A DNA stretch of 64,000 nt from Betaproteobacteria bacterium (GTDB taxonomy: Bacteria; Pseudomonadota; Gammaproteobacteria; Burkholderiales; Burkholderiaceae_D). The notes under the pieces are model-generated. The model ran no database searches. It was not told the DNA's origin and saw nothing but the letters and a program-made list of their open reading frames with translations. The stretch lies in the NCBI GenBank assembly GCA_025356395.1, contig JANXTA010000040.1:53449-117448 (forward strand), in the 5' to 3' direction. The position numbers and the translations under genes are program-made. This document shows, in pieces, positions 1 through 64,000 of the stretch (within the stretch, counting starts at the first letter, position 1; each line of letters opens with the position of its first letter).

Positions 1-1492
1 GCTGGGTGCCCGACACGAGGTAGTAGCGCACGTTGTCCGGCAGCGCGATGTCGCGGCCCGCGCCGTCTGTCACGACCAGCGACGCCCGGCCGCCCCACCA
101 TTCGAACGCGCCGTCGATCTGCATGATCTTCGGACACGTGCTGCTCGCCGTGCAGCTCTTGAGGAGTCCGTCGGTGGTACCACCGACCGGGTCGGTCAGG
201 ACGTTGTAGGCGAACGGGAACTGGTCACCCGGCATGAAGTGATCCTCGTGCTGCTTGGACCAGCGGCCGACCTGTGCGAAACGCACGTTGGTCCAGGTGC
301 GACGTCCCGCCGGGATGATCGGCATCAGGCCGTCGAACACGGCCTTGCCGTTGCCGTCCTTGTTGAAGCCCTGGTAGAGGAAGTCGCGCAGGAAGCGTCC
401 CGATTGCGAGATGCCTTCGCCGAGCGCGACGTCGAAGTTGGTCGTCGGGTTGGTCGGACAGGTGCCTCCCACCGCGCAGGCCGCGCTCTTCATGTCGTTG
501 AGCGGATTCGCGGTGCCGCGCGCATCGGCGGTCGCGGTCTTCAGGAAGCCGATCAGGTCGCGGACGGCTGCGAAGGCAATTCCGTTGACGGTCGGATCCT
601 TGGCGCGATACACGAAGCTGTAGATCGTGCCGGCATCCGGCGCGACGCTGGCTCCGCCCGCGCCCGGTACCGTCGTCGGCGGCGTGAACTGGACCGAGAC
701 GCTGTTGTCGCTGTTGGTGACGTAGTTCCACGTCGTGACGGCCACCGACGGTGCCTGGTAGTCCTCCTTGCCGGCGCTGTTGAGCCACGACTGGCGCGCG
801 GTGAAGGTGACCTCTGAACGGTCGGTCGTCGAGACCGGCGCGTAGGTCAGCCGAATCGTCGTGCCGCCGGCGTAGTCGGGGATGAACTCTTCGCGGCTGA
901 GACCGGTGATCGACGTGCCGTCGCGGTTGGTCGCCACCGGGAACTTGACGCCGACGGCGCTGGTCGCGCCCGCGCCGCTCTGGGCGACGCCGCTCTGCCA
1001 GCCGCTCCAGACCACCGTGTAACCCGCGCGCAGCAGCGACGGGAAGGTCGCGTCCGGCGCCGCACCGCCGGTCAACGCGCCACCGCCGACGAACGCGCCC
1101 TGCCCGAGCTTGTTGCCCCGGTTGACGACGTCGTAGAACAGCACGCGGCGGGCGGTGGATGCGCTCTTCGGACGCAGGATCACCACGTCGGTCGTGTACG
1201 AGACGTAGCCGTCGGCGCCGACCGGAGCGCTGGCGAGGTCGACGATGCCGGCGTTGTCCGCGGCCGTGGGATCGAGCTTCCCGTGGACGATCCCGGTGAT
1301 CACCGAGTAAGGACCACTGGCGCCGGCCGGCGTCGCCCCGCCGTAGGCATCGACGGTGGACACCACCTCGAACTGGTCGACGATGCCCGCGGGACGGACG
1401 GTCTGGATCACGGGTGCCGGAGCCCCGTCGTCGTTGCCGCCACAGGCGCCCAACAGCACCACGGCGGCGGTCATGCCGATGAATAGTCGCAA
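1..1492 (-). CDS. alpha/beta hydrolase domain lipoprotein (partial at the window edge)
   Basis: The reading frame is open from a TTG start at 1492 to the window edge, so the C-terminus is missing. A GGAG ribosome site lies about six bases before the TTG; the next ATG (1474) would leave only a nine-residue signal. The N-terminus is a short hydrophobic stretch ending in the lipobox LLGAC, so an outer-envelope lipoprotein is expected. The remainder resembles the large secreted alpha/beta hydrolase family (PF20091 type). The segment GEGISQSGRFLRDF, around residues 353-366, carries the likely nucleophilic serine in the GxSQSGRF context of that family. The substrate is unknown; relatives are annotated as esterases or hydrolases. 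It is divergent from the GntR regulator, which may control it. Confidence 0.8.
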   Translation of the reverse strand, partial: MRLFIGMTAAVVLLGACGGNDDGAPAPVIQTVRPAGIVDQFEVVSTVDAYGGATPAGASGPYSVITGIVHGKLDPTAADNAGIVDLASAPVGADGYVSYTTDVVILRPKSASTARRVLFYDVVNRGNKLGQGAFVGGGALTGGAAPDATFPSLLRAGYTVVWSGWQSGVAQSGAGATSAVGVKFPVATNRDGTSITGLSREEFIPDYAGGTTIRLTYAPVSTTDRSEVTFTARQSWLNSAGKEDYQAPSVAVTTWNYVTNSDNSVSVQFTPPTTVPGAGGASVAPDAGTIYSFVYRAKDPTVNGIAFAAVRDLIGFLKTATADARGTANPLNDMKSAACAVGGTCPTNPTTNFDVALGEGISQSGRFLRDFLYQGFNKDGNGKAVFDGLMPIIPAGRRTWTNVRFAQVGRWSKQHEDHFMPGDQFPFAYNVLTDPVGGTTDGLLKSCTASSTCPKIMQIDGAFEWWGGRASLVVTDGAGRDIALPDNVRYYLVSGTQ

Positions 1493-1545
1493 AGGGGTCT
1501 CCTCGGTATCGAATGAACGACGCTTTGTATAATTTCGTAGCGTCT

Positions 1546-1557
1546 ATGCATGCATGC
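1546..1557. promoter_or_regulatory. palindrome in the divergent hydrolase/gntR promoter region
   Basis: The overlapping perfect palindromes ATGCATGCAT (1546-1555) and GCATGCATGC (1548-1557) lie in the 172-bp gap between the divergent hydrolase and GntR genes. A TATAAT hexamer sits just beside them at 1528-1533. FadR-type GntR proteins commonly bind short palindromes in their own divergent promoter, so this is a candidate operator. Operator function is inference. Confidence 0.4.
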
Positions 1558-1664
1558 TAGACCAGCCGCGCACAATCCGAACTGCGGGTTAACACTGATC
1601 CGCGCCTTCCTACGGCGACGCCTGGAAGGTGCGCGGTTCGAAACGTCTCCACTACAATCGCTCG

Positions 1665-2360
1665 ATGAATCGACTGTCCGAACGTCTGCGGGAATCCATC
1701 GAGGAGGAGATCGCCACCGGGCAACTGGTGCCGGGCAGTCGACTTGACGAGGTCGAACTCGCGACCCGTTTCGGCGTGTCCCGCACGCCGATCCGCGAAG
1801 CGCTCAACCTCCTGCTCGGCGAAGGTCTGATCGAGAGCCTGCCGCGGCGCGGCGCGGTGGTCGCCCAGATCAGCCCGCAGCGCCTCGTCGAGATGTTCGA
1901 GGTGATGGCTGAACTCGAGGCGATGTGCGCCCGACTGGCGGCCCGCCGCATGTCCGACAGCGAACTCGACGCGTTGCAGGGCGCGCACGAGGCCTGTCGC
2001 GGTGCCGCGCTGGCCAACGACAGCGACGCGTATTTTTATGCGAACGAGAAGTTCCACTACGCGATCTACGCCGGCTCGCACAACGCGTTCCTCGCCGAAC
2101 AGGCGATCCTTCTGCAGCGCAAGTTGCGCCCCTATCGGCGGTTGCAATTGCGCGTGCGCCACCGCACCAGCCGCTCGTTCGAGGAGCACCAGGGGATCAT
2201 CGACGCGCTGCGGGAAGGGGACGCCGAGAAGGTCGCGCGGAACATCCGCAACCATGTCGTCGTGCAGGGCGAGCGCTTCGCGGACCTGGTGGCCAGCCTG
2301 TCGCAGATGCGCCCGCCGGGTTCGCGCAACGAACGCGACGCGCTGCCCGCGCCGCTGTAG
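1665..2360 (+). CDS. GntR-family (FadR subfamily) transcriptional regulator
   Basis: This 231-residue protein has an N-terminal winged helix (about residues 1-70) with the typical FGVSRTPIREAL recognition-helix segment, followed by an all-helical FCD effector domain. FCD regulators bind small organic acids and usually repress a neighbouring catabolic gene or operon. The ATG at 1665 is preferred over a GTG 36 bases upstream because the winged-helix domain begins directly after it. It is divergent from the lipoprotein hydrolase and is followed by a convergent haloacid dehalogenase gene. The ligand cannot be read from the sequence. Confidence 0.88.
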   Translation: MNRLSERLRESIEEEIATGQLVPGSRLDEVELATRFGVSRTPIREALNLLLGEGLIESLPRRGAVVAQISPQRLVEMFEVMAELEAMCARLAARRMSDSELDALQGAHEACRGAALANDSDAYFYANEKFHYAIYAGSHNAFLAEQAILLQRKLRPYRRLQLRVRHRTSRSFEEHQGIIDALREGDAEKVARNIRNHVVVQGERFADLVASLSQMRPPGSRNERDALPAPL

Positions 2361-2381
2361 CACGGCGCCGAGGAAGGACCC

Positions 2382-3092
2382 TCAGCCCAGCAGCCGGTCG
2401 AGATCGACGAAGTCGTCCGCGACGATGTCGAATTCGTCCGGCATGAAGGGCGCCGCCGCCGCGCCGGGTCCGTTCTCCAGCGGCCGTGCCACGTAGCCGG
2501 TCTTCAGCCCCGCCGCCCTCGCGGCCCGCAGGTCGCTCGGATGGCAGGCCACCAGCATCAGTTCGGCGGGCTCGAGGCCGAGCAGATCGGCGGTGCCGAG
2601 ATAGGTCTCGGGGTCGGGCTTGTAGTGGCGGAACAGCTCGGCGGAGATGACGCAGTCCCACGGCAGGCCGGCGCGCTTGGCCATGTTCGTCAGCAGCGCG
2701 AAGTTGCCGTTCGACAAGGGCGTGATCACGAATCGCCGCTTGAGGCGCGTCAGCCCTTCGAGGGTGTCTGCCCACGGATCGAGTCGATGCCAGACGCGGT
2801 TGAGACGATCGAGCTCCGCTTCGTCGAATGCTTCGAAGCCGAAGCGGGGCGCCAGGCTGTCCAGGATCAGCCGATGCAGCGCGTCGATCCGCATCCACGG
2901 CAATTCGCCGACCCGCACGCGTTGCATCGCAGGCACATAGCCTTCGCGCCACGCATCGGCGAACGCACCGCCATCGATGACAATGCGCTTCTCGGCGGCC
3001 AACGCCTGCATCTCCCGCGCGATGCTGCCGCGCCAGTCGACCACGGTACCGAAGACATCGAAGGCGAGCGCCTTGATCGATGGACGAGACAT
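2382..3092 (-). CDS. haloacid dehalogenase, type II
   Basis: This 236-residue protein belongs to the HAD superfamily, L-2-haloacid dehalogenase group, which hydrolyses 2-haloalkanoic acids to 2-hydroxy acids through an aspartyl-ester intermediate. Motif I is FDVFGTVVDW with nucleophile Asp12. Motif II is PLSNGN, and a Lys lies in the HYKPDPETYL segment. The acidic motif near VACHPSDLRAA completes the site. The ATG at 3092 puts motif I at residues 11-16, as usual; an upstream in-frame extension is not family-like. It is divergent from the MFS transporter. Sequence alone does not distinguish a true dehalogenase from another HAD hydrolase. Confidence 0.85.
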   Translation of the reverse strand: MSRPSIKALAFDVFGTVVDWRGSIAREMQALAAEKRIVIDGGAFADAWREGYVPAMQRVRVGELPWMRIDALHRLILDSLAPRFGFEAFDEAELDRLNRVWHRLDPWADTLEGLTRLKRRFVITPLSNGNFALLTNMAKRAGLPWDCVISAELFRHYKPDPETYLGTADLLGLEPAELMLVACHPSDLRAARAAGLKTGYVARPLENGPGAAAAPFMPDEFDIVADDFVDLDRLLG

Positions 3093-3207
3093 GTGAACTC
3101 CGGACCGAGATGCGAGGTCCGCATCATGCCGCGACGGCGCCCCTGCAGAAAGGGCGGATGTAGCATGCGGGGCTCGATGCGCGCGCATCGATCGCTCTCA
3201 TCTCGCC

Positions 3208-4599
3208 ATGCCGACCCCCGCACCCCGCAAGGACGAAGAACAGAACGCCGACGCGGATGCCATCCGCAGCATGATCGGCGCCGGCGCCATGGATCCGCCG
3301 TCGCTGGACGCGTCGGCTCTCGGCACCGGCGGCAACAGTGCCGAAGCGAATGCCGACGATCGGGCGGCGTATCAGGTGGTGCAGCCTCCGCGCTCCATGA
3401 CCGTGCCCGGCCGCACGCGGCTCGCGATCATCCTCGCCGCGCTCGCGATGCTTGGTCCGTTCTCGATCGATACCTACCTGCCCGCGTTCCCCGAGATCGA
3501 GCGCTCGCTCGATGCCTCGGCGATCCAGGTACAGCAGACGATGACCGCGTACATGCTCGCGTTCGCCGTGATGATCCTGTGGCACGGCGCACTGTCCGAC
3601 GCGCTCGGCCGTCGCATCGTGATCCTGGTGTCGCTAGTGGTCTTCGTCGTCGCGTCGTTCGGCTGCGCGTCGGCGCACTCGATACAGTACCTGTGGGGCT
3701 TCCGCATCCTGCAGGGGCTGTCGGCGGGCGCGGGCATCGTGGTAGGACGCGCGATCGTGCGCGACCTCTATGCCGGACCGGAGGCCACCAAGCTGCTGTC
3801 GCTGGTGACGATGATCTTCGCGATCGCGCCGGCCATCGCCCCGATCCTCGGCGGCTGGGTCGTCGAGGCCTTCGACTGGCGGACGATCTTCCTGATGCTC
3901 TTCGTCTATTCGTTCCTGCTGCTGGCGGCAACGTGGCGCCTGTTGCCCGAGACCCTGCCGGTCGCGCAACGTCAGCCATTCAACGCCACGTCGCTGTGGA
4001 ACAGCTACAAGTCGGTGTTCGGCACACTGCGCTTCCACGCGTATGCGGGCACGGTCGCGTTCAACTTCGTCGGGCTGTTCATCTACGTCGCCGCGGCGCC
4101 CGTGTTCATCATCGAGCACCTGCATCTGTCGCAACGCCAGTTCGGGTGGTTCTTCATCCCGTCGGTGTCGGGCATCTTCCTCGGCGCGCTGCTGGCCAAT
4201 CAACTGGCGGGACGTTTCACCGTTGGCAAACAGGTGCGCGCAGGCTTCATCCTGATGGGCAGCGCGTCGATCGTGAACGTGCTCTATCACGTGTGGATGC
4301 CCGCGATGATCCCGTGGTCGGTCGTGCCCGTTTTCTTCTACACGATCGGCATGTCGCTCTGCGCCCCGGGCGTGACCTTGATGGTGCTCGACCTGTTCCC
4401 GACCCATCGCGGTGTCGCCGCATCGTGCCAATCGTTCGTGCAGACCATGCTCGGCGCCGTGGCCGCGGGCGTGCTCGCGCCGATCCTGTCGGCCTCCGCG
4501 CTCAACCTCGCGATCGGGCAGGTCGCGTGCGTGTTCATCGCGCTCGCGTTCTGGCGGGTCGGACGATCGCGACGGCTCGCGGGACCGCGCACGCACTAG
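3208..4599 (+). CDS. MFS transporter, Bcr/CflA-type drug efflux
   Basis: This is a 12-helix major facilitator protein. The family pattern is clear: LGPFSIDTYLPAFPEIE in the first helix region, then the loop motif GALSDALGRRIVI, and GRAIVRDLYAG after helix 4. Bcr/CflA proteins export bicyclomycin, chloramphenicol or sulfonamides, and some export cysteine, by proton antiport. From 3208 the protein is 463 residues with a hydrophilic, acidic N-terminal extension of about 63 residues not usual in the family. An in-frame ATG at 3397 gives a standard 400-residue protein and may be the true start. No good ribosome site marks either one. Substrate unknown. Confidence 0.85.
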   Translation: MPTPAPRKDEEQNADADAIRSMIGAGAMDPPSLDASALGTGGNSAEANADDRAAYQVVQPPRSMTVPGRTRLAIILAALAMLGPFSIDTYLPAFPEIERSLDASAIQVQQTMTAYMLAFAVMILWHGALSDALGRRIVILVSLVVFVVASFGCASAHSIQYLWGFRILQGLSAGAGIVVGRAIVRDLYAGPEATKLLSLVTMIFAIAPAIAPILGGWVVEAFDWRTIFLMLFVYSFLLLAATWRLLPETLPVAQRQPFNATSLWNSYKSVFGTLRFHAYAGTVAFNFVGLFIYVAAAPVFIIEHLHLSQRQFGWFFIPSVSGIFLGALLANQLAGRFTVGKQVRAGFILMGSASIVNVLYHVWMPAMIPWSVVPVFFYTIGMSLCAPGVTLMVLDLFPTHRGVAASCQSFVQTMLGAVAAGVLAPILSASALNLAIGQVACVFIALAFWRVGRSRRLAGPRTH

Positions 4600-4727
4600 G
4601 GTCGTCTGCCGGGTTTCCTCGCATCACCGTGTAGAGTTTCGAAGGAGCCCGCCAGCCGGGCGTGCGACCACAAATCGATATCCCGACGAGCGACGAAAGC
4701 CGCGTGATCGAAGGACCAAGGAGACCC

Positions 4728-6443
4728 ATGTCTATCGCCGCCTCACACCACGAGCCCCTGCACTACGCCCACTGGCCGCACGACGTGCCGCACCACCTCG
4801 ACCTGCCCGCGACGAGCCTCTGGTACAACCTCGAGGTCACCGCGAAGCGCTTTCCGGATCGCGCGGCCGTGATCTTCTACGACTCGGTGCTGACCTACGG
4901 GGAACTGCGTCGACAGGCCGAGGCGATCGCGGGCTGGCTGCAGCAGGAATGCGGCGTGACGCGCGGCGACCGCGTGCTGCTCGACTTCCAGAACAGCCCG
5001 CAATTCATCGCCGGCTACTACGCGATCCTGCGCGCCGATGCCTTCGTCGTGCCCGTCAACCCGATGCTGAAGACCGACGAGCTGCGGCACTACGTCAACG
5101 ACAGCGGTGCCCAGGTGGTGCTGTGCGCGCAGGACAACTGGCCACAACTCTCGCCGCTGATGAATGGCCAGCCCGAAGGCATCGCGACCCTGGGCCGCGC
5201 GCTGGTCGGGGCCTATGCCGATGCGCTCACGAACGAGACCGATCTCTCGATCCCCGAGTTCGCCCGCGCACCGATGGCCATCGAGCCGACCGCGCAGGTC
5301 GCGCACTGGACCGACGTCGTGGCCGCGGGGCGCGTGCCGGCTCCTGCGCAAGCGGGACCCGACGACTGGTGCGTGATGCCCTACACGTCGGGCACGACCG
5401 GCAAGCCGAAGGGCTGCATCCACACGCATCGATCGGTGATGCACGTCATGTACTTCGGCGTGATCTGGGGCAAGGCATCGACCGATACCATCTCGCTCGG
5501 CGTCGTGCCGATGTTCCACGTCACCGGCATGCAAGCGATGAACAGCCTGATCTTCGCGGGCGGGACCAACGTCGTGCTGCCGCGCTGGGATCGCAGGCTG
5601 GCGGCCGAGGCCATCGCGCGCAATCGCGTGACCAACTGGACCTGCATCCCGACCATGGTCATCGACCTATTCGCGAATCCCGACATCGATCAGTACGACC
5701 TGTCGAGCCTGACCTACATGTCGGGTGGCGGCGCGGCGATGCCGGAGGCGATCGCGCAGAAGGTCAAGGACCTGTGGAACCTCGACTTCATCGAGGGCTA
5801 CGGCTTGTCGGAGACCATCGCGGCCTCGCATTCGAACCCGCCGCTGCGGACCAAGAAGCAGTGCCTCGGCATTCCGATCTGCGACACCGACTCGCGCATC
5901 ATCGACCCGGACACGCTGGTCGAGCAGCCGCAGGGCGCGACCGGCGAGATCATCACGAACGGGCCCGGCGTGTTCCAGGGCTACTGGAACGACCCGGGCA
6001 AGACCGCAGCCGCCTTCATCCAGCACGACGGCAAGACCTTCTTCCGCACCGGCGATCTCGGTCGCATCGACGAGGACGGCTACTTCTTCATGGTCGATCG
6101 TCTCAAGCGGATGATCAACGCGGCGGGCTTCAAAGTCTGGCCGGCCGAGGTCGAGGCGATGCTCTACAAGAACCCGCTGATCCAGGAAGCGTGCGTGATC
6201 GGCGCGTTCGACGCCTATCGCGGCGAAACGGTGAAGGCGCTGATCGTCGCACGCGGCGGCGCCAACGGCCCCGAGACCGCCGAGGCGATCGTCGCGTGGG
6301 CCCGCGAACACATGGCGGCCTACAAGATACCGCGCGTGATCGAGTTCGTCGACGCGTTGCCGAAGTCGGGGACGGGCAAGGTGATGTGGCGGGCCTTGCA
6401 GGAAGCGGAGAACGCGAAGACGGCGCAGAAGAACGCAGCCTGA
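4728..6443 (+). CDS. AMP-dependent synthetase / acyl-CoA ligase
   Basis: This 571-residue ANL-superfamily enzyme activates a carboxylic acid, probably a fatty acid, as acyl-AMP and then the CoA thioester. Visible motifs are the phosphate loop YTSGTTGKPKGCIHTH, the A5 motif GYGLSETIA, the hinge motif TGDLGRIDEDGYFFMVDRLK and the C-terminal catalytic lysine in PKSGTGKVMWR. The ATG at 4728 follows the ribosome site AAGGAG. Its end is one base from the convergent binding-protein gene. Chain-length preference is not readable; medium- or long-chain acyl-CoA ligase is the best guess. Confidence 0.88.
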   Translation: MSIAASHHEPLHYAHWPHDVPHHLDLPATSLWYNLEVTAKRFPDRAAVIFYDSVLTYGELRRQAEAIAGWLQQECGVTRGDRVLLDFQNSPQFIAGYYAILRADAFVVPVNPMLKTDELRHYVNDSGAQVVLCAQDNWPQLSPLMNGQPEGIATLGRALVGAYADALTNETDLSIPEFARAPMAIEPTAQVAHWTDVVAAGRVPAPAQAGPDDWCVMPYTSGTTGKPKGCIHTHRSVMHVMYFGVIWGKASTDTISLGVVPMFHVTGMQAMNSLIFAGGTNVVLPRWDRRLAAEAIARNRVTNWTCIPTMVIDLFANPDIDQYDLSSLTYMSGGGAAMPEAIAQKVKDLWNLDFIEGYGLSETIAASHSNPPLRTKKQCLGIPICDTDSRIIDPDTLVEQPQGATGEIITNGPGVFQGYWNDPGKTAAAFIQHDGKTFFRTGDLGRIDEDGYFFMVDRLKRMINAAGFKVWPAEVEAMLYKNPLIQEACVIGAFDAYRGETVKALIVARGGANGPETAEAIVAWAREHMAAYKIPRVIEFVDALPKSGTGKVMWRALQEAENAKTAQKNAA

Positions 6444-6444
6444 A

Positions 6445-7200
6445 TCAACGGGCCGTCATGAACCCGTTCTTCTCGATCACCGCATGCGCCTCGCGTGAGC
6501 TGAGGTCGCGGACCAGCGATTCGGCCTCGACCCGATGGGCGGGCTTCGACAGCATCGCCATGTCGTAGCGCGTCAGCCGCTGCAGGTCGCCAGGCAGCGG
6601 GCCGACGAGCTTGACGCCCGCGACCGGCAGGATCTCGCTGATCTGCTGCAGGCCGAGATCGGCCTGGCCACGCGCGACGGCTTCGACGACGTTGCCGCCG
6701 TCGACCTTGAGCAACTTGGGCTGCATCGCGTCGTTGATCTTCAGTTCCTTGAAGAGGCTCTCGACGAGTCGGCCGCTGGTGCCCTTCGCGGGATCGACGA
6801 TGACGACCTTGCGCGCGGCCAGCAACGTGGCGCGTAACGCATCGGGCGTCGAGATGTTCGGGATCGGCGCCCCGGCCTTCACGGCGACGCCGACCTCGGT
6901 CTCGCCGAGCGCACGACGCGACGTGACCTCGATCTCGTTCTTCTTCATCAGCTGGAAGACGTCTTCGCTCGGGGCGATCACGACATCGGGTCGTTCGCCT
7001 TTCGCAAGCCTGTCGCGAATCTCTCCAGCCGTCGCGTAAGTCGCGACGACCTTTGGCTGCGAGGCGTCACGCTTCGCGAGGAGGGCGGAGATCGGGGCCT
7101 TCATCGCGCCCGCACACAACAACGTGAGATCGGCGGCCATCGCCGACGACGCGATCATCGCGGCAGCGAGCGTGGCCAGGCAGCGTAGAGAATTCTTCAT
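6445..7200 (-). CDS. periplasmic substrate-binding protein, ModA-like
   Basis: This 251-residue protein starts with a clear Sec signal peptide ending SSAMAADLT. The fold segments resemble type-2 periplasmic binding proteins of the molybdate/extracellular solute-binding group: LCAGAMKAPI, the RPDVVIAPSED strand-loop and the DPAKGTSGRLVE hinge. No permease or ATPase gene is adjacent, so it is an orphan in this window. The start lies one base after the upstream metallo-hydrolase stop, which suggests a two-gene operon. The ligand is unknown; molybdate is not assured, since many orphan ModA-like proteins in this group bind organic acids. Confidence 0.75.
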   Translation of the reverse strand: MKNSLRCLATLAAAMIASSAMAADLTLLCAGAMKAPISALLAKRDASQPKVVATYATAGEIRDRLAKGERPDVVIAPSEDVFQLMKKNEIEVTSRRALGETEVGVAVKAGAPIPNISTPDALRATLLAARKVVIVDPAKGTSGRLVESLFKELKINDAMQPKLLKVDGGNVVEAVARGQADLGLQQISEILPVAGVKLVGPLPGDLQRLTRYDMAMLSKPAHRVEAESLVRDLSSREAHAVIEKNGFMTAR

Positions 7201-7201
7201 G

Positions 7202-8185
7202 TCAGGCAGCCTCTCGTGCCGCGGGCGCTTTCGCACCGCCGGCGGCGATCCATGATTCGAGTCCATCGGCGTTGAGCCGGATGTCCATGTCGAGCACGTC
7301 GTCGATGCGATCGATCGCGAGGCCCCAGTTCTGTCGCTGCGCTTCGGCCACGGCGATCGCGTGGACGCCGGCCTTGAGCGCCGCGCCACGCGCCTGCACA
7401 TCGCCGATCTCCGCGCAACGACGACCGACCTCCGCGTGCGCATCCACCAGACGCAGCAGGTCGGTGGCGAGGCGCGGGACGTCGACGACCTTGCCGAAAT
7501 GCGTGAGGTACAGCGCCTCGGGCTTCAGCGCCGTCATGCGCTCGATCGACGCGTGGAAGGCGTCCGGATCGAACTGCGTCGGCGTGGTCGCCGGGAAGAC
7601 GAACTGCTTGCCGTCGCGATCGAGTTCGCGATACGACAGGCCGAACATGTCGCCGGTGAACAGATGCCCGGTCGCGCCGTCGTGGATGCAGTTGTGATGC
7701 CGCGCATGACCCGGCGTGTCGTAGAAGGTGAAGATGCGGCCGGCGAGACTCACGGTCGAGCCGTCGGTGGCCTCGATCACGCGGCCCGCAATCACCGGCA
7801 CGATGTCGCCGTACATCTTCGTGGCCGCGTCGACGCCGTACACGTCGCGCGTCGCGGCCATCAGCTTCGATGGGTCGATCATGTGGCGCGCGCCCCGCGG
7901 ATGCACGACCAGCTTCGCGTTCGGCGCGTTGGCCATCAACAGGCCGGCGCCGCCGGCGTGGTCGAGGTGCACGTGGGTGAGGATGACGAAGTCGATTGCC
8001 TCGGGTGAAATTCCCTTCTCGGCCAGCGCGGCCAGCACGAACGGCACCGAGTCGTTGGTCCCGGTGTCGACGACAGCTGCGCGGCCACGCTCGACGATGA
8101 GATGGATCGCGTCGAGTTGCGGACGGACATAGCCGGAGTCGACGGCGCTGATGCCGTGGGGGTAGTCGATGACGGAAGGCTTCAT
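7202..8185 (-). CDS. metallo-beta-lactamase-fold hydrolase
   Basis: This 327-residue MBL-fold protein carries the zinc motif HVHLDHAGG (about residues 71-79), a downstream HARHHN histidine and GDMFGLSY aspartate, and a late TLHFGK-like histidine (LYLTHFGK). Such enzymes hydrolyse thioesters or lactones, or act in glyoxalase II-like reactions. I chose the ATG at 8185; a GTG two codons upstream is also possible. The next gene downstream, the ModA-like binding protein, begins one base after the stop, so both are probably cotranscribed. Substrate unknown. Confidence 0.82.
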   Translation of the reverse strand: MKPSVIDYPHGISAVDSGYVRPQLDAIHLIVERGRAAVVDTGTNDSVPFVLAALAEKGISPEAIDFVILTHVHLDHAGGAGLLMANAPNAKLVVHPRGARHMIDPSKLMAATRDVYGVDAATKMYGDIVPVIAGRVIEATDGSTVSLAGRIFTFYDTPGHARHHNCIHDGATGHLFTGDMFGLSYRELDRDGKQFVFPATTPTQFDPDAFHASIERMTALKPEALYLTHFGKVVDVPRLATDLLRLVDAHAEVGRRCAEIGDVQARGAALKAGVHAIAVAEAQRQNWGLAIDRIDDVLDMDIRLNADGLESWIAAGGAKAPAAREAA

Positions 8186-8251
8186 GGCCACTGTGGTCGC
8201 TGGATCGGGAGCCGCATCATGCCCTCAATGGCCGATCCACCGCCAACCGCC

Positions 8252-9082
8252 TTAGCTCGCGGCAGCACTCGACAACCACCAGCCGTCACCGACGCAACAG
8301 GCCGTCCCGCCGGGCACCGTGCCGCGAAGCAGCGACTGCGTGGCCATGATCGAACGGGTCTTGACGGCTACGGCGACCGCCTCGGCAGGGACGGTGTCTC
8401 GCGCGCCGATGCAGGGATTGAAGGCGACCGGCATCAAGACCGAAGCGGCGTAGGTCGCTTCGCCCCCGCGCGTAGCGAGCATCATGACACCGAGACCTTC
8501 GTCCGGGGTCAAAGGGAAGACCAGCCTGCCTCCGATCTTCAACGCGTCCAGCCAGGCCGCGAGCGGATGGGTCGCGTCCGCGCTAGCATAGACCACGTCT
8601 GCTGCCGGCAGCGTGTCTTCCGACGCGGAGGGTTGATCACCAAGACGTTCGGAAACGCCTGAAGATTGACGCGCGCCTGTTCTCGAGGTCGACCTCGATT
8701 TCGTCGGCGGCCACGTGTCCGGTCGCACTGACCAGCGTCGCGAGGAGCGCCGTGTAGTAGCCCGTCCCACGCCGACCTGGACCACGGCATCGCCGACCTT
8801 GGTCGCGCAGTCGGCCAAGCATCGCGCATGTAGCGTGGGCTATCCGTTGTTGATGCCGCGATCGATGGCGAACCCGACGACGATGTCCTGATAGACGATG
8901 CACGGATCGTTCGAAATGGTCGACGTGTAGCTGCTACCGACGCGGGCCAACCATGACCCAGGACCGAGGAAGTGCTCGCGTTCGATGGTCGAGAAGACAG
9001 CGATCAGCCGCTCGTCGATCGAGTCCACGCTCCTGACCGCGAAGTTCGCGTAGAAGCGGCGGTGCTCCTCGACGGAACGCAT
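8252..9082 (-). pseudogene. protein-L-isoaspartate O-methyltransferase-like gene, multiply disrupted
   Basis: Pieces in three frames join into one methyltransferase of the protein-isoaspartate (PCMT) family. The N-terminal part starts at ATG 9082 and includes the family segment REHFLGPGSW. It stops at TAG 8840-8842, where relatives have Gln in a context like NNGQPTLHAR; a C-to-T change explains this. The SAM-binding motif GTGYYTALLA continues in another frame after a shift near 8765. ARVNLQAFPNV is in a third frame (shift near 8680), and the C-terminal part, including KIGGRLVFPLTP, returns to the first frame after a shift near 8630. One nonsense change and three shifts make function very unlikely. 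It follows cyoD on the same strand. Confidence 0.85.
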
Positions 9083-9092
9083 GATCGGCGTC

Positions 9093-9512
9093 CTATCGCT
9101 GCATCTTCATCATCTGGTCCATCGGCATCGCCATGTGGTTCAGGTGCGTCATGATCCACAGGGAACCGAACACCAGCAACATCACGATCAGCACGCCGAA
9201 CGCCAACGCAAGCACGTTGTTGACGTTGTCGGGGCCGGTCGTGATGTGCAGGAAGAACACCAGGTGCACGCCCATCTGCGCCATCGCCAGCACCGACAAC
9301 GCGATCGGCAGGCTCGGCGCCCATACCAGCGCGCTGCGAGCCAGGTAAAACGACAAGCAGGTCAGGCCTACCGCCAGCGCGAAGCCGATCAGGTAACCCT
9401 TGACGCCCTGGGCGTACTCAGCGTGCGGCACGATGCGTTCATCACCCGGTGCGCTGTCGGCGAGCTCCATGCCGTGCACGGTCAGGATATTCTCGTTTCC
9501 GTTGCTGCTCAT
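9093..9512 (-). CDS. cyoD: cytochrome o ubiquinol oxidase subunit IV
   Basis: This 139-residue protein has three membrane helices and the subunit IV pattern, for example the segment MAQMGVHLVFFLHI. It is the small structural subunit of the bo3-type quinol oxidase and helps assembly of CuB in subunit I. Its start overlaps the cyoC stop by four bases. It is the last oxidase gene here; no cyoE (haem O synthase) follows, and the next gene on this strand is the methyltransferase pseudogene. Confidence 0.92.
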   Translation of the reverse strand: MSSNGNENILTVHGMELADSAPGDERIVPHAEYAQGVKGYLIGFALAVGLTCLSFYLARSALVWAPSLPIALSVLAMAQMGVHLVFFLHITTGPDNVNNVLALAFGVLIVMLLVFGSLWIMTHLNHMAMPMDQMMKMQR

Positions 9513-10150
9513 TGCGCGACTCCCACCAGATAGACCAGACTGAACAGCGCCACCCAGATGATGTCGAGGGTGTGCCAGAAGAGACTGAAGCACAGCATGC
9601 GACGCAGGATGTCGTCGCGGAAACCCTTCGCGAAGACCTGCGCCATCATCGTCAGCAGCCACAGCAGACCCGCCGTCACATGAAGGCCGTGGCAACCGAT
9701 CAGCGCGAAGAACGACGACAGAAAGCCACTGCGGCTCGGGCCTGCGCCCGCCTCGATCATGTCGGCGAATTCCCGCAGTTCGAGCACGACGAAGCCCGCG
9801 CCGAGCAGAAACGTGAGCGCCATCGAGATGTAGAAGAGCCGCTTGTTGTTCGCCTGCGCGCCGATGCCGGCCAGTCCGCATGTCAGGCTCGAGGTCAGCA
9901 GAAGCGCCGTCTCGAACGCGACGTTGCCGATGCCGAAGAGATCCTTCCCGCTCGGGCCGCCGGCGGTACTGTCAGTCAGCACCGCGTAAGTCGCGAAAAA
10001 CGCGGCGAACATGATGATGTCGCTGATCAGGAAGATCCAGAAGCCGTAAGCAACGACGATGCGCTTCGACTCCGCGTGGCCGTGACCGCCGCCTGCGGTC
10101 AGGTCGGCGCCGTGGGCCCGGCCCTTCGCGATCGCGTGCGAAGAGCTCAT
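9509..10150 (-). CDS. cyoC: cytochrome o ubiquinol oxidase subunit III
   Basis: This 213-residue protein has five predicted membrane helices and matches quinol oxidase subunit III. Typical pieces are [21 protein letters not shown] at its start (residues about 35-55), a helix ending [16 protein letters not shown], and the C-terminal [17 protein letters not shown]. It stabilises the catalytic core. Four-base overlaps with cyoB upstream and cyoD downstream indicate translational coupling. The ATG at 10150 begins a soluble tail rich in Gly and His before the first helix. Confidence 0.93.
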
Positions 10151-12156
10151 GAAGACGCCGCCATCGTCGCCAGGTCCGCACTGCGCGACGCACGATTCTC
10201 GCGGTCGAGCCGCGCCACCGTCTCGGCCGGAATCAGCTCCTCGGACTCGTCGCGCCACGCAAACACGACGAAGGTCGCGAATGCCCCCACGAACGCGGCG
10301 ATCGTCAGCCACCAAATGTGCCAGATCAGCGAGAAACCCAGGATGGTGGCGAAGAACGCGCAGATGAAACCGACCGGACTGTTGCGGGGCATCTCGATAT
10401 CCACGTAGTTCGGCTCGGCCGACAGAGCGGCCCGTGCGCGGGCGGCACGCTTGACGACCCAGTAGGTCTCCTCGCCTTCGACATTGGGCAACACCGCGAA
10501 GTTGAACAGCGGCGGTGGCGAAGCCGTGGCCCATTCGAGCGAGCGGCCGTCCCACGGATCGCCGGTCAGGTCGCGCAGTTCTTCACGATGCTTGATGCTG
10601 TACATCACCTGGTAGATTTGCAGCCCGATGCCGATCGCGATCAGCAGCGCGCCGCCGGCCGCGACCAGCAACCATGGCTGCCACTCGGGCACGTCGTAGT
10701 GCTGCATGCGACGCGTCATGCCTTCGAGGCCGAGCCAATAGAGCGGCATGAACGCGACGTAGAAGCCGACGATCCAGAACCAGAACGCGGCCTTGCCGAT
10801 GCCTTCGTGCAGCTTGAAGCCGAAGGCCTTCGGAAACCAGTAGGTGTAGCCCGCGAACGCACCGAACAGCACGCCGCCGATGATGACGTTGTGGAAGTGC
10901 GCGACGAGGAACAGGCTGTTATGCAGCACGAAGTCGGCGGGCGGCACGGCCAGCAGGACGCCGGTCATGCCACCGATCACGAACGTGACGACGAAGCCCA
11001 GCGCCCACAGCATTGGCGTCGCGAAGGTGACCCGCCCGCCGTACATCGTGAAGAGCCAGTTGAAGATCTTCACGCCGGTCGGCACCGCGATGATCGTCGT
11101 GGCGATGCCGAAGATCGCATTGACGTCGCCGCCGGCACCCATCGTGAAGAAGTGATGCAGCCAGACCATGAACGCGAGGACGCAGATAGCCATCGTCGCG
11201 ATGACCATCGATCGGTAGCCGAACAGCGGCTTGCGCGAAAAGGTCGAAAAAATCTCGGAGAAGATGCCGAACGCGGGCAGGATCAGGATGTAGACCTCGG
11301 GGTGACCCCAGGCCCAGATCAGATTCATGAACATCATCATGTTGCCGCCACCGTCGTTCGTGAAGAAGTGAAAGCCGAGGTAGCGGTCGAGCAACAGCAT
11401 CGCGAAGGTCGCGGTGAGGATCGGGAACGCGGCGACGATCAGCAGATTCGACGCCAGCGTCGTCCAGCAGAACATCGGCATCCGCAGCAGGGTCATGCCC
11501 GGCGCTCGTACCTTCAGGACGGTCGTCACCAGATTGACTCCCGACAGCAAGGTCCCGATTCCAGATATCTGCAGAGCCCACAGGTAGTAATCGACGCCGA
11601 CCCCCGGCGAATACTGGAGCTCGGAGAGCGGCGGGTACGGCAGCCAGCCGGTGCGCGCGAATTCGCCCACGAAAAGCGAGATGTTGACCAGCAGCGCGCC
11701 GGTCGCGGTCAGCCAGAAACCGACCGAGTTGAGCGTGGGGAACGCGACGTCCCGCGTGCCGAGCTGCAACGGCACGACGAAGTTCATCAGGCCGATCACG
11801 AACGGCATCGCCACGAAGAAGATCATCATCGTCCCATGGGCCGTGAAGATCTGGTTGTAGTGGTCAGGCGTCAGGTAGCCCGGCGCGTTCATCGCCAGCG
11901 CCTGCTGCGAGCGCATCAAAATGGCGTCGGAGAAGCCGCGCAGCAACATCACCATCGCCAGCATGATGTACATCACGCCGATCTTCTTGTGATCGACGCT
12001 GGAGAGCCATTCCTTCCAGATGTACGGGAAATAGCCCTTGACGAGTATCCAGATCAGGATCGCCGAGATCGCGGTCGCGACCACCACCGAGGTGACCATC
12101 ACGATCGGCTCGTGGAAGGGAACTGCCTCCAGGCTCAGCTTTCCGAGCAGGTTCAT
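10147..12156 (-). CDS. cyoB: cytochrome o ubiquinol oxidase subunit I
   Basis: This 669-residue catalytic subunit of the haem-copper oxidase oxidises ubiquinol, reduces oxygen at the haem o3/CuB centre and pumps protons. Haem-copper landmarks are present: the low-spin haem ligand His in [11 protein letters not shown], the CuB His and cross-linked Tyr in [14 protein letters not shown], the paired His in WLHHFFTMG and the late His residues in [11 protein letters not shown]. Length matches E. coli CyoB (663). It overlaps cyoA and cyoC by four bases each. Confidence 0.95.
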
Positions 12157-13082
12157 TGCTTGATCTCCGGCTTGCCCGCGATGCCCTCGCGCGCCAGCTC
12201 TGGCCCGGGTCCGGACTTGAGCTGCTGAGAGACGATCTGCTTGAAGAGATCGCGGTCGACACTGCCATAGGTGGACGGCGGAAGGTTGATGCTTTGCTCG
12301 GCGAGCGCGGTGTAGCCGGCTGCATCGAGCGTAGGGCCGTGGTCACGCGTCGTATTGATCCAGCGGGCGAAATCTTCGCTCGCCAGCGCCTTCACCTCGA
12401 AGTGCATGTCCGAAAAGCCTTCGCCGCTGTAGTGCCCCGACATGCCGCGGAAAATGCCCGGCGCGTCGGCCTGCAGATAGAGCTCGGTCTGCATGCCGTT
12501 CATCGTGTAGATCATGCTGCCCAGCTGCGGCACGAAGAACGTATTCATCACCGACGACGAGGTCAGCGTGAAGTGCAAGGGCCGGCCGGCCGGTACCGTG
12601 AGCTGGTTGATGCTCGCGACGCGCTGCTCGGGATAGATGAACAACCACTTCCAGTCGAGCGAGACCACCTGGATCTCGATGGCGGGTTCGTTCGAAGCGA
12701 TCGGCTGCGCGGGATCGAGCTGATGTGCCCCGATCCAGATGACGCCGCCGAGCAGGACGATGGTCATCGTCGGAATCGCCCACACGATCATCTCGATGCG
12801 ACCGGAGAACTCCCAGTCGGGCAAGTAGGTCGCCTTCTTGTTGCCAGCGCGATACCACCAAGCGAACGCGACGGTCGCCAGGATGGTGGGGACGACGATC
12901 GCCAGCATGACCGCCAGCGAATCGACCAGGATGATCATGTCGGCGTGCGCGATCGGACCCTTCGGATTCAGCAACGCCGGCTGGCACGCCGTGAGCAACA
13001 GAGGCGCCACGGGTACGAGCCAGCGCAGCGATCTGACTGCTGTCGACCAGAAGCTATTACCGAATAATTGAGGTCTGTTCAT
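12153..13082 (-). CDS. cyoA: cytochrome o ubiquinol oxidase subunit II
   Basis: This 309-residue protein has a lipoprotein signal ending LLLTAC, two membrane helices and a periplasmic cupredoxin domain. The usual CuA cysteines are absent, as expected for a quinol oxidase rather than a cytochrome c oxidase. It opens the cyoABCD operon. The ATG at 13082 places the lipobox at about residue 27; a longer upstream reading adds a basic N-terminus unlike the family. A TTGATA hexamer (minus strand, 13145-13140) may be a -35 element, but I see no good -10. Confidence 0.92.
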
Positions 13083-13176
13083 AACGCGTCGGATGATGCT
13101 CCAAAACCCTCGGATTTTTCTTGCGACCACGAGCAAATTTATCAATCGCGGCGTTAGATTTTCCATCGTCGGATCG

Positions 13177-13944
13177 TCACCGCCGCAGGAAGCGCTGCAG
13201 TCGCTCGGTCTTCGGCGTCGCGAACACTTCCCTCGGGTCGCCCTCTTCGGCGATCTCGCCCTCGTGCAGGAACAGCACCCGATTCGAAACCTCGCGCGCG
13301 AAGCTCATCTCGTGCGTGACGACGATCATCGTGCGGCCTTCCGCGGCCAGCGTCCTCAGCACGGCGAGCACCTCGCCGACGAGTTCGGGGTCGAGCGCGG
13401 ACGTGGGCTCGTCGAACAAAATCACCTGCGGCTCCATCGACAGCGCCCGTGCAATGGCGACGCGCTGTTGCTGACCGCCGGACAGGAAGGCCGGGTAGCG
13501 GTCCTCGACATCCGCCAGGCCGACCTTGTCGAGGTCGCGGCGCGCGCGTGCGACGGCCTCGTCCTTCGACAGCTTCAACACGTGCATCGGCGCCTCGACG
13601 ACATTCTCGAGGGCGGTCATGTGCGACCAGAGATTAAAGCTCTGGAAGACCATCGCCACTCTCGAACGAACCCGCTGCAGCTGCTTCGCGTCGGCCGCAC
13701 GCAGCATACCGTCCTTCGCCATCGTCAGCGCCAGCGACTCGCCGGCGACTTCGATCGTCCCCGCATTCGGGCGCTCCAAAAGGTTGATGCAGCGAAGCAG
13801 CGTGCTCTTGCCCGACCCCGACGAGCCGATGACGCTGATCACGTCGCCGGTCTGCGCCTCGAGCGAGACCCCGCGCAGCACCGCGTGATTGTCATAACAC
13901 TTGTGCAGGCCGCGCACCCGCAGCCGGGCGGGCATCGTGCTCAC
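13177..13944 (-). CDS. aotP: basic amino acid ABC transporter, ATP-binding protein (AotP/HisP-like)
   Basis: This 255-residue ABC ATPase of the polar amino acid group has Walker [11 protein letters not shown]-loop FQSFNLW, signature LSGGQQQR, Walker [12 protein letters not shown] and the switch His in [12 protein letters not shown]. It energises import by the AotQ/AotM permeases. The GTG start overlaps the stop of the preceding desuccinylase gene as GTGA, implying coupling; an ATG three codons later is the alternative. Gene order matches the Pseudomonas aotJQMOP arginine/ornithine locus, which is the reason for the symbol; histidine or lysine transport is also possible. Confidence 0.85.
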
Positions 13945-15080
13945 GGACTGAGCAGGTTGCCGGTGCGGAAGGAAACCGTGCCCGCGACATGGGCGATCGA
14001 GTCGCCCGGAGCGGCATAGCGGCGCAGGCCGCGCGCATAGAGACAGCCGCCGTAGCGCGCGACGACCGGCGTCACGGTGCCGGCGACGGGGTCGACGATT
14101 TCGGCGACGGCTTCACCGGCGTCGATCTGGTCGCCGGGCCCCTTGAGGTAGGCGACGACGCCGGCATGTGGGGCACGCAGGTCTTCGGAGGCGGCCAGCG
14201 GTGTCGGCTGTCGACGCAGCGCAGGCAGCTCCGGTGCCTGACCGACTGCCGCGATCAGGCCGCGATGCACGAAAAAGTCCACCAGCGCGCGTGCGTCCTT
14301 CGCGGCCAGTTCGTGATTCACGTCGAGCTGCCCGCGCAGCTCGACCGTGACGGCCATGCACGCCATCGGGATGGCCGGTCGGCTCACACCGCGCTCGCGT
14401 TCGAGGCGCTCGTCGAGCTGCCACCAGACGCCGCTCAGATGCTCGTCGAACGAGGCGCCGCCGCTGTTCTTCGCGAGCAGCGCGGTCTCGACGCCGAGCA
14501 GGCGCGCCAGCGGTTCGCATTGCGCCCAGTAGGGCTCTTCGCAATACAGGTGCAGCACGGCTTCGAGATCGCAGTGAAGATCGAGAACCACGTCGGCGTC
14601 GCAGGCGAGCGACGACAGCGTCCTGCGCAGGCAGGCGAGTTCGGTCGACGGCACGAGGCCATCGATATGCGCACGCATCGCGGCACGGATGGTCGCGCGA
14701 TTCGCATCGGCATCGGGGCCGAGGCTCGCTTCGATCGCCGGCGTGATGGTCGCGAGATAGTCCGGATAGCCACGATTGAAGTTCTCGCCCGAAGCGGCTT
14801 CGAAGCGGCCGATGCGACCGTGCAGCAGTCCCTGCGCGAGTCCGATCGGATTGGCGACCGGCACCAGCACGATCTCGCCGCGCATCCGGCCGGCGGCTTC
14901 GACGACATCGAGCAGTTTCACGAGGTGATGCATCACCAGCATCCCGGGCAGCTCGTCCGCATGCAGGCTGGCCTGCACATAAGCTTTCTCGCCGACACCG
15001 GCCGCCCCGTAGTGGAAGCTCGTCACCGTGCGGCGCATGCCGATCTGCGTCGGCTCGAGAGCATGATCGATGCGCTTCAT
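13941..15080 (-). CDS. aotO: succinylglutamate desuccinylase/aspartoacylase family protein in the transporter operon (AotO-like)
   Basis: This 379-residue protein is a zinc carboxypeptidase-fold (M14/AstE-AspA) enzyme. The zinc motif H-x2-E is His40/Glu43 in SLHADELPG, and a further ligand His lies in VVLDLHCD. The C-terminal region has a biotinyl-like beta barrel segment ([19 protein letters not shown]). It sits between the permease and ATPase genes with four-base overlaps on both sides, exactly where aotO lies in the arginine/ornithine transporter operon of Pseudomonas. The reaction is not established; deacylation of an N-acyl amino acid before or after import is the natural guess. Confidence 0.82.
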
Positions 15081-15835
15081 GCGGGATGGGCCTCGTCCGG
15101 GGCTGCGGGGGCGAGGGCGGTGATGCGGTCGGATCGACGCAGATGCGCGAGAGCGCGCGTCTCGATCCAGCGCAACGCCAGGACGAGCACGAAAGTGAGC
15201 ACGAGATAGATCATGGCTGCCGCGATGTACGCCTCGAAGGGAAGATAGGTGCTCGCATAGACGCTGTTGGCGGCGCCGGTGATGTCGACGATGCCGGGGA
15301 CCACGCTCGCGACCGAAGTCGCATGCAGCATCAGGATCACCTCGTTGCCGTAGCCCGGCAATGCGCGACGTAATGCCGACGGCAGCACGATGCGGGACAG
15401 GAGTGTCGCATGGCCCATGCCGAGGCTCTGCGCGGCCTCGACCTCGCCGTGCGGGGTCTCGCGGATGGCGCCCGCGACCAGTTCGATGGTGTACGCGGTG
15501 GTGTTCAGGCCGAACGCGACGAGCGTGCAGAACAGCGGCGCCTTGAACCACATCCACGGCCAGATCGCGTCCCAGCGCGCCTGAACCCAGTCGAGCTGCG
15601 CAACTCCGTAGTAGATCAGGTAGACCTGCACCAGCAACGGCGTGCCGCGGAACACGAAGGTGAAGGCCGCCACCGACATCGACAGCACGCGCCATCGGGA
15701 CGTGCGCGCCACCGCGAGCGGGATCGACAACGTCACGCCGACCAGCAGCGCGATCGCGAGGAGTTCGAGCGTGACGCCGACGCCACTCGCGTAGAGCCTC
15801 AGCGTGTCGGGTTGCAACAGGGTCTCGAAGTCCAT
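15077..15835 (-). CDS. aotM: basic amino acid ABC transporter permease (AotM/HisM-like)
   Basis: This 252-residue inner-membrane permease has about five helices. The EAA loop that contacts the ATPase reads GEVEAAQSLGMGHATLLSRI, and FRGTPLLVQVYLIYYG is the typical helix of the HisM group. It pairs with the AotQ-like permease upstream, to which it is joined by a one-base TGATG overlap, and overlaps the desuccinylase gene by four bases. Confidence 0.87.
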   Translation of the reverse strand: MDFETLLQPDTLRLYASGVGVTLELLAIALLVGVTLSIPLAVARTSRWRVLSMSVAAFTFVFRGTPLLVQVYLIYYGVAQLDWVQARWDAIWPWMWFKAPLFCTLVAFGLNTTAYTIELVAGAIRETPHGEVEAAQSLGMGHATLLSRIVLPSALRRALPGYGNEVILMLHATSVASVVPGIVDITGAANSVYASTYLPFEAYIAAAMIYLVLTFVLVLALRWIETRALAHLRRSDRITALAPAAPDEAHPA

Positions 15836-16530
15836 CAGGTTGCCCGGCGGACGCCGCGATGGTGGCGATGCTCGATGGCACGCAGTGCGAGCAGCGAAAT
15901 CGAGGTGATCGCCAGGTAGATCGCTGCCGCGACAACGAAGTAGAAGAACGCGGCGCGGCTCGCGGCGCCGGCCTGCTTGGCGCGATACATCAGGTCCGTC
16001 AGGCCGATCACCGAGACCAGCGCCGTCGACTTCACGAGCACCAGCCAGTTGTTGGTGAAGCCGGGCAGCGCGTGCCGGATCATCTGCGGCAACACGATGC
16101 GCACGAGCACCTGCGCGCGCGACAGACCGCAGGCCAGCGCGGCTTCGCTCTGCCCGACCGGAATGGAGAGCATCGCGCCGCGGAAAGTCTCGGCGAAGTA
16201 GGCGCCGTAGATGAAGCCGATCGTGATGGTGCCGGCGACGAAGGGATCGACGTCGATCGAGCCGGTCTCGCCGCCCCAACCCAGCCGTTGCACGACGGCG
16301 TTGAGCGCGATCTGGCCGCCGTAGAAAATCAACAGCATCAGCACCAGGTCCGGCACGCCGCGGATCAGCGTCGCGTAGGCGGTGGCGATGCCGCGCGGCA
16401 GAGGGTGCGACGACAGCCGGGCCGCGGCGGCGACGATGCCGAGCAGGGTCGAGAGGATCAGGGCGCCGACCGCGACCGACAGCGTCAGGCCGACGCCCTC
16501 GAGCACGTAGGGCAGGTAGGACGTGTTCAA
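15835..16530 (-). CDS. aotQ: basic amino acid ABC transporter permease (AotQ/HisQ-like)
   Basis: This 231-residue inner-membrane permease of the His/Glu/Gln/Arg family carries the EAA loop QSEAALACGLSRAQVLVRIV and the early helix motif TLIRGVPDLVLMLLIFYGGQ. It forms the heterodimeric channel with the AotM-like protein. It lies 30 bases after the binding-protein gene and shares one base with the next permease gene. Confidence 0.87.
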   Translation of the reverse strand: MNTSYLPYVLEGVGLTLSVAVGALILSTLLGIVAAAARLSSHPLPRGIATAYATLIRGVPDLVLMLLIFYGGQIALNAVVQRLGWGGETGSIDVDPFVAGTITIGFIYGAYFAETFRGAMLSIPVGQSEAALACGLSRAQVLVRIVLPQMIRHALPGFTNNWLVLVKSTALVSVIGLTDLMYRAKQAGAASRAAFFYFVVAAAIYLAITSISLLALRAIEHRHHRGVRRAT

Positions 16531-16560
16531 CGCGGCGCGCGCCGAAGGGTCAGCGTTGCC

Positions 16561-17370
16561 TTACTTGCCGTAGATGTCGAAATCGAAATACTTCGCGGCG
16601 ATCTGCTTCCACGTGCCGTTGGCGCGAATCGTCTTCAGGGCTGTGTTGAAACGGTCGCGCAGTTCGGTGTCCTCCTTGCGGATTGCGATGCCGGCGCCCT
16701 TGCCGAAATAGCGCTCGTCGGTCAGCTCGGGCCCGACGAACGCGTAGCCCTTGCCTTCGGGCGTGTCGAGGAAGCCGCCCTTGCCGTCGAACTTGTCGAC
16801 CACCACGGCATCGATGCGGCCCGACTTCAGATCCAGATACTCCTGCTGCGACGAGTCGAACGAAACGACGGTGGCGCCGGCCTTCGCGAGTTCGCCCTTC
16901 GCGTAGGTCTCCTGCACGGTCGCCTTCGCCGCGCCGACGCGCTTCCCCTTCAAGCTGGCCGGCGAGCCGTCGATGCCGCTGCCTACCTTGGCGATGATCA
17001 GCGTCGGGGTCTCGTAGTACTTGTCGGTGAAGTCGACGGCCTTGCGGCGCTCGGCCGTCATCGACATCGACGAGATGATCGCGTCGAACTTGTTGGCGCG
17101 CAGCCCGGGGATGATTCCTTCCCAGCTGCTCTCGACGAAGCTGCACTTCGCCTTGATCTCTACGCACAGCGCCTTCGCGATGTCGACGTCGAAGCCGGTC
17201 AGCTGCCCGTCGGGCGTCTTGAACGTGAACGGCTTGTAGGTCGCGTCGACGCCGATGCGAACCGCGCTCCAGTCACGGGCCTGCGCCGCGCCTGCGACCG
17301 CCATCAGGGCGAAGCACGAGGCGGCCAGGCACAGGGCCGGACGGGCGAGGAGGGCGCGCGGGATTCGCAT
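16561..17370 (-). CDS. aotJ: basic amino acid ABC transporter, periplasmic binding protein (AotJ/HisJ/ArgT-like)
   Basis: This 269-residue protein has a signal peptide ending GAAQARDW and the LAO/HisJ type-2 binding fold: VRIGVDATYKPFTFK, LTGFDVDIAKALC, DAIISSMSMTAERRKAVDFT and KSGRIDAVVVDKF. The Asp after the early glycine strand and the Arg of TAERRK are the residues that hold the alpha-amino and carboxyl groups in the family. It is the first gene of the operon and delivers substrate, probably arginine, ornithine, lysine or histidine. The ATG at 17370 is used because it begins the signal peptide. Confidence 0.87.
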   Translation of the reverse strand: MRIPRALLARPALCLAASCFALMAVAGAAQARDWSAVRIGVDATYKPFTFKTPDGQLTGFDVDIAKALCVEIKAKCSFVESSWEGIIPGLRANKFDAIISSMSMTAERRKAVDFTDKYYETPTLIIAKVGSGIDGSPASLKGKRVGAAKATVQETYAKGELAKAGATVVSFDSSQQEYLDLKSGRIDAVVVDKFDGKGGFLDTPEGKGYAFVGPELTDERYFGKGAGIAIRKEDTELRDRFNTALKTIRANGTWKQIAAKYFDFDIYGK

Positions 17371-17476
17371 GGGGAGGTCCGTGAGAGGGAATGCGGGCGA
17401 TGGTACCAACGCCCGCGCACCGGCCCAAGCGCGGGCGCGACATGGCGCGGAACGGGATCGTCCTTCTCGCGCAGCC

Positions 17477-18790
17477 TCAGGCCGAGGCCCAGTGCCTGCG
17501 GTAGTCGCTGCCGGGATCGTAGCGATCGGCCTGCCCGCGCGTGTCGAAGCGTCGCAACGGTCGCGGGTCGTTGCCGACGCCCGCGATGTACTGCCAGTTG
17601 CCGTAGTTGCTGGCCGTGCTGTAGTCGAGCAGGTGATGCTCGAACCATGCCGCGCCCCAGCGCCAGTCGAGCCCGAGGTCGTGGATCAGGAAGCTGGCCG
17701 CGTTCTGACGCGCGCGATTGGAGAGGAAACCAGTCGCCGCCAGTTCGTGCATCGCGGCGTCGACCAGCGCGTCGCCGGTGCGCCCTTCGCGCCAGCGCGC
17801 GAAGTCTTCGGCATCGTGGCGCCACGGCCGTGCCACGTCGCGCAGACCGCTTTGCAGGAATAGGCGCGCGCCGTGATGCTGGGCGGTCCACTCGAAGAAG
17901 TCCCGCCACAGCAGCTCGAACCCGACCCAGTAGGTGGAGTCGTTGGCACCGTGCTCTCTTTCATAACGCGCGACCGTGTCGTGCACCCGACGCACGCTCA
18001 GGCTGCCTTGCGAGAGCCACGGCGACAGGCGGGTGATGTCGTCGCGCGCCAGCATGCCGTTGCGCGTCTCCTTGTAGCGCGCGACCGCCTGCGTGCCGAA
18101 GACGTAGTCGTCCAGGCGCGCGTGCGCGGCCGCCTCGCCGCCGACGTGAACGAAGGTTGCGCGCGGATCGTCGTCCAGTTCCGCGGTCGGCTCGACGACC
18201 GGCCACGTCTCGGCGTCCAGGCTGCAAGGAGGCAGCGCAGGCGCCGCTGCTTGCGGTTGTGCCGGTTGCACCGAACGCTCGACCGCCTTGCGGAAGTCGG
18301 TGAACACACGCGGCAGCCGCGCGCCGGTGAAGGTCGCGGCAGGATCTTCGATCAGCGTGCGCTGCGCGACGCCTCGCCAAGCGATCCGCTGAGCCTCCAG
18401 CGCCGCGACGACGCCGATTTCTTCGCGCGCTTCCTCAGTCCCGCAGCCCAAGCTGAAGCGCAACTGCGTCGCGCCGACCCGTGCGGCGAACGGCGCCAGG
18501 TCGACGTCCGGCGAACCGCGCAGCACGAACAACCGGCTGCTGCGTTCGCACAGGTCGCGTGCCAGCGCGTCGAGTCCCTGGTGCAGGAAACGCTCGCGCA
18601 GTGGACTGCGGCGCCGGAACGGGAGGTCGACACCATCCAGGCGAGCCGCCTGGTCGCCGCCGGCGATGCCGCGCTGACCCAGACAAAGCACGGGGATCAG
18701 CCGGTCGAATTCGCCGATGCCGTCCAGGCAGCGCTGATCGTCGAGACGCAGGTCGTCGCGAATCCACCAGACGAGGCATCGGTCGGTCAT
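17477..18790 (-). CDS. DASH-type cryptochrome / photolyase family protein
   Basis: This 437-residue flavoprotein has the N-terminal photolyase Rossmann domain (WWIRDDLRLDDQRC) and the C-terminal FAD-binding domain. DASH features are the segment WVGFELLWRDFF, GFLSNRARQNAASFLI and DYSTASNYGNWQYIAGVGND. Cry-DASH proteins repair cyclobutane pyrimidine dimers in single-stranded DNA and may signal blue light. The ATG at 18790 is chosen because the domain starts at once; the upstream in-frame extension is not family-like. It stands alone, divergent from the dksA leader. Confidence 0.9.
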   Translation of the reverse strand: MTDRCLVWWIRDDLRLDDQRCLDGIGEFDRLIPVLCLGQRGIAGGDQAARLDGVDLPFRRRSPLRERFLHQGLDALARDLCERSSRLFVLRGSPDVDLAPFAARVGATQLRFSLGCGTEEAREEIGVVAALEAQRIAWRGVAQRTLIEDPAATFTGARLPRVFTDFRKAVERSVQPAQPQAAAPALPPCSLDAETWPVVEPTAELDDDPRATFVHVGGEAAAHARLDDYVFGTQAVARYKETRNGMLARDDITRLSPWLSQGSLSVRRVHDTVARYEREHGANDSTYWVGFELLWRDFFEWTAQHHGARLFLQSGLRDVARPWRHDAEDFARWREGRTGDALVDAAMHELAATGFLSNRARQNAASFLIHDLGLDWRWGAAWFEHHLLDYSTASNYGNWQYIAGVGNDPRPLRRFDTRGQADRYDPGSDYRRHWASA

Positions 18791-18866
18791 GAAGGATCGA
18801 TTCGAGGTGACCGGACGAGCCCCGATGGCCATTCCGGGCGTGCCGGTCGACCCGCATGGGAATCGA

Positions 18867-18895
18867 TTGCGCGGCGCACCCCTCTGTGATTTAAT
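18867..18895 (+). promoter_or_regulatory. candidate sigma-70 promoter upstream of dksA
   Basis: TTGCGC (18867-18872) is followed after 17 bases by TTTAAT (18890-18895), a good sigma-70 spacing. It reads toward dksA, whose ATG is about 235 bases farther on, so this promoter would give a long leader. The 340-bp gap 18791-19130 contains no supported gene. Confidence 0.4.
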
Positions 18896-19130
18896 CCGGC
18901 CCCTCGGACGCCAGTGGACGGATTGCGCGGCGTCGCGGAGAGCATTGATGGACAACGGCTTTTCGGGGTTGCGGGGCCGGATCGGGCTACATTTTCAGCC
19001 CCTGGACTCGTCCCGACCCGCCACTTGTTTTTCATGACACTGCCGTTCATCAAGCGGGAGTTCCGAGTTTGGGATCAATCGAGCGCGCGTTCTTTTATGG
19101 GCACGCGCCTAGCGAAGCATAGAGGAAAGT

Positions 19131-19703
19131 ATGGGAGCCAAGATCGCCACTGCCAAGACCGTCGCCGAGAAGCCCGCCGTGAAACGCGCTCCGACGGCGA
19201 AGAAGATCGCTCCGACCGTCGAGATGGACGAACCGGCAGCGCCGGTCGTTGCCGCACCGCCGGCCCGCGTCTCCTCGGCGCCTCGCTCCACCGGCAAGGT
19301 GATGTCCGAAGCGGAGATCCTCGCGGCTCCCGAGAAGGACTACATGAACTCGTCGCAACTCCAGTTCTTCAAGGTGCGCCTGCAGACGATGGAGCAGGAC
19401 ATCCTGCGCAACGCCGGTGAGACCACCGAGCATCTGCGCGAGTCGATCATCGTCCCCGATCCCGCCGATCGCGCCACAATCGAGGAAGAGCACGCCCTCG
19501 AACTGCGCACGCGCGACCGCGAACGCAAGCTGCTCAAGAAGATTCAGCAGTCGATCGTCCGCATCGACTCGGGCGACTACGGCTACTGCGAAGAGACCGG
19601 CGACCCGATCGGTGTGCCGCGCCTGCTGGCCCGCCCGACGGCCACGCTGTCGCTCGAAGCGCAGGAACGTCGCGAGATGAAGCAGAAGATGTTCGGCGAG
19701 TGA
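19131..19703 (+). CDS. dksA: RNA polymerase-binding transcription factor DksA
   Basis: This 190-residue protein binds in the RNA polymerase secondary channel and works with ppGpp in the stringent response. After a low-complexity Ala/Lys/Pro N-terminus of about 60 residues comes the coiled coil and globular domain (RIDSGDYGYCEETGDPIG, then PRLLARPTATLSLEAQER). Only one of the four zinc-finger cysteines of the E. coli form remains; the others are Thr, Ser and Ala. This is known for cysteine-poor DksA variants and suggests folding without zinc. A clear AGAGGAAAG ribosome site precedes the ATG, and a strong terminator follows. Confidence 0.92.
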   Translation: MGAKIATAKTVAEKPAVKRAPTAKKIAPTVEMDEPAAPVVAAPPARVSSAPRSTGKVMSEAEILAAPEKDYMNSSQLQFFKVRLQTMEQDILRNAGETTEHLRESIIVPDPADRATIEEEHALELRTRDRERKLLKKIQQSIVRIDSGDYGYCEETGDPIGVPRLLARPTATLSLEAQERREMKQKMFGE

Positions 19704-19723
19704 TCGCCGTTCACCCTTGAAGA

Positions 19724-19749
19724 AAGCGGCGCACGGCGCCGCTTTTTTT
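19724..19749 (+). terminator. Rho-independent terminator after dksA
   Basis: A nine-base-pair stem, AAGCGGCGC with GCGCCGCTT around a three-base ACG loop, runs directly into seven T residues. It lies 20 bases after the dksA stop and just before the end of the convergent TonB receptor gene. Confidence 0.85.
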
Positions 19750-19752
19750 GCC

Positions 19753-21924
19753 TCAGAAGAACTTCGTCGCGCCGACGAAGAAGCCGCGTCGCGGTCCGTA
19801 CTGCGGCGCGCCGACGCCAATGCCGCTGCCGTCGCGCAACTGGTAGGCGCGATCGAACAGGTTGATCACCGCGACCCGCCCTTCGATCTTGCCGAGCAGA
19901 CCGGTCGTGATGGTCTGCGCCGCGCTCAGGTTGACCTGCAGGTACGACGGCAGGTGCTCGGAATTCGCGAAGCCGTTGCGCAGGCCGCTGCCGAACAGCA
20001 GGTCGGCCCCCAGCCGCGTGCCACCCCACTGATAGGAAGCGCCGGCCGACGCCGTGAGCTTCTGGTCGTGGTCGACGTGCACCCAGTGGTCGGCGATGTA
20101 CGCGAGCTCGTCGGGACCGAAATTGAACTGGCCGGTGACGATGTTGCGGGCCTCGGCCTTCGACAGCGCGACGTTGCCGTACATCGACAGGTTGTTCGCC
20201 TTGTAGCTCGCCGAGAACTCGACGCCACGCACCCGACCCTCGCCGTAGTTGAAGGCCGAATAGATCAACGCGTTGCCGAACTGTCCCTCGTCCTGCAGGT
20301 TGCGGACCTTGCGATAGAAACCGTCGACGCCGACCGTGACCGCGGGCGTGAGCTGATGCGAGAGCCCGATGTCGAAGTAGTTCGACCGCTCGCTCTTGAC
20401 CGACGTGTCGGCGTCCGATGGCAACGCGTTGGTTGTTCCGATGAACTTCGCGACCGACGTCGTATCGATCTTCTCGGTCGGCGGTGGCGTGAAGTAGCGC
20501 GAGTAGCCGAAGTGCAGCCGCGTGTCGTGCGTCAGGTCGTAGACGAGGCCGAAGCGCGGGCTGAGCTGCTTCTCGTTGACCACGGCCGAGGTGTGGTCGA
20601 AGCGGGCGCCGTAGTTAACGGTCAATGCCTGCGTCGGCCGCCATTCGTCCTGCAGGTAGACGCCGTAGGTAACGCCGGCGAGATTCGATTTGTCGTCGAT
20701 AACGAACGGTGTCGTGCTGGTCTGGTTGCCGTCGGCATCGGCCGCGAAGACGGTCGACGACGTATCGGCCGAGAAGCGCTCGCGTTGCGCGTACACGCCC
20801 GACCGCAGCGTGTGCTGTTCACCAAGCCGCAGGCTGAAGTCGCCCTGCAGACCGAACGCTTCGTTCTTGCGCAGAACCTGCGCGCCGACGCCGTTATAGA
20901 GCAGGTCGCCCAGCGGGTCGGGCTGATAGGCGACGTCGGTGTAGCGATGGAACACCGAAAGCTGATAGTCGACGCGGTCGCTCGGACTCGCCTGGTAGGT
21001 CGCGATCTGGAACGCGTTCTTCTCGTTCTGCTTCGCGTCGAACTTCGACGAGTCGAGCGATGGATTGCCGTCGATCGAGAAGCTCGGCTGCTCGCCGGAC
21101 ACGTTGGGAATCTGGAACTTGTTGTTCGACGTGCCGACGATGACGCTCACCCGGCTGTTCTCGTCGATCACGCGCGACAGATACGCGAAACTCTTCTGCT
21201 GTCTGGTCGTGTCGTGGATCGCGTCGCGACTGCTGGTCGGATTCTCGATGCCGATGTCGTTGCGCAGGAAAGAGGCGGTGATGAAGTAGCTCCATCCGCC
21301 CGTCGTCCCCGAGTACTCGCCGCTGGTTTCGCCGTGCCCGCGCGAGCCGCCGAGCACGCTGATGTCGCCACCGTTCTCGAAGCCGGTGCCGCGCGTGCGG
21401 ATGTCGACGATACCGGCGGTTCGATAGCCGTACTGCGCCGGCAGGGCGCCGGTGAGGATGTTGATCTGGTCGGCGAAGCGCGTATCGAGCGACTGGCCGA
21501 AGCCCGAGATCGCCTCGGGGATCACAACGCCGTTGATGCGGTACTGCAGGTTCGAGTGGTCGCCGCGGACATGCAACTGGCCGTAGCTGTCCTGCACGAC
21601 GCCAGGCGCCTGGAGGATCACCTGGTTGAGCGGCGTGGCGGTGCCGAACGGCAGCGCCTGTATGTCGCTCTTGTCGAAACGGTAGGTCGTGCTTCCGGTC
21701 TCTGGCGACAGACCGTTGCGGGCGTCGTCGAGTCGTTTGCCGGTGACCTGCACGGCGTCGAGCTTCTCGACCGATGCTGCGGGGGCTGATGGCCTCGACG
21801 CCTGCGCCAGACCGGGCAGTGGCGGCGGCGGCGGAGCGACCGATCCGGGTTCATCGGCGTGGGTATTGGTGCAATACAAGGCGGCAATGGCAATGACCAA
21901 AGCCTGCCGTTTCGGCAATTTCAT
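19753..21924 (-). CDS. TonB-dependent outer-membrane receptor
   Basis: This 723-residue protein has a signal peptide (MKLPKRQALVIAIAALYC start), a plug domain with QVTGKRLDD, GVVQDSYGQLHVRGDHSNLQ and YRINGVVIP, and a C-terminal beta barrel ending in Phe (FFVGATKFF). It imports a scarce ligand across the outer membrane using TonB energy. The ATG at 21924 is supported by an AGGAG ribosome site. The preceding small gene, on the same strand, encodes a DUF2946-like protein that often accompanies metal-related receptors; a metal or metallophore ligand is therefore possible but unproven. Confidence 0.9.
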   Translation of the reverse strand: MKLPKRQALVIAIAALYCTNTHADEPGSVAPPPPPLPGLAQASRPSAPAASVEKLDAVQVTGKRLDDARNGLSPETGSTTYRFDKSDIQALPFGTATPLNQVILQAPGVVQDSYGQLHVRGDHSNLQYRINGVVIPEAISGFGQSLDTRFADQINILTGALPAQYGYRTAGIVDIRTRGTGFENGGDISVLGGSRGHGETSGEYSGTTGGWSYFITASFLRNDIGIENPTSSRDAIHDTTRQQKSFAYLSRVIDENSRVSVIVGTSNNKFQIPNVSGEQPSFSIDGNPSLDSSKFDAKQNEKNAFQIATYQASPSDRVDYQLSVFHRYTDVAYQPDPLGDLLYNGVGAQVLRKNEAFGLQGDFSLRLGEQHTLRSGVYAQRERFSADTSSTVFAADADGNQTSTTPFVIDDKSNLAGVTYGVYLQDEWRPTQALTVNYGARFDHTSAVVNEKQLSPRFGLVYDLTHDTRLHFGYSRYFTPPPTEKIDTTSVAKFIGTTNALPSDADTSVKSERSNYFDIGLSHQLTPAVTVGVDGFYRKVRNLQDEGQFGNALIYSAFNYGEGRVRGVEFSASYKANNLSMYGNVALSKAEARNIVTGQFNFGPDELAYIADHWVHVDHDQKLTASAGASYQWGGTRLGADLLFGSGLRNGFANSEHLPSYLQVNLSAAQTITTGLLGKIEGRVAVINLFDRAYQLRDGSGIGVGAPQYGPRRGFFVGATKFF

Positions 21925-21982
21925 GGGTTCTCCTGAGCGGGGGACGGTTCCGTCTCGCGATGCGACAGAACGACGCGATGGA

Positions 21983-22339
21983 TCAGGAGAGAGCGGGCGG
22001 AGCGCGACTTCGGTAACTGGCGAAGAACGCCAGGTCGAGAGGGGAAACGGGAGCCGAGGCGATGCGCTCGGGCGTCGACGGGACCGGCTCGAGCGTCGGG
22101 ACGGTGCCGTTGACCGCGTGGTCGAGATGCGCGATCGCGAGACACTTCGCGCAGACCAGTTCCTGCGGGTCGGTAGACTCCTGAAGCTGCGACAGCTTTG
22201 CGACGCTGTGGCCGAGCAGGTGCAGGCCCGCCTGATGCTGGGAAAAAACCAGCAACGCAGCCAGCAGGAGTCGAAACGCGGGGGATCGGAACAGCACCAG
22301 CGTAGTCTGCCGCAAACGGCCAACGCACCGCAACTTCAT
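21983..22339 (-). CDS. small secreted/membrane protein, DUF2946-like
   Basis: This protein of about 118 residues has one N-terminal hydrophobic segment (RLLLAALLVFSQHQAGLHLL), a CAKC motif followed by His residues, and a C-terminus ending in a SRAPPALS tail typical of DUF2946-like proteins. It lies 58 bases upstream of the TonB receptor on the same strand, suggesting a shared operon. The Cys/His cluster may bind a metal. The start is uncertain; ATG 22339 was chosen because it begins a basic N-region before the hydrophobic segment. Confidence 0.6.
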   Translation of the reverse strand: MKLRCVGRLRQTTLVLFRSPAFRLLLAALLVFSQHQAGLHLLGHSVAKLSQLQESTDPQELVCAKCLAIAHLDHAVNGTVPTLEPVPSTPERIASAPVSPLDLAFFASYRSRAPPALS

Positions 22340-22447
22340 AGGAGCGTCGCGGCTCCGGCCGCGCGCGAGGCCCATGCTAGACTCGAATTTCATCACGAAG
22401 CAGTGGCCGCTTCGCGCGTGGGAACGAGGTTCAGCAGCGGAGCGGGT

Positions 22448-23869
22448 GTGGCATTTTCGGGATTATTCGGCAAGAAAAAAATCAAGGAACCGGAGACGCG
22501 CGAACGCTCGTCGCGCGAGCCTGCGCGGTCCGAGCAGGGACAGCGGAGCGGCGACGGCTCGGACGCGGGCAGCCAGGTCCGACGCGGCCCCTCCACCAAG
22601 TCACCCCCCACTCTTTCGCCGCGCGATGTCGCGCGCGCCACGGCCGAGAAGATCGACCTGATCGAGTCGCAGATCGAGTCCGAGATCATGCAGTCGCGCA
22701 GCGACCACATGGCGGCCCGGCGACAGGAGTCGCCCCGCAACCTGGATCAGGATCGCTCGCGCAACAAAACCGGCATCGGCAACACCACGATCGGCACGTC
22801 GACCGACCTGATGCTCGGCGACTCGCATCTGGCCCATTCGATGGTCCTCGCGGATACCGGCAATCCGGTGCTCGAAGAGGCGGCCATCCTGTATGCGAAC
22901 GGTCAGGACTTCCCGGCCGTTGCGGTGCTCGCGGGCGCTGTCGGCAGCGACCGGAGCCCGGACACATGGCTGATGCTCCTCGAGCTCTATCAGTTGCTCG
23001 GCAAGCGGACCGAATTCGAGAACCTCGCCATCGATTTTGCCGTGCGCTTCGAGACGTCCGCGCCGGCATGGTCGGACGAACAGGCGCGCAAGGCGCGCAC
23101 ACCCGCCGCACCGCCGGCGCAGCGCGCGGCCATCGTCTTTAAGGGCGCGCTCGATGCGCGCATCGTTCCGCAACTCGAACAGCTCAAGAAGCTGGCGCAA
23201 CGCAACCCGGTGCTGCACCTCGAGTTCGAGCAGGTCGATTCGGTCGATGCTTCCGGTGCCGACCTGATCCTGCGGGTCTTCGCCGCCTTCCAGAAGTCGA
23301 ACCACGAAGTGGCGATCAGCGGCGCGAGCCAGCTCGCCGAACGTCTGCGGGCCGCTATCGAAGTCGGTCGCCGCGATGCGTCCAACGCGGTCTGGATGCT
23401 GCTGCTGGAAATCTATCGCATCCTCGGTCGCCAGGCCGCGTTCGAGGAGACCAGCATCGACTACTGCGTGACCTTCGAGGTCTCGCCGCCGTCATGGGAA
23501 CCGGCATCACCGAAGTACCTGATCGAGGATCAGCCGGCTGCCCCGGCACCCACCGAGACGCCGAGCGCCGGCGACGAAGTCCCGCTCGGATCCGACGCGG
23601 TCGCGCTGTCGGGCGAGCTGGTCGGCAAGAGCGACAGTGACCTGCAGCGCCTGACCCAGTTCGCCACCAAGCACGACCGCATCGTCGTCGACTGCGCGCG
23701 CCTGGTTCGGGTCGACTTCACGGCGGCCGGACTGCTGCTCAACTGGGCGGTGGGGATGCGCGGTTCGCGCAAAGAGATCGAGTTCGTCAACGTCGGCCAC
23801 CTCGTCGCCGCCTTGTTCGTCGTCATGGGCCTCCACGAAGTGGTCCCGATCGAGCGCCGCAAGGTGTGA
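22448..23869 (+). CDS. STAS-domain protein upstream of hslV
   Basis: This protein of about 473 residues begins at a GTG with the sequence VAFSGLFGKKKIKEP. A long charged, disordered stretch follows to about residue 110. After it come helical repeats (two copies of a segment like WMLLLEIYRILGR) and two STAS-like domains, one at VLHLEFEQVDSVDASGADLI and one at the C-terminus, RLVRVDFTAAGLLLNWAV. STAS domains act in anti-sigma antagonism and other signalling. A similar gene often precedes hslV in betaproteobacteria; its role is unknown. It is divergent from the DUF2946-like gene. Confidence 0.75.
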   Translation: MAFSGLFGKKKIKEPETRERSSREPARSEQGQRSGDGSDAGSQVRRGPSTKSPPTLSPRDVARATAEKIDLIESQIESEIMQSRSDHMAARRQESPRNLDQDRSRNKTGIGNTTIGTSTDLMLGDSHLAHSMVLADTGNPVLEEAAILYANGQDFPAVAVLAGAVGSDRSPDTWLMLLELYQLLGKRTEFENLAIDFAVRFETSAPAWSDEQARKARTPAAPPAQRAAIVFKGALDARIVPQLEQLKKLAQRNPVLHLEFEQVDSVDASGADLILRVFAAFQKSNHEVAISGASQLAERLRAAIEVGRRDASNAVWMLLLEIYRILGRQAAFEETSIDYCVTFEVSPPSWEPASPKYLIEDQPAAPAPTETPSAGDEVPLGSDAVALSGELVGKSDSDLQRLTQFATKHDRIVVDCARLVRVDFTAAGLLLNWAVGMRGSRKEIEFVNVGHLVAALFVVMGLHEVVPIERRKV

Positions 23870-23950
23870 TGTCCTGCGGTCGCCAGACCGCAAGCTTGAA
23901 TTGCCCCGCGCTGCCCCGACTTCGAACAGACCATTCTTCCGGAGCAGTTC

Positions 23951-24487
23951 ATGGAGCAATTCCACGGCACCACCATCGTGGCCGTTCGGCGCGGCAACCG
24001 CGTCGCACTCGGCGGTGACGGCCAGGTCACTCTCGGCAACATCGTCGTCAAGGGCACCGCGCAGAAGGTGCGCCGTCTCTACCAGGGCAAGATCCTCACC
24101 GGCTTCGCGGGCAGCACCGCGGACGCGTTTTCGCTGCTCGACCGCTTCGAGGCCAAGCTCGAGAAGCATCAGGGCAACCTGCAGCGCGCGGCCGTCGAGC
24201 TCGCCAAGGATTGGCGGACCGACCGCGTCCTGCGTCGACTCGAGGCGATGCTGATCGTCGCCGACCGCGAGCACACCTATCAGATCACCGGCAACGGCGA
24301 CGTTCTCGAGCCCGAAGGCGGCGTCACGGCCATCGGATCGGGCGGCGTCTATGCGCTGTCGGCCGCGCAGGCCCTCGTCGACAACACGGAACTGGAGCCC
24401 GGCGACATCGTCAAGAAGGCACTGACGATCGCGGCGAATCTGTGCATCTACACGAATCACTCACACGTCATCGAGACGCTCGAATAA
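23951..24487 (+). CDS. hslV: ATP-dependent protease subunit HslV
   Basis: This 178-residue proteasome-like peptidase forms a double hexamer and degrades unfolded or tagged proteins with HslU. The precursor begins [16 protein letters not shown]. Comparison with E. coli (MTTIVSVRR) makes Thr7 the mature N-terminal nucleophile after removal of a six-residue propeptide. [10 protein letters not shown] and [13 protein letters not shown] are standard. Its TAA stop overlaps the hslU ATG by one base (TAATG). Confidence 0.95.
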
Positions 24488-25878
24488 TGTTCGATTACCA
24501 AGCCCCTACGGAACCGCGCATGCCTGTCCAATCACTGACTCCCGCCGAGATCGTGGCCGAACTCGACAAGCACATCGTCGGCCAGAAGAACGCGAAGCAC
24601 GCGGTCGCGGTCGCCTTGCGCAATCGCTGGAGACGGCAGCAGGTCGCCGAGCCGCTGCGCCACGAGATCACGCCGAAGAACATCCTGATGATCGGACCGA
24701 CCGGCGTCGGCAAGACCGAGATCGCGCGTCGTCTCGCGCGCCTGGCCGAAGCGCCGTTCGTGAAGGTCGAGGCGACCAAGTTCACCGAGGTCGGCTATGT
24801 CGGCCGCGATGTCGACACGATCATCCGCGACCTCGTCGAGACCGCGGTCAAGCAGACGCGCGAAGCCGCGACGAAGAAGGTCCGCGAACGCGCCGAGGAT
24901 GCCGTCGAGGAACGCCTGCTCGATGCCTTGCTGCCGCCGCCGCGCGACTTCGGCTTCACGCCGCCGCCCGCGACGCCCGACCCGGAGCACAGCAGCGACA
25001 GCAACACGCGTCAGAAATTTCGCAAGAAGCTGCGTGAGGGCGAGCTCGACGACAAGGAGATCGAGATCGAGATCGCCACGCCGCAATCGAGCATGGAGAT
25101 CATGGCGCCCCCGGGCATGGAAGAGATGACCGAGCAGATCCGCGGCATGTTCCAGAACCTCAACTCGAACAAGGGTCGCAAGACCCGCAAGCTCAAGGTT
25201 GCCGAGGCGAAGAAGCTGCTGATCGAGGAGGAGGCAGCTAAGCTCGTTAACGAGGAAGAGCTCAAGCTCGAGGCGGTTCGCAACGTGGAGCAGAACGGCA
25301 TCGTGTTCCTCGACGAGATCGACAAGATCGCGTCGCGCCAGGAATACGGTGGCGCCGACGTGTCGCGTCAGGGCGTGCAGCGCGACCTGCTGCCGCTGGT
25401 CGAAGGCACGACCGTGTCGACCAAGTACGGAATGATCAAGACCGATCACATCCTGTTCATCGCGTCGGGTGCGTTCCACCTCGCGAAGCCCAGCGACCTG
25501 ATCCCCGAGTTGCAGGGCCGCTTCCCGATCCGCGTCGAGCTCGAGTCGCTGTCGATCGACGACTTCGAACGCATCCTGACGCAGACCGATGCGGCGCTGA
25601 CGAAGCAGTACCTGGCGCTGCTCGCGACCGAGGACGTGACGCTGGACTTCACGCCGGAAGGCATCCGTCGGCTCGCGGAAGTGGCCTTCTCGGTCAATGA
25701 GCGCACAGAGAACATCGGTGCGCGTCGGCTCTACACGGTGATGGAGCGGCTGCTGGAGGAGTTGTCGTTCGAGGCCACCACGCTCGCCGGGCAGACGGTG
25801 CGGATCGACGCGGCCTATGTCGACATGCGCCTCGGCGAACTGTCGAAGAGCGAGGACCTCGCACGCTACGTGCTGTAG
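24487..25878 (+). CDS. hslU: ATP-dependent protease ATPase subunit HslU
   Basis: This 463-residue Clp/HSP100 ATPase unfolds substrates for HslV. Walker A is GPTGVGKT (about residues 70-77), Walker B is [12 protein letters not shown], and the sensor-2 region holds [17 protein letters not shown]. The pore motif GYVGRDV is present, as is the family-specific I domain in the middle. The C-terminus YVL resembles the conserved tail that docks on HslV. An in-frame ATG at 24520 gives a length closer to E. coli HslU (443) and is the alternative start; I keep 24487 for its coupling to hslV. Confidence 0.95.
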
Positions 25879-25879
25879 A

Positions 25880-26704
25880 TCAGTGGACGCCGGACGCGAG
25901 CCTGCCCAGGTACTCGAGTCCGGCGATTGCCCGGCTGCCGAACCACGACAGCATCTCGCCATCGACCAGTCGCACGCGCGGTGCCACGCCTTCGAGCGCT
26001 GCGACATGCGTCTCGGTAAAGGCGTAGGGCTCGGAGGACAGCAGGACGAGATCCGCCCTGCCCGCGAGACGATCCAGCTCGATCGCCGGATAGCGTGGCG
26101 ACGACTTAGTCCCGGTGTCGAGCATGTCGCGGATCTCGATCTGCTCCCAGCCCACGACGGCCAGCAGCGCGGCGATGTAGGTGTCGCGCGCCACCGTCAT
26201 CCACGGGTCTTTCCAGATCAGGTACAGCACGCGCCGTGACGGCCAGTTACCGATCTCGCGCGCCTGGAGAAGCGCGCTCCACGCCGCCTCGAAGCGCGCG
26301 CAGAGTCGGTCAGCCTCACGCTCGGCCGCGAAGACATGCGCGAGCAGCCGATACAGCCCGAGGTTGTCGCGTGGTTTCTGCGGATGCGTGACGATGACGT
26401 GCGGCACGAACTGCTGCAGCGCCTCGACGGTAGGCTTCTCGTTCTCGTCGATGTCGACGACCAGATGCGTCGGCGCGAGCTTGCGGATCTTCTCGATGTT
26501 GACGGTCTTCGTGCCACCGACCTTGGCGATGCGCTCGACCTCGTCGGCCGGATGGATGCAATAGCCGGTGCGACCGACGATCGCATGACCGAGCCCGAGG
26601 TCGCACAGCAGTTCGGTCAGCGACGGCACCAGCGAGACGATGCGCAGCTTGGAGCGATCGTCGCAACGACGATGCAGCGTGCCGCGCACGTCGGCCAGCG
26701 TCAT
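25880..26704 (-). CDS. helical-backbone metal receptor (BtuF/FepB-like), apparently cytoplasmic
   Basis: This 274-residue protein has the class III binding-protein fold: RIVSLVPSLTELLCDLGLG, IVGRTGYCIHPADEV and LAPTHLVVDIDENEKP. Relatives bind vitamin B12 or ferric siderophores in the periplasm. No signal peptide is visible, and there is no permease gene nearby. Its start overlaps the upstream SDR gene by four bases. It may be a cytoplasmic family member that binds a corrinoid or other metal complex; function uncertain. Its stop is one base from the convergent hslU stop. Confidence 0.75.
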   Translation of the reverse strand: MTLADVRGTLHRRCDDRSKLRIVSLVPSLTELLCDLGLGHAIVGRTGYCIHPADEVERIAKVGGTKTVNIEKIRKLAPTHLVVDIDENEKPTVEALQQFVPHVIVTHPQKPRDNLGLYRLLAHVFAAEREADRLCARFEAAWSALLQAREIGNWPSRRVLYLIWKDPWMTVARDTYIAALLAVVGWEQIEIRDMLDTGTKSSPRYPAIELDRLAGRADLVLLSSEPYAFTETHVAALEGVAPRVRLVDGEMLSWFGSRAIAGLEYLGRLASGVH

Positions 26705-27480
26705 CGTCGCTCGTCGCCCATCGGCTTTCGCGCGCGTCCGGCGAGCGCGGCGTCGAGCAGCCGGTCGGGCAACACGCGCAGCAGCCATGCGAGCCAGCCC
26801 ATCTGCCACGGGATCACGGCGAAGCTGCGGCCCGCGTCGATCACGCGCACGGCCTGGTCGGCGAAGCGGTCGACATTCATCAGGAACGGCATCGGGTATG
26901 GATTGCCGACCGTCATCGGCGTGTCGATAAAGCCCGGTGCGACGATCACCACGCGGATGCCGCTGCCACGCAGTTCGATGCGCAGGCTCTCGGCGTACGC
27001 GATCACCGCGGCCTTCGACGCGCTGTACGTGCCGGCCCCGGGAAGGCCGCGGATGCCGGCCACGCTCGCGATCACGACGAGCCGGTAGCCGCCGGCGCGC
27101 GGCTTCGCCTTCATCGCCGCGATGAACGGGCCGAAGGTGGCGACCGTCGCGATCAGGTTGGTCTCGATGACGCGGCGGAACGCCGCGAGGTTGCTCGCGA
27201 TCTCGGTGCTCGTGCCGACCGAGATGCCGGCGTTGGCAATGACGATGTCCGGAAGACCGGACGCATCGATGGTGGTCTTCGCGACTTCGGCGAGTGCGGC
27301 CGCATCGGTGACATCGGCCACGAGACAGCGATGCAGGTCGGGAGATACGAGCGACTGCTGCAACGTGTCGAGCACATCGAGGCGCCGCGACACCAGTACG
27401 CAGGCGTCACCGCGACCGGCATACGAGCGCGCGAGCGCGGCGCCGATGCCGCTCGACGCGCCGGTGATGAAGACCTTCAC
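26701..27480 (-). CDS. short-chain dehydrogenase/reductase (SDR)
   Basis: This 259-residue NAD(P)-dependent oxidoreductase has the classic SDR cofactor motif GASSGIG (residues 7-13), NAG at about 83-85, the active-site Ser139, and Tyr152/Lys156 in TYSASK. The proline-glycine motif PGFIDTPM follows. It probably reduces or oxidises a carbonyl or alcohol of unknown identity. It lies in the run argS-SPOR-dsbA-SDR-metal receptor, all on one strand with short gaps. Confidence 0.88.
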   Translation of the reverse strand: MKVFITGASSGIGAALARSYAGRGDACVLVSRRLDVLDTLQQSLVSPDLHRCLVADVTDAAALAEVAKTTIDASGLPDIVIANAGISVGTSTEIASNLAAFRRVIETNLIATVATFGPFIAAMKAKPRAGGYRLVVIASVAGIRGLPGAGTYSASKAAVIAYAESLRIELRGSGIRVVIVAPGFIDTPMTVGNPYPMPFLMNVDRFADQAVRVIDAGRSFAVIPWQMGWLAWLLRVLPDRLLDAALAGRARKPMGDERR

Positions 27481-27498
27481 TGGCGCCGCGCGGGAGGC

Positions 27499-28155
27499 TT
27501 ACTTCCCGGCGATGACGCGGGCAAGGAAGATGTCGGCGTTGCCGATCGAACGCGCGTCGACGTTGATCAGATACTTGCCACCGATGCCCAGCATCGGCAC
27601 GCCCGTGACGCCGTAGGCCACCGCGATCTGGTTCGCGCGGCTCACCTTGGTGGTCACGGAAAACGAGTTGTAGGTGTCGATGAATTTCTTGCGATCCATC
27701 CCGTTCTTGGCCGCCCAGTCTCCCAGCGATTCGGCATCGGCAGTGGGCTTGATGACGGAGTCGCGATGGATCGCGTCGAACACCTTGCGCCGCATCTCCT
27801 TCTCGACGCCCAGCGTTTCGAGCGTGTAGTAGAGCTTCTGGAAGGCGATGTGCGACGGCAGGAACGCGAACGGGATGTACTGCGTACTGACCTTGGCGTC
27901 GTTGCGCTTGGCCCAGTCGGCCATCACGGGCTCGAAGTCATTGCAATGCGGACACCAGTAACCGAAGAACTCGATGACTTCGGTCTTGCCGGCCGGCGCC
28001 GTGGTCGGCTGCGCAGGTTTGACGACGGTGTAGTTGACGCCTTCGCGCAGCTCGCCCGACTGCGCGTAGGCAGTGACGGCGACCAGGGACGCGACGGCGT
28101 ACAGAACTGAGCGGAAGAACGACAGGCGGCGCGGGCTTGAGATCGAAGGGGTCAT
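27499..28155 (-). CDS. dsbA: thiol:disulfide interchange protein DsbA
   Basis: This 218-residue periplasmic oxidoreductase introduces disulfide bonds into exported proteins. It has a signal peptide ending TAYAQSG, the redox site CPHC (Cys68-Cys71) in FFGYWCPHCNDFEP and the cis-proline in GVTGVPMLGI. Reoxidation would need DsbB, which is not in this window. The SPOR-domain gene lies upstream at 121 bp and the SDR gene downstream at 18 bp. Confidence 0.92.
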   Translation of the reverse strand: MTPSISSPRRLSFFRSVLYAVASLVAVTAYAQSGELREGVNYTVVKPAQPTTAPAGKTEVIEFFGYWCPHCNDFEPVMADWAKRNDAKVSTQYIPFAFLPSHIAFQKLYYTLETLGVEKEMRRKVFDAIHRDSVIKPTADAESLGDWAAKNGMDRKKFIDTYNSFSVTTKVSRANQIAVAYGVTGVPMLGIGGKYLINVDARSIGNADIFLARVIAGK

Positions 28156-28275
28156 GCGGCATCCAAGGAAGATTGAGGTAGCGATTTCGTCATCAACGCG
28201 CGAACCGACCGTTGCGAGGACAACCCGCCGGTCGCCGAGTTCTGGACTTGCGCGCTGTTCGCTCGCGCGGAACCA

Positions 28276-28854
28276 TCATTTGCCCGGCGCGACCAGCGTC
28301 GCCTCGACGCCGTTCTCGATCAGACGCTGCCGCGCCCGGTTGAGTTCGTCGATGCGGGCGTAAGGGCCGAGCCTGACGCGAAAGATCTTCGCGCCGTCGC
28401 GTTCGGCCGGCTGCACGCGCGATTCGAAGCCCAGCAACGCGAGTCGGCCCCGCATGCTCTCGGCATCGTCCGCATTGCTGAAAGCACCCGCCTGCAGCGT
28501 GGTGATGCCGGTCGCCGGGGTCGATTGATCGACGATGGGCGCCTTGCCGTCAGCGCCGGGCGCGAGGTTGGGTGGCGGCGGGGCGATGACCGTCGGCTCA
28601 CCTGCCGACGGCTGAAGCGCCGGCGCAGCGTCCTTCACGTACAGGCTCTTGTTGGGGTCGGGCAGTTTGGCGCCTTCGGGCTCGTTGGTGACGGCCGCTC
28701 GCGGCGGCTTGCTGACGAACGGGACGGTCGCCTTCGTCACGAAGAGCGCGACGCCGGCCGCGATAGCGAGACCGATGACGATCCCGATGATCAGGCCGAC
28801 GGCAGTGTTGCCTCGTTGGTCGATCAGTCGGGGCAATGCGATGCAACGGGACAT
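28276..28854 (-). CDS. SPOR-domain membrane protein
   Basis: This 192-residue protein has a short cytoplasmic tail, one membrane helix (GLIIGIVIGLAIAAGVALFV), a Pro/Ala-rich periplasmic linker and a C-terminal SPOR domain (about residues 115-190: LQAGAFSNADDAESMRGRLA, then IFRVRLGPYARIDELNRAR). SPOR domains bind denuded peptidoglycan at the division septum. The argS-SPOR-dsbA order is usual in betaproteobacteria. It resembles the FtsN topology but a division role is only inferred. Confidence 0.88.
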   Translation of the reverse strand: MSRCIALPRLIDQRGNTAVGLIIGIVIGLAIAAGVALFVTKATVPFVSKPPRAAVTNEPEGAKLPDPNKSLYVKDAAPALQPSAGEPTVIAPPPPNLAPGADGKAPIVDQSTPATGITTLQAGAFSNADDAESMRGRLALLGFESRVQPAERDGAKIFRVRLGPYARIDELNRARQRLIENGVEATLVAPGK

Positions 28855-28887
28855 GCGGTGAATCTCCTCCGGGGTGCCGGCCTGGAT

Positions 28888-30618
28888 CTACATCTTCTGG
28901 GGCGCCGCGACACCAACGAGCGCGAGGCCGTTGGCGATGACCTGTCGCGTGGCCGCGAGCAGCGCGGCGCGGGCGTCGCGCAGGGCGAGATCGTCGACCA
29001 GGAAGCGCTCAGCATTGTAATAGCTGTGCAGATCGGCAGCGCAGTCCTTGAGGTAGAACGCAAGCTGGTGCGGCGCCATCTCGGCAGCCGCGGAAGCGAG
29101 CAGCTCGGGGTACTCGGCCAGGCGCTGCATCAGGGCCGTTTCGCGCGGCGCGACCAGCAGCGACAGGTCGGCGGACGCCAGCGACGGCAGCTTGGTTTCC
29201 CAGTCGGCACCGCCCCAGGCCGCGAGCACCGAGCAGATCCGCGCATGCGCGTACTGCACGTAGTAAACCGGGTTCTCGTCGGAGCGCGCGAGCGCGAGGT
29301 CGATGTCGAAGGTGAACTCGGTATCGGCCTTACGCGTGATGAAGAAGAAGCGCACGGCATCGCGACCGCGCACGTTGGGCTCGTCCTCGCCGCCGCTCAT
29401 CTGGATCAGGTCGCGCAGCGTGACATAACGGCCGTCGCGCTTGCTGATCTTGACCTCTTCGCCGCCGCGCATCACGCGGACCATCTTGTGCAGCACGTAG
29501 TCGGGGAAGATCGCTGGCAGGCCGAGATGCTGAGCGTCGGAGACGGCCCGCAAGCCCGCACGCACCCGCGCCACCGTGCCGTGGTGATCGCCGCCCTGCA
29601 CGTTGACGACCTTGCGATAGCCGCGCTCCCACTTCGCGAGGTGGTACGCGATGTCGGGTACGAAATAGGTGTAGGTGCCGTCGGTCTTCCGCATCACACG
29701 GTCCTTGTCGTCGCCGATATCCGGATATGACGTGGTCGCGAGCCAAAGGGCGCCATCGCTCTCGTAGGTCTTGCCGGCCGCGATCAATGCCTCGACCGTG
29801 CGTTCGACTCGGCCGTCGGTGTACAGCGACGACTCGAGGTAATAGTTGTCGAAGGTGATACCGAAGGCCTTGAGGTCGAGGTCCTGCTCACGACGCAGGT
29901 AGGCCACCGCAAAGCGACGGATGTTCTCGAGATCCTCGATGTCGCCCGACCCCTTGACGTCGCCCACCGAGCCGCGCGCGAGGAAGTCGGTCGCGATCTC
30001 GGCGATGTAGTCGCCGTTGTAGGCCGGGTCGGGCCAGCCTTCGCCGCCGGGCACGAGGCCACGGCCGCGCGCCTGCACCGACGTCGCGAGCGTGGCGATC
30101 TGCACGCCCGCGTCGTTGTAGTAGTACTCGCGCGTCACCGCGTGACCCTGCGACGCGAACAGCGCCGACATCACGTCGCCGAGTGCGCCCTGCCGGCCAT
30201 GACCCACGTGTAGCGGACCGGTCGGATTGGCGCTGACGAACTCGATCATGACCTTCAGCGGCGTCTCGCTGACTGCGCGACCGTAGCGCTCGTCCTGCGC
30301 GAATATCGCCGGCACGACGGCCTGGTGCAGCTTCGCCGACAGGAAGAGATTGATGAAGCCCGGGCCCGCGATCTCAGCGCGTTCGATGAGGCCGTCGCGA
30401 TCCGCGTGCAGCGCGTCGACGATGGCCTGCGCGATCACGCGCGGGTTCTGCTTCAGGCGCTTTGCGATCTGCATCGCGACGTTGCAAGCGAGGTCGCCGT
30501 GCGCTGCGACCTTGGGACGCTCAAGCGCGACGACCGGCACGACGTCGGTCCCCGCGACGAGAGGCGCGACCGCGTCGGAGATGCGCTGGATGATCGCGTG
30601 CTTCTGTTCAGGGAGCAT
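28888..30618 (-). CDS. argS: arginyl-tRNA synthetase
   Basis: This 576-residue class I synthetase charges tRNA-Arg. The HIGH signature is present in [16 protein letters not shown], and the KMSKS-like loop appears as [13 protein letters not shown]. The N-terminal ArgS-specific domain and the C-terminal helical anticodon-binding (DALR) domain are both there, with the tail of the latter reading [14 protein letters not shown]. It heads the argS-SPOR-dsbA run. Confidence 0.95.
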
Positions 30619-30697
30619 GGTGGGAACCTCGGCGCGTCCGCGTTCGTCGTCGAACGGCAGCGCGCCGCATCAGTTTCGGTCTTGAGTGAGGGGTCGA

Positions 30698-30703
30698 ATT
30701 ATA
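30698..30703 (-). promoter_or_regulatory. candidate -10 element for argS
   Basis: A perfect TATAAT reads on the minus strand in the 178-bp gap between xerC and argS, about 80 bases before the argS start. No convincing -35 hexamer is visible at the right spacing, so the assignment is tentative. The gap otherwise holds no supported gene. Confidence 0.35.
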
Positions 30704-30796
30704 CGGTCGCCATCGTAGGCCGATCAGGCCGTGAACCCGCTTCGCCGGCGATGCTGGCAGCCTCCACCACAGGCGGGGCCGCGACCTCGGTCGTGA

Positions 30797-31774
30797 CTAC
30801 TTCCGGCGTGCCCGAGGGTGCGCCGCGTCGTAGACCTCGGCGAGGCGCTTGAAGTCGAGACTCGTGTAGACCTGCGTCGACGCGATGCTGCTGTGGCCGA
30901 GCAGTTCCTGGACCGCACGCAGATCGCCGCTGGCCTGCAGCAGATGCGACGCGAACGAGTGGCGCAGCACGTGCGGATGCAGGTTGGCCGGGATACCGGC
31001 GCGCTGGGCATGCGCCTTCAGCCGCTGCTGGATCGAACGACCCGACAGCCGCTCGCCACGCGTCGACAGGAAGAGCGGATGCGGGTCCGCCTTCAGCCAG
31101 GTGCCGCGGATCGCCAGCCACCGCCCAATCGCCTCGACCGCCTTCGCGCCGACCGGGACCGTGCGGCGCTTGTTGCCCTTGCCGGTCACGGTTACTTCGC
31201 CCGACGCGAGATCGATCCATCCGCTCGACACGTGCAGCGCGTCCTTCGCGTAAGCAACGTCGAGCGCGACCAATTCGGAGAGGCGCAGCCCCGACGAATA
31301 GAACAGCTCGTAGACCGCCGCATCGCGCTGCGCGATGCCGTCCGCAGACTCGCCGTCATCGCTCGTGGTTGCATCGAGCAGCTGCATGGTCAGCGGCTCG
31401 GACAGCGCCTTCGGCAACCGCTTGGGCAGGCGCGGCGGACGCACGTCGGCCACCGGATTGCCGGTGCCGTCCTCGTATTGCGCGAGCCAGGTGAAGTAGC
31501 CGCGCCATGCGGACAGCGCGCGGGCGATCGACCGCGGCGCGAGACCGCGGGCATGCAGCCGCGCGGCGTAACGCCGGATGTGCGCGTCGCGCAGCGACTC
31601 GATGCGAAGGTCGGGCGACTCGATCGCCGCCAGTTCCTGCAGCACCATCAACTCGCGGCGATACGACGACAGCGTGTGCGGAGACAATTTGCGCTGGGTC
31701 TCGAGGCTGGCGAGATAGCGTTCGACGGACGGCGCCAGGGCCGTCGACGGCTCGGTGTCGGACGCAGTCTTCAA
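30797..31774 (-). CDS. xerC: tyrosine recombinase XerC
   Basis: This 325-residue recombinase resolves chromosome dimers at dif with XerD. The catalytic residues are visible: Arg164 in SSGLRLSELV, Lys199 in TGKGNKRR, His268 and Arg271 in HPHVLRHSFASH, His294 in LLGHSSIAST and nucleophile Tyr303 in QVYTSLDFKR. The start is a TTG overlapping the upstream DUF484 stop as TTGA; no other start gives the full N-terminal SAM-like domain. It lies in the common dapF-DUF484-xerC operon. Confidence 0.93.
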   Translation of the reverse strand: MKTASDTEPSTALAPSVERYLASLETQRKLSPHTLSSYRRELMVLQELAAIESPDLRIESLRDAHIRRYAARLHARGLAPRSIARALSAWRGYFTWLAQYEDGTGNPVADVRPPRLPKRLPKALSEPLTMQLLDATTSDDGESADGIAQRDAAVYELFYSSGLRLSELVALDVAYAKDALHVSSGWIDLASGEVTVTGKGNKRRTVPVGAKAVEAIGRWLAIRGTWLKADPHPLFLSTRGERLSGRSIQQRLKAHAQRAGIPANLHPHVLRHSFASHLLQASGDLRAVQELLGHSSIASTQVYTSLDFKRLAEVYDAAHPRARRK

Positions 31775-32502
31775 CGCAGCAGGCGCGTCAGCGCCGCACT
31801 CGAGTTCTCGCCGATGCGAGCGAGGAAGTCGATGCCCATGCCGTCGTGGAAGCGACGCGGGTCGGCGGAGCCCAGCGCCAGCAGCCCGAACGGCGCCGGA
31901 GCGGCCCCGCGATGCAGGGGGATCAGCGCGACCGAACGCACGTCCGATACCGCTTCCTCGGTGGCTCCATCGGCGGCGACGCCGTCGGTCGTCACAACTT
32001 CCAGCGGGCTGTTCGCCGGTCGATGAAACAACGGCAGGCACAGCGCGGCAAGTCCGCTCGGCGTGCCGCAATACGGCTGCTGAAGGCCCTCGACATATGC
32101 GATCAACTGGGGCGTCGCGTCAGCCGTCCGCGACTCGGCGGCGTACTCGTCCGTGGCCTCCCAGAGTGCGAGAGCGACATGCGGGACCGAGAAGATCTCC
32201 TCGAGTGAGCCGGTCAACGTCTCGGGCAGCAGGCGCGGCGCACGCTGCAGCAGCAACATGCGCGTCCAGCGGGCGAGGCGCTCGGAGATCGCGTCGTTCT
32301 CCTGGCCATAGCGCATCAACTCAGCGACCTTGAGTTCGAGCGTGCGGTTCTTCTCGCGCAGCGTGAGCATCTGGCGCTCGGCAAGCGGGATGGCGCGGCC
32401 GCCATGCGGATGCGGGACGGTCAGCGTCGCGAACAGCGTCGCGTGGTCGTCGAAGAATTCGGGGTGCTGCTGCAGGTAGTCGGCGACGTCCTGTGCGTTC
32501 AT
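31771..32502 (-). CDS. DUF484 family protein
   Basis: This 243-residue protein starts with [20 protein letters not shown], the classic DUF484 opening, followed by a helical segment with [14 protein letters not shown] and a GAF-like C-terminal domain. Its function is not established. It nearly always lies between dapF and xerC, and here it overlaps both by four bases, so it is cotranscribed and coupled with them. Confidence 0.92.
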
Positions 32503-33395
32503 GAATGATGAGCTTCGAGGTTGGAAAGTTGATCGAGTTCGGGGACCAGCACTTCGCCCTCGAACACCGCGACGGCCGGACCGCGTAGTGTGACGCTGGC
32601 GCCCGGACCGTCCCAACCGATGACGAGCGTGCCGCCGCGCGCATGCACGGTCACCGGCGAATCGACGAGATTGCGGCGGATGGCCGACACGACCGCGGCA
32701 CAGGCACCGGTGCCGCAGGCCAGCGTCTCGCCGCTGCCGCGCTCGTGGACGCGAAGGCGGAGGGTGCGACGATCGATGATCTGCATGAAGCCGGCGTTGA
32801 CTCGCGCCGGGAAGCGCTGGTGGTGTTCGATGCGTGGGCCCTGGGACGCGACCCGCGCGTGATCGACGTTGTCGACGATCGTGACGGCGTGCGGATTGCC
32901 CATCGACACGACCCCGACCTCGACGACGGTGCCTTCGACGGTCAGTGGCCACAGCGACTCGTCGCCGACACTTCGCGCAAACAGGCCAGACGCATCGAAG
33001 GGAATCTCGCCCGCCTCGAAGCGCGGTGAGCCCATGTCGACCGTGACGTCGCCATCGCTCTCGATGCGCGGCGTGATGAGACCCGACAACGTTTCGACGC
33101 GGATTGAAGCCGCGTCGCTCAGGTGCTTGTCGCGCACGTAGCGAGCGAAGGCGCGAGCCCCGTTGCCGCATTGCTCGACCTCGCCACCGTCGGCGTTGTA
33201 GATGCGATAGGAGAAGTCCGCAGCCGCCCGATCCGCAGGCGGACCGACGATCAGGATCTGGTCGGCACCGACGCCGAGGCGACGGTCGGCGAGCCAGCGC
33301 CATTGCTCCGGCGCGAGCGCAATCGGCGCACGGGTGGCGTCGAGCACGACGAAGTCGTTGCCGGCGCCCTGCATTTTGGTGAAGGGTAAACGCAT
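32499..33395 (-). CDS. dapF: diaminopimelate epimerase
   Basis: This 298-residue cofactor-independent epimerase converts LL-diaminopimelate to the meso form for lysine and peptidoglycan synthesis. The two catalytic cysteines are Cys76 in [10 protein letters not shown] and Cys227 in [12 protein letters not shown]. Length is in the normal range. It is the first gene of the dapF-DUF484-xerC operon. Confidence 0.95.
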
Positions 33396-33687
33396 GGGAC
33401 CGGATTATCGTCGATCGTGGGTGGCGGGGTAACGCGGGCGCGCGCTGGAGAGCGCTTCCGTGCGCGTCACCCAACGCCTTCGTCTCCTTCGCGAATGAGC
33501 GATTGACGCAGATGCGACCGGCGCCCTACGGTCGTTGCGTTGGTGAGATCGTTCTCCTTGATCTAGGCTTGGATATTTGGCTGTGCATCGTTTGCTCACT
33601 TTAAATATTATTGAGCTACTGCGAGTGATCGTTCGAATAATATTTTAGGCAACTGCGTTATAAGGCTTTGCTTGAAATTTAAATCTA
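33396..33687. other. non-coding transition from GC-rich core to AT-rich patch
   Basis: No supported gene lies here. The first half is GC-rich, with partial inverted repeats around GGGTAACGCG and GCGCGTCACCC. From about 33560 the sequence becomes clearly AT-rich, with runs such as TTTAAATATTATTG and AATAATATTTTAGG. This sharp change of base composition marks the left side of the accessory patch. Confidence 0.6.
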
Positions 33688-33897
33688 TTGAAGCTGCTCA
33701 CGGACATAGTCCAGCTCTTGGCTTCTCCGGGGATGTTCGTTGGTTGTCTGTTTGGCGTCGCGCTGGCGTTCGCGATTCACTGGTTCCTTCCTACCGTTGA
33801 CCTCGCGGTGTTCTACGCGCTGCTGATTGTGGGTTTCGGCGTCGTGGGACTTGTGTTGGAGGAGGGCGTACCGTCCAAAAAGGTGAGAGGCAAATGA
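33688..33897 (+). CDS. small hypothetical membrane protein
   Basis: This 69-residue reading frame begins at a TTG, or gives 54 residues from an ATG at 33733. It encodes two hydrophobic segments, roughly GMFVGCLFGVALAFAIHWFL and AVFYALLIVGFGVVGLVL, and a short basic tail KKVRGK. I do not recognise it. It lies in the AT-rich patch; no ribosome site is convincing for either start. Confidence 0.4.
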   Translation: MKLLTDIVQLLASPGMFVGCLFGVALAFAIHWFLPTVDLAVFYALLIVGFGVVGLVLEEGVPSKKVRGK

Positions 33898-33913
33898 GTG
33901 TGATGATCCGCGC

Positions 33914-34530
33914 ATGTCAAACCCGACGTTCCAGCGGACCGCTTCGCGGCGGCTGAACCGAACCGTCATACAAAGATGGCGAGTATCACTGAACTTGTCG
34001 CTGTCGCTGCTGCGCGTCGTCAGCGCCGCTGGCGGTGTACTGGGAGCACTGGCGGCGTATCGATCCGCTGGGTCCGCGCGGCAAACGCAACAGGCTGCGG
34101 CAGCGGCTGAGCGACGTAACGCGCTTCGCACACTCTGCCTCAGCCCGAGCGACATCATTATTGAGGTGCGTCGAATTGAAGCGCAAGCAAATATCGCGAA
34201 CTCGTCATATCAAAGCCTCTTTATATTCGCGGGTTCCAGCGGAAACTCAAGCGAAGGACAGCACCTTCATTAGATCGAAGAAAAGATAGCGGCGGAAAGA
34301 GAGTGAAGGCTAAGCACGCAAGTCTTTTTGCTTCACCGAATGGCATTATAAACTCTGCGCCGATGGCCGAGATAAATCGGATTCAAAAGAATTTAATGAT
34401 CTCACTGATTAAAGTGCGCGCCGTTCACAAGGATTTGGAAAGTGAGTACGCTTCTGGTCAAGTTGAACTTGAAGTTACCCGCAAAGAAGTCATGCGTTCG
34501 CTACGCCATGGCGCCCTGCGGCTGAGCTAA
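33914..34530 (+). pseudogene. decayed hypothetical gene (nonsense change and frameshift)
   Basis: An open stretch from 33914 stops at TAG 34271-34273. The same frame then continues sensibly as IEEKIAAERE until a TGA at 34304-34306. A third stretch in another frame (34303-34530) continues as a helical, charged protein: AEINRIQKNLMISLIKVRAV, then HKDLESEYASGQVELEV. Joined, the parts suggest one gene: a hydrophobic segment near GGVLGALAAYRS, then long helices. A nonsense change and a shift of about one base near 34300 would have broken it. The true start is unclear because the first codons overlap a repeat-like element. I do not recognise the family. Confidence 0.35.
33917..33960 (+). repeat. 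hairpin element encoding the recurrent NPTFQRTA peptide
   Basis: The segment forms an imperfect hairpin: CAGC (33932-33935) and CCGC (33939-33942) pair with GCGG (33946-33949) and GCTG (33952-33955) around a TTC loop. Translated, it reads SNPTFQRTASRR. From memory, this peptide opens many unrelated hypothetical proteins of beta- and gammaproteobacteria, which suggests a dispersed DNA element rather than protein homology. No second copy was seen in this window. Confidence 0.35.
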
Positions 34531-34615
34531 ATCGTTGGATGTCTTGGCGCGGACCTCGCAGGACCCGTGTGCTGTATGACAGGTTTGGTTTTCGTCAAGA
34601 TGTCGGGTAGATCGC

Positions 34616-34891
34616 ATGAGCACAAATTGGGAGGTTCCGGAGGCCGAGGTTCTGAAACTGGCGCCTTCGGATCGGTCGCATTTACTCGACCGCCTCGTTG
34701 CGAGCCTTGACTCGGATCCCGACATTGGAAGAGCGTGGGAACTCGAGACGAATGTGAGGGAGGACGCATTGGCGACGGGGTCGGCCGTCGAGGTCGCTAG
34801 GCCGGAGGCCTTGCATCGATTGCGGGCACGGATTGCTGGGTTAGCTATTCGCTTCAACCAAGCGCTGAGCAAGACTTGGCTGATGCAGTAG
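34616..34891 (+). CDS. addiction-module antitoxin (Unstab_antitox/RelB-like), readthrough form
   Basis: This 91-residue protein begins MSTNWEVPEAEVLKLAPSDR and continues HLLDRLVASLDSD, the pattern of the short antitoxin family PF09720 that partners ParE/RelE toxins. Homologues are usually near 75-80 residues. Here codon 76 is TTA (34841-34843), where a TGA would fit both the normal antitoxin length and a GTGA overlap with the toxin start. The ORF thus runs 16 codons too far into the toxin region. The antitoxin itself may still fold and bind DNA. Confidence 0.75.
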   Translation: MSTNWEVPEAEVLKLAPSDRSHLLDRLVASLDSDPDIGRAWELETNVREDALATGSAVEVARPEALHRLRARIAGLAIRFNQALSKTWLMQ

Positions 34892-35134
34892 ATTTTTTAT
34901 GTCGAGCACGCCGGCGCCCTGGTCGCACACCGGTTCCTGCTCGAGTTCGAGCGCGTCGCCCAACTCCTGGTCGAATATCCCGTGCTTGGTACGCCCGTCG
35001 CAAAGGGGCGTCGCACATTCCCGATGCAAGTATTTCCATACTCGGTGGTCTATCGAGAAGTCGGGCTGGGCATCCGCGTGATCATCGTCAGGCACCAGCA
35101 TCGGCGGCCTGGATTCGGAAACGCGAGGCGATGA
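34840..35134 (+). pseudogene. ParE/RelE-type toxin, inactivated
   Basis: The conserved toxin begins as VSYSLQPSAEQDLADAVDF in the frame starting at GTT 34840 and, after a shift, continues as YVEHAGALVAHRF, then RVAQLLVEYPVLGTP, GRRTFPMQVFPYSVVYR and VIIVRHQHRRPGFG. Two lesions are visible. The expected GTG start is GTT, and a run of six T (34893-34898) has one T too many compared with the Asp-Phe-Tyr expected there, shifting the frame. No alternative start restores the whole protein. It follows the antitoxin, which reads into it. Confidence 0.82.
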
Positions 35135-35192
35135 ATGGCGGTCCGGGATCTCTCACTCATTAAAACGCAACCGCACTCTTTAAAATCCATCA

Positions 35193-35675
35193 ATGACTTA
35201 CCAGCGCATCTATTCCTCAGAATCGACGATGCCGATGCAATCGGACGATCTGGAGGAGCTTCTCGAGCACGCTCGCAACAAAAACGCGATCCACGGCATT
35301 TCAGGTGCGCTGGTCTACACCGACGGGATGTTTCTCCAGACCCTCGAAGGTGCAAAAGTGAAGTTGCAGACGCTCATGGCCAGCATCGTCAATGACGTCC
35401 GCCATCAGGCCGCGACCATCCTGCGCGAGGGCGAGATTCCGTCCGCTCAATGCGGAGGCTGGGGGATGGCTTACGTCGGCGCGACACCGGAGCAGGCTGC
35501 GAGATGGGCTGGGATTCGCGGTGATGCCGAAAGCCATGAAGCCGCGAAAGACGGTAGCGAAAATCTCCGTTGCACGACGCAGTTCGCGCAGGACCTGCTC
35601 GCCTGGCTGGCGCCTGCGAAGCCAGGCGGACTCGCACAGAAACAAGCCCTGGAAGGCGATCCCGGTCTCACCTGA
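35193..35675 (+). CDS. BLUF-domain blue-light photoreceptor
   Basis: This 160-residue protein has an N-terminal BLUF domain (residues 1-95) that binds FAD and senses blue light. The key residues are in place: Tyr7 (RIYSS), Asn31 (ARNKNAIHGISG), Gln49 (GMFLQTLEG), and Trp90/Met92 (GGWGMAY). These form the hydrogen-bond switch around the flavin. The C-terminal 65 residues are not a recognised output domain, so it is a short BLUF protein that probably signals by protein contact. It stands alone at the edge of the AT-rich patch; its stop is five bases from the convergent acyltransferase stop. Confidence 0.85.
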   Translation: MTYQRIYSSESTMPMQSDDLEELLEHARNKNAIHGISGALVYTDGMFLQTLEGAKVKLQTLMASIVNDVRHQAATILREGEIPSAQCGGWGMAYVGATPEQAARWAGIRGDAESHEAAKDGSENLRCTTQFAQDLLAWLAPAKPGGLAQKQALEGDPGLT

Positions 35676-35680
35676 CCGCC

Positions 35681-36565
35681 TCACCGATAGAACTTCTCAT
35701 CCCCCACCGGCCTTGTCTTGAAGCGCTTGTGCGTCCACAGGTATTGCGCGGGCATCTCCATCACGCGCTCCTCGATGAAGGCATTCATGCGACGGGCGGC
35801 GCGGGCGAGGGTCGCGGGTGAGTCGTCGTCGCGATCCGGGAAAGCCTCCCACGCCGGATAGAAGCGCGCCTCGTAGCCGTCGGGCGTCATGCGCGTCACG
35901 CACGGCACGACCCTGGCGTGCGTGATGCGGGCGAGGCGCGCGGGGGCGGTGATGGTGGCCGCGTTGATACCGAAGAACGGCACGAAAGCCGCGTCGCGCG
36001 CCCCGAAGTCCATGTCGGGCAGGTAGTAGAACGACAGGCCGCGCCGCATCGCGCGCACCGCGGGTCGCATGCCGTCCTGGCGCGACAGCAGGATCGGCTT
36101 GTTGAAGCGGCTGCGCGCCGCGAGGATGGTTTCATCGAGTACCTTGTTCTTCTGATGCGAGTACATCGAGATCGCGTGCATCAGCATCGAGAAGCGGATG
36201 CCGCCGGCATCGAGCCCGACGAAGTGCGGCGCCAGCACGATCACCGGCCCGGCAGCCGCGGCCTCCTCAAAATGATGCAGGTCGACCCAGCGGATGGCGC
36301 CTTCGATCCGCTTGCGGTTGCCCCACCACACTAGTCCGCGATCGAGCAGCGCCTGCGCGAAGGCGCGGAAGTGCGCGCGTGCGAGCTTGCGACGCTCGCG
36401 CTCCGACATCTTTGGGAAGCAGGCCCTGAGGTTGATGCGGGCCACGCGCCGCCGCTGGGCCGCGACGCCGTAGAGCAGCATGCCGAGCGCGGCGCCGAGC
36501 GCGCGCGTGAGCGGCAACGGCAGCAGGCCGAACGCGCGCAGGACGCGAAGCCAGAAGCGGGTCAT
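35681..36565 (-). CDS. lipid A biosynthesis lauroyl-type acyltransferase (LpxL/HtrB family), second copy
   Basis: This 294-residue inner-membrane enzyme adds a secondary acyl chain to Kdo2-lipid A. It has one N-terminal hydrophobic segment and the family H-x4-D motif in VIVLAPHFVGLDAGG. GLSFYYLPDMDFGARDAAFV is a second family block. The ATG at 36565 overlaps the stop of the first acyltransferase gene by four bases. The two tandem copies may act at different lipid A positions or with different acyl groups. Confidence 0.88.
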   Translation of the reverse strand: MTRFWLRVLRAFGLLPLPLTRALGAALGMLLYGVAAQRRRVARINLRACFPKMSERERRKLARAHFRAFAQALLDRGLVWWGNRKRIEGAIRWVDLHHFEEAAAAGPVIVLAPHFVGLDAGGIRFSMLMHAISMYSHQKNKVLDETILAARSRFNKPILLSRQDGMRPAVRAMRRGLSFYYLPDMDFGARDAAFVPFFGINAATITAPARLARITHARVVPCVTRMTPDGYEARFYPAWEAFPDRDDDSPATLARAARRMNAFIEERVMEMPAQYLWTHKRFKTRPVGDEKFYR

Positions 36566-37437
36566 GGGGCGGCGTCCGGCGAGGGTTCGGCCGACTGCGG
36601 CGTCTTGTAGCGGTTGTAGCCCCACAGATACTGCTCGGGGTTGCCGCGAATTAGATGCTCCAGCGCCTCGTTGATGCGGGTGGCCGCGAGCACCGCGTCG
36701 TCGGGCAGGGGCTCTTCGATCACCGAGAAGTGGACCGCCCAGCCCTTTCCGGCCGCGAGCCGCTCACCGTGTGCGAGCAGCAATGCTGCACCGGTCAGGC
36801 GCTGCAGGCGGGCCGGCAGGATCATCGTGTACGCGTGCTTGCCGAAGAAGCGGGCCCACACCCCTTCGCCCTTGCTCGGGACCTGGTCGGGCAGCATGCC
36901 GATGGCTTCGCCACGACGCAGTGCCCGGACCAGCAGCCGCACACCGGACAGGTCCGCCGGCGCCAGCGACAGGTTCTCGCGCGCCCGTCGACCCTCGATC
37001 AGCGGCGCGAGCCAGGCCTTGCGGGGTCGGCGATAGAGCACGGTCAGCGGCGCGCCGGCCGCACGATTGTTGGCGTAGAACTGCGCGGTCACTTCGAAGC
37101 ACCCAAGATGCGGCGTGAGGAACACGATGCCCTTGCCGGCTGCACGCGCGGCTTCGACATGCGCCCAACCGGTGGCCCTGGTCAGGGCCAGCACCTCGGC
37201 CTGAGGGCGCATCCAGACGTGCGCGAGTTCGAGGACGCCTCGCCCGGCCTGCCCCGCGGCACGCGCCACGAGGGCGGCGTCGGTCCGCGCCGGATAACCG
37301 GCCTGCGCGAGATTGTCGATCAGGTGGCGTCGATAGCTCGGCGAGACCGACGCGACGAAACGTCCGAGCCGGCCGCCGACCCTCTGCAACAGTCCGAGCG
37401 GCAACAGCGAGAGGAGGCGGAGGAGGGTCGTGAGCAC
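36562..37437 (-). CDS. lipid A biosynthesis lauroyl-type acyltransferase (LpxL/HtrB family), first copy
   Basis: This 291-residue paralogue of the next gene starts at a GTG (VLTTLLRLLSLLPLG) and has the H-x4-E motif in GIVFLTPHLGCFEV, then AIGMLPDQVPSKGEGVW. It transfers an acyl chain to the lipid A precursor at the inner membrane. It is divergent from metK, which is common in betaproteobacteria. No upstream start gives a better N-terminus. Confidence 0.87.
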   Translation of the reverse strand: MLTTLLRLLSLLPLGLLQRVGGRLGRFVASVSPSYRRHLIDNLAQAGYPARTDAALVARAAGQAGRGVLELAHVWMRPQAEVLALTRATGWAHVEAARAAGKGIVFLTPHLGCFEVTAQFYANNRAAGAPLTVLYRRPRKAWLAPLIEGRRARENLSLAPADLSGVRLLVRALRRGEAIGMLPDQVPSKGEGVWARFFGKHAYTMILPARLQRLTGAALLLAHGERLAAGKGWAVHFSVIEEPLPDDAVLAATRINEALEHLIRGNPEQYLWGYNRYKTPQSAEPSPDAAP

Positions 37438-37730
37438 TGGCGGAGCCCGCGATGTCGGCCCTGGTTTGAAGCGTCGCGCGAATGGCCAAAAAGGCGCGGT
37501 ATCATACGGCCACTCGAGCGCACCGACTACGCGGGACTCCGAATCCGGACCACCTGTTGTTGCGCGGACCCGCCCTTTTAATGACAACTTGCGGGGCGGT
37601 CCGGTCCGAAGCCATCAGGCTCCCGACTTTCCGGTGTCGCTAAAGCGTCGTCGATCCCACTGCATTTCCTGTGACCGGCTACCCGACGCGACGGCGACGA
37701 GTGCCCGTTTGTTTCGTCCAGGAGAACTGC
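37438..37730. other. divergent intergenic region before metK
   Basis: This 293-bp gap separates the lauroyl acyltransferase gene from metK. It contains repeated GGTCCG-type words, for example GGGGCGGTCCGGTCCGAAG, that can form local hairpins, but I find no match to a SAM riboswitch. No gene is supported. The metK ribosome site CAGGAGAAC ends the region. Confidence 0.5.
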
Positions 37731-38924
37731 ATGTCTTCCGATTTCCTCTTCACTTCCGAGTCGGTCTCGGAAGGCCATCCCGACAAGGTCGCCGACCAGA
37801 TCTCCGACGCCGTCCTCGACGCGATCTTCGCGCAGGACCCGCGCTCGCGCGTCGCCGCCGAAACGTTGTGCAACACCGGTCTCGTGGTGCTCGCCGGCGA
37901 GATCACGACCAACGCCCACGTCGACTACATCCAGGTCGCGCGCGACACCATCAAGCGCATCGGTTACGACAACACCGACTACGGCATCGACTACAAGGGC
38001 TGCGCGGTGATGGTCTGCTACGACAAGCAGAGCAACGACATCGCACAGGGCGTCGACCAAGCGAGCGACGACCACCTCAACACGGGCGCCGGCGATCAGG
38101 GCCTGATGTTCGGCTACGCCTGCGACGAGACGCCCGAACTGATGCCGGCGCCCATCTACTACGCGCACCGCCTCGTCGAACGCCAGGCGATGTTGCGGAA
38201 AGACGGCCGCCTGCCGTTCCTGCGGCCCGACGCCAAGAGCCAGGTGACGATGCGCTACGTCGACGGCAAGCCGCACAGCATCGACACGGTGGTCCTGTCC
38301 ACCCAACACGACCCGGACCAGAGCGAGAGCAAGACCAAGATGAAGGCGTCGTTCAACGAAGCCGTCATCGAAGAGATTATCAAGCCAGTCCTGCCGAAGG
38401 AATGGCTGAAGGACACCAAGTTCCTGATCAACCCGACCGGTCGTTTCGTGATCGGCGGTCCGCAGGGCGACTGCGGGCTGACGGGCCGCAAGATCATCGT
38501 CGACACCTACGGCGGTGCCTGCCCGCACGGCGGCGGCGCGTTTTCCGGCAAGGACCCCTCGAAGGTCGACCGCTCGGCCGCCTATGCCGCGCGCTACGTC
38601 GCGAAGAACGTCGTAGCGGCGGGTCTCGCGCGCCAGTGCCAGATCCAGGTCGCGTACGCGATCGGCGTCGCCAAGCCGATGAACATCACGGTCTACACCG
38701 AAGGCACCGGCGTGATGGCCGACGAGGACCTGGCGAAGCTGGTCGCGAGCATGTTCGACCTGCGCCCCAAGGGCATCATCCAGATGCTCGACCTGCTGCG
38801 TCCGATCTACGAGAAGACCGCGGCCTACGGCCACTTCGGTCGCGAAGAGCCGGAGTTCAGCTGGGAAGCGACCGACAAGGCGATGGCCCTGCGCGACGCG
38901 GCCGGACTGCGCGCGAAGGGATGA
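37731..38924 (+). CDS. metK: S-adenosylmethionine synthetase
   Basis: This 397-residue enzyme makes S-adenosylmethionine from methionine and ATP. Motifs are [17 protein letters not shown] (N-terminal ATP site), [12 protein letters not shown] and the [19 protein letters not shown] phosphate loop. The ATG at 37731 follows CAGGAG and begins [11 protein letters not shown], the usual N-terminus. Its product feeds methylation, and ahcY and metF farther on recycle the product. Confidence 0.96.
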
Positions 38925-38934
38925 CGATCGCGGC

Positions 38935-40302
38935 ATGACCGACGTGCTGACGACGGCATGGGAAGCGTTGCAGCTTCCCGCGGCGTCGCTCACGCGTCTC
39001 TCGATCGTCGGCCACGGCGCGTTGCCGTCGGCCTTCGCAGTCACCGAGTTCGCGGCCGGGTCGGTCGGCGCTGCCGCACTGGCATTGTCGGAACTGATCG
39101 CGGCCGGCACCGGCACTGCGCCTTTCGTGCGCGTCGATCGACGTCTCGCGTCGCTCTGGTTCGGCTCTTCGATCCAGCCGATCGGCTGGGAAGTCCCACC
39201 TCCGTGGGATGCCATCGCCGGCGACTACCGCTCGTCAGACGGCTGGATCCGGCTTCACACCAACGCGCCGATGCATCGCGCGGCAGCCGTGCGGGTCCTC
39301 GATTGCCCTGAAGAGCGGTCCGCAGTGGCCGCAGCCGTGTCGAGGTGGTCCGCCGACGATCTCGAAGCGTCCGTCGTCGCGGCCGGCGGATGCGCGGCGG
39401 CGATGAGAACGGTCGCGGCCTGGAACGACCACCCGCAGGGCACAGCAGTTTCTGGCGAGCCGCTGATCGACGTGGCTCGCTTCTCCTGTGCGCCAACGCT
39501 GTGGCGGCCCTCTGCGGCACGTCCGCTCGACGGGCTGAAAATCCTCGACCTGACCCGCGTGCTGGCCGGACCCGTGGCCACCCGCTTCCTCGCCGGCTAC
39601 GGCGCCGACGTCCTGCGCATCGATCCGCCCGGCTGGGACGAACCCGCCGTCGCGCCCGACGTGACCCTCGGCAAGCGCTGTGCGCGACTGGATCTCGAGC
39701 AGTCCGACGACCGACGACGCTTCGAGTCCCTGCTCGCCGAAGCCGACGTCCTCGTGCACGGCTATCGCCCGGGCGCGCTCGACGGCCTCGGGTACGACGC
39801 CGCGACTCGACGAGGCCTGCGTCCGGACCTGATCGACGTCTCGCTCGACGCCTACGGATGGGCCGGCCCCTGGCACGACCGACGCGGATTCGACAGCCTC
39901 GTCCAGATGAGCGCCGGCATCGCCGACGCCGGCATGCGATGGAAGCGCGCGGACCAGCCGACGCCGCTGCCGGTCCAGGCGCTGGATCATGCGGCCGGCT
40001 ATCTGATCGCGGCGGCGGCCATCGCCGGGGTCGTGCGACGCCTGTTGAACGAGGAGGCATCCACGTCCCGGCTCTCGCTGGCGCGGACTGCAGAGGCGTT
40101 GATCGATGCCGGCCCTCCTCGCGCGGACGGTCCGCCCTGGTCCGCGCGCACCGACGCCGATCTGTCGCAAGCCGTCGAAGCCACGCACTGGGGTCCGGCA
40201 CGACGGGTCGCGCCTCCGGTCGTCATCGACGGGGCGGCGATGGCCTGGAACCACGCCGCCTCACGACTGGGTTCGGCCGACGCCCGCTGGACATCGGCTT
40301 GA
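38935..40302 (+). CDS. CoA transferase family III (CaiB/BaiF) protein
   Basis: This 455-residue protein carries the family III core in its C-terminal half: LKILDLTRVLAGPVATRFLA and ADVLRIDPPGWDE, then ADVLVHGYRPGALDGLGYD and FDSLVQMSAGIADAG. Such enzymes move CoA between carboxylic acids. The N-terminal half is less conserved, so the protein may be a two-part variant. It starts 10 bases after metK and shares a TTGA overlap with the next gene. Substrate unknown. Confidence 0.8.
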   Translation: MTDVLTTAWEALQLPAASLTRLSIVGHGALPSAFAVTEFAAGSVGAAALALSELIAAGTGTAPFVRVDRRLASLWFGSSIQPIGWEVPPPWDAIAGDYRSSDGWIRLHTNAPMHRAAAVRVLDCPEERSAVAAAVSRWSADDLEASVVAAGGCAAAMRTVAAWNDHPQGTAVSGEPLIDVARFSCAPTLWRPSAARPLDGLKILDLTRVLAGPVATRFLAGYGADVLRIDPPGWDEPAVAPDVTLGKRCARLDLEQSDDRRRFESLLAEADVLVHGYRPGALDGLGYDAATRRGLRPDLIDVSLDAYGWAGPWHDRRGFDSLVQMSAGIADAGMRWKRADQPTPLPVQALDHAAGYLIAAAAIAGVVRRLLNEEASTSRLSLARTAEALIDAGPPRADGPPWSARTDADLSQAVEATHWGPARRVAPPVVIDGAAMAWNHAASRLGSADARWTSA

Positions 40303-41111
40303 TCGCCTCCGACGCGCTGCGCAGCGAGCTGATCTTCCTGCCAGCCGACAGCAGCCTGACGCGCTTCGATGGCGGCTTCGTGTTGATGACGCCGTCCAAC
40401 CCGACCTACTGGTGGGGCAACAGCCTGCGTTTCGATCACGCACCGCGGGCCGCCGACTTCGAACCGTGGATGCGCGCCTTCGAGACCCGCGTGCATGCCG
40501 TCCAGCCGACGTCGTCGCATCGCACTTTCGGCTGGGACAGCGACCAGCGGGGCGCCGTCGATCGCTTCGTCGACGCGGGATTCGAGTACTTCGAGATCAT
40601 CGGCCTCGTGCTTGACCGCGCCGATGCTTTCCGTGCGCCGCACTGCGATGATGCGATCCGCCCGTCGCGTATCGCCGGCGACGACTGGCTAGGGTTGCTC
40701 GCGCTGCTGGTCGAGACGCGCGACCCGAAACACGACGAGGCCGGCTATCGCACGTTTGCCGAACGCCAGATCGCCGGCTGGCGAGACCTTGAAGCCGCGG
40801 GTCAGGGATGCTGGTTCGCCGTCGTCGTCGACGGTGACATCGCGTCGGCGCTGGGGGTGTTCGTCGAGCACCAGCGCGGCGCCGACGGTCGCCGCATCGG
40901 CCGCTTCCAGCAGGTCGTCACGCACCCGTCGATGCGCCGGCGAGGATTGTGCGGAATCCTCGTCGAGTACGCCTCGCGCCACGCCTTCACGCATTTCGAT
41001 GCGGACTCGTTACGCATTTCTGCGGACGAGAACGACATCGCACGCCGGGTCTACCAAGACTGCGGCTACCGCATCGTAGATCGGCACCGTGGGCTCGAAC
41101 GCGGCAGTTAG
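40299..41111 (+). CDS. GNAT-family N-acetyltransferase
   Basis: This 270-residue protein has a C-terminal GNAT domain with the acetyl-CoA loop region in RFQQVVTHPSMRRRGLCGIL and the following NDIARRVYQDCGYRIVD. The N-terminal half is family-specific (SNPTYWWGNSLRFDHAPRA). The TTG start overlaps the CoA transferase stop as TTGA; ATG 40384 is an alternative but would cut conserved sequence. Coupling to a CoA transferase suggests a shared acyl-CoA-dependent role. Substrate unknown. Confidence 0.75.
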   Translation: MIASDALRSELIFLPADSSLTRFDGGFVLMTPSNPTYWWGNSLRFDHAPRAADFEPWMRAFETRVHAVQPTSSHRTFGWDSDQRGAVDRFVDAGFEYFEIIGLVLDRADAFRAPHCDDAIRPSRIAGDDWLGLLALLVETRDPKHDEAGYRTFAERQIAGWRDLEAAGQGCWFAVVVDGDIASALGVFVEHQRGADGRRIGRFQQVVTHPSMRRRGLCGILVEYASRHAFTHFDADSLRISADENDIARRVYQDCGYRIVDRHRGLERGS

Positions 41112-41239
41112 CGCCCGCTCTCACGCTTGTTGTGGTTGCGCCGTCGCGACGTTCGGACCTCATCGGCCCCGCGCTGGCGCGATGCGCGTGGGAAAATGCG
41201 CGGCTTGATCGAAGCCCGATCGCGCATCACCCCCGCCGT

Positions 41240-42148
41240 ATGAAAATCGCCCTCGTCGTCATCCTCCTGCTGTTCGCCTTCAGCGGCGCCTTCGTGCATC
41301 TGCGCGGACGCGTGCGGCACAAGGCCGGCCGGCAGGTGTTCGACCACTCGACCTTCACCGCGCCGATCAACCTCTTCATGTACGCGTTCTCGGGCGTGCC
41401 GACCACGCCTTACCTCGAACCGTCGACCTTCCCGCATCTCAAGAAGCTGACCGACAACTGGCAGGTGATCCGCGACGAGGGCGTCGCATTGATGCAGCTC
41501 AAGAAGATCAAGGCCGCCGACTCGCACAACGATGCCGGCTTCAACTCGTTCTTCAAGACGGGCTGGAAGCGCTTCTATCTCAAGTGGTACGACGACGCGC
41601 ACCCGTCCGCGATGACGCTGTGCCCGCGCACCACCGCGTTGCTGAAGGACATCCCCGAGGTCAAGGCCGCGATGTTCGCGGAACTACCCGACGGCGCGAA
41701 GCTCGGCAAGCATCGTGACCCGTACGCCGGGTCGTTGCGCTTCCACCTCGGCCTCGCGACGCCCAACGACGACCGCTGCTTCATCGATGTGGACGGGCAG
41801 CGCTACAGCTGGCGCGACGGTCAGGGCGTCGTGTTCGACGAGACCTTCATCCACTACGCCGAGAACCGCAGCGGCGAGAACCGCCTGATTTTGTTCTGCG
41901 ACATCGAGCGGCCGATGAAGACGCGCTGGGCCCAGGGGCTCAACCACTGGCTCGGCAAGAACGTAGTGGCGGCGGGCGCCTCGCCCAACGATGCCGGCGA
42001 CAAGACCGGCTTCATCAACAAGATCTTCATCGTGTCGCACGTCGCGGGGCAATATCGACGCCGCTTCAAGCGCTGGAACCCGACCGTCTATCGGGCCACC
42101 AAGGTCCTGCTGCTGATCGGTGTCGTCGCAGGTTTCGTGGTGCTCTGA
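41240..42148 (+). CDS. aspartyl/asparaginyl beta-hydroxylase-type lipid A hydroxylase (LpxO-like)
   Basis: This 302-residue Fe(II)/2-oxoglutarate enzyme has an N-terminal membrane anchor (MKIALVVILLLFAFSGAF) and a second hydrophobic segment at the C-terminus. The iron motif is His158-x-Asp160 in GKHRDPYAGSLRFHLGL with His205 in FDETFIHYAENRSGENR. LpxO hydroxylates the 2-position of a lipid A secondary acyl chain, which suits the nearby lauroyl transferases. The match to LpxO rather than another beta-hydroxylase is likely from the two membrane ends, but is not proven. Confidence 0.8.
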   Translation: MKIALVVILLLFAFSGAFVHLRGRVRHKAGRQVFDHSTFTAPINLFMYAFSGVPTTPYLEPSTFPHLKKLTDNWQVIRDEGVALMQLKKIKAADSHNDAGFNSFFKTGWKRFYLKWYDDAHPSAMTLCPRTTALLKDIPEVKAAMFAELPDGAKLGKHRDPYAGSLRFHLGLATPNDDRCFIDVDGQRYSWRDGQGVVFDETFIHYAENRSGENRLILFCDIERPMKTRWAQGLNHWLGKNVVAAGASPNDAGDKTGFINKIFIVSHVAGQYRRRFKRWNPTVYRATKVLLLIGVVAGFVVL

Positions 42149-42169
42149 TCGGCCTGGCCGAATCGGCGG

Positions 42170-42205
42170 TTGACGATGGCGAACATGTACAGGTAATGTA
42201 CATGT
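42170..42205 (+). promoter_or_regulatory. promoter with overlapping palindromic operator for the RHH operon
   Basis: TTGACG (42170-42175) and TAATGT (42194-42199) are separated by 18 bases and form a good promoter. The inverted repeat ACATGTAC (42183-42190), seven-base spacer, GTACATGT (42198-42205) covers the spacer and the -10. A further ACATGT sits at the start codon (42230-42235). The layout fits autorepression by the ribbon-helix-helix protein encoded next. Confidence 0.6.
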
Positions 42206-42231
42206 CGCCCCCGCCCTCCGGAGTCGCGAAC

Positions 42232-42540
42232 ATGTTGACCGCCGTCGAACGCATCGTCGTGCAAGCCACCGCCGTCGAGAAGAAGTCCATCGCCGCGAAG
42301 GCCAAGCGCCTCGGGCTGCCCATCTCCGAACTGATGCGACGCGGTGCCAGCGCCTACGAAGCGCGCAACTCCGACGAGGAACTCGGCGCCATGGCCGACG
42401 CGGCCACGGCCGCCGCCGAACGCGCGGGTGCGGCCATCGACGACGCGCTCGCCTTCGTCGAAGCCAGCAACCAGCGCATCGCGGCCCTCGAAGCCCAAGC
42501 TGCGAAAACCGCGACGAAGCTCGCCCGCAAGACCGCCTGA
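42232..42540 (+). CDS. ribbon-helix-helix (Arc/MetJ-like) DNA-binding protein with coiled-coil tail
   Basis: This 102-residue protein begins at ATG 42232 with MLTAVERIVVQATAVEKKSI, a ribbon strand and helix followed by AAKAKRLGLPISELMRRG, the pattern of RHH repressors. The C-terminal 50 residues are an Ala/Glu-rich helix (AFVEASNQRIAALEAQAAK). An earlier in-frame ATG at 42196 lies inside the operator and is less likely. It overlaps the next small gene by one base. No known partner toxin is present. Confidence 0.65.
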   Translation: MLTAVERIVVQATAVEKKSIAAKAKRLGLPISELMRRGASAYEARNSDEELGAMADAATAAAERAGAAIDDALAFVEASNQRIAALEAQAAKTATKLARKTA

Positions 42541-42734
42541 TGGGGGTGACCGAACGCGTTTGGGGCGCGTTCACGGCCATCATCAAGCTCGAAGACAAGG
42601 TCAGTCGCCAAGCCGATGCGATGCGTGCGCAGCAAGTGAAAATCGAAGACCTCACGGGCCGCATCATCCGGCTCGAGGCCCAGCTCGAACTGCTGACCGG
42701 CGCCGCGCTGGTCAGGCAAATCCGCAATCGCTGA
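42540..42734 (+). CDS. small coiled-coil protein in the RHH operon
   Basis: This 64-residue protein is almost wholly helical with heptad spacing: IIKLEDKVSRQADAMRAQQV, then LTGRIIRLEAQLELL. It has no catalytic motif and no membrane segment. Its ATG overlaps the RHH gene stop (TGATG), so the two are coupled. I do not recognise the family. A simple reading is a dimeric partner of the RHH protein. Confidence 0.6.
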   Translation: MGVTERVWGAFTAIIKLEDKVSRQADAMRAQQVKIEDLTGRIIRLEAQLELLTGAALVRQIRNR

Positions 42735-42756
42735 GCCGACGCCTCGCAGTCCGACC

Positions 42757-43848
42757 ATGCGCTTCGAAGCACGCTCGAAGGACGGCGGAGGCGCGGCCGC
42801 CAAGCGCCACGCGAGCGTCGACGATCTGCCGCGCGCCGAGACCATCATCGACGCGCGTACGCCCGCCGAGTTCGCGCTCGATCACATCCCCGGCGCCATC
42901 AACTGCCCCGTGCTGTCCGACGACGAGCGCCGTATCGTCGGCACGCTCTACAGGCAGCAGGGACCGTTCGAGGCGCGGCGCGTCGGCGGAGGCATGGTCG
43001 CGGCCAACCTCGCCCAACACCTCGCGACGTCGATGGCGGACCGGCCCGCCGGCTGGAAGCCGGTCGTCTATTGCTGGCGCGGCGGCCTGCGCAGCGGGTC
43101 GATGGTGCAGTGGCTGCGGCTAGTCGGCTGGGATGCGCGGCAACTGAGCGGCGGCTACAAGCAGTACCGCAAGCACGTCATCCAGGTCATCGACACGCTT
43201 TCGCCGCAGCTGCAGCTGCGGGTGCTGTGCGGCCCGACCGGCAGCGCCAAGACGCGCGTTCTGCAGGCCCTGGGCGACGCCGGCCAGCAGACTCTCGACC
43301 TCGAGGACTGCGCGAACCACAAGGGTTCGGTCCTCGGTGGCGTGCCGGGCGTCGAGCAGCCGTCGCAGAAGGGCTTCGAGACCCGCATCGCGACGACGCT
43401 CGAACGTTTCGACGTCACGCGGCCGGTCTACGTGGAGGCCGAGAGCCGAAAGATCGGCCGGCTCGCGTTACCCACGCCCCTGCTGGAGCGCATGCGCGAG
43501 AGTCCGTGCGTCGAGATCGTGGCCGGCGTCGATGCGCGTCTCGACTACCTTCTGCACGACTACGCCTATCTCGGAGACGACGGCGCGGCACTTGCAGCGC
43601 GCTTCGACCTGCTGCACGGGCTGCAGTCGAACGAGACCATCGCGCGCTGGAAGCAATGGGCCGTCGATCACGATCTTGCCGCGCTGTTCGGCGAGTTGAT
43701 GGTCATGCACTACGACCCGCTCTATGCCCGTTCGCAGAACGGCAACTTCCTGCGCCTGTGCGAGGCCGTACGCATCGACGTCGGGCGCCTGGCGCCCGAC
43801 GACATGCCGCAGATCGCCACGCGGATCATGGCGGCAGCCGCGGACTGA
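42757..43848 (+). CDS. mnmH: tRNA 2-selenouridine synthase
   Basis: This 363-residue enzyme (also SelU/YbbB) replaces sulfur by selenium in the wobble 2-thiouridine of some tRNAs, via a geranylated intermediate. The N-terminal rhodanese domain has Cys106 in VVYCWRGGLRSGS, and the second domain has the P-loop GPTGSAKT (about 159-166). The usual partner selD is not in this window. It starts 22 bases after the coiled-coil gene. Confidence 0.9.
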   Translation: MRFEARSKDGGGAAAKRHASVDDLPRAETIIDARTPAEFALDHIPGAINCPVLSDDERRIVGTLYRQQGPFEARRVGGGMVAANLAQHLATSMADRPAGWKPVVYCWRGGLRSGSMVQWLRLVGWDARQLSGGYKQYRKHVIQVIDTLSPQLQLRVLCGPTGSAKTRVLQALGDAGQQTLDLEDCANHKGSVLGGVPGVEQPSQKGFETRIATTLERFDVTRPVYVEAESRKIGRLALPTPLLERMRESPCVEIVAGVDARLDYLLHDYAYLGDDGAALAARFDLLHGLQSNETIARWKQWAVDHDLAALFGELMVMHYDPLYARSQNGNFLRLCEAVRIDVGRLAPDDMPQIATRIMAAAAD

Positions 43849-43859
43849 AGGCCCGAGCG

Positions 43860-44108
43860 ATGTCGTCGTCGAACAGTGATGACGTACGGCCCGGCAAGGT
43901 GACCTCGTTCCCGCTCAACGTGCAGCTCGAGGACGACGAGGTCGTGTTCTTCTCGTGGATCGAATACGAATCGCGCGCGCATCGCGATACGGTGAACGAG
44001 GCCGTGATGAAGGACCCGCGGCTCGCCCCGATGATGGATGCGGCGTAACGTCCCTTCGATGGCAAGCGGATGCTCTTTGGCAGGTTCGAGGTGATGGTCG
44101 ATCTCTGA
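43860..44108 (+). pseudogene. DUF1428 family remnant
   Basis: From 43860 the frame reads as the C-terminal half of a DUF1428 protein: DDVRPGKVTSFPLNVQ, EDDEVVFFSWIEYES and DPRLAPMMDAA. It stops at TAA 44046-44048, but the same frame resumes as RPFDGKRMLFGRFEVMVDL and ends at TGA 44106-44108, exactly the family C-terminus. The N-terminal 40 or so residues are missing; the mnmH end lies there instead. So the gene is both truncated and interrupted by an in-frame stop. Confidence 0.75.
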
Positions 44109-44223
44109 ATTCGCGACAACGATCGGATTTTCGCTCGCCTCGCTCGAAGTCGATTCTTGCCCCTCGTTCAAATTCAGCGCCGTGCCGAATATCGTTAGAG
44201 ATCGTGCGGCGTACCATCTATAT

Positions 44224-45498
44224 ATGAACGTTGCCCGCAAACTCGAAATCCTCGCCGACGCAGCCAAGTACGACGCGTCGTGCGCGTCTTCGGGCGCCGA
44301 AAAACGCAACTCGCTCGGCGGCAAAGGTATCGGCTCCACCGAAGGCATGGGCATCTGCCACAGCTACGCGCCCGATGGTCGTTGCGTGTCGTTGCTGAAG
44401 ATCCTTCTGACCAACTTCTGCACCTACGACTGCCTGTACTGCGTCAATCGCGTCTCGTCGAACGTGCCGCGTGCGCGCTTCACCGTCGACGAGGTCGTGG
44501 CCCTCACCATCGACTTCTACAAGCGCAACTACATCGAAGGCCTGTTCCTGTCGTCGGGGATCATCCAGACGCCCGACTACACGATGGAGCAGGTCGTCGC
44601 GGTCGCGCGGAAGCTGCGCAACGAACACGACTTCCGCGGCTACATCCACCTCAAGACCATCCCCGATGCGAGCGATGCATTGCTCGCCGAAGCAGGCCGG
44701 TACGCCGACCGCCTGTCAATCAACATCGAGCTGCCGTCGGTCGAAGGGATGAAGGCGCTGGCCCCGGAGAAGGACGCGCGGGCGATCCGCATCTCGATGG
44801 GCCGGCTGCGCGAGAAAATCGATGCGGCCAAGGGCGAGCGCGCCGATGCATCGCGCGTCGCGCAGGCGCAGATGAAGCCGCTAGTGAAGCCGCAGCGCTT
44901 CTCGACCAGCGGCCAGAGCACGCAGATGATCGTGGGTGCCGACGCGAGCGACGACACCCGCATCCTCGCGGTCAGCGCCAACCTCTACGGCTCGTATCGA
45001 TTGAAGCGGGTGTACTACTCGGCCTTCAGTCCGATCCCCGACGCGAGCGGCTCGTTACCGCTGAAGGCACCGCCGCTGGTGCGCGAGCATCGGCTCTACC
45101 AGGCCGACTGGCTGATGCGCTTCTATGGCTTCGCTTCGGACGAGATCGTCCAGCGCGCCGACGGCATGCTCGACCTCGACGTGGACCCCAAGCTCGGCTG
45201 GGCGCTCGCGCATCGTGAGCGCTTCCCGATGGACATCAACCGCGCATCGCGCGAGGACCTGCTGCGCGTGCCGGGACTCGGGGCGAAGACCGTCGAGCGC
45301 CTGATCGCGTCGCGCCGACATCGACGCATCCATCGTGCCGACCTCACGCGGCTGCGGGTCGCGATGGCGAAGGTGCTGCCGTTCGTGACGCTGGCCGACC
45401 ACGTGCCGAAGACGGACCAACTCGATGCCGAGCAGCTCAAGCCGCAGCTCGTGCGCGCGGTGGCCCGTGAGAGCGGACAGCTCGCGCTGTTCGCCTGA
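44224..45498 (+). CDS. radical SAM protein with C-terminal helix-hairpin-helix (DNA modification/repair type)
   Basis: This 424-residue protein has the radical SAM cluster motif CxxxCxxC at Cys66, Cys70 and Cys73 (NFCTYDCLYCVNR). A C-terminal helix-hairpin-helix follows, with LLRVPGLGAKTVERLI around residues 347-361, a DNA-binding element. This domain pair defines a family annotated as putative DNA modification/repair radical SAM proteins and usually sits beside the gene found next here. The reaction is unknown. ATG 44224 gives MNVARKLEIL, the family start. Confidence 0.88.
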   Translation: MNVARKLEILADAAKYDASCASSGAEKRNSLGGKGIGSTEGMGICHSYAPDGRCVSLLKILLTNFCTYDCLYCVNRVSSNVPRARFTVDEVVALTIDFYKRNYIEGLFLSSGIIQTPDYTMEQVVAVARKLRNEHDFRGYIHLKTIPDASDALLAEAGRYADRLSINIELPSVEGMKALAPEKDARAIRISMGRLREKIDAAKGERADASRVAQAQMKPLVKPQRFSTSGQSTQMIVGADASDDTRILAVSANLYGSYRLKRVYYSAFSPIPDASGSLPLKAPPLVREHRLYQADWLMRFYGFASDEIVQRADGMLDLDVDPKLGWALAHRERFPMDINRASREDLLRVPGLGAKTVERLIASRRHRRIHRADLTRLRVAMAKVLPFVTLADHVPKTDQLDAEQLKPQLVRAVARESGQLALFA

Positions 45499-45511
45499 TC
45501 GCCGTCGCTCG

Positions 45512-47053
45512 ATGCGTTCGATCGTCCTTGCGGACCAGACCGACTTCGCCGGATGGCGGGCGGCAGCGCGTCGCCTGGCGCTTGACGACGTCGCACCGGA
45601 GGACGTGAGCTGGTCGGTGGGCAGTGCGGACACGCTGTTTGCGGACGAGTCGCCCGATGAGGCCATCGACACGAAGGCCGCTTTCACGGTGCCGCGCTCG
45701 TTCGTCGAACGATGCGCGGCCGCCATCCTGCATCGCGATACCGATCGCTTCGGCTTCCTCTATCGGGTGCTGTGGCGGCTGCGGCGCGAACCGGAGCTGA
45801 TCGAGATCGCGGTCGACCCGGACATCGTCCGCCTCGAGGCGATGGTCAAGGCGATCCGTCGCGACCTGCACAAGATGAAGGCCTATGTGCGCTTCCGTGA
45901 AGTCAAGGTGCCCGAGTCCGCCGGCAGTCGCCCTCGCCCATCGCAGGTCGAGCGCGCGCTGCGCGACGGCGATCACTTCAACGTGCTGGCGCCCTGGTTC
46001 GTCGCCTGGTTCGAGCCGTCGCACTACATCGTCGAGGCCGTGGCGCCGTTCTTCACGCGGCGCTTCACCGCGATGCGCTGGGCGATCCTGACGCCGGACC
46101 GCAGCGCGTCGTGGGACGGCGCGAAGCTGAGCTTTGGACCCGGCGCGCACCGCAGCGATGCGCCGGACGGCGACGTGCTCGAGGACCTGTGGCGCAGCTA
46201 TTACGCGAACATCTTCAACCCCGCGCGGCTCAAGCTGGCCACGATGCAGGGGCAGATGCCGAAGAAGTACTGGAAGAACCTGCCGGAGGCCGAACTGATC
46301 GCGCCGCTGGCCGCGTCGGCGCGCCGACGGATGGACACGATGATCGAGGCGGACGCGTCGCAGGCACCGGCGCGGACCGAGCGCGTGATGCAGGCCGCGG
46401 GACATCGATCACTGGCCGAAGCTTCGACCGAGGACACCACGATGATTCCCGATTTGACGAACCTCGATCTCGCAGCCCTCGCCCATGCCGCGCGCGACTG
46501 TCGCGCGTGTCCGCTGTGGGAGCCGGCGACGCAGACGGTCTTCGGCGAAGGGGCGGTCGACGCGAGCATCGTCGTGGTGGGCGAACAGCCGGGCGACCAG
46601 GAAGACCTCGCGGGCAAACCCTTCGTCGGCCCGGCGGGCCAGCTCTTCAACCGCGCGCTGGGAGAAGCCGGCATCGATCGCAGCACGCTATACGTGACCA
46701 ATGCGGTCAAGCACTTCAAGTTCATCGTGCGCGGCAAGCGACGCCTGCATCAGTCGCCGAAAGTCACCGAGATCCGCGCCTGCCATCCATGGGTCGAGGC
46801 CGAGATCGGACGATTGCAGCCTCGTCTCGTGATCGCGATGGGCGCGTCGGCCGCGCAGAGCGTGTTCGGTCGCGCGACGCCGGTCGAGAAGAGCCGGCGG
46901 CAGTTCTTCGAGCAGGCGATCGGTGGACATCGCACGCGGGTCGTGGTGACCGTGCATCCGTCTTACCTGCTGCGACTGCCCGACGAGGAGGCGCGGGCCG
47001 CCGCCTATGCGGCGTTCGTCGAGGACCTGCGCATCGCGCACGACTCGATCTGA
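45512..47053 (+). CDS. DUF4130-UdgX fusion, uracil-DNA-binding protein
   Basis: This 513-residue protein joins an N-terminal DUF4130 domain (about 1-275; for example GDHFNVLAPWFVAWFEPSHY) to a C-terminal family 4-like uracil-DNA glycosylase of the UdgX type (about 320-510). UdgX marks are GEQPGDQEDLAGKPFVGPAG and the loop KRRLHQSP (409-416). In M. smegmatis UdgX, the His of the matching KRRIH loop forms a covalent bond to the abasic site after uracil removal; here it is His413. Iron-sulfur cysteines are Cys330, Cys333 and Cys424. It follows the radical SAM gene by 13 bases. Confidence 0.9.
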   Translation: MRSIVLADQTDFAGWRAAARRLALDDVAPEDVSWSVGSADTLFADESPDEAIDTKAAFTVPRSFVERCAAAILHRDTDRFGFLYRVLWRLRREPELIEIAVDPDIVRLEAMVKAIRRDLHKMKAYVRFREVKVPESAGSRPRPSQVERALRDGDHFNVLAPWFVAWFEPSHYIVEAVAPFFTRRFTAMRWAILTPDRSASWDGAKLSFGPGAHRSDAPDGDVLEDLWRSYYANIFNPARLKLATMQGQMPKKYWKNLPEAELIAPLAASARRRMDTMIEADASQAPARTERVMQAAGHRSLAEASTEDTTMIPDLTNLDLAALAHAARDCRACPLWEPATQTVFGEGAVDASIVVVGEQPGDQEDLAGKPFVGPAGQLFNRALGEAGIDRSTLYVTNAVKHFKFIVRGKRRLHQSPKVTEIRACHPWVEAEIGRLQPRLVIAMGASAAQSVFGRATPVEKSRRQFFEQAIGGHRTRVVVTVHPSYLLRLPDEEARAAAYAAFVEDLRIAHDSI

Positions 47054-47054
47054 T

Positions 47055-47627
47055 TCAGCGCCGTGCCGACGGCGTCGGCAAGGTCATCGCATCGAGTGCG
47101 GCAGGACCCACCCGCCTGAGTGCCATCGCCAGCGTCTCGCTGCTGCAGCGCGACTCGCCGGTCAGCCACGCGGTGACGGGGGTCAGCAGCATCTCCGCGA
47201 GCTGGATCGCGGCGAGGCGCGACGGCATGATCAGCGGACCGCGCTTCCAGCCGCCGCCTGTGTCGAGGATCCGTTCGACCTGGTCGGTCAGCACGACGAC
47301 AATCCGGCGACGGATCGGATCCTGCAGGATGATCCGCGCCAGCGCGCGGTTGGCCCAGAAGTGATCGAGCAGCCCGATCAGTCGCACGGTGTTCTCGGTC
47401 GTGAGCGAGCTGGCGAGGATCGAAAAAGGGCCTGCGATGCTGGCCGCGAGCAGCACGTCCTTGCCCGCGAAGTGCGCGTAGAACGCGGACCGGCTGACGC
47501 CCGAGCGCGCCACGATGTCGGCCACGGTGATGTCGTCGTAGCGGGCCTCCTGCACCAGCTCGAAGAAGGCATCGAGGACGGCTTTTCGCGTTCGTTCGAC
47601 GCGGCGATCGACCGGGTCTTGGGGCAT
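47055..47627 (-). CDS. TetR-family transcriptional regulator
   Basis: This 190-residue regulator has the TetR DNA-binding domain in its first 55 residues: AFFELVQEARYDDITVADIV, then ARSGVSRSAFYAHFAGKDVL. The C-terminal helical domain binds an unknown ligand. It ends one base from the UdgX gene stop (convergent) and is divergent from a small membrane-protein gene, which is the likely target. Confidence 0.87.
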   Translation of the reverse strand: MPQDPVDRRVERTRKAVLDAFFELVQEARYDDITVADIVARSGVSRSAFYAHFAGKDVLLAASIAGPFSILASSLTTENTVRLIGLLDHFWANRALARIILQDPIRRRIVVVLTDQVERILDTGGGWKRGPLIMPSRLAAIQLAEMLLTPVTAWLTGESRCSSETLAMALRRVGPAALDAMTLPTPSARR

Positions 47628-47733
47628 CGCACATCCTTCGAGACGATGGAATCGGACAACGAAGCGCGATTGTCCGGCATCTTCTCGATCGCCCTCGTTA
47701 TCGTGGTCTCACCCTCACGACGACGAGAAGCCC

Positions 47734-48420
47734 ATGCACGGTGCATCGATCCCCGCAGGACTACACCCCGCGCCGAAGCGCGCGACCGTGGCCGGCATCC
47801 TGCTGCTGGTCACGACGCTGCTCGAGGTCCTGGCGATGGCCCATCACCCGACCGTCGCCACCGCCGACATCGATCACGCGGTGCGGCGCATCGGCGAGCT
47901 GTCGCAACTGTCGGGCCTGGTCCACGGCGCTTTGATGGCGCTGATGCTGCTGACGCTGTACGGCCTGTCGGAGTTCGCGATGCGACGCGGCCCCGCGCGA
48001 CCGCTGATCCGTGCCGGGGCCATCGCCTACGGCGCGGGCACGATCGTGATGCTCGGCGCCGCGCTGATCAGCGGCTTCGTGATCGGCGACGCCGTTTCGC
48101 TGCTGCCGCACGACACGGCGGTCGACCTGCAGATCAATCGCCAGGTGCTGATCCTCTGCGGCATCCTCAACCAGGCCTGCGCCAACTGTGCCGTCGTCGC
48201 GATGTCGGTCGGTATCGGTCTCTGGTCCGTCGACCTGCTGCGCGATCGCGGAACGGCACGCCTGATCGGAGTGCTCGGATGCATCGTCGGCGCCGTGCCG
48301 GTGGCGGCACTGCTGAGCGGCGTCATGCGCCTCGACGTCCACGGCATGCGCACCGTCGTGCTGGTCCAGGCGACGTGGACCGTGGCGATCGCCGCCTGGC
48401 TCATGCTCGTGGATCGATGA
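47734..48420 (+). CDS. multi-pass membrane protein of unknown function
   Basis: This 228-residue protein has about six hydrophobic segments (for example AGILLLVTTLLEVLAMA and GALMALMLLTLYGLSEFA) and no catalytic motif I can name. It starts 106 bases from the divergent TetR gene, the arrangement expected for a TetR-controlled target. I do not recognise its family. Confidence 0.65.
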   Translation: MHGASIPAGLHPAPKRATVAGILLLVTTLLEVLAMAHHPTVATADIDHAVRRIGELSQLSGLVHGALMALMLLTLYGLSEFAMRRGPARPLIRAGAIAYGAGTIVMLGAALISGFVIGDAVSLLPHDTAVDLQINRQVLILCGILNQACANCAVVAMSVGIGLWSVDLLRDRGTARLIGVLGCIVGAVPVAALLSGVMRLDVHGMRTVVLVQATWTVAIAAWLMLVDR

Positions 48421-48435
48421 AGGTCGCGACACGCC

Positions 48436-49233
48436 ATGCGACACAATGTCGCGATGTCGCTTCGCACCGTCACCGCCACACGCTATGTCACGCCCCTGCG
48501 CGAAGGCGGCTCGCTGCCAGCCGTCATCGAGGCCGACGATGACGGCCTCTACGTCCTCAAGTTTCGCGGCGCGGGCCAGGGCACGAAGGCGCTGATCGCG
48601 GAGCTGGTCGGCGGCGAGCTCGCACGTGCCACGGGACTTCCGATCCCCGAGATCGTCTTCGTCCGCCTCGATGCCGAACTCGGACGCAGCGAGCCCGATG
48701 CCGAGATCCAGGACCTGATCCGTGCGAGTGCCGGCATCAACCTGGCGCTCGACTACCTGCCAGGCTCGGTGACCTTCGATCCGCTGGTCGAGCGGATCGA
48801 TGACGACCTCGCGTCGGCACTCGTCTGGTTCGACGCCTTCATCACCAACGTCGACCGCACCGCGCGCAACGCCAACCTGCTGATGTGGCATCGCCGGCTG
48901 TGGCTGATCGATCACGGCGCGGCGCTGTACTTCCACCACAACTGGTCGACCTGGCTCGACAGCAGTCGCAAGCCCTTCCCGTTGATCAGGGACCACGTCC
49001 TGCTGCCGTTCGCGAGCGAACTCGAAGCCGCGGATGCACGCATGAGCGCTGCGATCACGCCGGACGTCGTCGGCCGCATCGTGTCGCTGATTCCGGACGA
49101 CTGGCTGATCGACGACCCGCTGTTCGTGGATGCGCAGGCGCAACGTCAGGCCTACGGGCAGTACCTGACCGAGCGGCTGCAGACGCCTCGCCTCTTCTTC
49201 GAGGAGGCCGTTCGTGCCCACAACACGCGCTGA
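48436..49233 (+). CDS. HipA-like kinase family protein (HipA_2)
   Basis: This 265-residue protein carries kinase-like elements of the HipA_2 group: YVLKFRGAGQGTKALIAELV, the catalytic segment FDAFITNVDRTARNANLLMW and the metal-binding WLIDHGAALYFHH. HipA toxins phosphorylate glutamyl-tRNA synthetase in persistence, but this group lacks HipB and its target is unknown. It overlaps the next gene, DUF3037, by 20 bases; this pairing recurs. ATG 48454 is an alternative start. Confidence 0.8.
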   Translation: MRHNVAMSLRTVTATRYVTPLREGGSLPAVIEADDDGLYVLKFRGAGQGTKALIAELVGGELARATGLPIPEIVFVRLDAELGRSEPDAEIQDLIRASAGINLALDYLPGSVTFDPLVERIDDDLASALVWFDAFITNVDRTARNANLLMWHRRLWLIDHGAALYFHHNWSTWLDSSRKPFPLIRDHVLLPFASELEAADARMSAAITPDVVGRIVSLIPDDWLIDDPLFVDAQAQRQAYGQYLTERLQTPRLFFEEAVRAHNTR

Positions 49234-49651
49234 CCCGCACACCTACGACTACGCGATCGTTCGCGTGGTCCCGCGCGTCGAGCGCGGCGAGTTCGTCAAT
49301 GTCGGCGTGATCGTGTGCTGCGCGCGGCAGGGCTACCTCGAGGCGCGCATCGAGGTCGACGACGCGCGTCTCTTGGCGATCGACCCGACCGCCGACCTCG
49401 CGGCGATCCGAGTCAACCTGTCGACCATTCCCACGATCTGCGCGGGCGGCCCGGCATCCGGACCGATCGGCAAGCTGTCGATCCGCGAACGCTTCGACTG
49501 GCTGGTCGCCCCGCGCAGCACGATCATCCAGACCGCCGCGGTGCACATGGGCCGCTGCGACCAGCTCGACCACGCGCTCGAGCACCTGCTCGACCGGATG
49601 GTCCGGACGGTAGGCGCAGTCGATTTGTCGCAGACCGCCGCACTACGCTAG
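49214..49651 (+). CDS. DUF3037 family protein
   Basis: This 145-residue protein begins at a GTG and has the DUF3037 pattern YDYAIVRVVPRVERGEFVNV, then the basic segment KLSIRERFDWLVAPRSTIIQ. Function unknown. It overlaps the HipA-like kinase gene by 20 bases, so the two are made together; DUF3037 is a frequent neighbour of HipA_2 genes and may be its partner or antagonist. The SAH riboswitch begins 13 bases after its stop. Confidence 0.82.
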   Translation: MPTTRADPHTYDYAIVRVVPRVERGEFVNVGVIVCCARQGYLEARIEVDDARLLAIDPTADLAAIRVNLSTIPTICAGGPASGPIGKLSIRERFDWLVAPRSTIIQTAAVHMGRCDQLDHALEHLLDRMVRTVGAVDLSQTAALR

Positions 49652-49663
49652 ACTCCGGCCTCC

Positions 49664-49752
49664 GCGTCAAGGAGCGTTGCGACAGACCGTGTTCCGGTCT
49701 TGCCAGGCTTGACGCATCGCCGGTCCTCTTCCGGCGATGGCAACGGCGCTCA
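49664..49752 (+). promoter_or_regulatory. S-adenosylhomocysteine (SAH) riboswitch
   Basis: The RNA upstream of ahcY matches the SAH riboswitch. Helix P1 pairs GCGTCAAG (49664-49671) with CTTGACGC (49708-49715). The conserved GGAGCGTTGC core follows P1 at 49671-49680, with a P2 hairpin around GACCG/CGGTC. A second hairpin, ATCGCCGG/CCGGCGAT, spans 49716-49738, and GCAACGGCGCTC (49740-49751) pairs with GAGCGTTGC as a pseudoknot. SAH binding turns on ahcY expression. Confidence 0.9.
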
Positions 49753-49781
49753 CGACTTCATTCGAAAGAAAGGAGCTCGTG

Positions 49782-51215
<1,434 letters not shown>

Positions 51216-51217
51216 TC

Positions 51218-51283
51218 GATGTCATCCCGGCGCAGGCCGGGACCTAATGATGATTGGGCCCCGGCCTTCGCCGGGGTGACATC
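51218..51283. repeat. large inverted repeat between ahcY and the holin gene
   Basis: GATGTCATCCCGGC at the left end and GCCGGGGTGACATC at the right end form a long inverted repeat. Each arm also has its own smaller palindrome (CCCGGCGCAGGCCGGG and CCCCGGCCTTCGCCGGGG). It resembles the dispersed CCGGC-rich repeats found between genes in many proteobacteria. It may stop transcription after ahcY, although no T-run follows. Confidence 0.7.
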
Positions 51284-51304
51284 CCCTCTACGAACGACAA
51301 TTTC

Positions 51305-51649
51305 ATGCGCCTCATCCTCGTCTGGCTGATCAACGCAGTCGCGTTGCTCGCCGTGCCTTACCTGATCCCGTCGATCTCGGTTGACAGCTTCACGACGGCA
51401 TTGATCGCGGCGCTGGTGCTCGGCCTCATCAACACGATCATCCGGCCGATCCTCGTGATCCTGACCCTGCCGGCAACCCTGCTCACGCTCGGTCTCTTCA
51501 TCTTCGTCATCAACGGACTGCTGTTTTGGTTCGTCGGCGACATCCTCCACGGCTTCCGTGTCGGCGGCTTCTGGGCCGGCGTCTTCGGCTCCATCGTCTA
51601 CAGCGTGATCTCCTGGCTGCTGTCGGCCATCCTGCTCCGTGACGACTAG
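51305..51649 (+). CDS. phage-holin-like membrane protein (Phage_holin_4_2/YvlD family)
   Basis: This 114-residue protein has four hydrophobic segments: MRLILVWLINAVALLAVPYL, ALIAALVLGLINTIIRPILV, TLPATLLTLGLFIFVINGLL and FGSIVYSVISWLLSAILL. The family is widespread in chromosomes and is not a true phage gene here; function unknown. The ahcY-holin-metF order is conserved in betaproteobacteria. The ATG at 51305 begins the first helix. Confidence 0.88.
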   Translation: MRLILVWLINAVALLAVPYLIPSISVDSFTTALIAALVLGLINTIIRPILVILTLPATLLTLGLFIFVINGLLFWFVGDILHGFRVGGFWAGVFGSIVYSVISWLLSAILLRDD

Positions 51650-51659
51650 CGCCTCGCAG

Positions 51660-52511
51660 ATGTCTGCATCACCCAACATCAGTTTCGAATTCTTCCCGCC
51701 CCGCACGTCCGAGGGCGTCGAGAAGCTTCGCGTCGTGCGTCGCGAGCTGGGGCAATTCGCGCCCGAGTTCTACTCGGTCACCTTCGGCGCCGGCGGCTCG
51801 ACCCGCGAGGGCACGCTGGCGGCCATCACCGAGATGCACGGCGAGAGCGTCGCGGCCGCCCCGCACCTGTCGTGCGTCGGCGCCTCGCGCAGCGAGATGC
51901 GCGAGGCCGTGCAGCACTACCGCGATCTCGGCGTGCGCAGGATGGTGGCGCTGCGCGGCGACCTGCCGTCTGGGACGGGCGCGCTGGCGCGCGGCGACTT
52001 CCGTCATGCGCGCGACCTGGTCGAGTTCGTCCGGACCGAGACCGGCGACTGGTTCACGATCGAGGTCGCGGCCTATCCCGAGATCCACCCCCAGGCCAAG
52101 TCGCCGGCCGACGACCTGGCGAACTTCGCCGCGAAGTTCGCGGCGGGCGCCGATTCGGCGATCACGCAGTACTTCTACAACGCCGACGCCTACTTCCGCT
52201 TCGTCGACGAGGCCCGTGCGGCCGGCGTCGACGCGCCGATCGTGCCGGGCATCATGCCGATCACCAACTACACGCAGCTCGCCCGCTTCTCGGACGGCTG
52301 CGGCGCCGAGATCCCGCGCTGGATCCGCGTCAAGCTGGCGTCGTTCGGCGACGACAACGCATCGATCCGCGCATTCGGTCTGGACGTCGTGGCGGGCCTC
52401 TGCGAGCGGCTGCTTGCCGGCGGCGCACCGGGGCTGCACTTCTACACGCTCAACCAGTCCGGTCCGTCGACGACGCTCTGCAATCGGCTCGGGATGTTGC
52501 GGCCGACCTGA
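51660..52511 (+). CDS. metF: 5,10-methylenetetrahydrofolate reductase
   Basis: This 283-residue FAD enzyme makes 5-methyl-THF for methionine synthesis. Motifs are ISFEFFPPRTSEG, VTFGAGGSTREGTL, RRMVALRGDLP and the late block HFYTLNQSGPSTTLCNRLGM. An in-frame GTG at 51639 overlapping the holin stop is a possible start; the ATG at 51660 is chosen as nearer to the usual N-terminus. Confidence 0.95.
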   Translation: MSASPNISFEFFPPRTSEGVEKLRVVRRELGQFAPEFYSVTFGAGGSTREGTLAAITEMHGESVAAAPHLSCVGASRSEMREAVQHYRDLGVRRMVALRGDLPSGTGALARGDFRHARDLVEFVRTETGDWFTIEVAAYPEIHPQAKSPADDLANFAAKFAAGADSAITQYFYNADAYFRFVDEARAAGVDAPIVPGIMPITNYTQLARFSDGCGAEIPRWIRVKLASFGDDNASIRAFGLDVVAGLCERLLAGGAPGLHFYTLNQSGPSTTLCNRLGMLRPT

Positions 52512-52526
52512 CCGGATTGCACGAAA

Positions 52527-52548
52527 CGCGGTCAAGATTTCGACCGCG
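52527..52548. other. stem-loop after metF
   Basis: CGCGGTC (52527-52533) pairs with GACCGCG (52542-52548) around an eight-base loop, 16 bases after the metF stop. No T-run follows, so it is not a classical terminator but may end or protect the transcript. The rest of the gap to the HD-GYP gene (to 52721) shows nothing else. Confidence 0.45.
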
Positions 52549-52721
52549 CGGCCGAATCCATTGACGAGACGCATCGACCCATAGTCGAATTGCCGCTGTT
52601 TCACGACGCTGTCCGTCGGTTAGTCCACACGCCACGAGCGCTATTCTTGGCCGCGTGATGCTCCACCCGCTGGGACGTCGCTCCTGCACCATCCCGATCC
52701 GCACTGTCTCCAGGTCCTCCC

Positions 52722-54044
52722 ATGCTACGCAATAGCATCCAGATTCCGGTCACGCAGGTCCGCGTCGGCATGTACGTCGCCGAACTCGACCGGTCGTGGC
52801 GGGATACGCCTTTCCTGCTGCAGGGCTTCCGCATCGCCGACGACGACGAGATCGAAACGCTCAAGAAGACGTGCGCGCAGGTCACGATCGACCCGACCCA
52901 CTCGGCTCCGGGCTCGTACGAACATCTCTCCGACCTGCACGTCGTCACGAAGAAGTTCGAGGCGCTCGCCTGGTTGCAACGACTTCGCAGTCGCTTCGGC
53001 AAGTTCGAGGAGGCCTCGTCGGAGATCGCCAAAGAACGCGAAGCGGCCGGGCTGATCCCGAAGAACGTGGTCCCGAACCTCTACGGCGACATGAAGCCGA
53101 TCGAGGCAGAGATCAAGCACGCCGAAGAGGTCTACCAGAGCACGGACGCGACGCTCGAACTGATCACCCGGCAGGTCGCCGATGGGGAGAAAGTCAACCT
53201 GGACCGGCTCGGCGAAGCGGTCGAGAACATGGTCGAGAGCGCCATCGCGAATCCCGACGCGCTGTTGTGGGTGGCCCGCATCCGCGCCGAGGACGCGGCA
53301 ACCTATGCGCACGGCGTCAAGGTCGCCATCTACTTGCTGCAGCTCGGCCGACACCTCGGCTTCCCGCCGGAGCAGCTCGCCAATCTGGGGGCGATCGGCC
53401 TGTTGCTCGACCTCGGCAAGATCAAGGTCGATCGCGATCTGTTGCTCAAGCAGGGCAAGCTGACGTCGTCCGAATTCATGCGCGTCAAGATGCACGTCGA
53501 ACTGGGTTTGAAGACCCTCGACGAGTCCGGCAATGTCGCCTCGGACGTGCGCGAAGGCATCGCCCAGCATCACGAACGCCTCGACGGGAGCGGCTATCCG
53601 AATGGTCTGGCCGGCCCGATGATCTCGATCTACGGCCGGATGGCCGCGGTGGCCGATTCATTCGCGGCACTGACCTCGATGCGACCCTACGCGCCGCCGC
53701 TGCCGGCCTACGACGCGCTCAAGGTCCTCTATGCGCAGGTCGGCACGCATTACCACGCGCCGCTGGTCGAGCAGTTCGTGCAGGCGATCGGCGTGTTCCC
53801 GGCGGGCTCGCTGGTCGAGCTGACATCCGGCGAGGTCGCGACCGTCCTCGCGCACAACCGCGTGCGGCGTCTCGAACCCCGGGTGCTGGTTCTCACCGAC
53901 ACCGAGAAGAAATCCATCCACGAACCGTTGCCGCTCGATCTGCTGCTGCAACCCAAGGCGGCTGACGGCAGCGACATCAAGATTGTCCGCGGGCTGCCGA
54001 CCGGCGCCTACGGACTCGATCTCCGGCAGTTCTACTTCAAATGA
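52722..54044 (+). CDS. HD-GYP domain protein with DUF3391 N-terminus (HD motif degenerate)
   Basis: This 440-residue protein has a DUF3391 domain (about 1-130; start MLRNSIQIPVTQVRVGMYVA) and an HD-GYP domain (about 190-375). HD-GYP domains hydrolyse cyclic di-GMP. The GYP part is intact: AQHHERLDGSGYPNGLAG (His283/284, Asp288, Tyr292). However, the HD pair reads LLLDLGKI: residue 229 is Leu where the ligand His belongs, Asp230 is kept. It may be catalytically weak or a c-di-GMP sensor. Its stop overlaps the next gene by four bases. Confidence 0.87.
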   Translation: MLRNSIQIPVTQVRVGMYVAELDRSWRDTPFLLQGFRIADDDEIETLKKTCAQVTIDPTHSAPGSYEHLSDLHVVTKKFEALAWLQRLRSRFGKFEEASSEIAKEREAAGLIPKNVVPNLYGDMKPIEAEIKHAEEVYQSTDATLELITRQVADGEKVNLDRLGEAVENMVESAIANPDALLWVARIRAEDAATYAHGVKVAIYLLQLGRHLGFPPEQLANLGAIGLLLDLGKIKVDRDLLLKQGKLTSSEFMRVKMHVELGLKTLDESGNVASDVREGIAQHHERLDGSGYPNGLAGPMISIYGRMAAVADSFAALTSMRPYAPPLPAYDALKVLYAQVGTHYHAPLVEQFVQAIGVFPAGSLVELTSGEVATVLAHNRVRRLEPRVLVLTDTEKKSIHEPLPLDLLLQPKAADGSDIKIVRGLPTGAYGLDLRQFYFK

Positions 54045-55459
54045 ATTTCTGGTCGCGCGATCGGACCGCTGCCGTGGCGGCGTCGTCGCCACTCGTCCTG
54101 CCGGCAGCAGCCGTCGCGCCGGCGGTCGAGGGCGTCGACGAGCCGGCCTCGGCCTACCAATGCGATGCGGAAGCGCTGCTGCCCTATCTCGACGGGCTGA
54201 TCCGACAGAGAAGGTCGGGCGCAAGCGCCACGACGACCGGGAGCGCGGGGCTCGCCGTGTTCTTCATCGAGCTACGGCGAAGCGATCGGACGCAGGCGCT
54301 CGCGCGGCTCGATTCGGCGCGTATCGCCATGTCGACCGTCTGCAGCCGCCTGGCCGAGATCCTGCGTCCCGGTGATCGCTTCGCGCTGAACGGGGTCGAC
54401 GAAATCCTTCTGGTGCTTCCCGAAGTGGACAGCACGGGACGGGCACTGCTGGTCGCCAGTCGACTCATTCACGGCCTCAAGGAGCCGATGCACGAACTGG
54501 CGACGCACAGTCGCGTCCGGCCGTCGATCGGTTGCGCGCTTTTTCCGGCGCATGGCGACGACCCCGAGGAAATCATCGCGGCTGCCGACCGCGCGTCGCG
54601 GGCCGCGCGCACGTCCGACGAGGGCTACCGGATCGCGGTGCGCGGCGAGCGCATGACGGAAGCGGCCAGCCTGTCGGCCGACCTCGAGCAGGCGTTGAAG
54701 GGCAATCAGCTGCAGGTCTGGCTGCAGCCCCAACTGAACCTGCGGACCGGCCTGTTCGACGCCGCCGAGGCGCTGATCCGCTGGCCGCGCGCCGACGGAC
54801 TTCCTCCGGTGTCGCCGATCACCGCCGTCGAACTCGCCGAGGCGCACGGTCTGATGCCGGAGCTGACGCTGTTCGTCCTCAACACCGTGCTGCGTCAGTC
54901 GGCCCAGTTCAGGCATCGCGGGCTCGACCTGCGGATCGCGATCAACCTGTCCGCCTCGATGCTCACCGACGCCAACCTGCCGCTGACCGTCCAGCAGGCG
55001 CTCGACCTGTGGGACGTGCCGGCCGACCGGCTGACCCTCGAAGTGACCGAAAACACCCTGATGCAGGACGTCGAACGGTCGCTGACGATCCTGCACGAGC
55101 TCAAGCAGCTCGGCACGCATCTGTCGCTCGACGACTTCGGGACCGGCTATTCGTCCTTCGCCTACCTGCGACGCATGCCGCTCGACGAGCTCAAGATCGA
55201 CCAGCTGTTCGTTCGCAACCTCAGCGTGCTGAACGACGGGTCCGTCAATCCGTCGCGCGAGGGCGACCTGCGAATCGTGCGATCGATCATCGACATCGCC
55301 CACAACTTCGACCTGCACACGGTCGCCGAAGGCGTCGAGGACGCGGCGACGCTGGACCTGTTGAAGGGTCTGGGCTGCGACGTGATCCAAGGTTACTTCA
55401 CGGGTCGGCCGATGCCGATTCCCAAGGTCGAAGGCTGGTGGCGCGAACGTCAGCCCTGA
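54041..55459 (+). CDS. degenerate GGDEF plus EAL-domain protein
   Basis: This 472-residue protein has a GGDEF-like domain (about 65-200) whose signature is NGVDE (117-121) instead of GGDEF, so cyclase activity is unlikely, and a C-terminal EAL domain (about 210-465). The EAL domain keeps its catalytic set: Glu243 (AEALIRW), Asn302 (INLSAS), Asp364/365 (LDDFGTGYSSF), Lys385, Glu430 (AEGVED) and Gln450 (IQGYF). It should hydrolyse c-di-GMP to pGpG. It has no membrane helix and is coupled to the HD-GYP gene. Confidence 0.87.
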   Translation: MNFWSRDRTAAVAASSPLVLPAAAVAPAVEGVDEPASAYQCDAEALLPYLDGLIRQRRSGASATTTGSAGLAVFFIELRRSDRTQALARLDSARIAMSTVCSRLAEILRPGDRFALNGVDEILLVLPEVDSTGRALLVASRLIHGLKEPMHELATHSRVRPSIGCALFPAHGDDPEEIIAAADRASRAARTSDEGYRIAVRGERMTEAASLSADLEQALKGNQLQVWLQPQLNLRTGLFDAAEALIRWPRADGLPPVSPITAVELAEAHGLMPELTLFVLNTVLRQSAQFRHRGLDLRIAINLSASMLTDANLPLTVQQALDLWDVPADRLTLEVTENTLMQDVERSLTILHELKQLGTHLSLDDFGTGYSSFAYLRRMPLDELKIDQLFVRNLSVLNDGSVNPSREGDLRIVRSIIDIAHNFDLHTVAEGVEDAATLDLLKGLGCDVIQGYFTGRPMPIPKVEGWWRERQP

Positions 55460-55475
55460 GCGCTGCGCACCGGCT

Positions 55476-56123
55476 TCATCGGAGGCATTCTTCGGTCACG
55501 ATGTAGTCGAGCGGAACGTCGTGCGGCCCGGGTTCGAAGTACTCGGCGCGCATGACTTCGTAGGCGATGCCGATGGTCTTGCAGCGTCGCGCCGCGAGCG
55601 TCCGGTCGTAGTACCCGCCGCCATAACCGAGCCGATGCAGCACGCCGTCTGGACCGGTCGAGAAGCCCAGACATGGCACGAGCAGCAACTCGACATAGAC
55701 GGCGTTGCCCGACGTGGGCACCGGGACGCCGAGGAAGCCCGGCGCCATTGCCGATTGCGGCTTCCAGTGCACGAAGGTGAGGGGCCGCTGCACGCGATCG
55801 ACCAGCGGCAGTCCGATGCGATGACCGCCCTTGGTGAGCTCGTGAAACAGCGGACGGATGTCGGGCTCGTTGCGGATCGGCCAGTAGCCGCCGATCCTCC
55901 ACGGCAGCCGGCTGCTGCGCAGCATGTCGCGAACGAGCGGCCGCAGCTGATCGGTGATCTTGCGGTCCATCTCGGCTCTGACCGCATCGGACATCTCGTC
56001 GCGGAGCACCAGCAGACGCTTGCGTTCGGTATCGCGCGAACAGCCAGCAGCGCACTCGGCCGCCTCGCCGGCAAGCTCAGGCGACCCTCCGATGTCAGGG
56101 CTTTGCGAGGACGAAACGATCAT
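55476..56123 (-). CDS. 5-formyltetrahydrofolate cyclo-ligase
   Basis: This 215-residue enzyme (FthC/MTHFS family) returns 5-formyl-THF to 5,10-methenyl-THF using ATP. The family block near the C-terminus, HRLGYGGGYYDRTLAARR, and the earlier IGGYWPIRNEPDIRPLF are typical. The first 25 residues are not conserved; a shorter start is possible. It is convergent with the EAL gene and divergent from the transglycosylase gene. Confidence 0.88.
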   Translation of the reverse strand: MIVSSSQSPDIGGSPELAGEAAECAAGCSRDTERKRLLVLRDEMSDAVRAEMDRKITDQLRPLVRDMLRSSRLPWRIGGYWPIRNEPDIRPLFHELTKGGHRIGLPLVDRVQRPLTFVHWKPQSAMAPGFLGVPVPTSGNAVYVELLLVPCLGFSTGPDGVLHRLGYGGGYYDRTLAARRCKTIGIAYEVMRAEYFEPGPHDVPLDYIVTEECLR

Positions 56124-56281
56124 GGCCCCAATGCTAAGCTAAGTCGCTTGATGCGTCATGACGTCGAGCACGGCGCGCCAACGAATCCCTGTGTTCCACC
56201 GCACAGAACTCTCAAAGCCCCGATGACGAAACACCGGTCATCGCCTTGTCGTCCCCCAGCGTTCTCGCGCGTTAAGCCCTG

Positions 56282-58468
56282 ATGCCCTTTTTCGCCGCGC
56301 CCCGTACCGAGCCCTCAGGCCCTCTCATCACGAGGGTCGCGCGGATCGGCACCGTCGTCTGTGCCGCCGCCTTGCTGATCGCCACGAACGCCGGAGCGGC
56401 CAAGCCAGTGCGCCCGGTCGATGCGACGGCTGCGGCAGTCCGCGTCGACAACCCCGACGACGCGTTCCTCGCGGCGCGCGACGCCTTCCGCAGTGGCGAC
56501 GTCGCACACGGCGCAGTCTTCGCACAGCGCGCGGATGCGCTCGACGCCCGCTATCCGCTGTCGTCGTATCTCGAGTACTGGGCGCTGTCGCGCCAGATCC
56601 GCGACTACGGCGATGCCCTGACCGCCGCCGCTCCCGACGACGCGATCCGCAGCTTCATGACGCGCAATCCCGGCAGCGTCGTGGCCGATCTCGCAAGACG
56701 CGACTGGCTGGTCGCACTCGGCAAGCGTGGCGAATGGGCGACCTTCGAGGCCGAGATGCCGAAGTTCGCGCTCAACGACGACGCGCAGGTCACCTGCTTC
56801 CAGTTGACGGCGCGGGCGCTGCGCCAGATCCGCGGCGCCACCAACCGCTCGGAAGCGTCGGCCGACGCGGACGGCGCAGCGGACCCCGCGATCAGCGAGC
56901 TGCTGCGCCTGTCGCGCAACGCACTCGCGCAGCCGCGCGAATACACCAACGACGTCGGCGCCTGCGCCACACTCGGCCGCGTGCTGGTCGCCGAGAAGCG
57001 TCTGACGCAACAGGACATCTGGGGCTGGATGCGGCTCGGGTCCGATGCCAACAACGCGACGGCCGTCCGACGCTACGCGCTGCTGCTCAGCGACGCCGAG
57101 CGTGGCGGCGACAGCGCGCGCTTCTACCGACAACTCGACAGCGTGCTCGACAAGCCGGCGCTGTGGCTCGCGAAGACCAGCGAGGGCGGCGAGAGCGGCG
57201 CGCTGCGCTACAAGCGCGAGCTCGCGGTGATGGCCTTCGCCCGCATCGTCCGCGCCGATCCCCAGATGGGCGCGGCCAGCGTGCAGCGCCAACCGGCCGA
57301 CATCCTCACGTCGCAGGAAGTCGCGTATCTCAACGCGCAGCTGGCGGCCGCGACGGCGAAGAAGCAGTTGCCCGAGTCGGTCGAGTGGTCGAGGAAATCG
57401 CTCGCGGCCGAAGGCCTGTCCGAGGACATCCTGGGCTGGCAGGTGCGCGGCGCGCTGCGTGCGGAAGACTGGAAGATGGTCCAGGTACTGATCGAGAAAA
57501 TGCCGCCGGAGATGCGGCGGGCGCAAGCCTTCGAAGGGACCTGGGCCTACTGGCTCGGCCGCGCCTACAAGGCGCAGAAAAAGAACGAGGCCGCGCAGAC
57601 CCAGTTCAGGCAGGTCGCCGATCAGTTCGGCTTCTACGGGCAACTGGCGACGGAGGAACTCGGGCAGAAGGTCACGCTGCCGACGCGCGCACAGCCCGCC
57701 AACGCGACCGAGGTCGCCGCGGCGAAGGAATTGCCCGGCTTCCAGCGGGCCATGTACTTCTATCGACTCGACCTGCGGCGCGAAGGCAACCTCGAATGGA
57801 ACTTCGCGTTGCGCGGCATGAGCGACCGCGAGCTGCTAGCGGCCGCCGAGTGGGCCAACCGCAACCAGTTGCTGGACCGCGCCGTGAACACGGCGGACCG
57901 CACGCGCAACGAACACGATTTCGCCTACCGCTTCCTGATGCCCTTCCAGGCGCAGATGCAGGAGAAGGCGACCGCGGTGGGCCTCGACCTCGACTGGGTC
58001 TACGGCCTGATCCGCCAGGAGTCGCGTTTCGTGCAGGTCGCCAAGTCATCGGTGGGTGCGTCGGGCTTGATGCAGCTCATGCCGTCGACCGCCAAGTACG
58101 TCGCCAAGAAGATCGGCCTGGACGGTTACCGGGCCGACGGCGTCAACGACCTCGACACCAACCTCACGCTCGGCACGAGCTACATGCGGATGATCCTCGA
58201 CGACCTCGACAACCTGCCGGTGCTCGCGACCGCGGCCTACAACGCCGGTCCGGGACGGCCGCGCGCATGGCGTTCGACGCTGACCAAGCCGGTGGAGGGC
58301 GCGATCTTCGCGGAGACCATCCCGTTCAACGAGACGCGCGACTACGTCAAGAAGGTGATGAGCAACGCCACCTATTACGCGGTGCTGATCAGCGGCAACC
58401 CGCAGTCACTCAAGGCCCGCATGGGATTCGTCGCGCAGCGCGGATACACGCCGTCCGAGCTGCCCTGA
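56282..58468 (+). CDS. soluble lytic murein transglycosylase (Slt family)
   Basis: This 728-residue periplasmic enzyme cleaves peptidoglycan glycan strands to 1,6-anhydro products. It has an N-terminal signal-like segment (CAAALLIATNAGAAKP), a long superhelical U-domain and a C-terminal lysozyme-like domain. The catalytic residue is Glu580 in LIRQESRFVQVAKSSVGASG, and GLMQLMPSTAKYVAKK and AAYNAGPGRPRAWR complete the family set. Length is a little above E. coli Slt70. Confidence 0.93.
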   Translation: MPFFAAPRTEPSGPLITRVARIGTVVCAAALLIATNAGAAKPVRPVDATAAAVRVDNPDDAFLAARDAFRSGDVAHGAVFAQRADALDARYPLSSYLEYWALSRQIRDYGDALTAAAPDDAIRSFMTRNPGSVVADLARRDWLVALGKRGEWATFEAEMPKFALNDDAQVTCFQLTARALRQIRGATNRSEASADADGAADPAISELLRLSRNALAQPREYTNDVGACATLGRVLVAEKRLTQQDIWGWMRLGSDANNATAVRRYALLLSDAERGGDSARFYRQLDSVLDKPALWLAKTSEGGESGALRYKRELAVMAFARIVRADPQMGAASVQRQPADILTSQEVAYLNAQLAAATAKKQLPESVEWSRKSLAAEGLSEDILGWQVRGALRAEDWKMVQVLIEKMPPEMRRAQAFEGTWAYWLGRAYKAQKKNEAAQTQFRQVADQFGFYGQLATEELGQKVTLPTRAQPANATEVAAAKELPGFQRAMYFYRLDLRREGNLEWNFALRGMSDRELLAAAEWANRNQLLDRAVNTADRTRNEHDFAYRFLMPFQAQMQEKATAVGLDLDWVYGLIRQESRFVQVAKSSVGASGLMQLMPSTAKYVAKKIGLDGYRADGVNDLDTNLTLGTSYMRMILDDLDNLPVLATAAYNAGPGRPRAWRSTLTKPVEGAIFAETIPFNETRDYVKKVMSNATYYAVLISGNPQSLKARMGFVAQRGYTPSELP

Positions 58469-58528
58469 TCGGCGCCTGCCCTAAAATACCCGGGCGTCCC
58501 GGCATCGTGATTGCAACATCGGAAACCC

Positions 58529-59506
58529 ATGCGACATCAAAACATCCTGGTCATCGGCGGTAGCGGTTTCATCGGCGGCCACGTGGTGGCCGCGCTGGCC
58601 CGGGATGGACGACGCATCACCGTTCCCACGCGCAGGCGCGAGGCCGGCAAGCGCCTGATCCTGCTGCCGACGGTCGAGGTGGTCGCGGCCGACATCCGCG
58701 ACGACGCGACGCTCGCCCGACTCGTCGCCGGCAAGGATGCCGTGATCAACCTGGTCGGCATCCTGCACGGCGATTCGAAGGCCTTCGAAGCCGCGCACGT
58801 CGACCTGCCGCGACGGATCGTGGCGGCCTGCATCGCGGCCGGCGTGCCCCGCCTGCTGCACATGAGCGCGCTCGGCGCCAGTGCGCAGGGCGCGTCAATG
58901 TATCTGCGCTCGAAGGCGGGCGGCGAGGCCGTCGTCGAACAGGCAGGAGATGCCGCACAGCCGGCATTGGCGGTCACGATCTTCCGCCCCTCGGTGGTGT
59001 TCGGCCGCGACGACCGCTTCCTCAACCTGTTCGCGACGATGCAGCGCTGGTTGCCGCTGATCCCGCTGGCCAAGGCCGACGCGCAGTTCCAGCCGGTGTC
59101 GGTACTCGACGTCGCCGACGCGTTCGCAGTCACGCTCGACGACGACGAGTCGTTCTCGCGCACCTACGAACTCACCGGGCCGCGCATCTACACGCTGGCC
59201 GAACTGGTGCGGATCGCCGGGTCGTATCGGCCCGGCGCCGTCGGCCGGCCGCGCGCGATCCTCCCGCTGCCCGACGCGCTGGGGCGCCTGCAGGCCGCGT
59301 TCCTCGAGTTCGCGCCGGGCCCGACGCTGATGTCGCGCGACAACTTCGACTCGATGAAGACCGCCAACATCGCCACCGGCAGCTACGCGGGCCTGGCGGA
59401 TCTCGACATCGTGCCGACGCCGCTCGAACAGGACGCCTCGGTCTACTTGGCCGGCAAGAGTCGTCGCTCGCACCTCGATCATCTCCGGCACGACGCCCAT
59501 CCCTGA
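58529..59506 (+). CDS. NAD(P)-binding protein, NDUFA9-like extended SDR
   Basis: This 325-residue protein has the atypical SDR/NDUFA9 pattern: NILVIGGSGFIGGHVVAALA (cofactor loop), NLVGILHGDS, HMSALGASAQG, the YLRSKAGGEAVV helix where the Tyr/Lys pair lies and TIFRPSVVFGRDDRF. Bacterial members may help complex I or quinone metabolism, but function is unproven. The ATG at 58529 follows GGAAAC; a TTG six codons upstream is less likely. Confidence 0.85.
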   Translation: MRHQNILVIGGSGFIGGHVVAALARDGRRITVPTRRREAGKRLILLPTVEVVAADIRDDATLARLVAGKDAVINLVGILHGDSKAFEAAHVDLPRRIVAACIAAGVPRLLHMSALGASAQGASMYLRSKAGGEAVVEQAGDAAQPALAVTIFRPSVVFGRDDRFLNLFATMQRWLPLIPLAKADAQFQPVSVLDVADAFAVTLDDDESFSRTYELTGPRIYTLAELVRIAGSYRPGAVGRPRAILPLPDALGRLQAAFLEFAPGPTLMSRDNFDSMKTANIATGSYAGLADLDIVPTPLEQDASVYLAGKSRRSHLDHLRHDAHP

Positions 59507-59510
59507 CGCG

Positions 59511-60182
59511 ATGCTCACGCTCGTCATCGGCAACAAGAACTACTCGTCGTGGTCGCTGCGGCCCTGGCTGCTGCTGACCGAGGCGGGCATCCCGTTCGAG
59601 GAAGTCCGCGTGTCGCTGTTCACGCCGACTTTCCATGCCGAGATCGGGCAGTACGGCGCGGCAGGCCGGGTCCCCATCCTGATCGACCGCGCGGATGACG
59701 ACAGTGAGCTGAAGGTCTGGGACACGATGGCCATTGCCGAATACGTGGCCGAGCGCTTTCCCGATCGCCGGCTCTGGCCCGTCGACGTGGCGGCGCGTGC
59801 GCGGGCACGATCGATCTGTGCCGAGATGCATGCGGGCTTCAGCGCGTTGCGCACGGCGTTGCCGATGAACGTCTCGGCCAGCCTGCCGGGATGCGGCTGG
59901 AGCGTCGCCGTTCTGGACGACATGGATCGCCTGGTCACGCTCTGGCGCGAAGCGCTAGACCTGCACGGCGGTCCGATGCTGTTCGGCCCCTTCACGATCG
60001 CCGACGCTTTCTTCGCGCCGGTGATCTCGCGCCTGTCGACCTACGACGTCGCGCTGCCCGCGGACATCGCGGCCTATCGCGACCGCGTGCTGGCGCTGGA
60101 TGGCATGCGGTCCTGGTCCGCCGCCGCGGCCGCCGAGACCGAATTCCTGGTCGAGGACGAGCCCTACCGGCGCTCCCGCTGA
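59511..60182 (+). CDS. glutathione S-transferase family protein
   Basis: This 223-residue protein has the thioredoxin-like N-terminal domain (MLTLVIGNKNYSSWSLRPWL, with Ser12/Ser13 near the glutathione site) and a helical C-terminal domain (GPFTIADAFFAPVISRL). It conjugates glutathione or reduces a substrate not readable here. It starts four bases after the NDUFA9-like gene and is 25 bases before cca, suggesting one operon. Confidence 0.87.
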   Translation: MLTLVIGNKNYSSWSLRPWLLLTEAGIPFEEVRVSLFTPTFHAEIGQYGAAGRVPILIDRADDDSELKVWDTMAIAEYVAERFPDRRLWPVDVAARARARSICAEMHAGFSALRTALPMNVSASLPGCGWSVAVLDDMDRLVTLWREALDLHGGPMLFGPFTIADAFFAPVISRLSTYDVALPADIAAYRDRVLALDGMRSWSAAAAAETEFLVEDEPYRRSR

Positions 60183-60207
60183 ACACCTTGCGTCGCTTGG
60201 CGCACGC

Positions 60208-61365
60208 ATGAAAACCTACATCGTCGGCGGCGCTGTACGCGACCGGTTGCTGGGGCTGCCTGGCAGCGACCGCGATTACGTCGTGATCGGCGCGACGGTC
60301 GACGAGATGCTGGCGGCCGGCTTCAAACCGGTGGGCCGCGATTTCCCGGTGTTCCTGCACCCGGTGACCCACGAGGAATACGCGCTGGCCCGCACCGAAC
60401 GCAAGGTCGCGCCGGGTTACACGGGGTTCGTCTTCCACGCGGACCCGTCGGTGACGCTCGAAGCCGATCTCGAGCGGCGCGACCTGACGATCAATGCGAT
60501 GGCCGAGGACGAAGCCGGATCGACGCTGGTCGATCCGTTCGGCGGCCGGCGCGATCTCGCGCTTCGGCTTTTCCGGCACATCGGTCCCGCGTTCGTCGAG
60601 GACCCCGTCCGCCTCTTGCGGGTCGCGCGTTTCGCCGCCCGCTTCACCGACTTCACCGTCGCTCCCGAAACCGTGGCGCTGATGCGACGGATGACGGAGG
60701 CCGGGGAGATCGACGCGCTGGTGTCCGAGCGCGTGTGGCAGGAGGTATCGCACGGACTGATGGAAAAGATGCCTTCGCGCATGATCGCCGTGCTGCGTGA
60801 CACCGGGGCATTCACCCGCCTATTTCCTGAAATCGCCCTCACTTTCGACGCGCACCCGGAACATACGAAGCGGGCACTCGCTTCTCTGGACCGCGCTGCC
60901 GACAGCGGAAGTCCTCTCGACGTTCGCTTCGCCGTCCTGCTACTGTCGATCGCAGGAGCCGACGCCGAGCGTGCCATCGGCGCGCTCTGCACGCGCTTCG
61001 CAGTCCCCAAGGCGGCCCGCGAGCTGGCGTGGCTTGCGGCGCGCGAGCGCGACTCGTTGGTGGCCGGTTTCGAAGTGGGCGCGTCGGCAACGTCGATCGA
61101 TCGCATCGCCGAATCGATGGAAAGAGGCGATGCGTTCCGTCGCAAGGCGCGCTTCGTGCAGGCCCTCGACGCGATCGCGTGGACGCTCGAAGACGCGGGC
61201 GAACGGTCGCGCTTCGTAGCCAGGCTGTCGCGTGCGGTCGACGCGGCCGCCGCCATCGATGGCGGCCTGATCGCGCGCGCGGTCGATCACGATCCGTCAC
61301 GAATCGCCGAGCGCCTGCGGGCGGCCCGAAAGACGGCTGTCGTCGCGGCTCTGGCGAGTCCCTGA
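60208..61365 (+). CDS. cca: CCA-adding tRNA nucleotidyltransferase (HD motif missing)
   Basis: This 385-residue class II enzyme adds or repairs the CCA end of tRNAs. The nucleotidyltransferase motif is YIVGGAVRDRLLG with the catalytic pair Asp21/Asp23 in GSDRDYVVIG. ERRDLTINAMAED and FVEDPVRLLRVARFAARF are the following family motifs. E. coli Cca has an HDLGK phosphohydrolase motif in the C-terminal half; the matching place here reads LLLSIAGAD, so that activity is probably absent. Confidence 0.9.
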   Translation: MKTYIVGGAVRDRLLGLPGSDRDYVVIGATVDEMLAAGFKPVGRDFPVFLHPVTHEEYALARTERKVAPGYTGFVFHADPSVTLEADLERRDLTINAMAEDEAGSTLVDPFGGRRDLALRLFRHIGPAFVEDPVRLLRVARFAARFTDFTVAPETVALMRRMTEAGEIDALVSERVWQEVSHGLMEKMPSRMIAVLRDTGAFTRLFPEIALTFDAHPEHTKRALASLDRAADSGSPLDVRFAVLLLSIAGADAERAIGALCTRFAVPKAARELAWLAARERDSLVAGFEVGASATSIDRIAESMERGDAFRRKARFVQALDAIAWTLEDAGERSRFVARLSRAVDAAAAIDGGLIARAVDHDPSRIAERLRAARKTAVVAALASP

Positions 61366-61663
61366 CCCGTCGCACCGGCGCCCGGGTCACCAGCGTGTCA
61401 TGTGGTCCGGGAATAGTCTCGGACTCCGTCGGAAAAGCGAATCAGAACTTTCCGTGGCGAGACGACTCGTAGTTGCCCCGCAAGTGACGTGCCGTGATCG
61501 GTGCGCCGCTTTTGTTGCGACAAATGACCGTTGCCGCGGCTGCCTGAAACACCAGTGATGGGAAGATTCTTCACCCTCGATTCGTAGCCACCCCTTCTCC
61601 AGGGCTCGTCCACCGACGAGCAGGCTCTTCACGGTTCGTGAAATCGGTGCAATCAACGAAAGG
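61366..61663. other. non-coding region between cca and the porin gene
   Basis: This 298-bp region holds no supported gene, tRNA or obvious hairpin terminator. It likely contains the porin promoter and leader; I could not pick a convincing -35/-10 pair. A GAAAGG ribosome site lies at its end. Confidence 0.5.
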
Positions 61664-61669
61664 ATGCAA

Positions 61670-62788
61670 TTGAACAAGAAACTATTGGCCGCGTCGGTCG
61701 GCGCGCTCTTCGCGAGCGTCGCGCAGGCACAGACCAGCGTCACCCTGTACGGTATCGCCGACGGCGACATCCGAGTCGACCACACCTCCATCGGGACCCT
61801 GAAGTCGGTCGGTAGCGGCGGCGAATCGGGCTCGCGCTGGGGTATCCGCGGTACCGAAGACCTGGGTGGCGGCCTTCGCGCGATGTTCATCTTCGAACAA
61901 GGCATCGACCTGAGCGACAACAGCTCGCCGCAGGGCAACGTGGGCGGCACCACGCCGAACTCGCCGGTGTCGTCGAGCGGATCGCGGCTGTTCAGCCGTA
62001 CCGCCGTCGTCGGCATCGGCAGCGCCGCTGCGGGCGAACTGCGCGTCGGCCGCGCCTACACCCCGCTGTATATCGCGTGGAGCGCCATCGACCCGATGGG
62101 CGGTGGTCTGGTCGGCCAGGCACAGAATTACGCGGTGGGCAACGTGACCCGCTTCGACAACGGCATCTACTACGACACGCCCAAGTTCTACGGCTTCCAG
62201 GTGACCGCGGCCTATCGCCTCGGCGAGTCCAGCACCAACAGCGTCGCCAGCGGTTCAACCAAGAACGGCGGCAACGCCGGGAACGCGGTGTTGACCTACG
62301 CAGCCGGACCCGTCCTGGCTTCGTACAGTTTCCTGAGCACGAAGAACGCGCTGGACAACAACACCACGCGCAGCCAGTTCGCCGGCGCGGTGTACGACCT
62401 CAAGGTCGTCAAGCTCCACGGGCTGTTCTTCGACACGAAGAACGGCACCACCACCCGCCTGCGCAGCTACGGCCTGGGCGTGACGGTGCCGATCCAGTCG
62501 TTCAACCTGTTCGCACAAGTTGCTCGCATCGACAACCGCTACAGCCAGAACAACAGCACGCTGAGCGGCGACGACGCAACCTTCTTCGGTCTCGGCGCCA
62601 ACTACTCGTTCTCGAAGCGCACCGACATCTACACGTCGTGGGGCAAGTTCAAGAACAAGAACAACGCGGTCAACGTGTTGACCGACGCCAGCAACGCCGG
62701 ACTCTTCACGACCACGGGCGCACTCGCCAACATCACGCCGGGCTTCGATCCGTACTCGGCGCAGATCGGCATCCGCCACAAGTTCTGA
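61670..62788 (+). CDS. Gram-negative trimeric porin
   Basis: This 372-residue outer-membrane channel has a signal peptide (start NKKLLAASVGALFASVAQAQ) and a 16-strand-type beta barrel with TSVTLYGIADGDIRVDH, SRWGIRGTEDLGGGLRAMF and GELRVGRAYTPLY, ending in the terminal Phe of QIGIRHKF. TTG 61670 is chosen because the GAAAGGA ribosome site has proper spacing to it; ATG 61664 abuts that site and would add two residues. Relatives are the general porins of Burkholderiales. Confidence 0.93.
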   Translation: MNKKLLAASVGALFASVAQAQTSVTLYGIADGDIRVDHTSIGTLKSVGSGGESGSRWGIRGTEDLGGGLRAMFIFEQGIDLSDNSSPQGNVGGTTPNSPVSSSGSRLFSRTAVVGIGSAAAGELRVGRAYTPLYIAWSAIDPMGGGLVGQAQNYAVGNVTRFDNGIYYDTPKFYGFQVTAAYRLGESSTNSVASGSTKNGGNAGNAVLTYAAGPVLASYSFLSTKNALDNNTTRSQFAGAVYDLKVVKLHGLFFDTKNGTTTRLRSYGLGVTVPIQSFNLFAQVARIDNRYSQNNSTLSGDDATFFGLGANYSFSKRTDIYTSWGKFKNKNNAVNVLTDASNAGLFTTTGALANITPGFDPYSAQIGIRHKF

Positions 62789-62868
62789 TCGCACCACGCA
62801 AGGGGTCTTACTACGCAGTTGGCCCAAGGTTTGTGACAGAGCACATACGGCATATTTTAGGTTTTCAG

Positions 62869-62894
62869 GGGTGTTTTTAGGAGCGCCCTTTTTT
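62869..62894 (+). terminator. possible terminator after the porin gene
   Basis: GGGTG (62869-62873) pairs with CGCCC (62884-62888), including one G-T pair, across a ten-base loop, followed directly by six T residues. The stem is short, so confidence is moderate. The surrounding 62789-62962 sequence is AT-richer and holds no supported gene. Confidence 0.45.
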
Positions 62895-62962
62895 GATACA
62901 GGTCTTGCTTTTAGAAGGGAGCAACCCTGTCATGAAGCGCACCCCCCTCACCGCTCAAATGG

Positions 62963-64000
<1,038 letters not shown>

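Follow-up and report, generated by a model that had tools for sequence, protein, structure and literature searches.

Three protein families are linked by name in NCBIfam: the radical SAM family TIGR03916 (rSAM_link_UDG), which we take to be COG4277, TIGR03915 (SAM_7_link_chp), which covers DUF4130, and the UdgX family TIGR03914. In the available text of PMC8565304, a two-gene uracil-DNA glycosylase system under SOS regulation, 'COG1573-COG4277', is described in Bacteroidetes, and earlier reports of that system in Verrucomicrobia and Alphaproteobacteria are cited. Beyond PMC8565304 we found no literature on COG4277, and the available portions of the literature found on these families assign no reaction to them, TIGR03916 itself being named 'putative DNA modification/repair'. 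PMC3765255 labels the radical SAM protein a 'SplB-like photolyase'. Two further enzymes invite comparison: UdgX of M. smegmatis, the chemistry of which is treated in the accessible part of PMC10359453, and spore photoproduct lyase (SPL, SplB), which in B. subtilis requires a fourth cysteine, C141, past the cluster motif, according to the accessible part of PMC3742179.

The stretch of DNA analysed here, 64,000 nucleotides in length and referred to as the window, carries an operon of two genes on the forward strand, at 44224..45498 (424 amino acids) and 45512..47053 (513 amino acids), and the 13-base spacer between them (45499-45511) confirms the arrangement described in an earlier sequence-only reading. 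The first protein scores 563.5 bits against TIGR03916 (cut-off 343.5) and 36.4 bits, above cut-off, against Pfam Radical_SAM. The second scores 199.1 bits against TIGR03915 (cut-off 112.25) and 307.9 bits against TIGR03914 (cut-off 189.95), together with 115.3 bits against Pfam DUF4130 and 115.9 bits against Pfam UDG, both above cut-off. All three parts are over cut-off and linked as the family names state, and the operon is a member of the already known, linked TIGR03916/TIGR03915/TIGR03914 system, to which the present analysis adds four new handles. Neither operon protein was matched by PADLOC.

The DUF4130-UdgX fusion

The fusion protein consists of a DUF4130 part (residues 9-260, 45536..46291) followed by a UdgX part (residues 262-508, 46295..47035). 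In the UdgX part, motif A, GEQPG, is found at residues 357-361 and the R-loop KRRLH at residues 409-413 (46736..46750), with His413 encoded at 46748-46750, and structure predictions, which covered the fusion and DUF4130 alone, give this part the predicted fold of M. smegmatis UdgX. Family scores, motif and predicted fold together bear out that DUF4130 is fused to a UdgX-type domain that keeps the loop His413, and this domain is predicted to lock onto uracil sites. Glu358 and His413 are kept in all of the 120 listed fusions. Residue 412, an Ile in the loop of M. smegmatis UdgX, is Leu in 71, Met in 26 and Ile in 23 of these 120; the suggestion that the Leu in the window marks a special variant was rejected, Leu being the commonest letter at this position. 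The domain does differ from M. smegmatis UdgX in being fused behind DUF4130 and in having a radical SAM gene as operon partner.

The DUF4130 part was modelled with a pLDDT of 89.4 (residues 1-265), and in structure comparison the model appears DHH-DHHA1-like with middling Z, the putative DHHA1-like half spanning residues 114-219 (45851..46168). Foldseek gave no match to this model at E ≤ 0.001 and nothing for DUF4130 among viral models at the same threshold. DUF4130 differs from the DHH-DHHA1 proteins RecJ, Cdc45 and PAP phosphatase in three respects: (i) among its Asp, Glu, His and Cys columns only His120 and Glu259 reach 80%, so that the Asp/His metal-ligand set is not conserved, (ii) the DUF4130 alignment contains no GGGH-type motif, and (iii) profile support is lacking, in that hhalign comparisons with RecJ, NrnA-like and AlaRS profiles built here were not significant, column shuffles scoring at least as high as the real DUF4130 profile in 81/120, 69/120 and 103/120 cases, respectively. 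Run against solved structures, the DUF4130 alignment picked up UDG chains and a single phage polymerase that has a UDG-like part, because full-length fusions in the alignment bring in the UDG domain. We regard the DHH-DHHA1-like predicted model and the apparent link with Cys45-His46 in the radical SAM protein (see below) as leads on the role of DUF4130.

Distribution and promoters of the operon

In a survey of 299 Pseudomonadota genomes, with family calls by curated cut-offs, TIGR03916 was over cut-off in 72, TIGR03915 in 75 and both in 72. The control genome, Caulobacter vibrioides, has matches to all three families. The co-occurrence that the sequence-only reading had set as a test is thus strong in these genomes, with DUF4130 in 72/72 radical SAM genomes and the radical SAM protein in 72/75 DUF4130 genomes, the remaining three having DUF4130 without a radical SAM gene; moreover, DUF4130 lies within 600 bp downstream and on the same strand in 68 of the 72 pair genomes. 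UdgX is over cut-off in 70 of the 299 genomes (56 with the pair, 14 without a radical SAM gene) and stands directly behind DUF4130 in 57 of the 75 DUF4130 loci. In 16 of the 72 pair genomes UdgX does not reach cut-off, although other UDG-family proteins are present in all 16.

A second sample, the best 80 named loci among the matches listed, was picked by the radical SAM protein alone and is made up mostly of Bacillota with some Bacteroidota and others, because the matches were ordered by similarity to a clostridial sequence. In 77 of these loci DUF4130 stands downstream in the same orientation (within 500 bp in 72), and the other three genomes have it elsewhere, which makes 80/80 genomes. UdgX is found in 0/80 of these loci and is over cut-off in one of the 43 genomes of this sample that were searched whole. 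The NCBIfam names imply a link to UdgX, whereas in our survey UdgX is optional: judged by gene content, the core of the system is the radical SAM protein with DUF4130 and UdgX is an optional add-on, and the survey in that way parts the pair core from the uracil-trapping component. In seven Bacteroidota loci the partner DUF4130 is without a UDG domain at E 0.1, and therefore the published 'UDG' reading of the operon there may be a carried-over label, which suggests that this reading deserves re-examination.

LexA-type boxes were sought in a stretch that begins 200 bases ahead of the assumed radical SAM start and ends 90 bases past it, with other genes of the same loci as control. GTTC-N7-GTTC or GAAC-N7-GAAC occurs in 33/42 Pseudomonadota loci versus 7/57 controls (p 1.5e-11), and among the best 80 named loci GAAC-N4-GTTC occurs in 29/80 versus 7/353 (p 1.4e-17) and CTAA-N5-TTAG in 6/80 versus 2/353 (p 6.9e-4), kinship being ignored in all three p values. 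A weak GGA-N5-TCC pattern shows no excess over control genes, and CTGT-N8-ACAG is found in none of the 42 Pseudomonadota loci and none of the best 80 named loci. In the window's class, CTGT-N8-ACAG was sought in 20 upstream regions, drawn from the 22 genomes of the same family, order or class that have the radical SAM protein over cut-off (the window apart; G248 and G256 omitted). It matches fully in 14, has one mismatch in four and is absent in two, and 12 of the 13 genomes without UdgX in this group carry it. The assignment of these patterns to lineages is presumed, except for the Bacteroidetes motifs. The latter follow the accessible text of PMC8565304. Taken together, the LexA-type boxes in relatives suggest damage-induced use of the pair.

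Pattern matching over the region upstream of the window operon (43974..44283, forward strand) gave no LexA-type box, the best match to CTGT-N8-ACAG having three mismatches and those to GTTC-N7-GTTC, GAAC-N7-GAAC and GAAC-N4-GTTC two each. The only LexA-family match in the window's genome is divergent and under cut-off, and the scanned patterns may not be its operator; judging from their translations, its neighbours presumably are ImuA-like and ImuB-like. No operator common to the window, its own lexA-like gene and recA was found by common words, dyads or eye.

The N-terminal cysteine and histidine residues

The radical SAM protein of the window has six cysteines. Three of them form the CxxxCxxC motif at Cys66/70/73 (44419..44442), which together with the Radical_SAM score agrees with the earlier identification as a radical SAM enzyme. 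The other three, Cys20, Cys45 and Cys54, are the sole cysteines outside the cluster motif and had previously been overlooked; with His46 they make up an N-terminal motif (44281..44385, first to last codon). An alignment of 253 TIGR03916 members, which omits the paralog L010, shows all six cysteines in 252, and the remaining member is truncated. The helix-hairpin-helix (HhH) end noted earlier was located at residues 320-365 (45181..45318), where three HhH models score 25, 21.7 and 21.3 bits, all below the Pfam cut-offs; in the relatives L009 and L010, HhH models exceed cut-off.

Gemmatimonadota-type HhH radical SAM paralogs ('predicted DNA-binding helix-hairpin-helix protein') have the cluster motif and 12 checked core residues (Lys144, Asn167, Glu169, Lys183, Gln234, Arg290, Tyr292, Gln293, Asp295, Asp321, Pro322 and Lys323) in common with TIGR03916, all kept in 120/120, but differ in the N-terminal cysteines: 117 of the 120 are without a cysteine ahead of the cluster motif, the other three have one, and the Cys45 position is Arg in 119. 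For one such paralog, no DUF4130 was found in the single record searched, a 1.1-Mb plasmid record.

The relation between the motif and DUF4130 can be followed in a set of 296 genomes of Actinomycetota, the phylum to which the Coriobacteriales MAG L184 belongs. Here the radical SAM protein is present in 34 genomes (30 over cut-off, four under) and DUF4130 in 22, all of them among the 34, so that eight of the 30 over-cut-off proteins, and 12 of the 34 in all, come without DUF4130 in their genome. Cys20, Cys45, His46 and Cys54 are whole in 22/22 proteins with DUF4130 and in 0/12 without (Fisher p 1.8e-9, kinship ignored), while in 34/34 neither the cluster motif nor any of the 12 core residues is altered. 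Of the proteins without DUF4130, L287 keeps the three N-terminal cysteines and has Arg46, L304-L308 keep Cys20 and Cys54 and have Tyr45, and Cys54 is gone from all of L309-L314, five of which have Tyr45 (the sequence of L310 is cut before Cys54, and Cys20 and Cys45 are not visible there). In the tree, from which L315 and L316 were omitted as duplicates of L309 and L310, L287 adjoins a relative that has DUF4130, and the clade made up of L304-L308 is embedded among relatives that have it, and therefore at least two losses of the motif look separate. L309-L314 group with paralogs across the midpoint root, where the program warns of long branches. A DUF4130 remnant with 86% identity over 22 residues to that of its neighbour lies 3' of the L287 radical SAM gene, where an assembly error is possible.

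Because the motif is whole with DUF4130 and altered without it, the N-terminal Cys/His site seems to function jointly with DUF4130, and a metal or cluster may be bound there. By the same comparisons, the radical SAM core can persist without DUF4130 and without the Cys/His motif, and the eight over-cut-off Actinomycetota proteins lacking DUF4130 imply that the enzyme can act alone.

Proposed mechanism and alternatives

Combining these data, we suggest, with a probability of roughly 0.55, that the radical SAM protein and DUF4130 repair damaged DNA jointly and that the fused UdgX is a separate, optional uracil trap. In this model, (i) once damage has occurred, single-stranded or distorted DNA would be held by the HhH region together with DUF4130, the latter with a fold like that of RecJ/Cdc45 but without metal, (ii) the Cys66/70/73 cluster would cleave SAM to yield a 5'-deoxyadenosyl radical, (iii) this radical would abstract hydrogen from the damaged nucleotide, by which the lesion would be reversed or primed, (iv) the Cys45-His46 site, situated where DUF4130 makes contact or close to it, would bind a metal, probably in the form of a second iron-sulfur cluster, and would serve in docking or electron supply, and (v) the fused UdgX would deal with uracil, His413 serving for covalent capture. 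Given that many relatives do without UdgX, the unsolved chemistry likely belongs to the pair and not to the uracil trap, and candidate residues for probing it are Cys45 and His46 in the radical SAM protein and His120, Arg127, Arg184, Arg239 and Glu259 in DUF4130.

A more elaborate version of this model is put forward tentatively. TIGR03916 proteins could be two-cluster enzymes with an auxiliary iron-sulfur cluster at Cys20/Cys45-His46/Cys54 in contact with DUF4130, the latter being a metal-less RecJ/Cdc45-like DNA clamp; the pair would then perform a radical DNA repair for which no counterpart is described and which LexA would control in many lineages, from Bacillota to Pseudomonadota, and UdgX would have been added later.

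Alternatively, but in our estimate improbably, the pair modifies DNA, with an iron-sulfur cluster at the three N-terminal cysteines donating sulfur or methylthio to a base or sugar. Lipoyl synthase and methylthiotransferases donate such groups to their substrates, and the three conserved cysteines ahead of CxxxCxxC would fit a likeness to LipA, MiaB and RimO. However, the DNA-damage type boxes in relatives suggest damage-induced use, the N-terminal motif is lost along with DUF4130 whereas the core is kept, and a solved-structure search with the radical SAM family profile, which gave weak matches at the cluster motif to HydE, HydG, ThiH and another radical SAM chain, matched no LipA or methylthiotransferase chain.

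Direct reversal of a thymine photoproduct in the manner of SPL is quite unlikely. The likeness to SplB, that of a radical SAM enzyme of DNA repair, the DNA-damage type promoters in relatives and the 'SplB-like photolyase' label in the accessible part of PMC3765255 speak for it, but SplB has a fourth cysteine (C141; PMC3742179, as available) that TIGR03916 is without, having Cys20/Cys45-His46/Cys54 and the HhH region instead. No cysteine after Cys73 is conserved among the 253 members, 69 of which have none there at all, as does the window's protein; a mechanism that uses a fourth cysteine was rejected on this ground, and the family profile matched no SPL chain at E ≤ 10.

A role of the radical SAM protein in freeing or resolving the covalent adduct between UdgX and DNA, as had been proposed earlier, is very improbable. 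The position of UdgX directly behind DUF4130 in most of the Pseudomonadota DUF4130 loci would suit this role, but the pair is common without UdgX, which is not over cut-off in 16/72 pair genomes, lies in none of the best 80 named loci and is over cut-off in one of the 43 genomes searched whole; this makes adduct release unlikely as the pair's basic role, and the radical SAM gene is missing in 14 of the 70 UdgX genomes. Adduct release was accordingly rejected as the basic job of the radical SAM protein, which at most might have such a role in operons with a fused UdgX; the other part of the earlier proposal, a DNA-repair pair whose members co-occur, is supported as likely. We give as little weight to RNA or free nucleotides as the target. 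DHHA1 folds are known also from nucleotide hydrolases and AlaRS and the HhH match in the window is below the Pfam cut-offs, which would suit such a target, but HhH is over cut-off in the two relatives named above, relatives have DNA-damage type promoters and DUF4130 is fused to a uracil-DNA glycosylase-type domain.

TIGR03916 is a large family, with at least 8000 candidates, all scored ones within E 0.001. A scan of IMG/VR with the radical SAM protein gave no relative. Ten phage records have a match to it, eight of them 'Bacteriophage sp.' from faecal samples, and the one record inspected, L011, contains glyS and glyQ and resembles a bacterial contig.

Variation in the DUF4130 domain and its placement

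Two of the loci compared (L108 and L126) carry DUF4130 divided between two ORFs, and this split is a frameshift or assembly error. In Heliobacterium chlorum (L116), DUF4130 lies at another place in the genome, not behind the radical SAM gene, and a DNA photolyase gene (6622-8022, + strand; Pfam 91.1 bits) is found downstream of the latter. In L306-L308, three of the radical SAM loci of the Actinomycetota set from which DUF4130 is missing, the next long frame 3' of the radical SAM gene encodes a protein that is rich in cysteine and has CxxCxxC motifs like those of ferredoxins.

The position corresponding to residue 180 of the 45512-47053 product is Phe in 51 of the 57 UdgX fusions and His in 91 of the 98 DUF4130 proteins lacking UdgX. 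An insertion of approximately 25 residues (about 135-158 of the same product) is present in close relatives of the window and is absent from the stand-alone DUF4130 proteins displayed in the alignment.

A phage-labelled match and the LexA-like gene

L011, a record labelled Acinetobacter phage MD-2021a among the phage matches to the radical SAM protein, contains glyS and glyQ among other housekeeping genes, and the stretch resembles a contig of bacterial origin. The sole LexA-family match in the window's own genome is divergent (L256, G000:C2:50627-51145; 89.4 bits, below the cut-off of 110.95), and the genes adjoining it look like ImuA and ImuB.

Other genes in the window

The tRNA 2-selenouridine synthase MnmH is encoded at 42757-43848 (+ strand; 484.8 bits against a cut-off of 266). 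By family matches, a HipA_2 kinase-like gene followed by a DUF3037 gene occupies 48436-49651 (+ strand), and the two match the PADLOC candidate defence models PDC-M66A and PDC-M66B.
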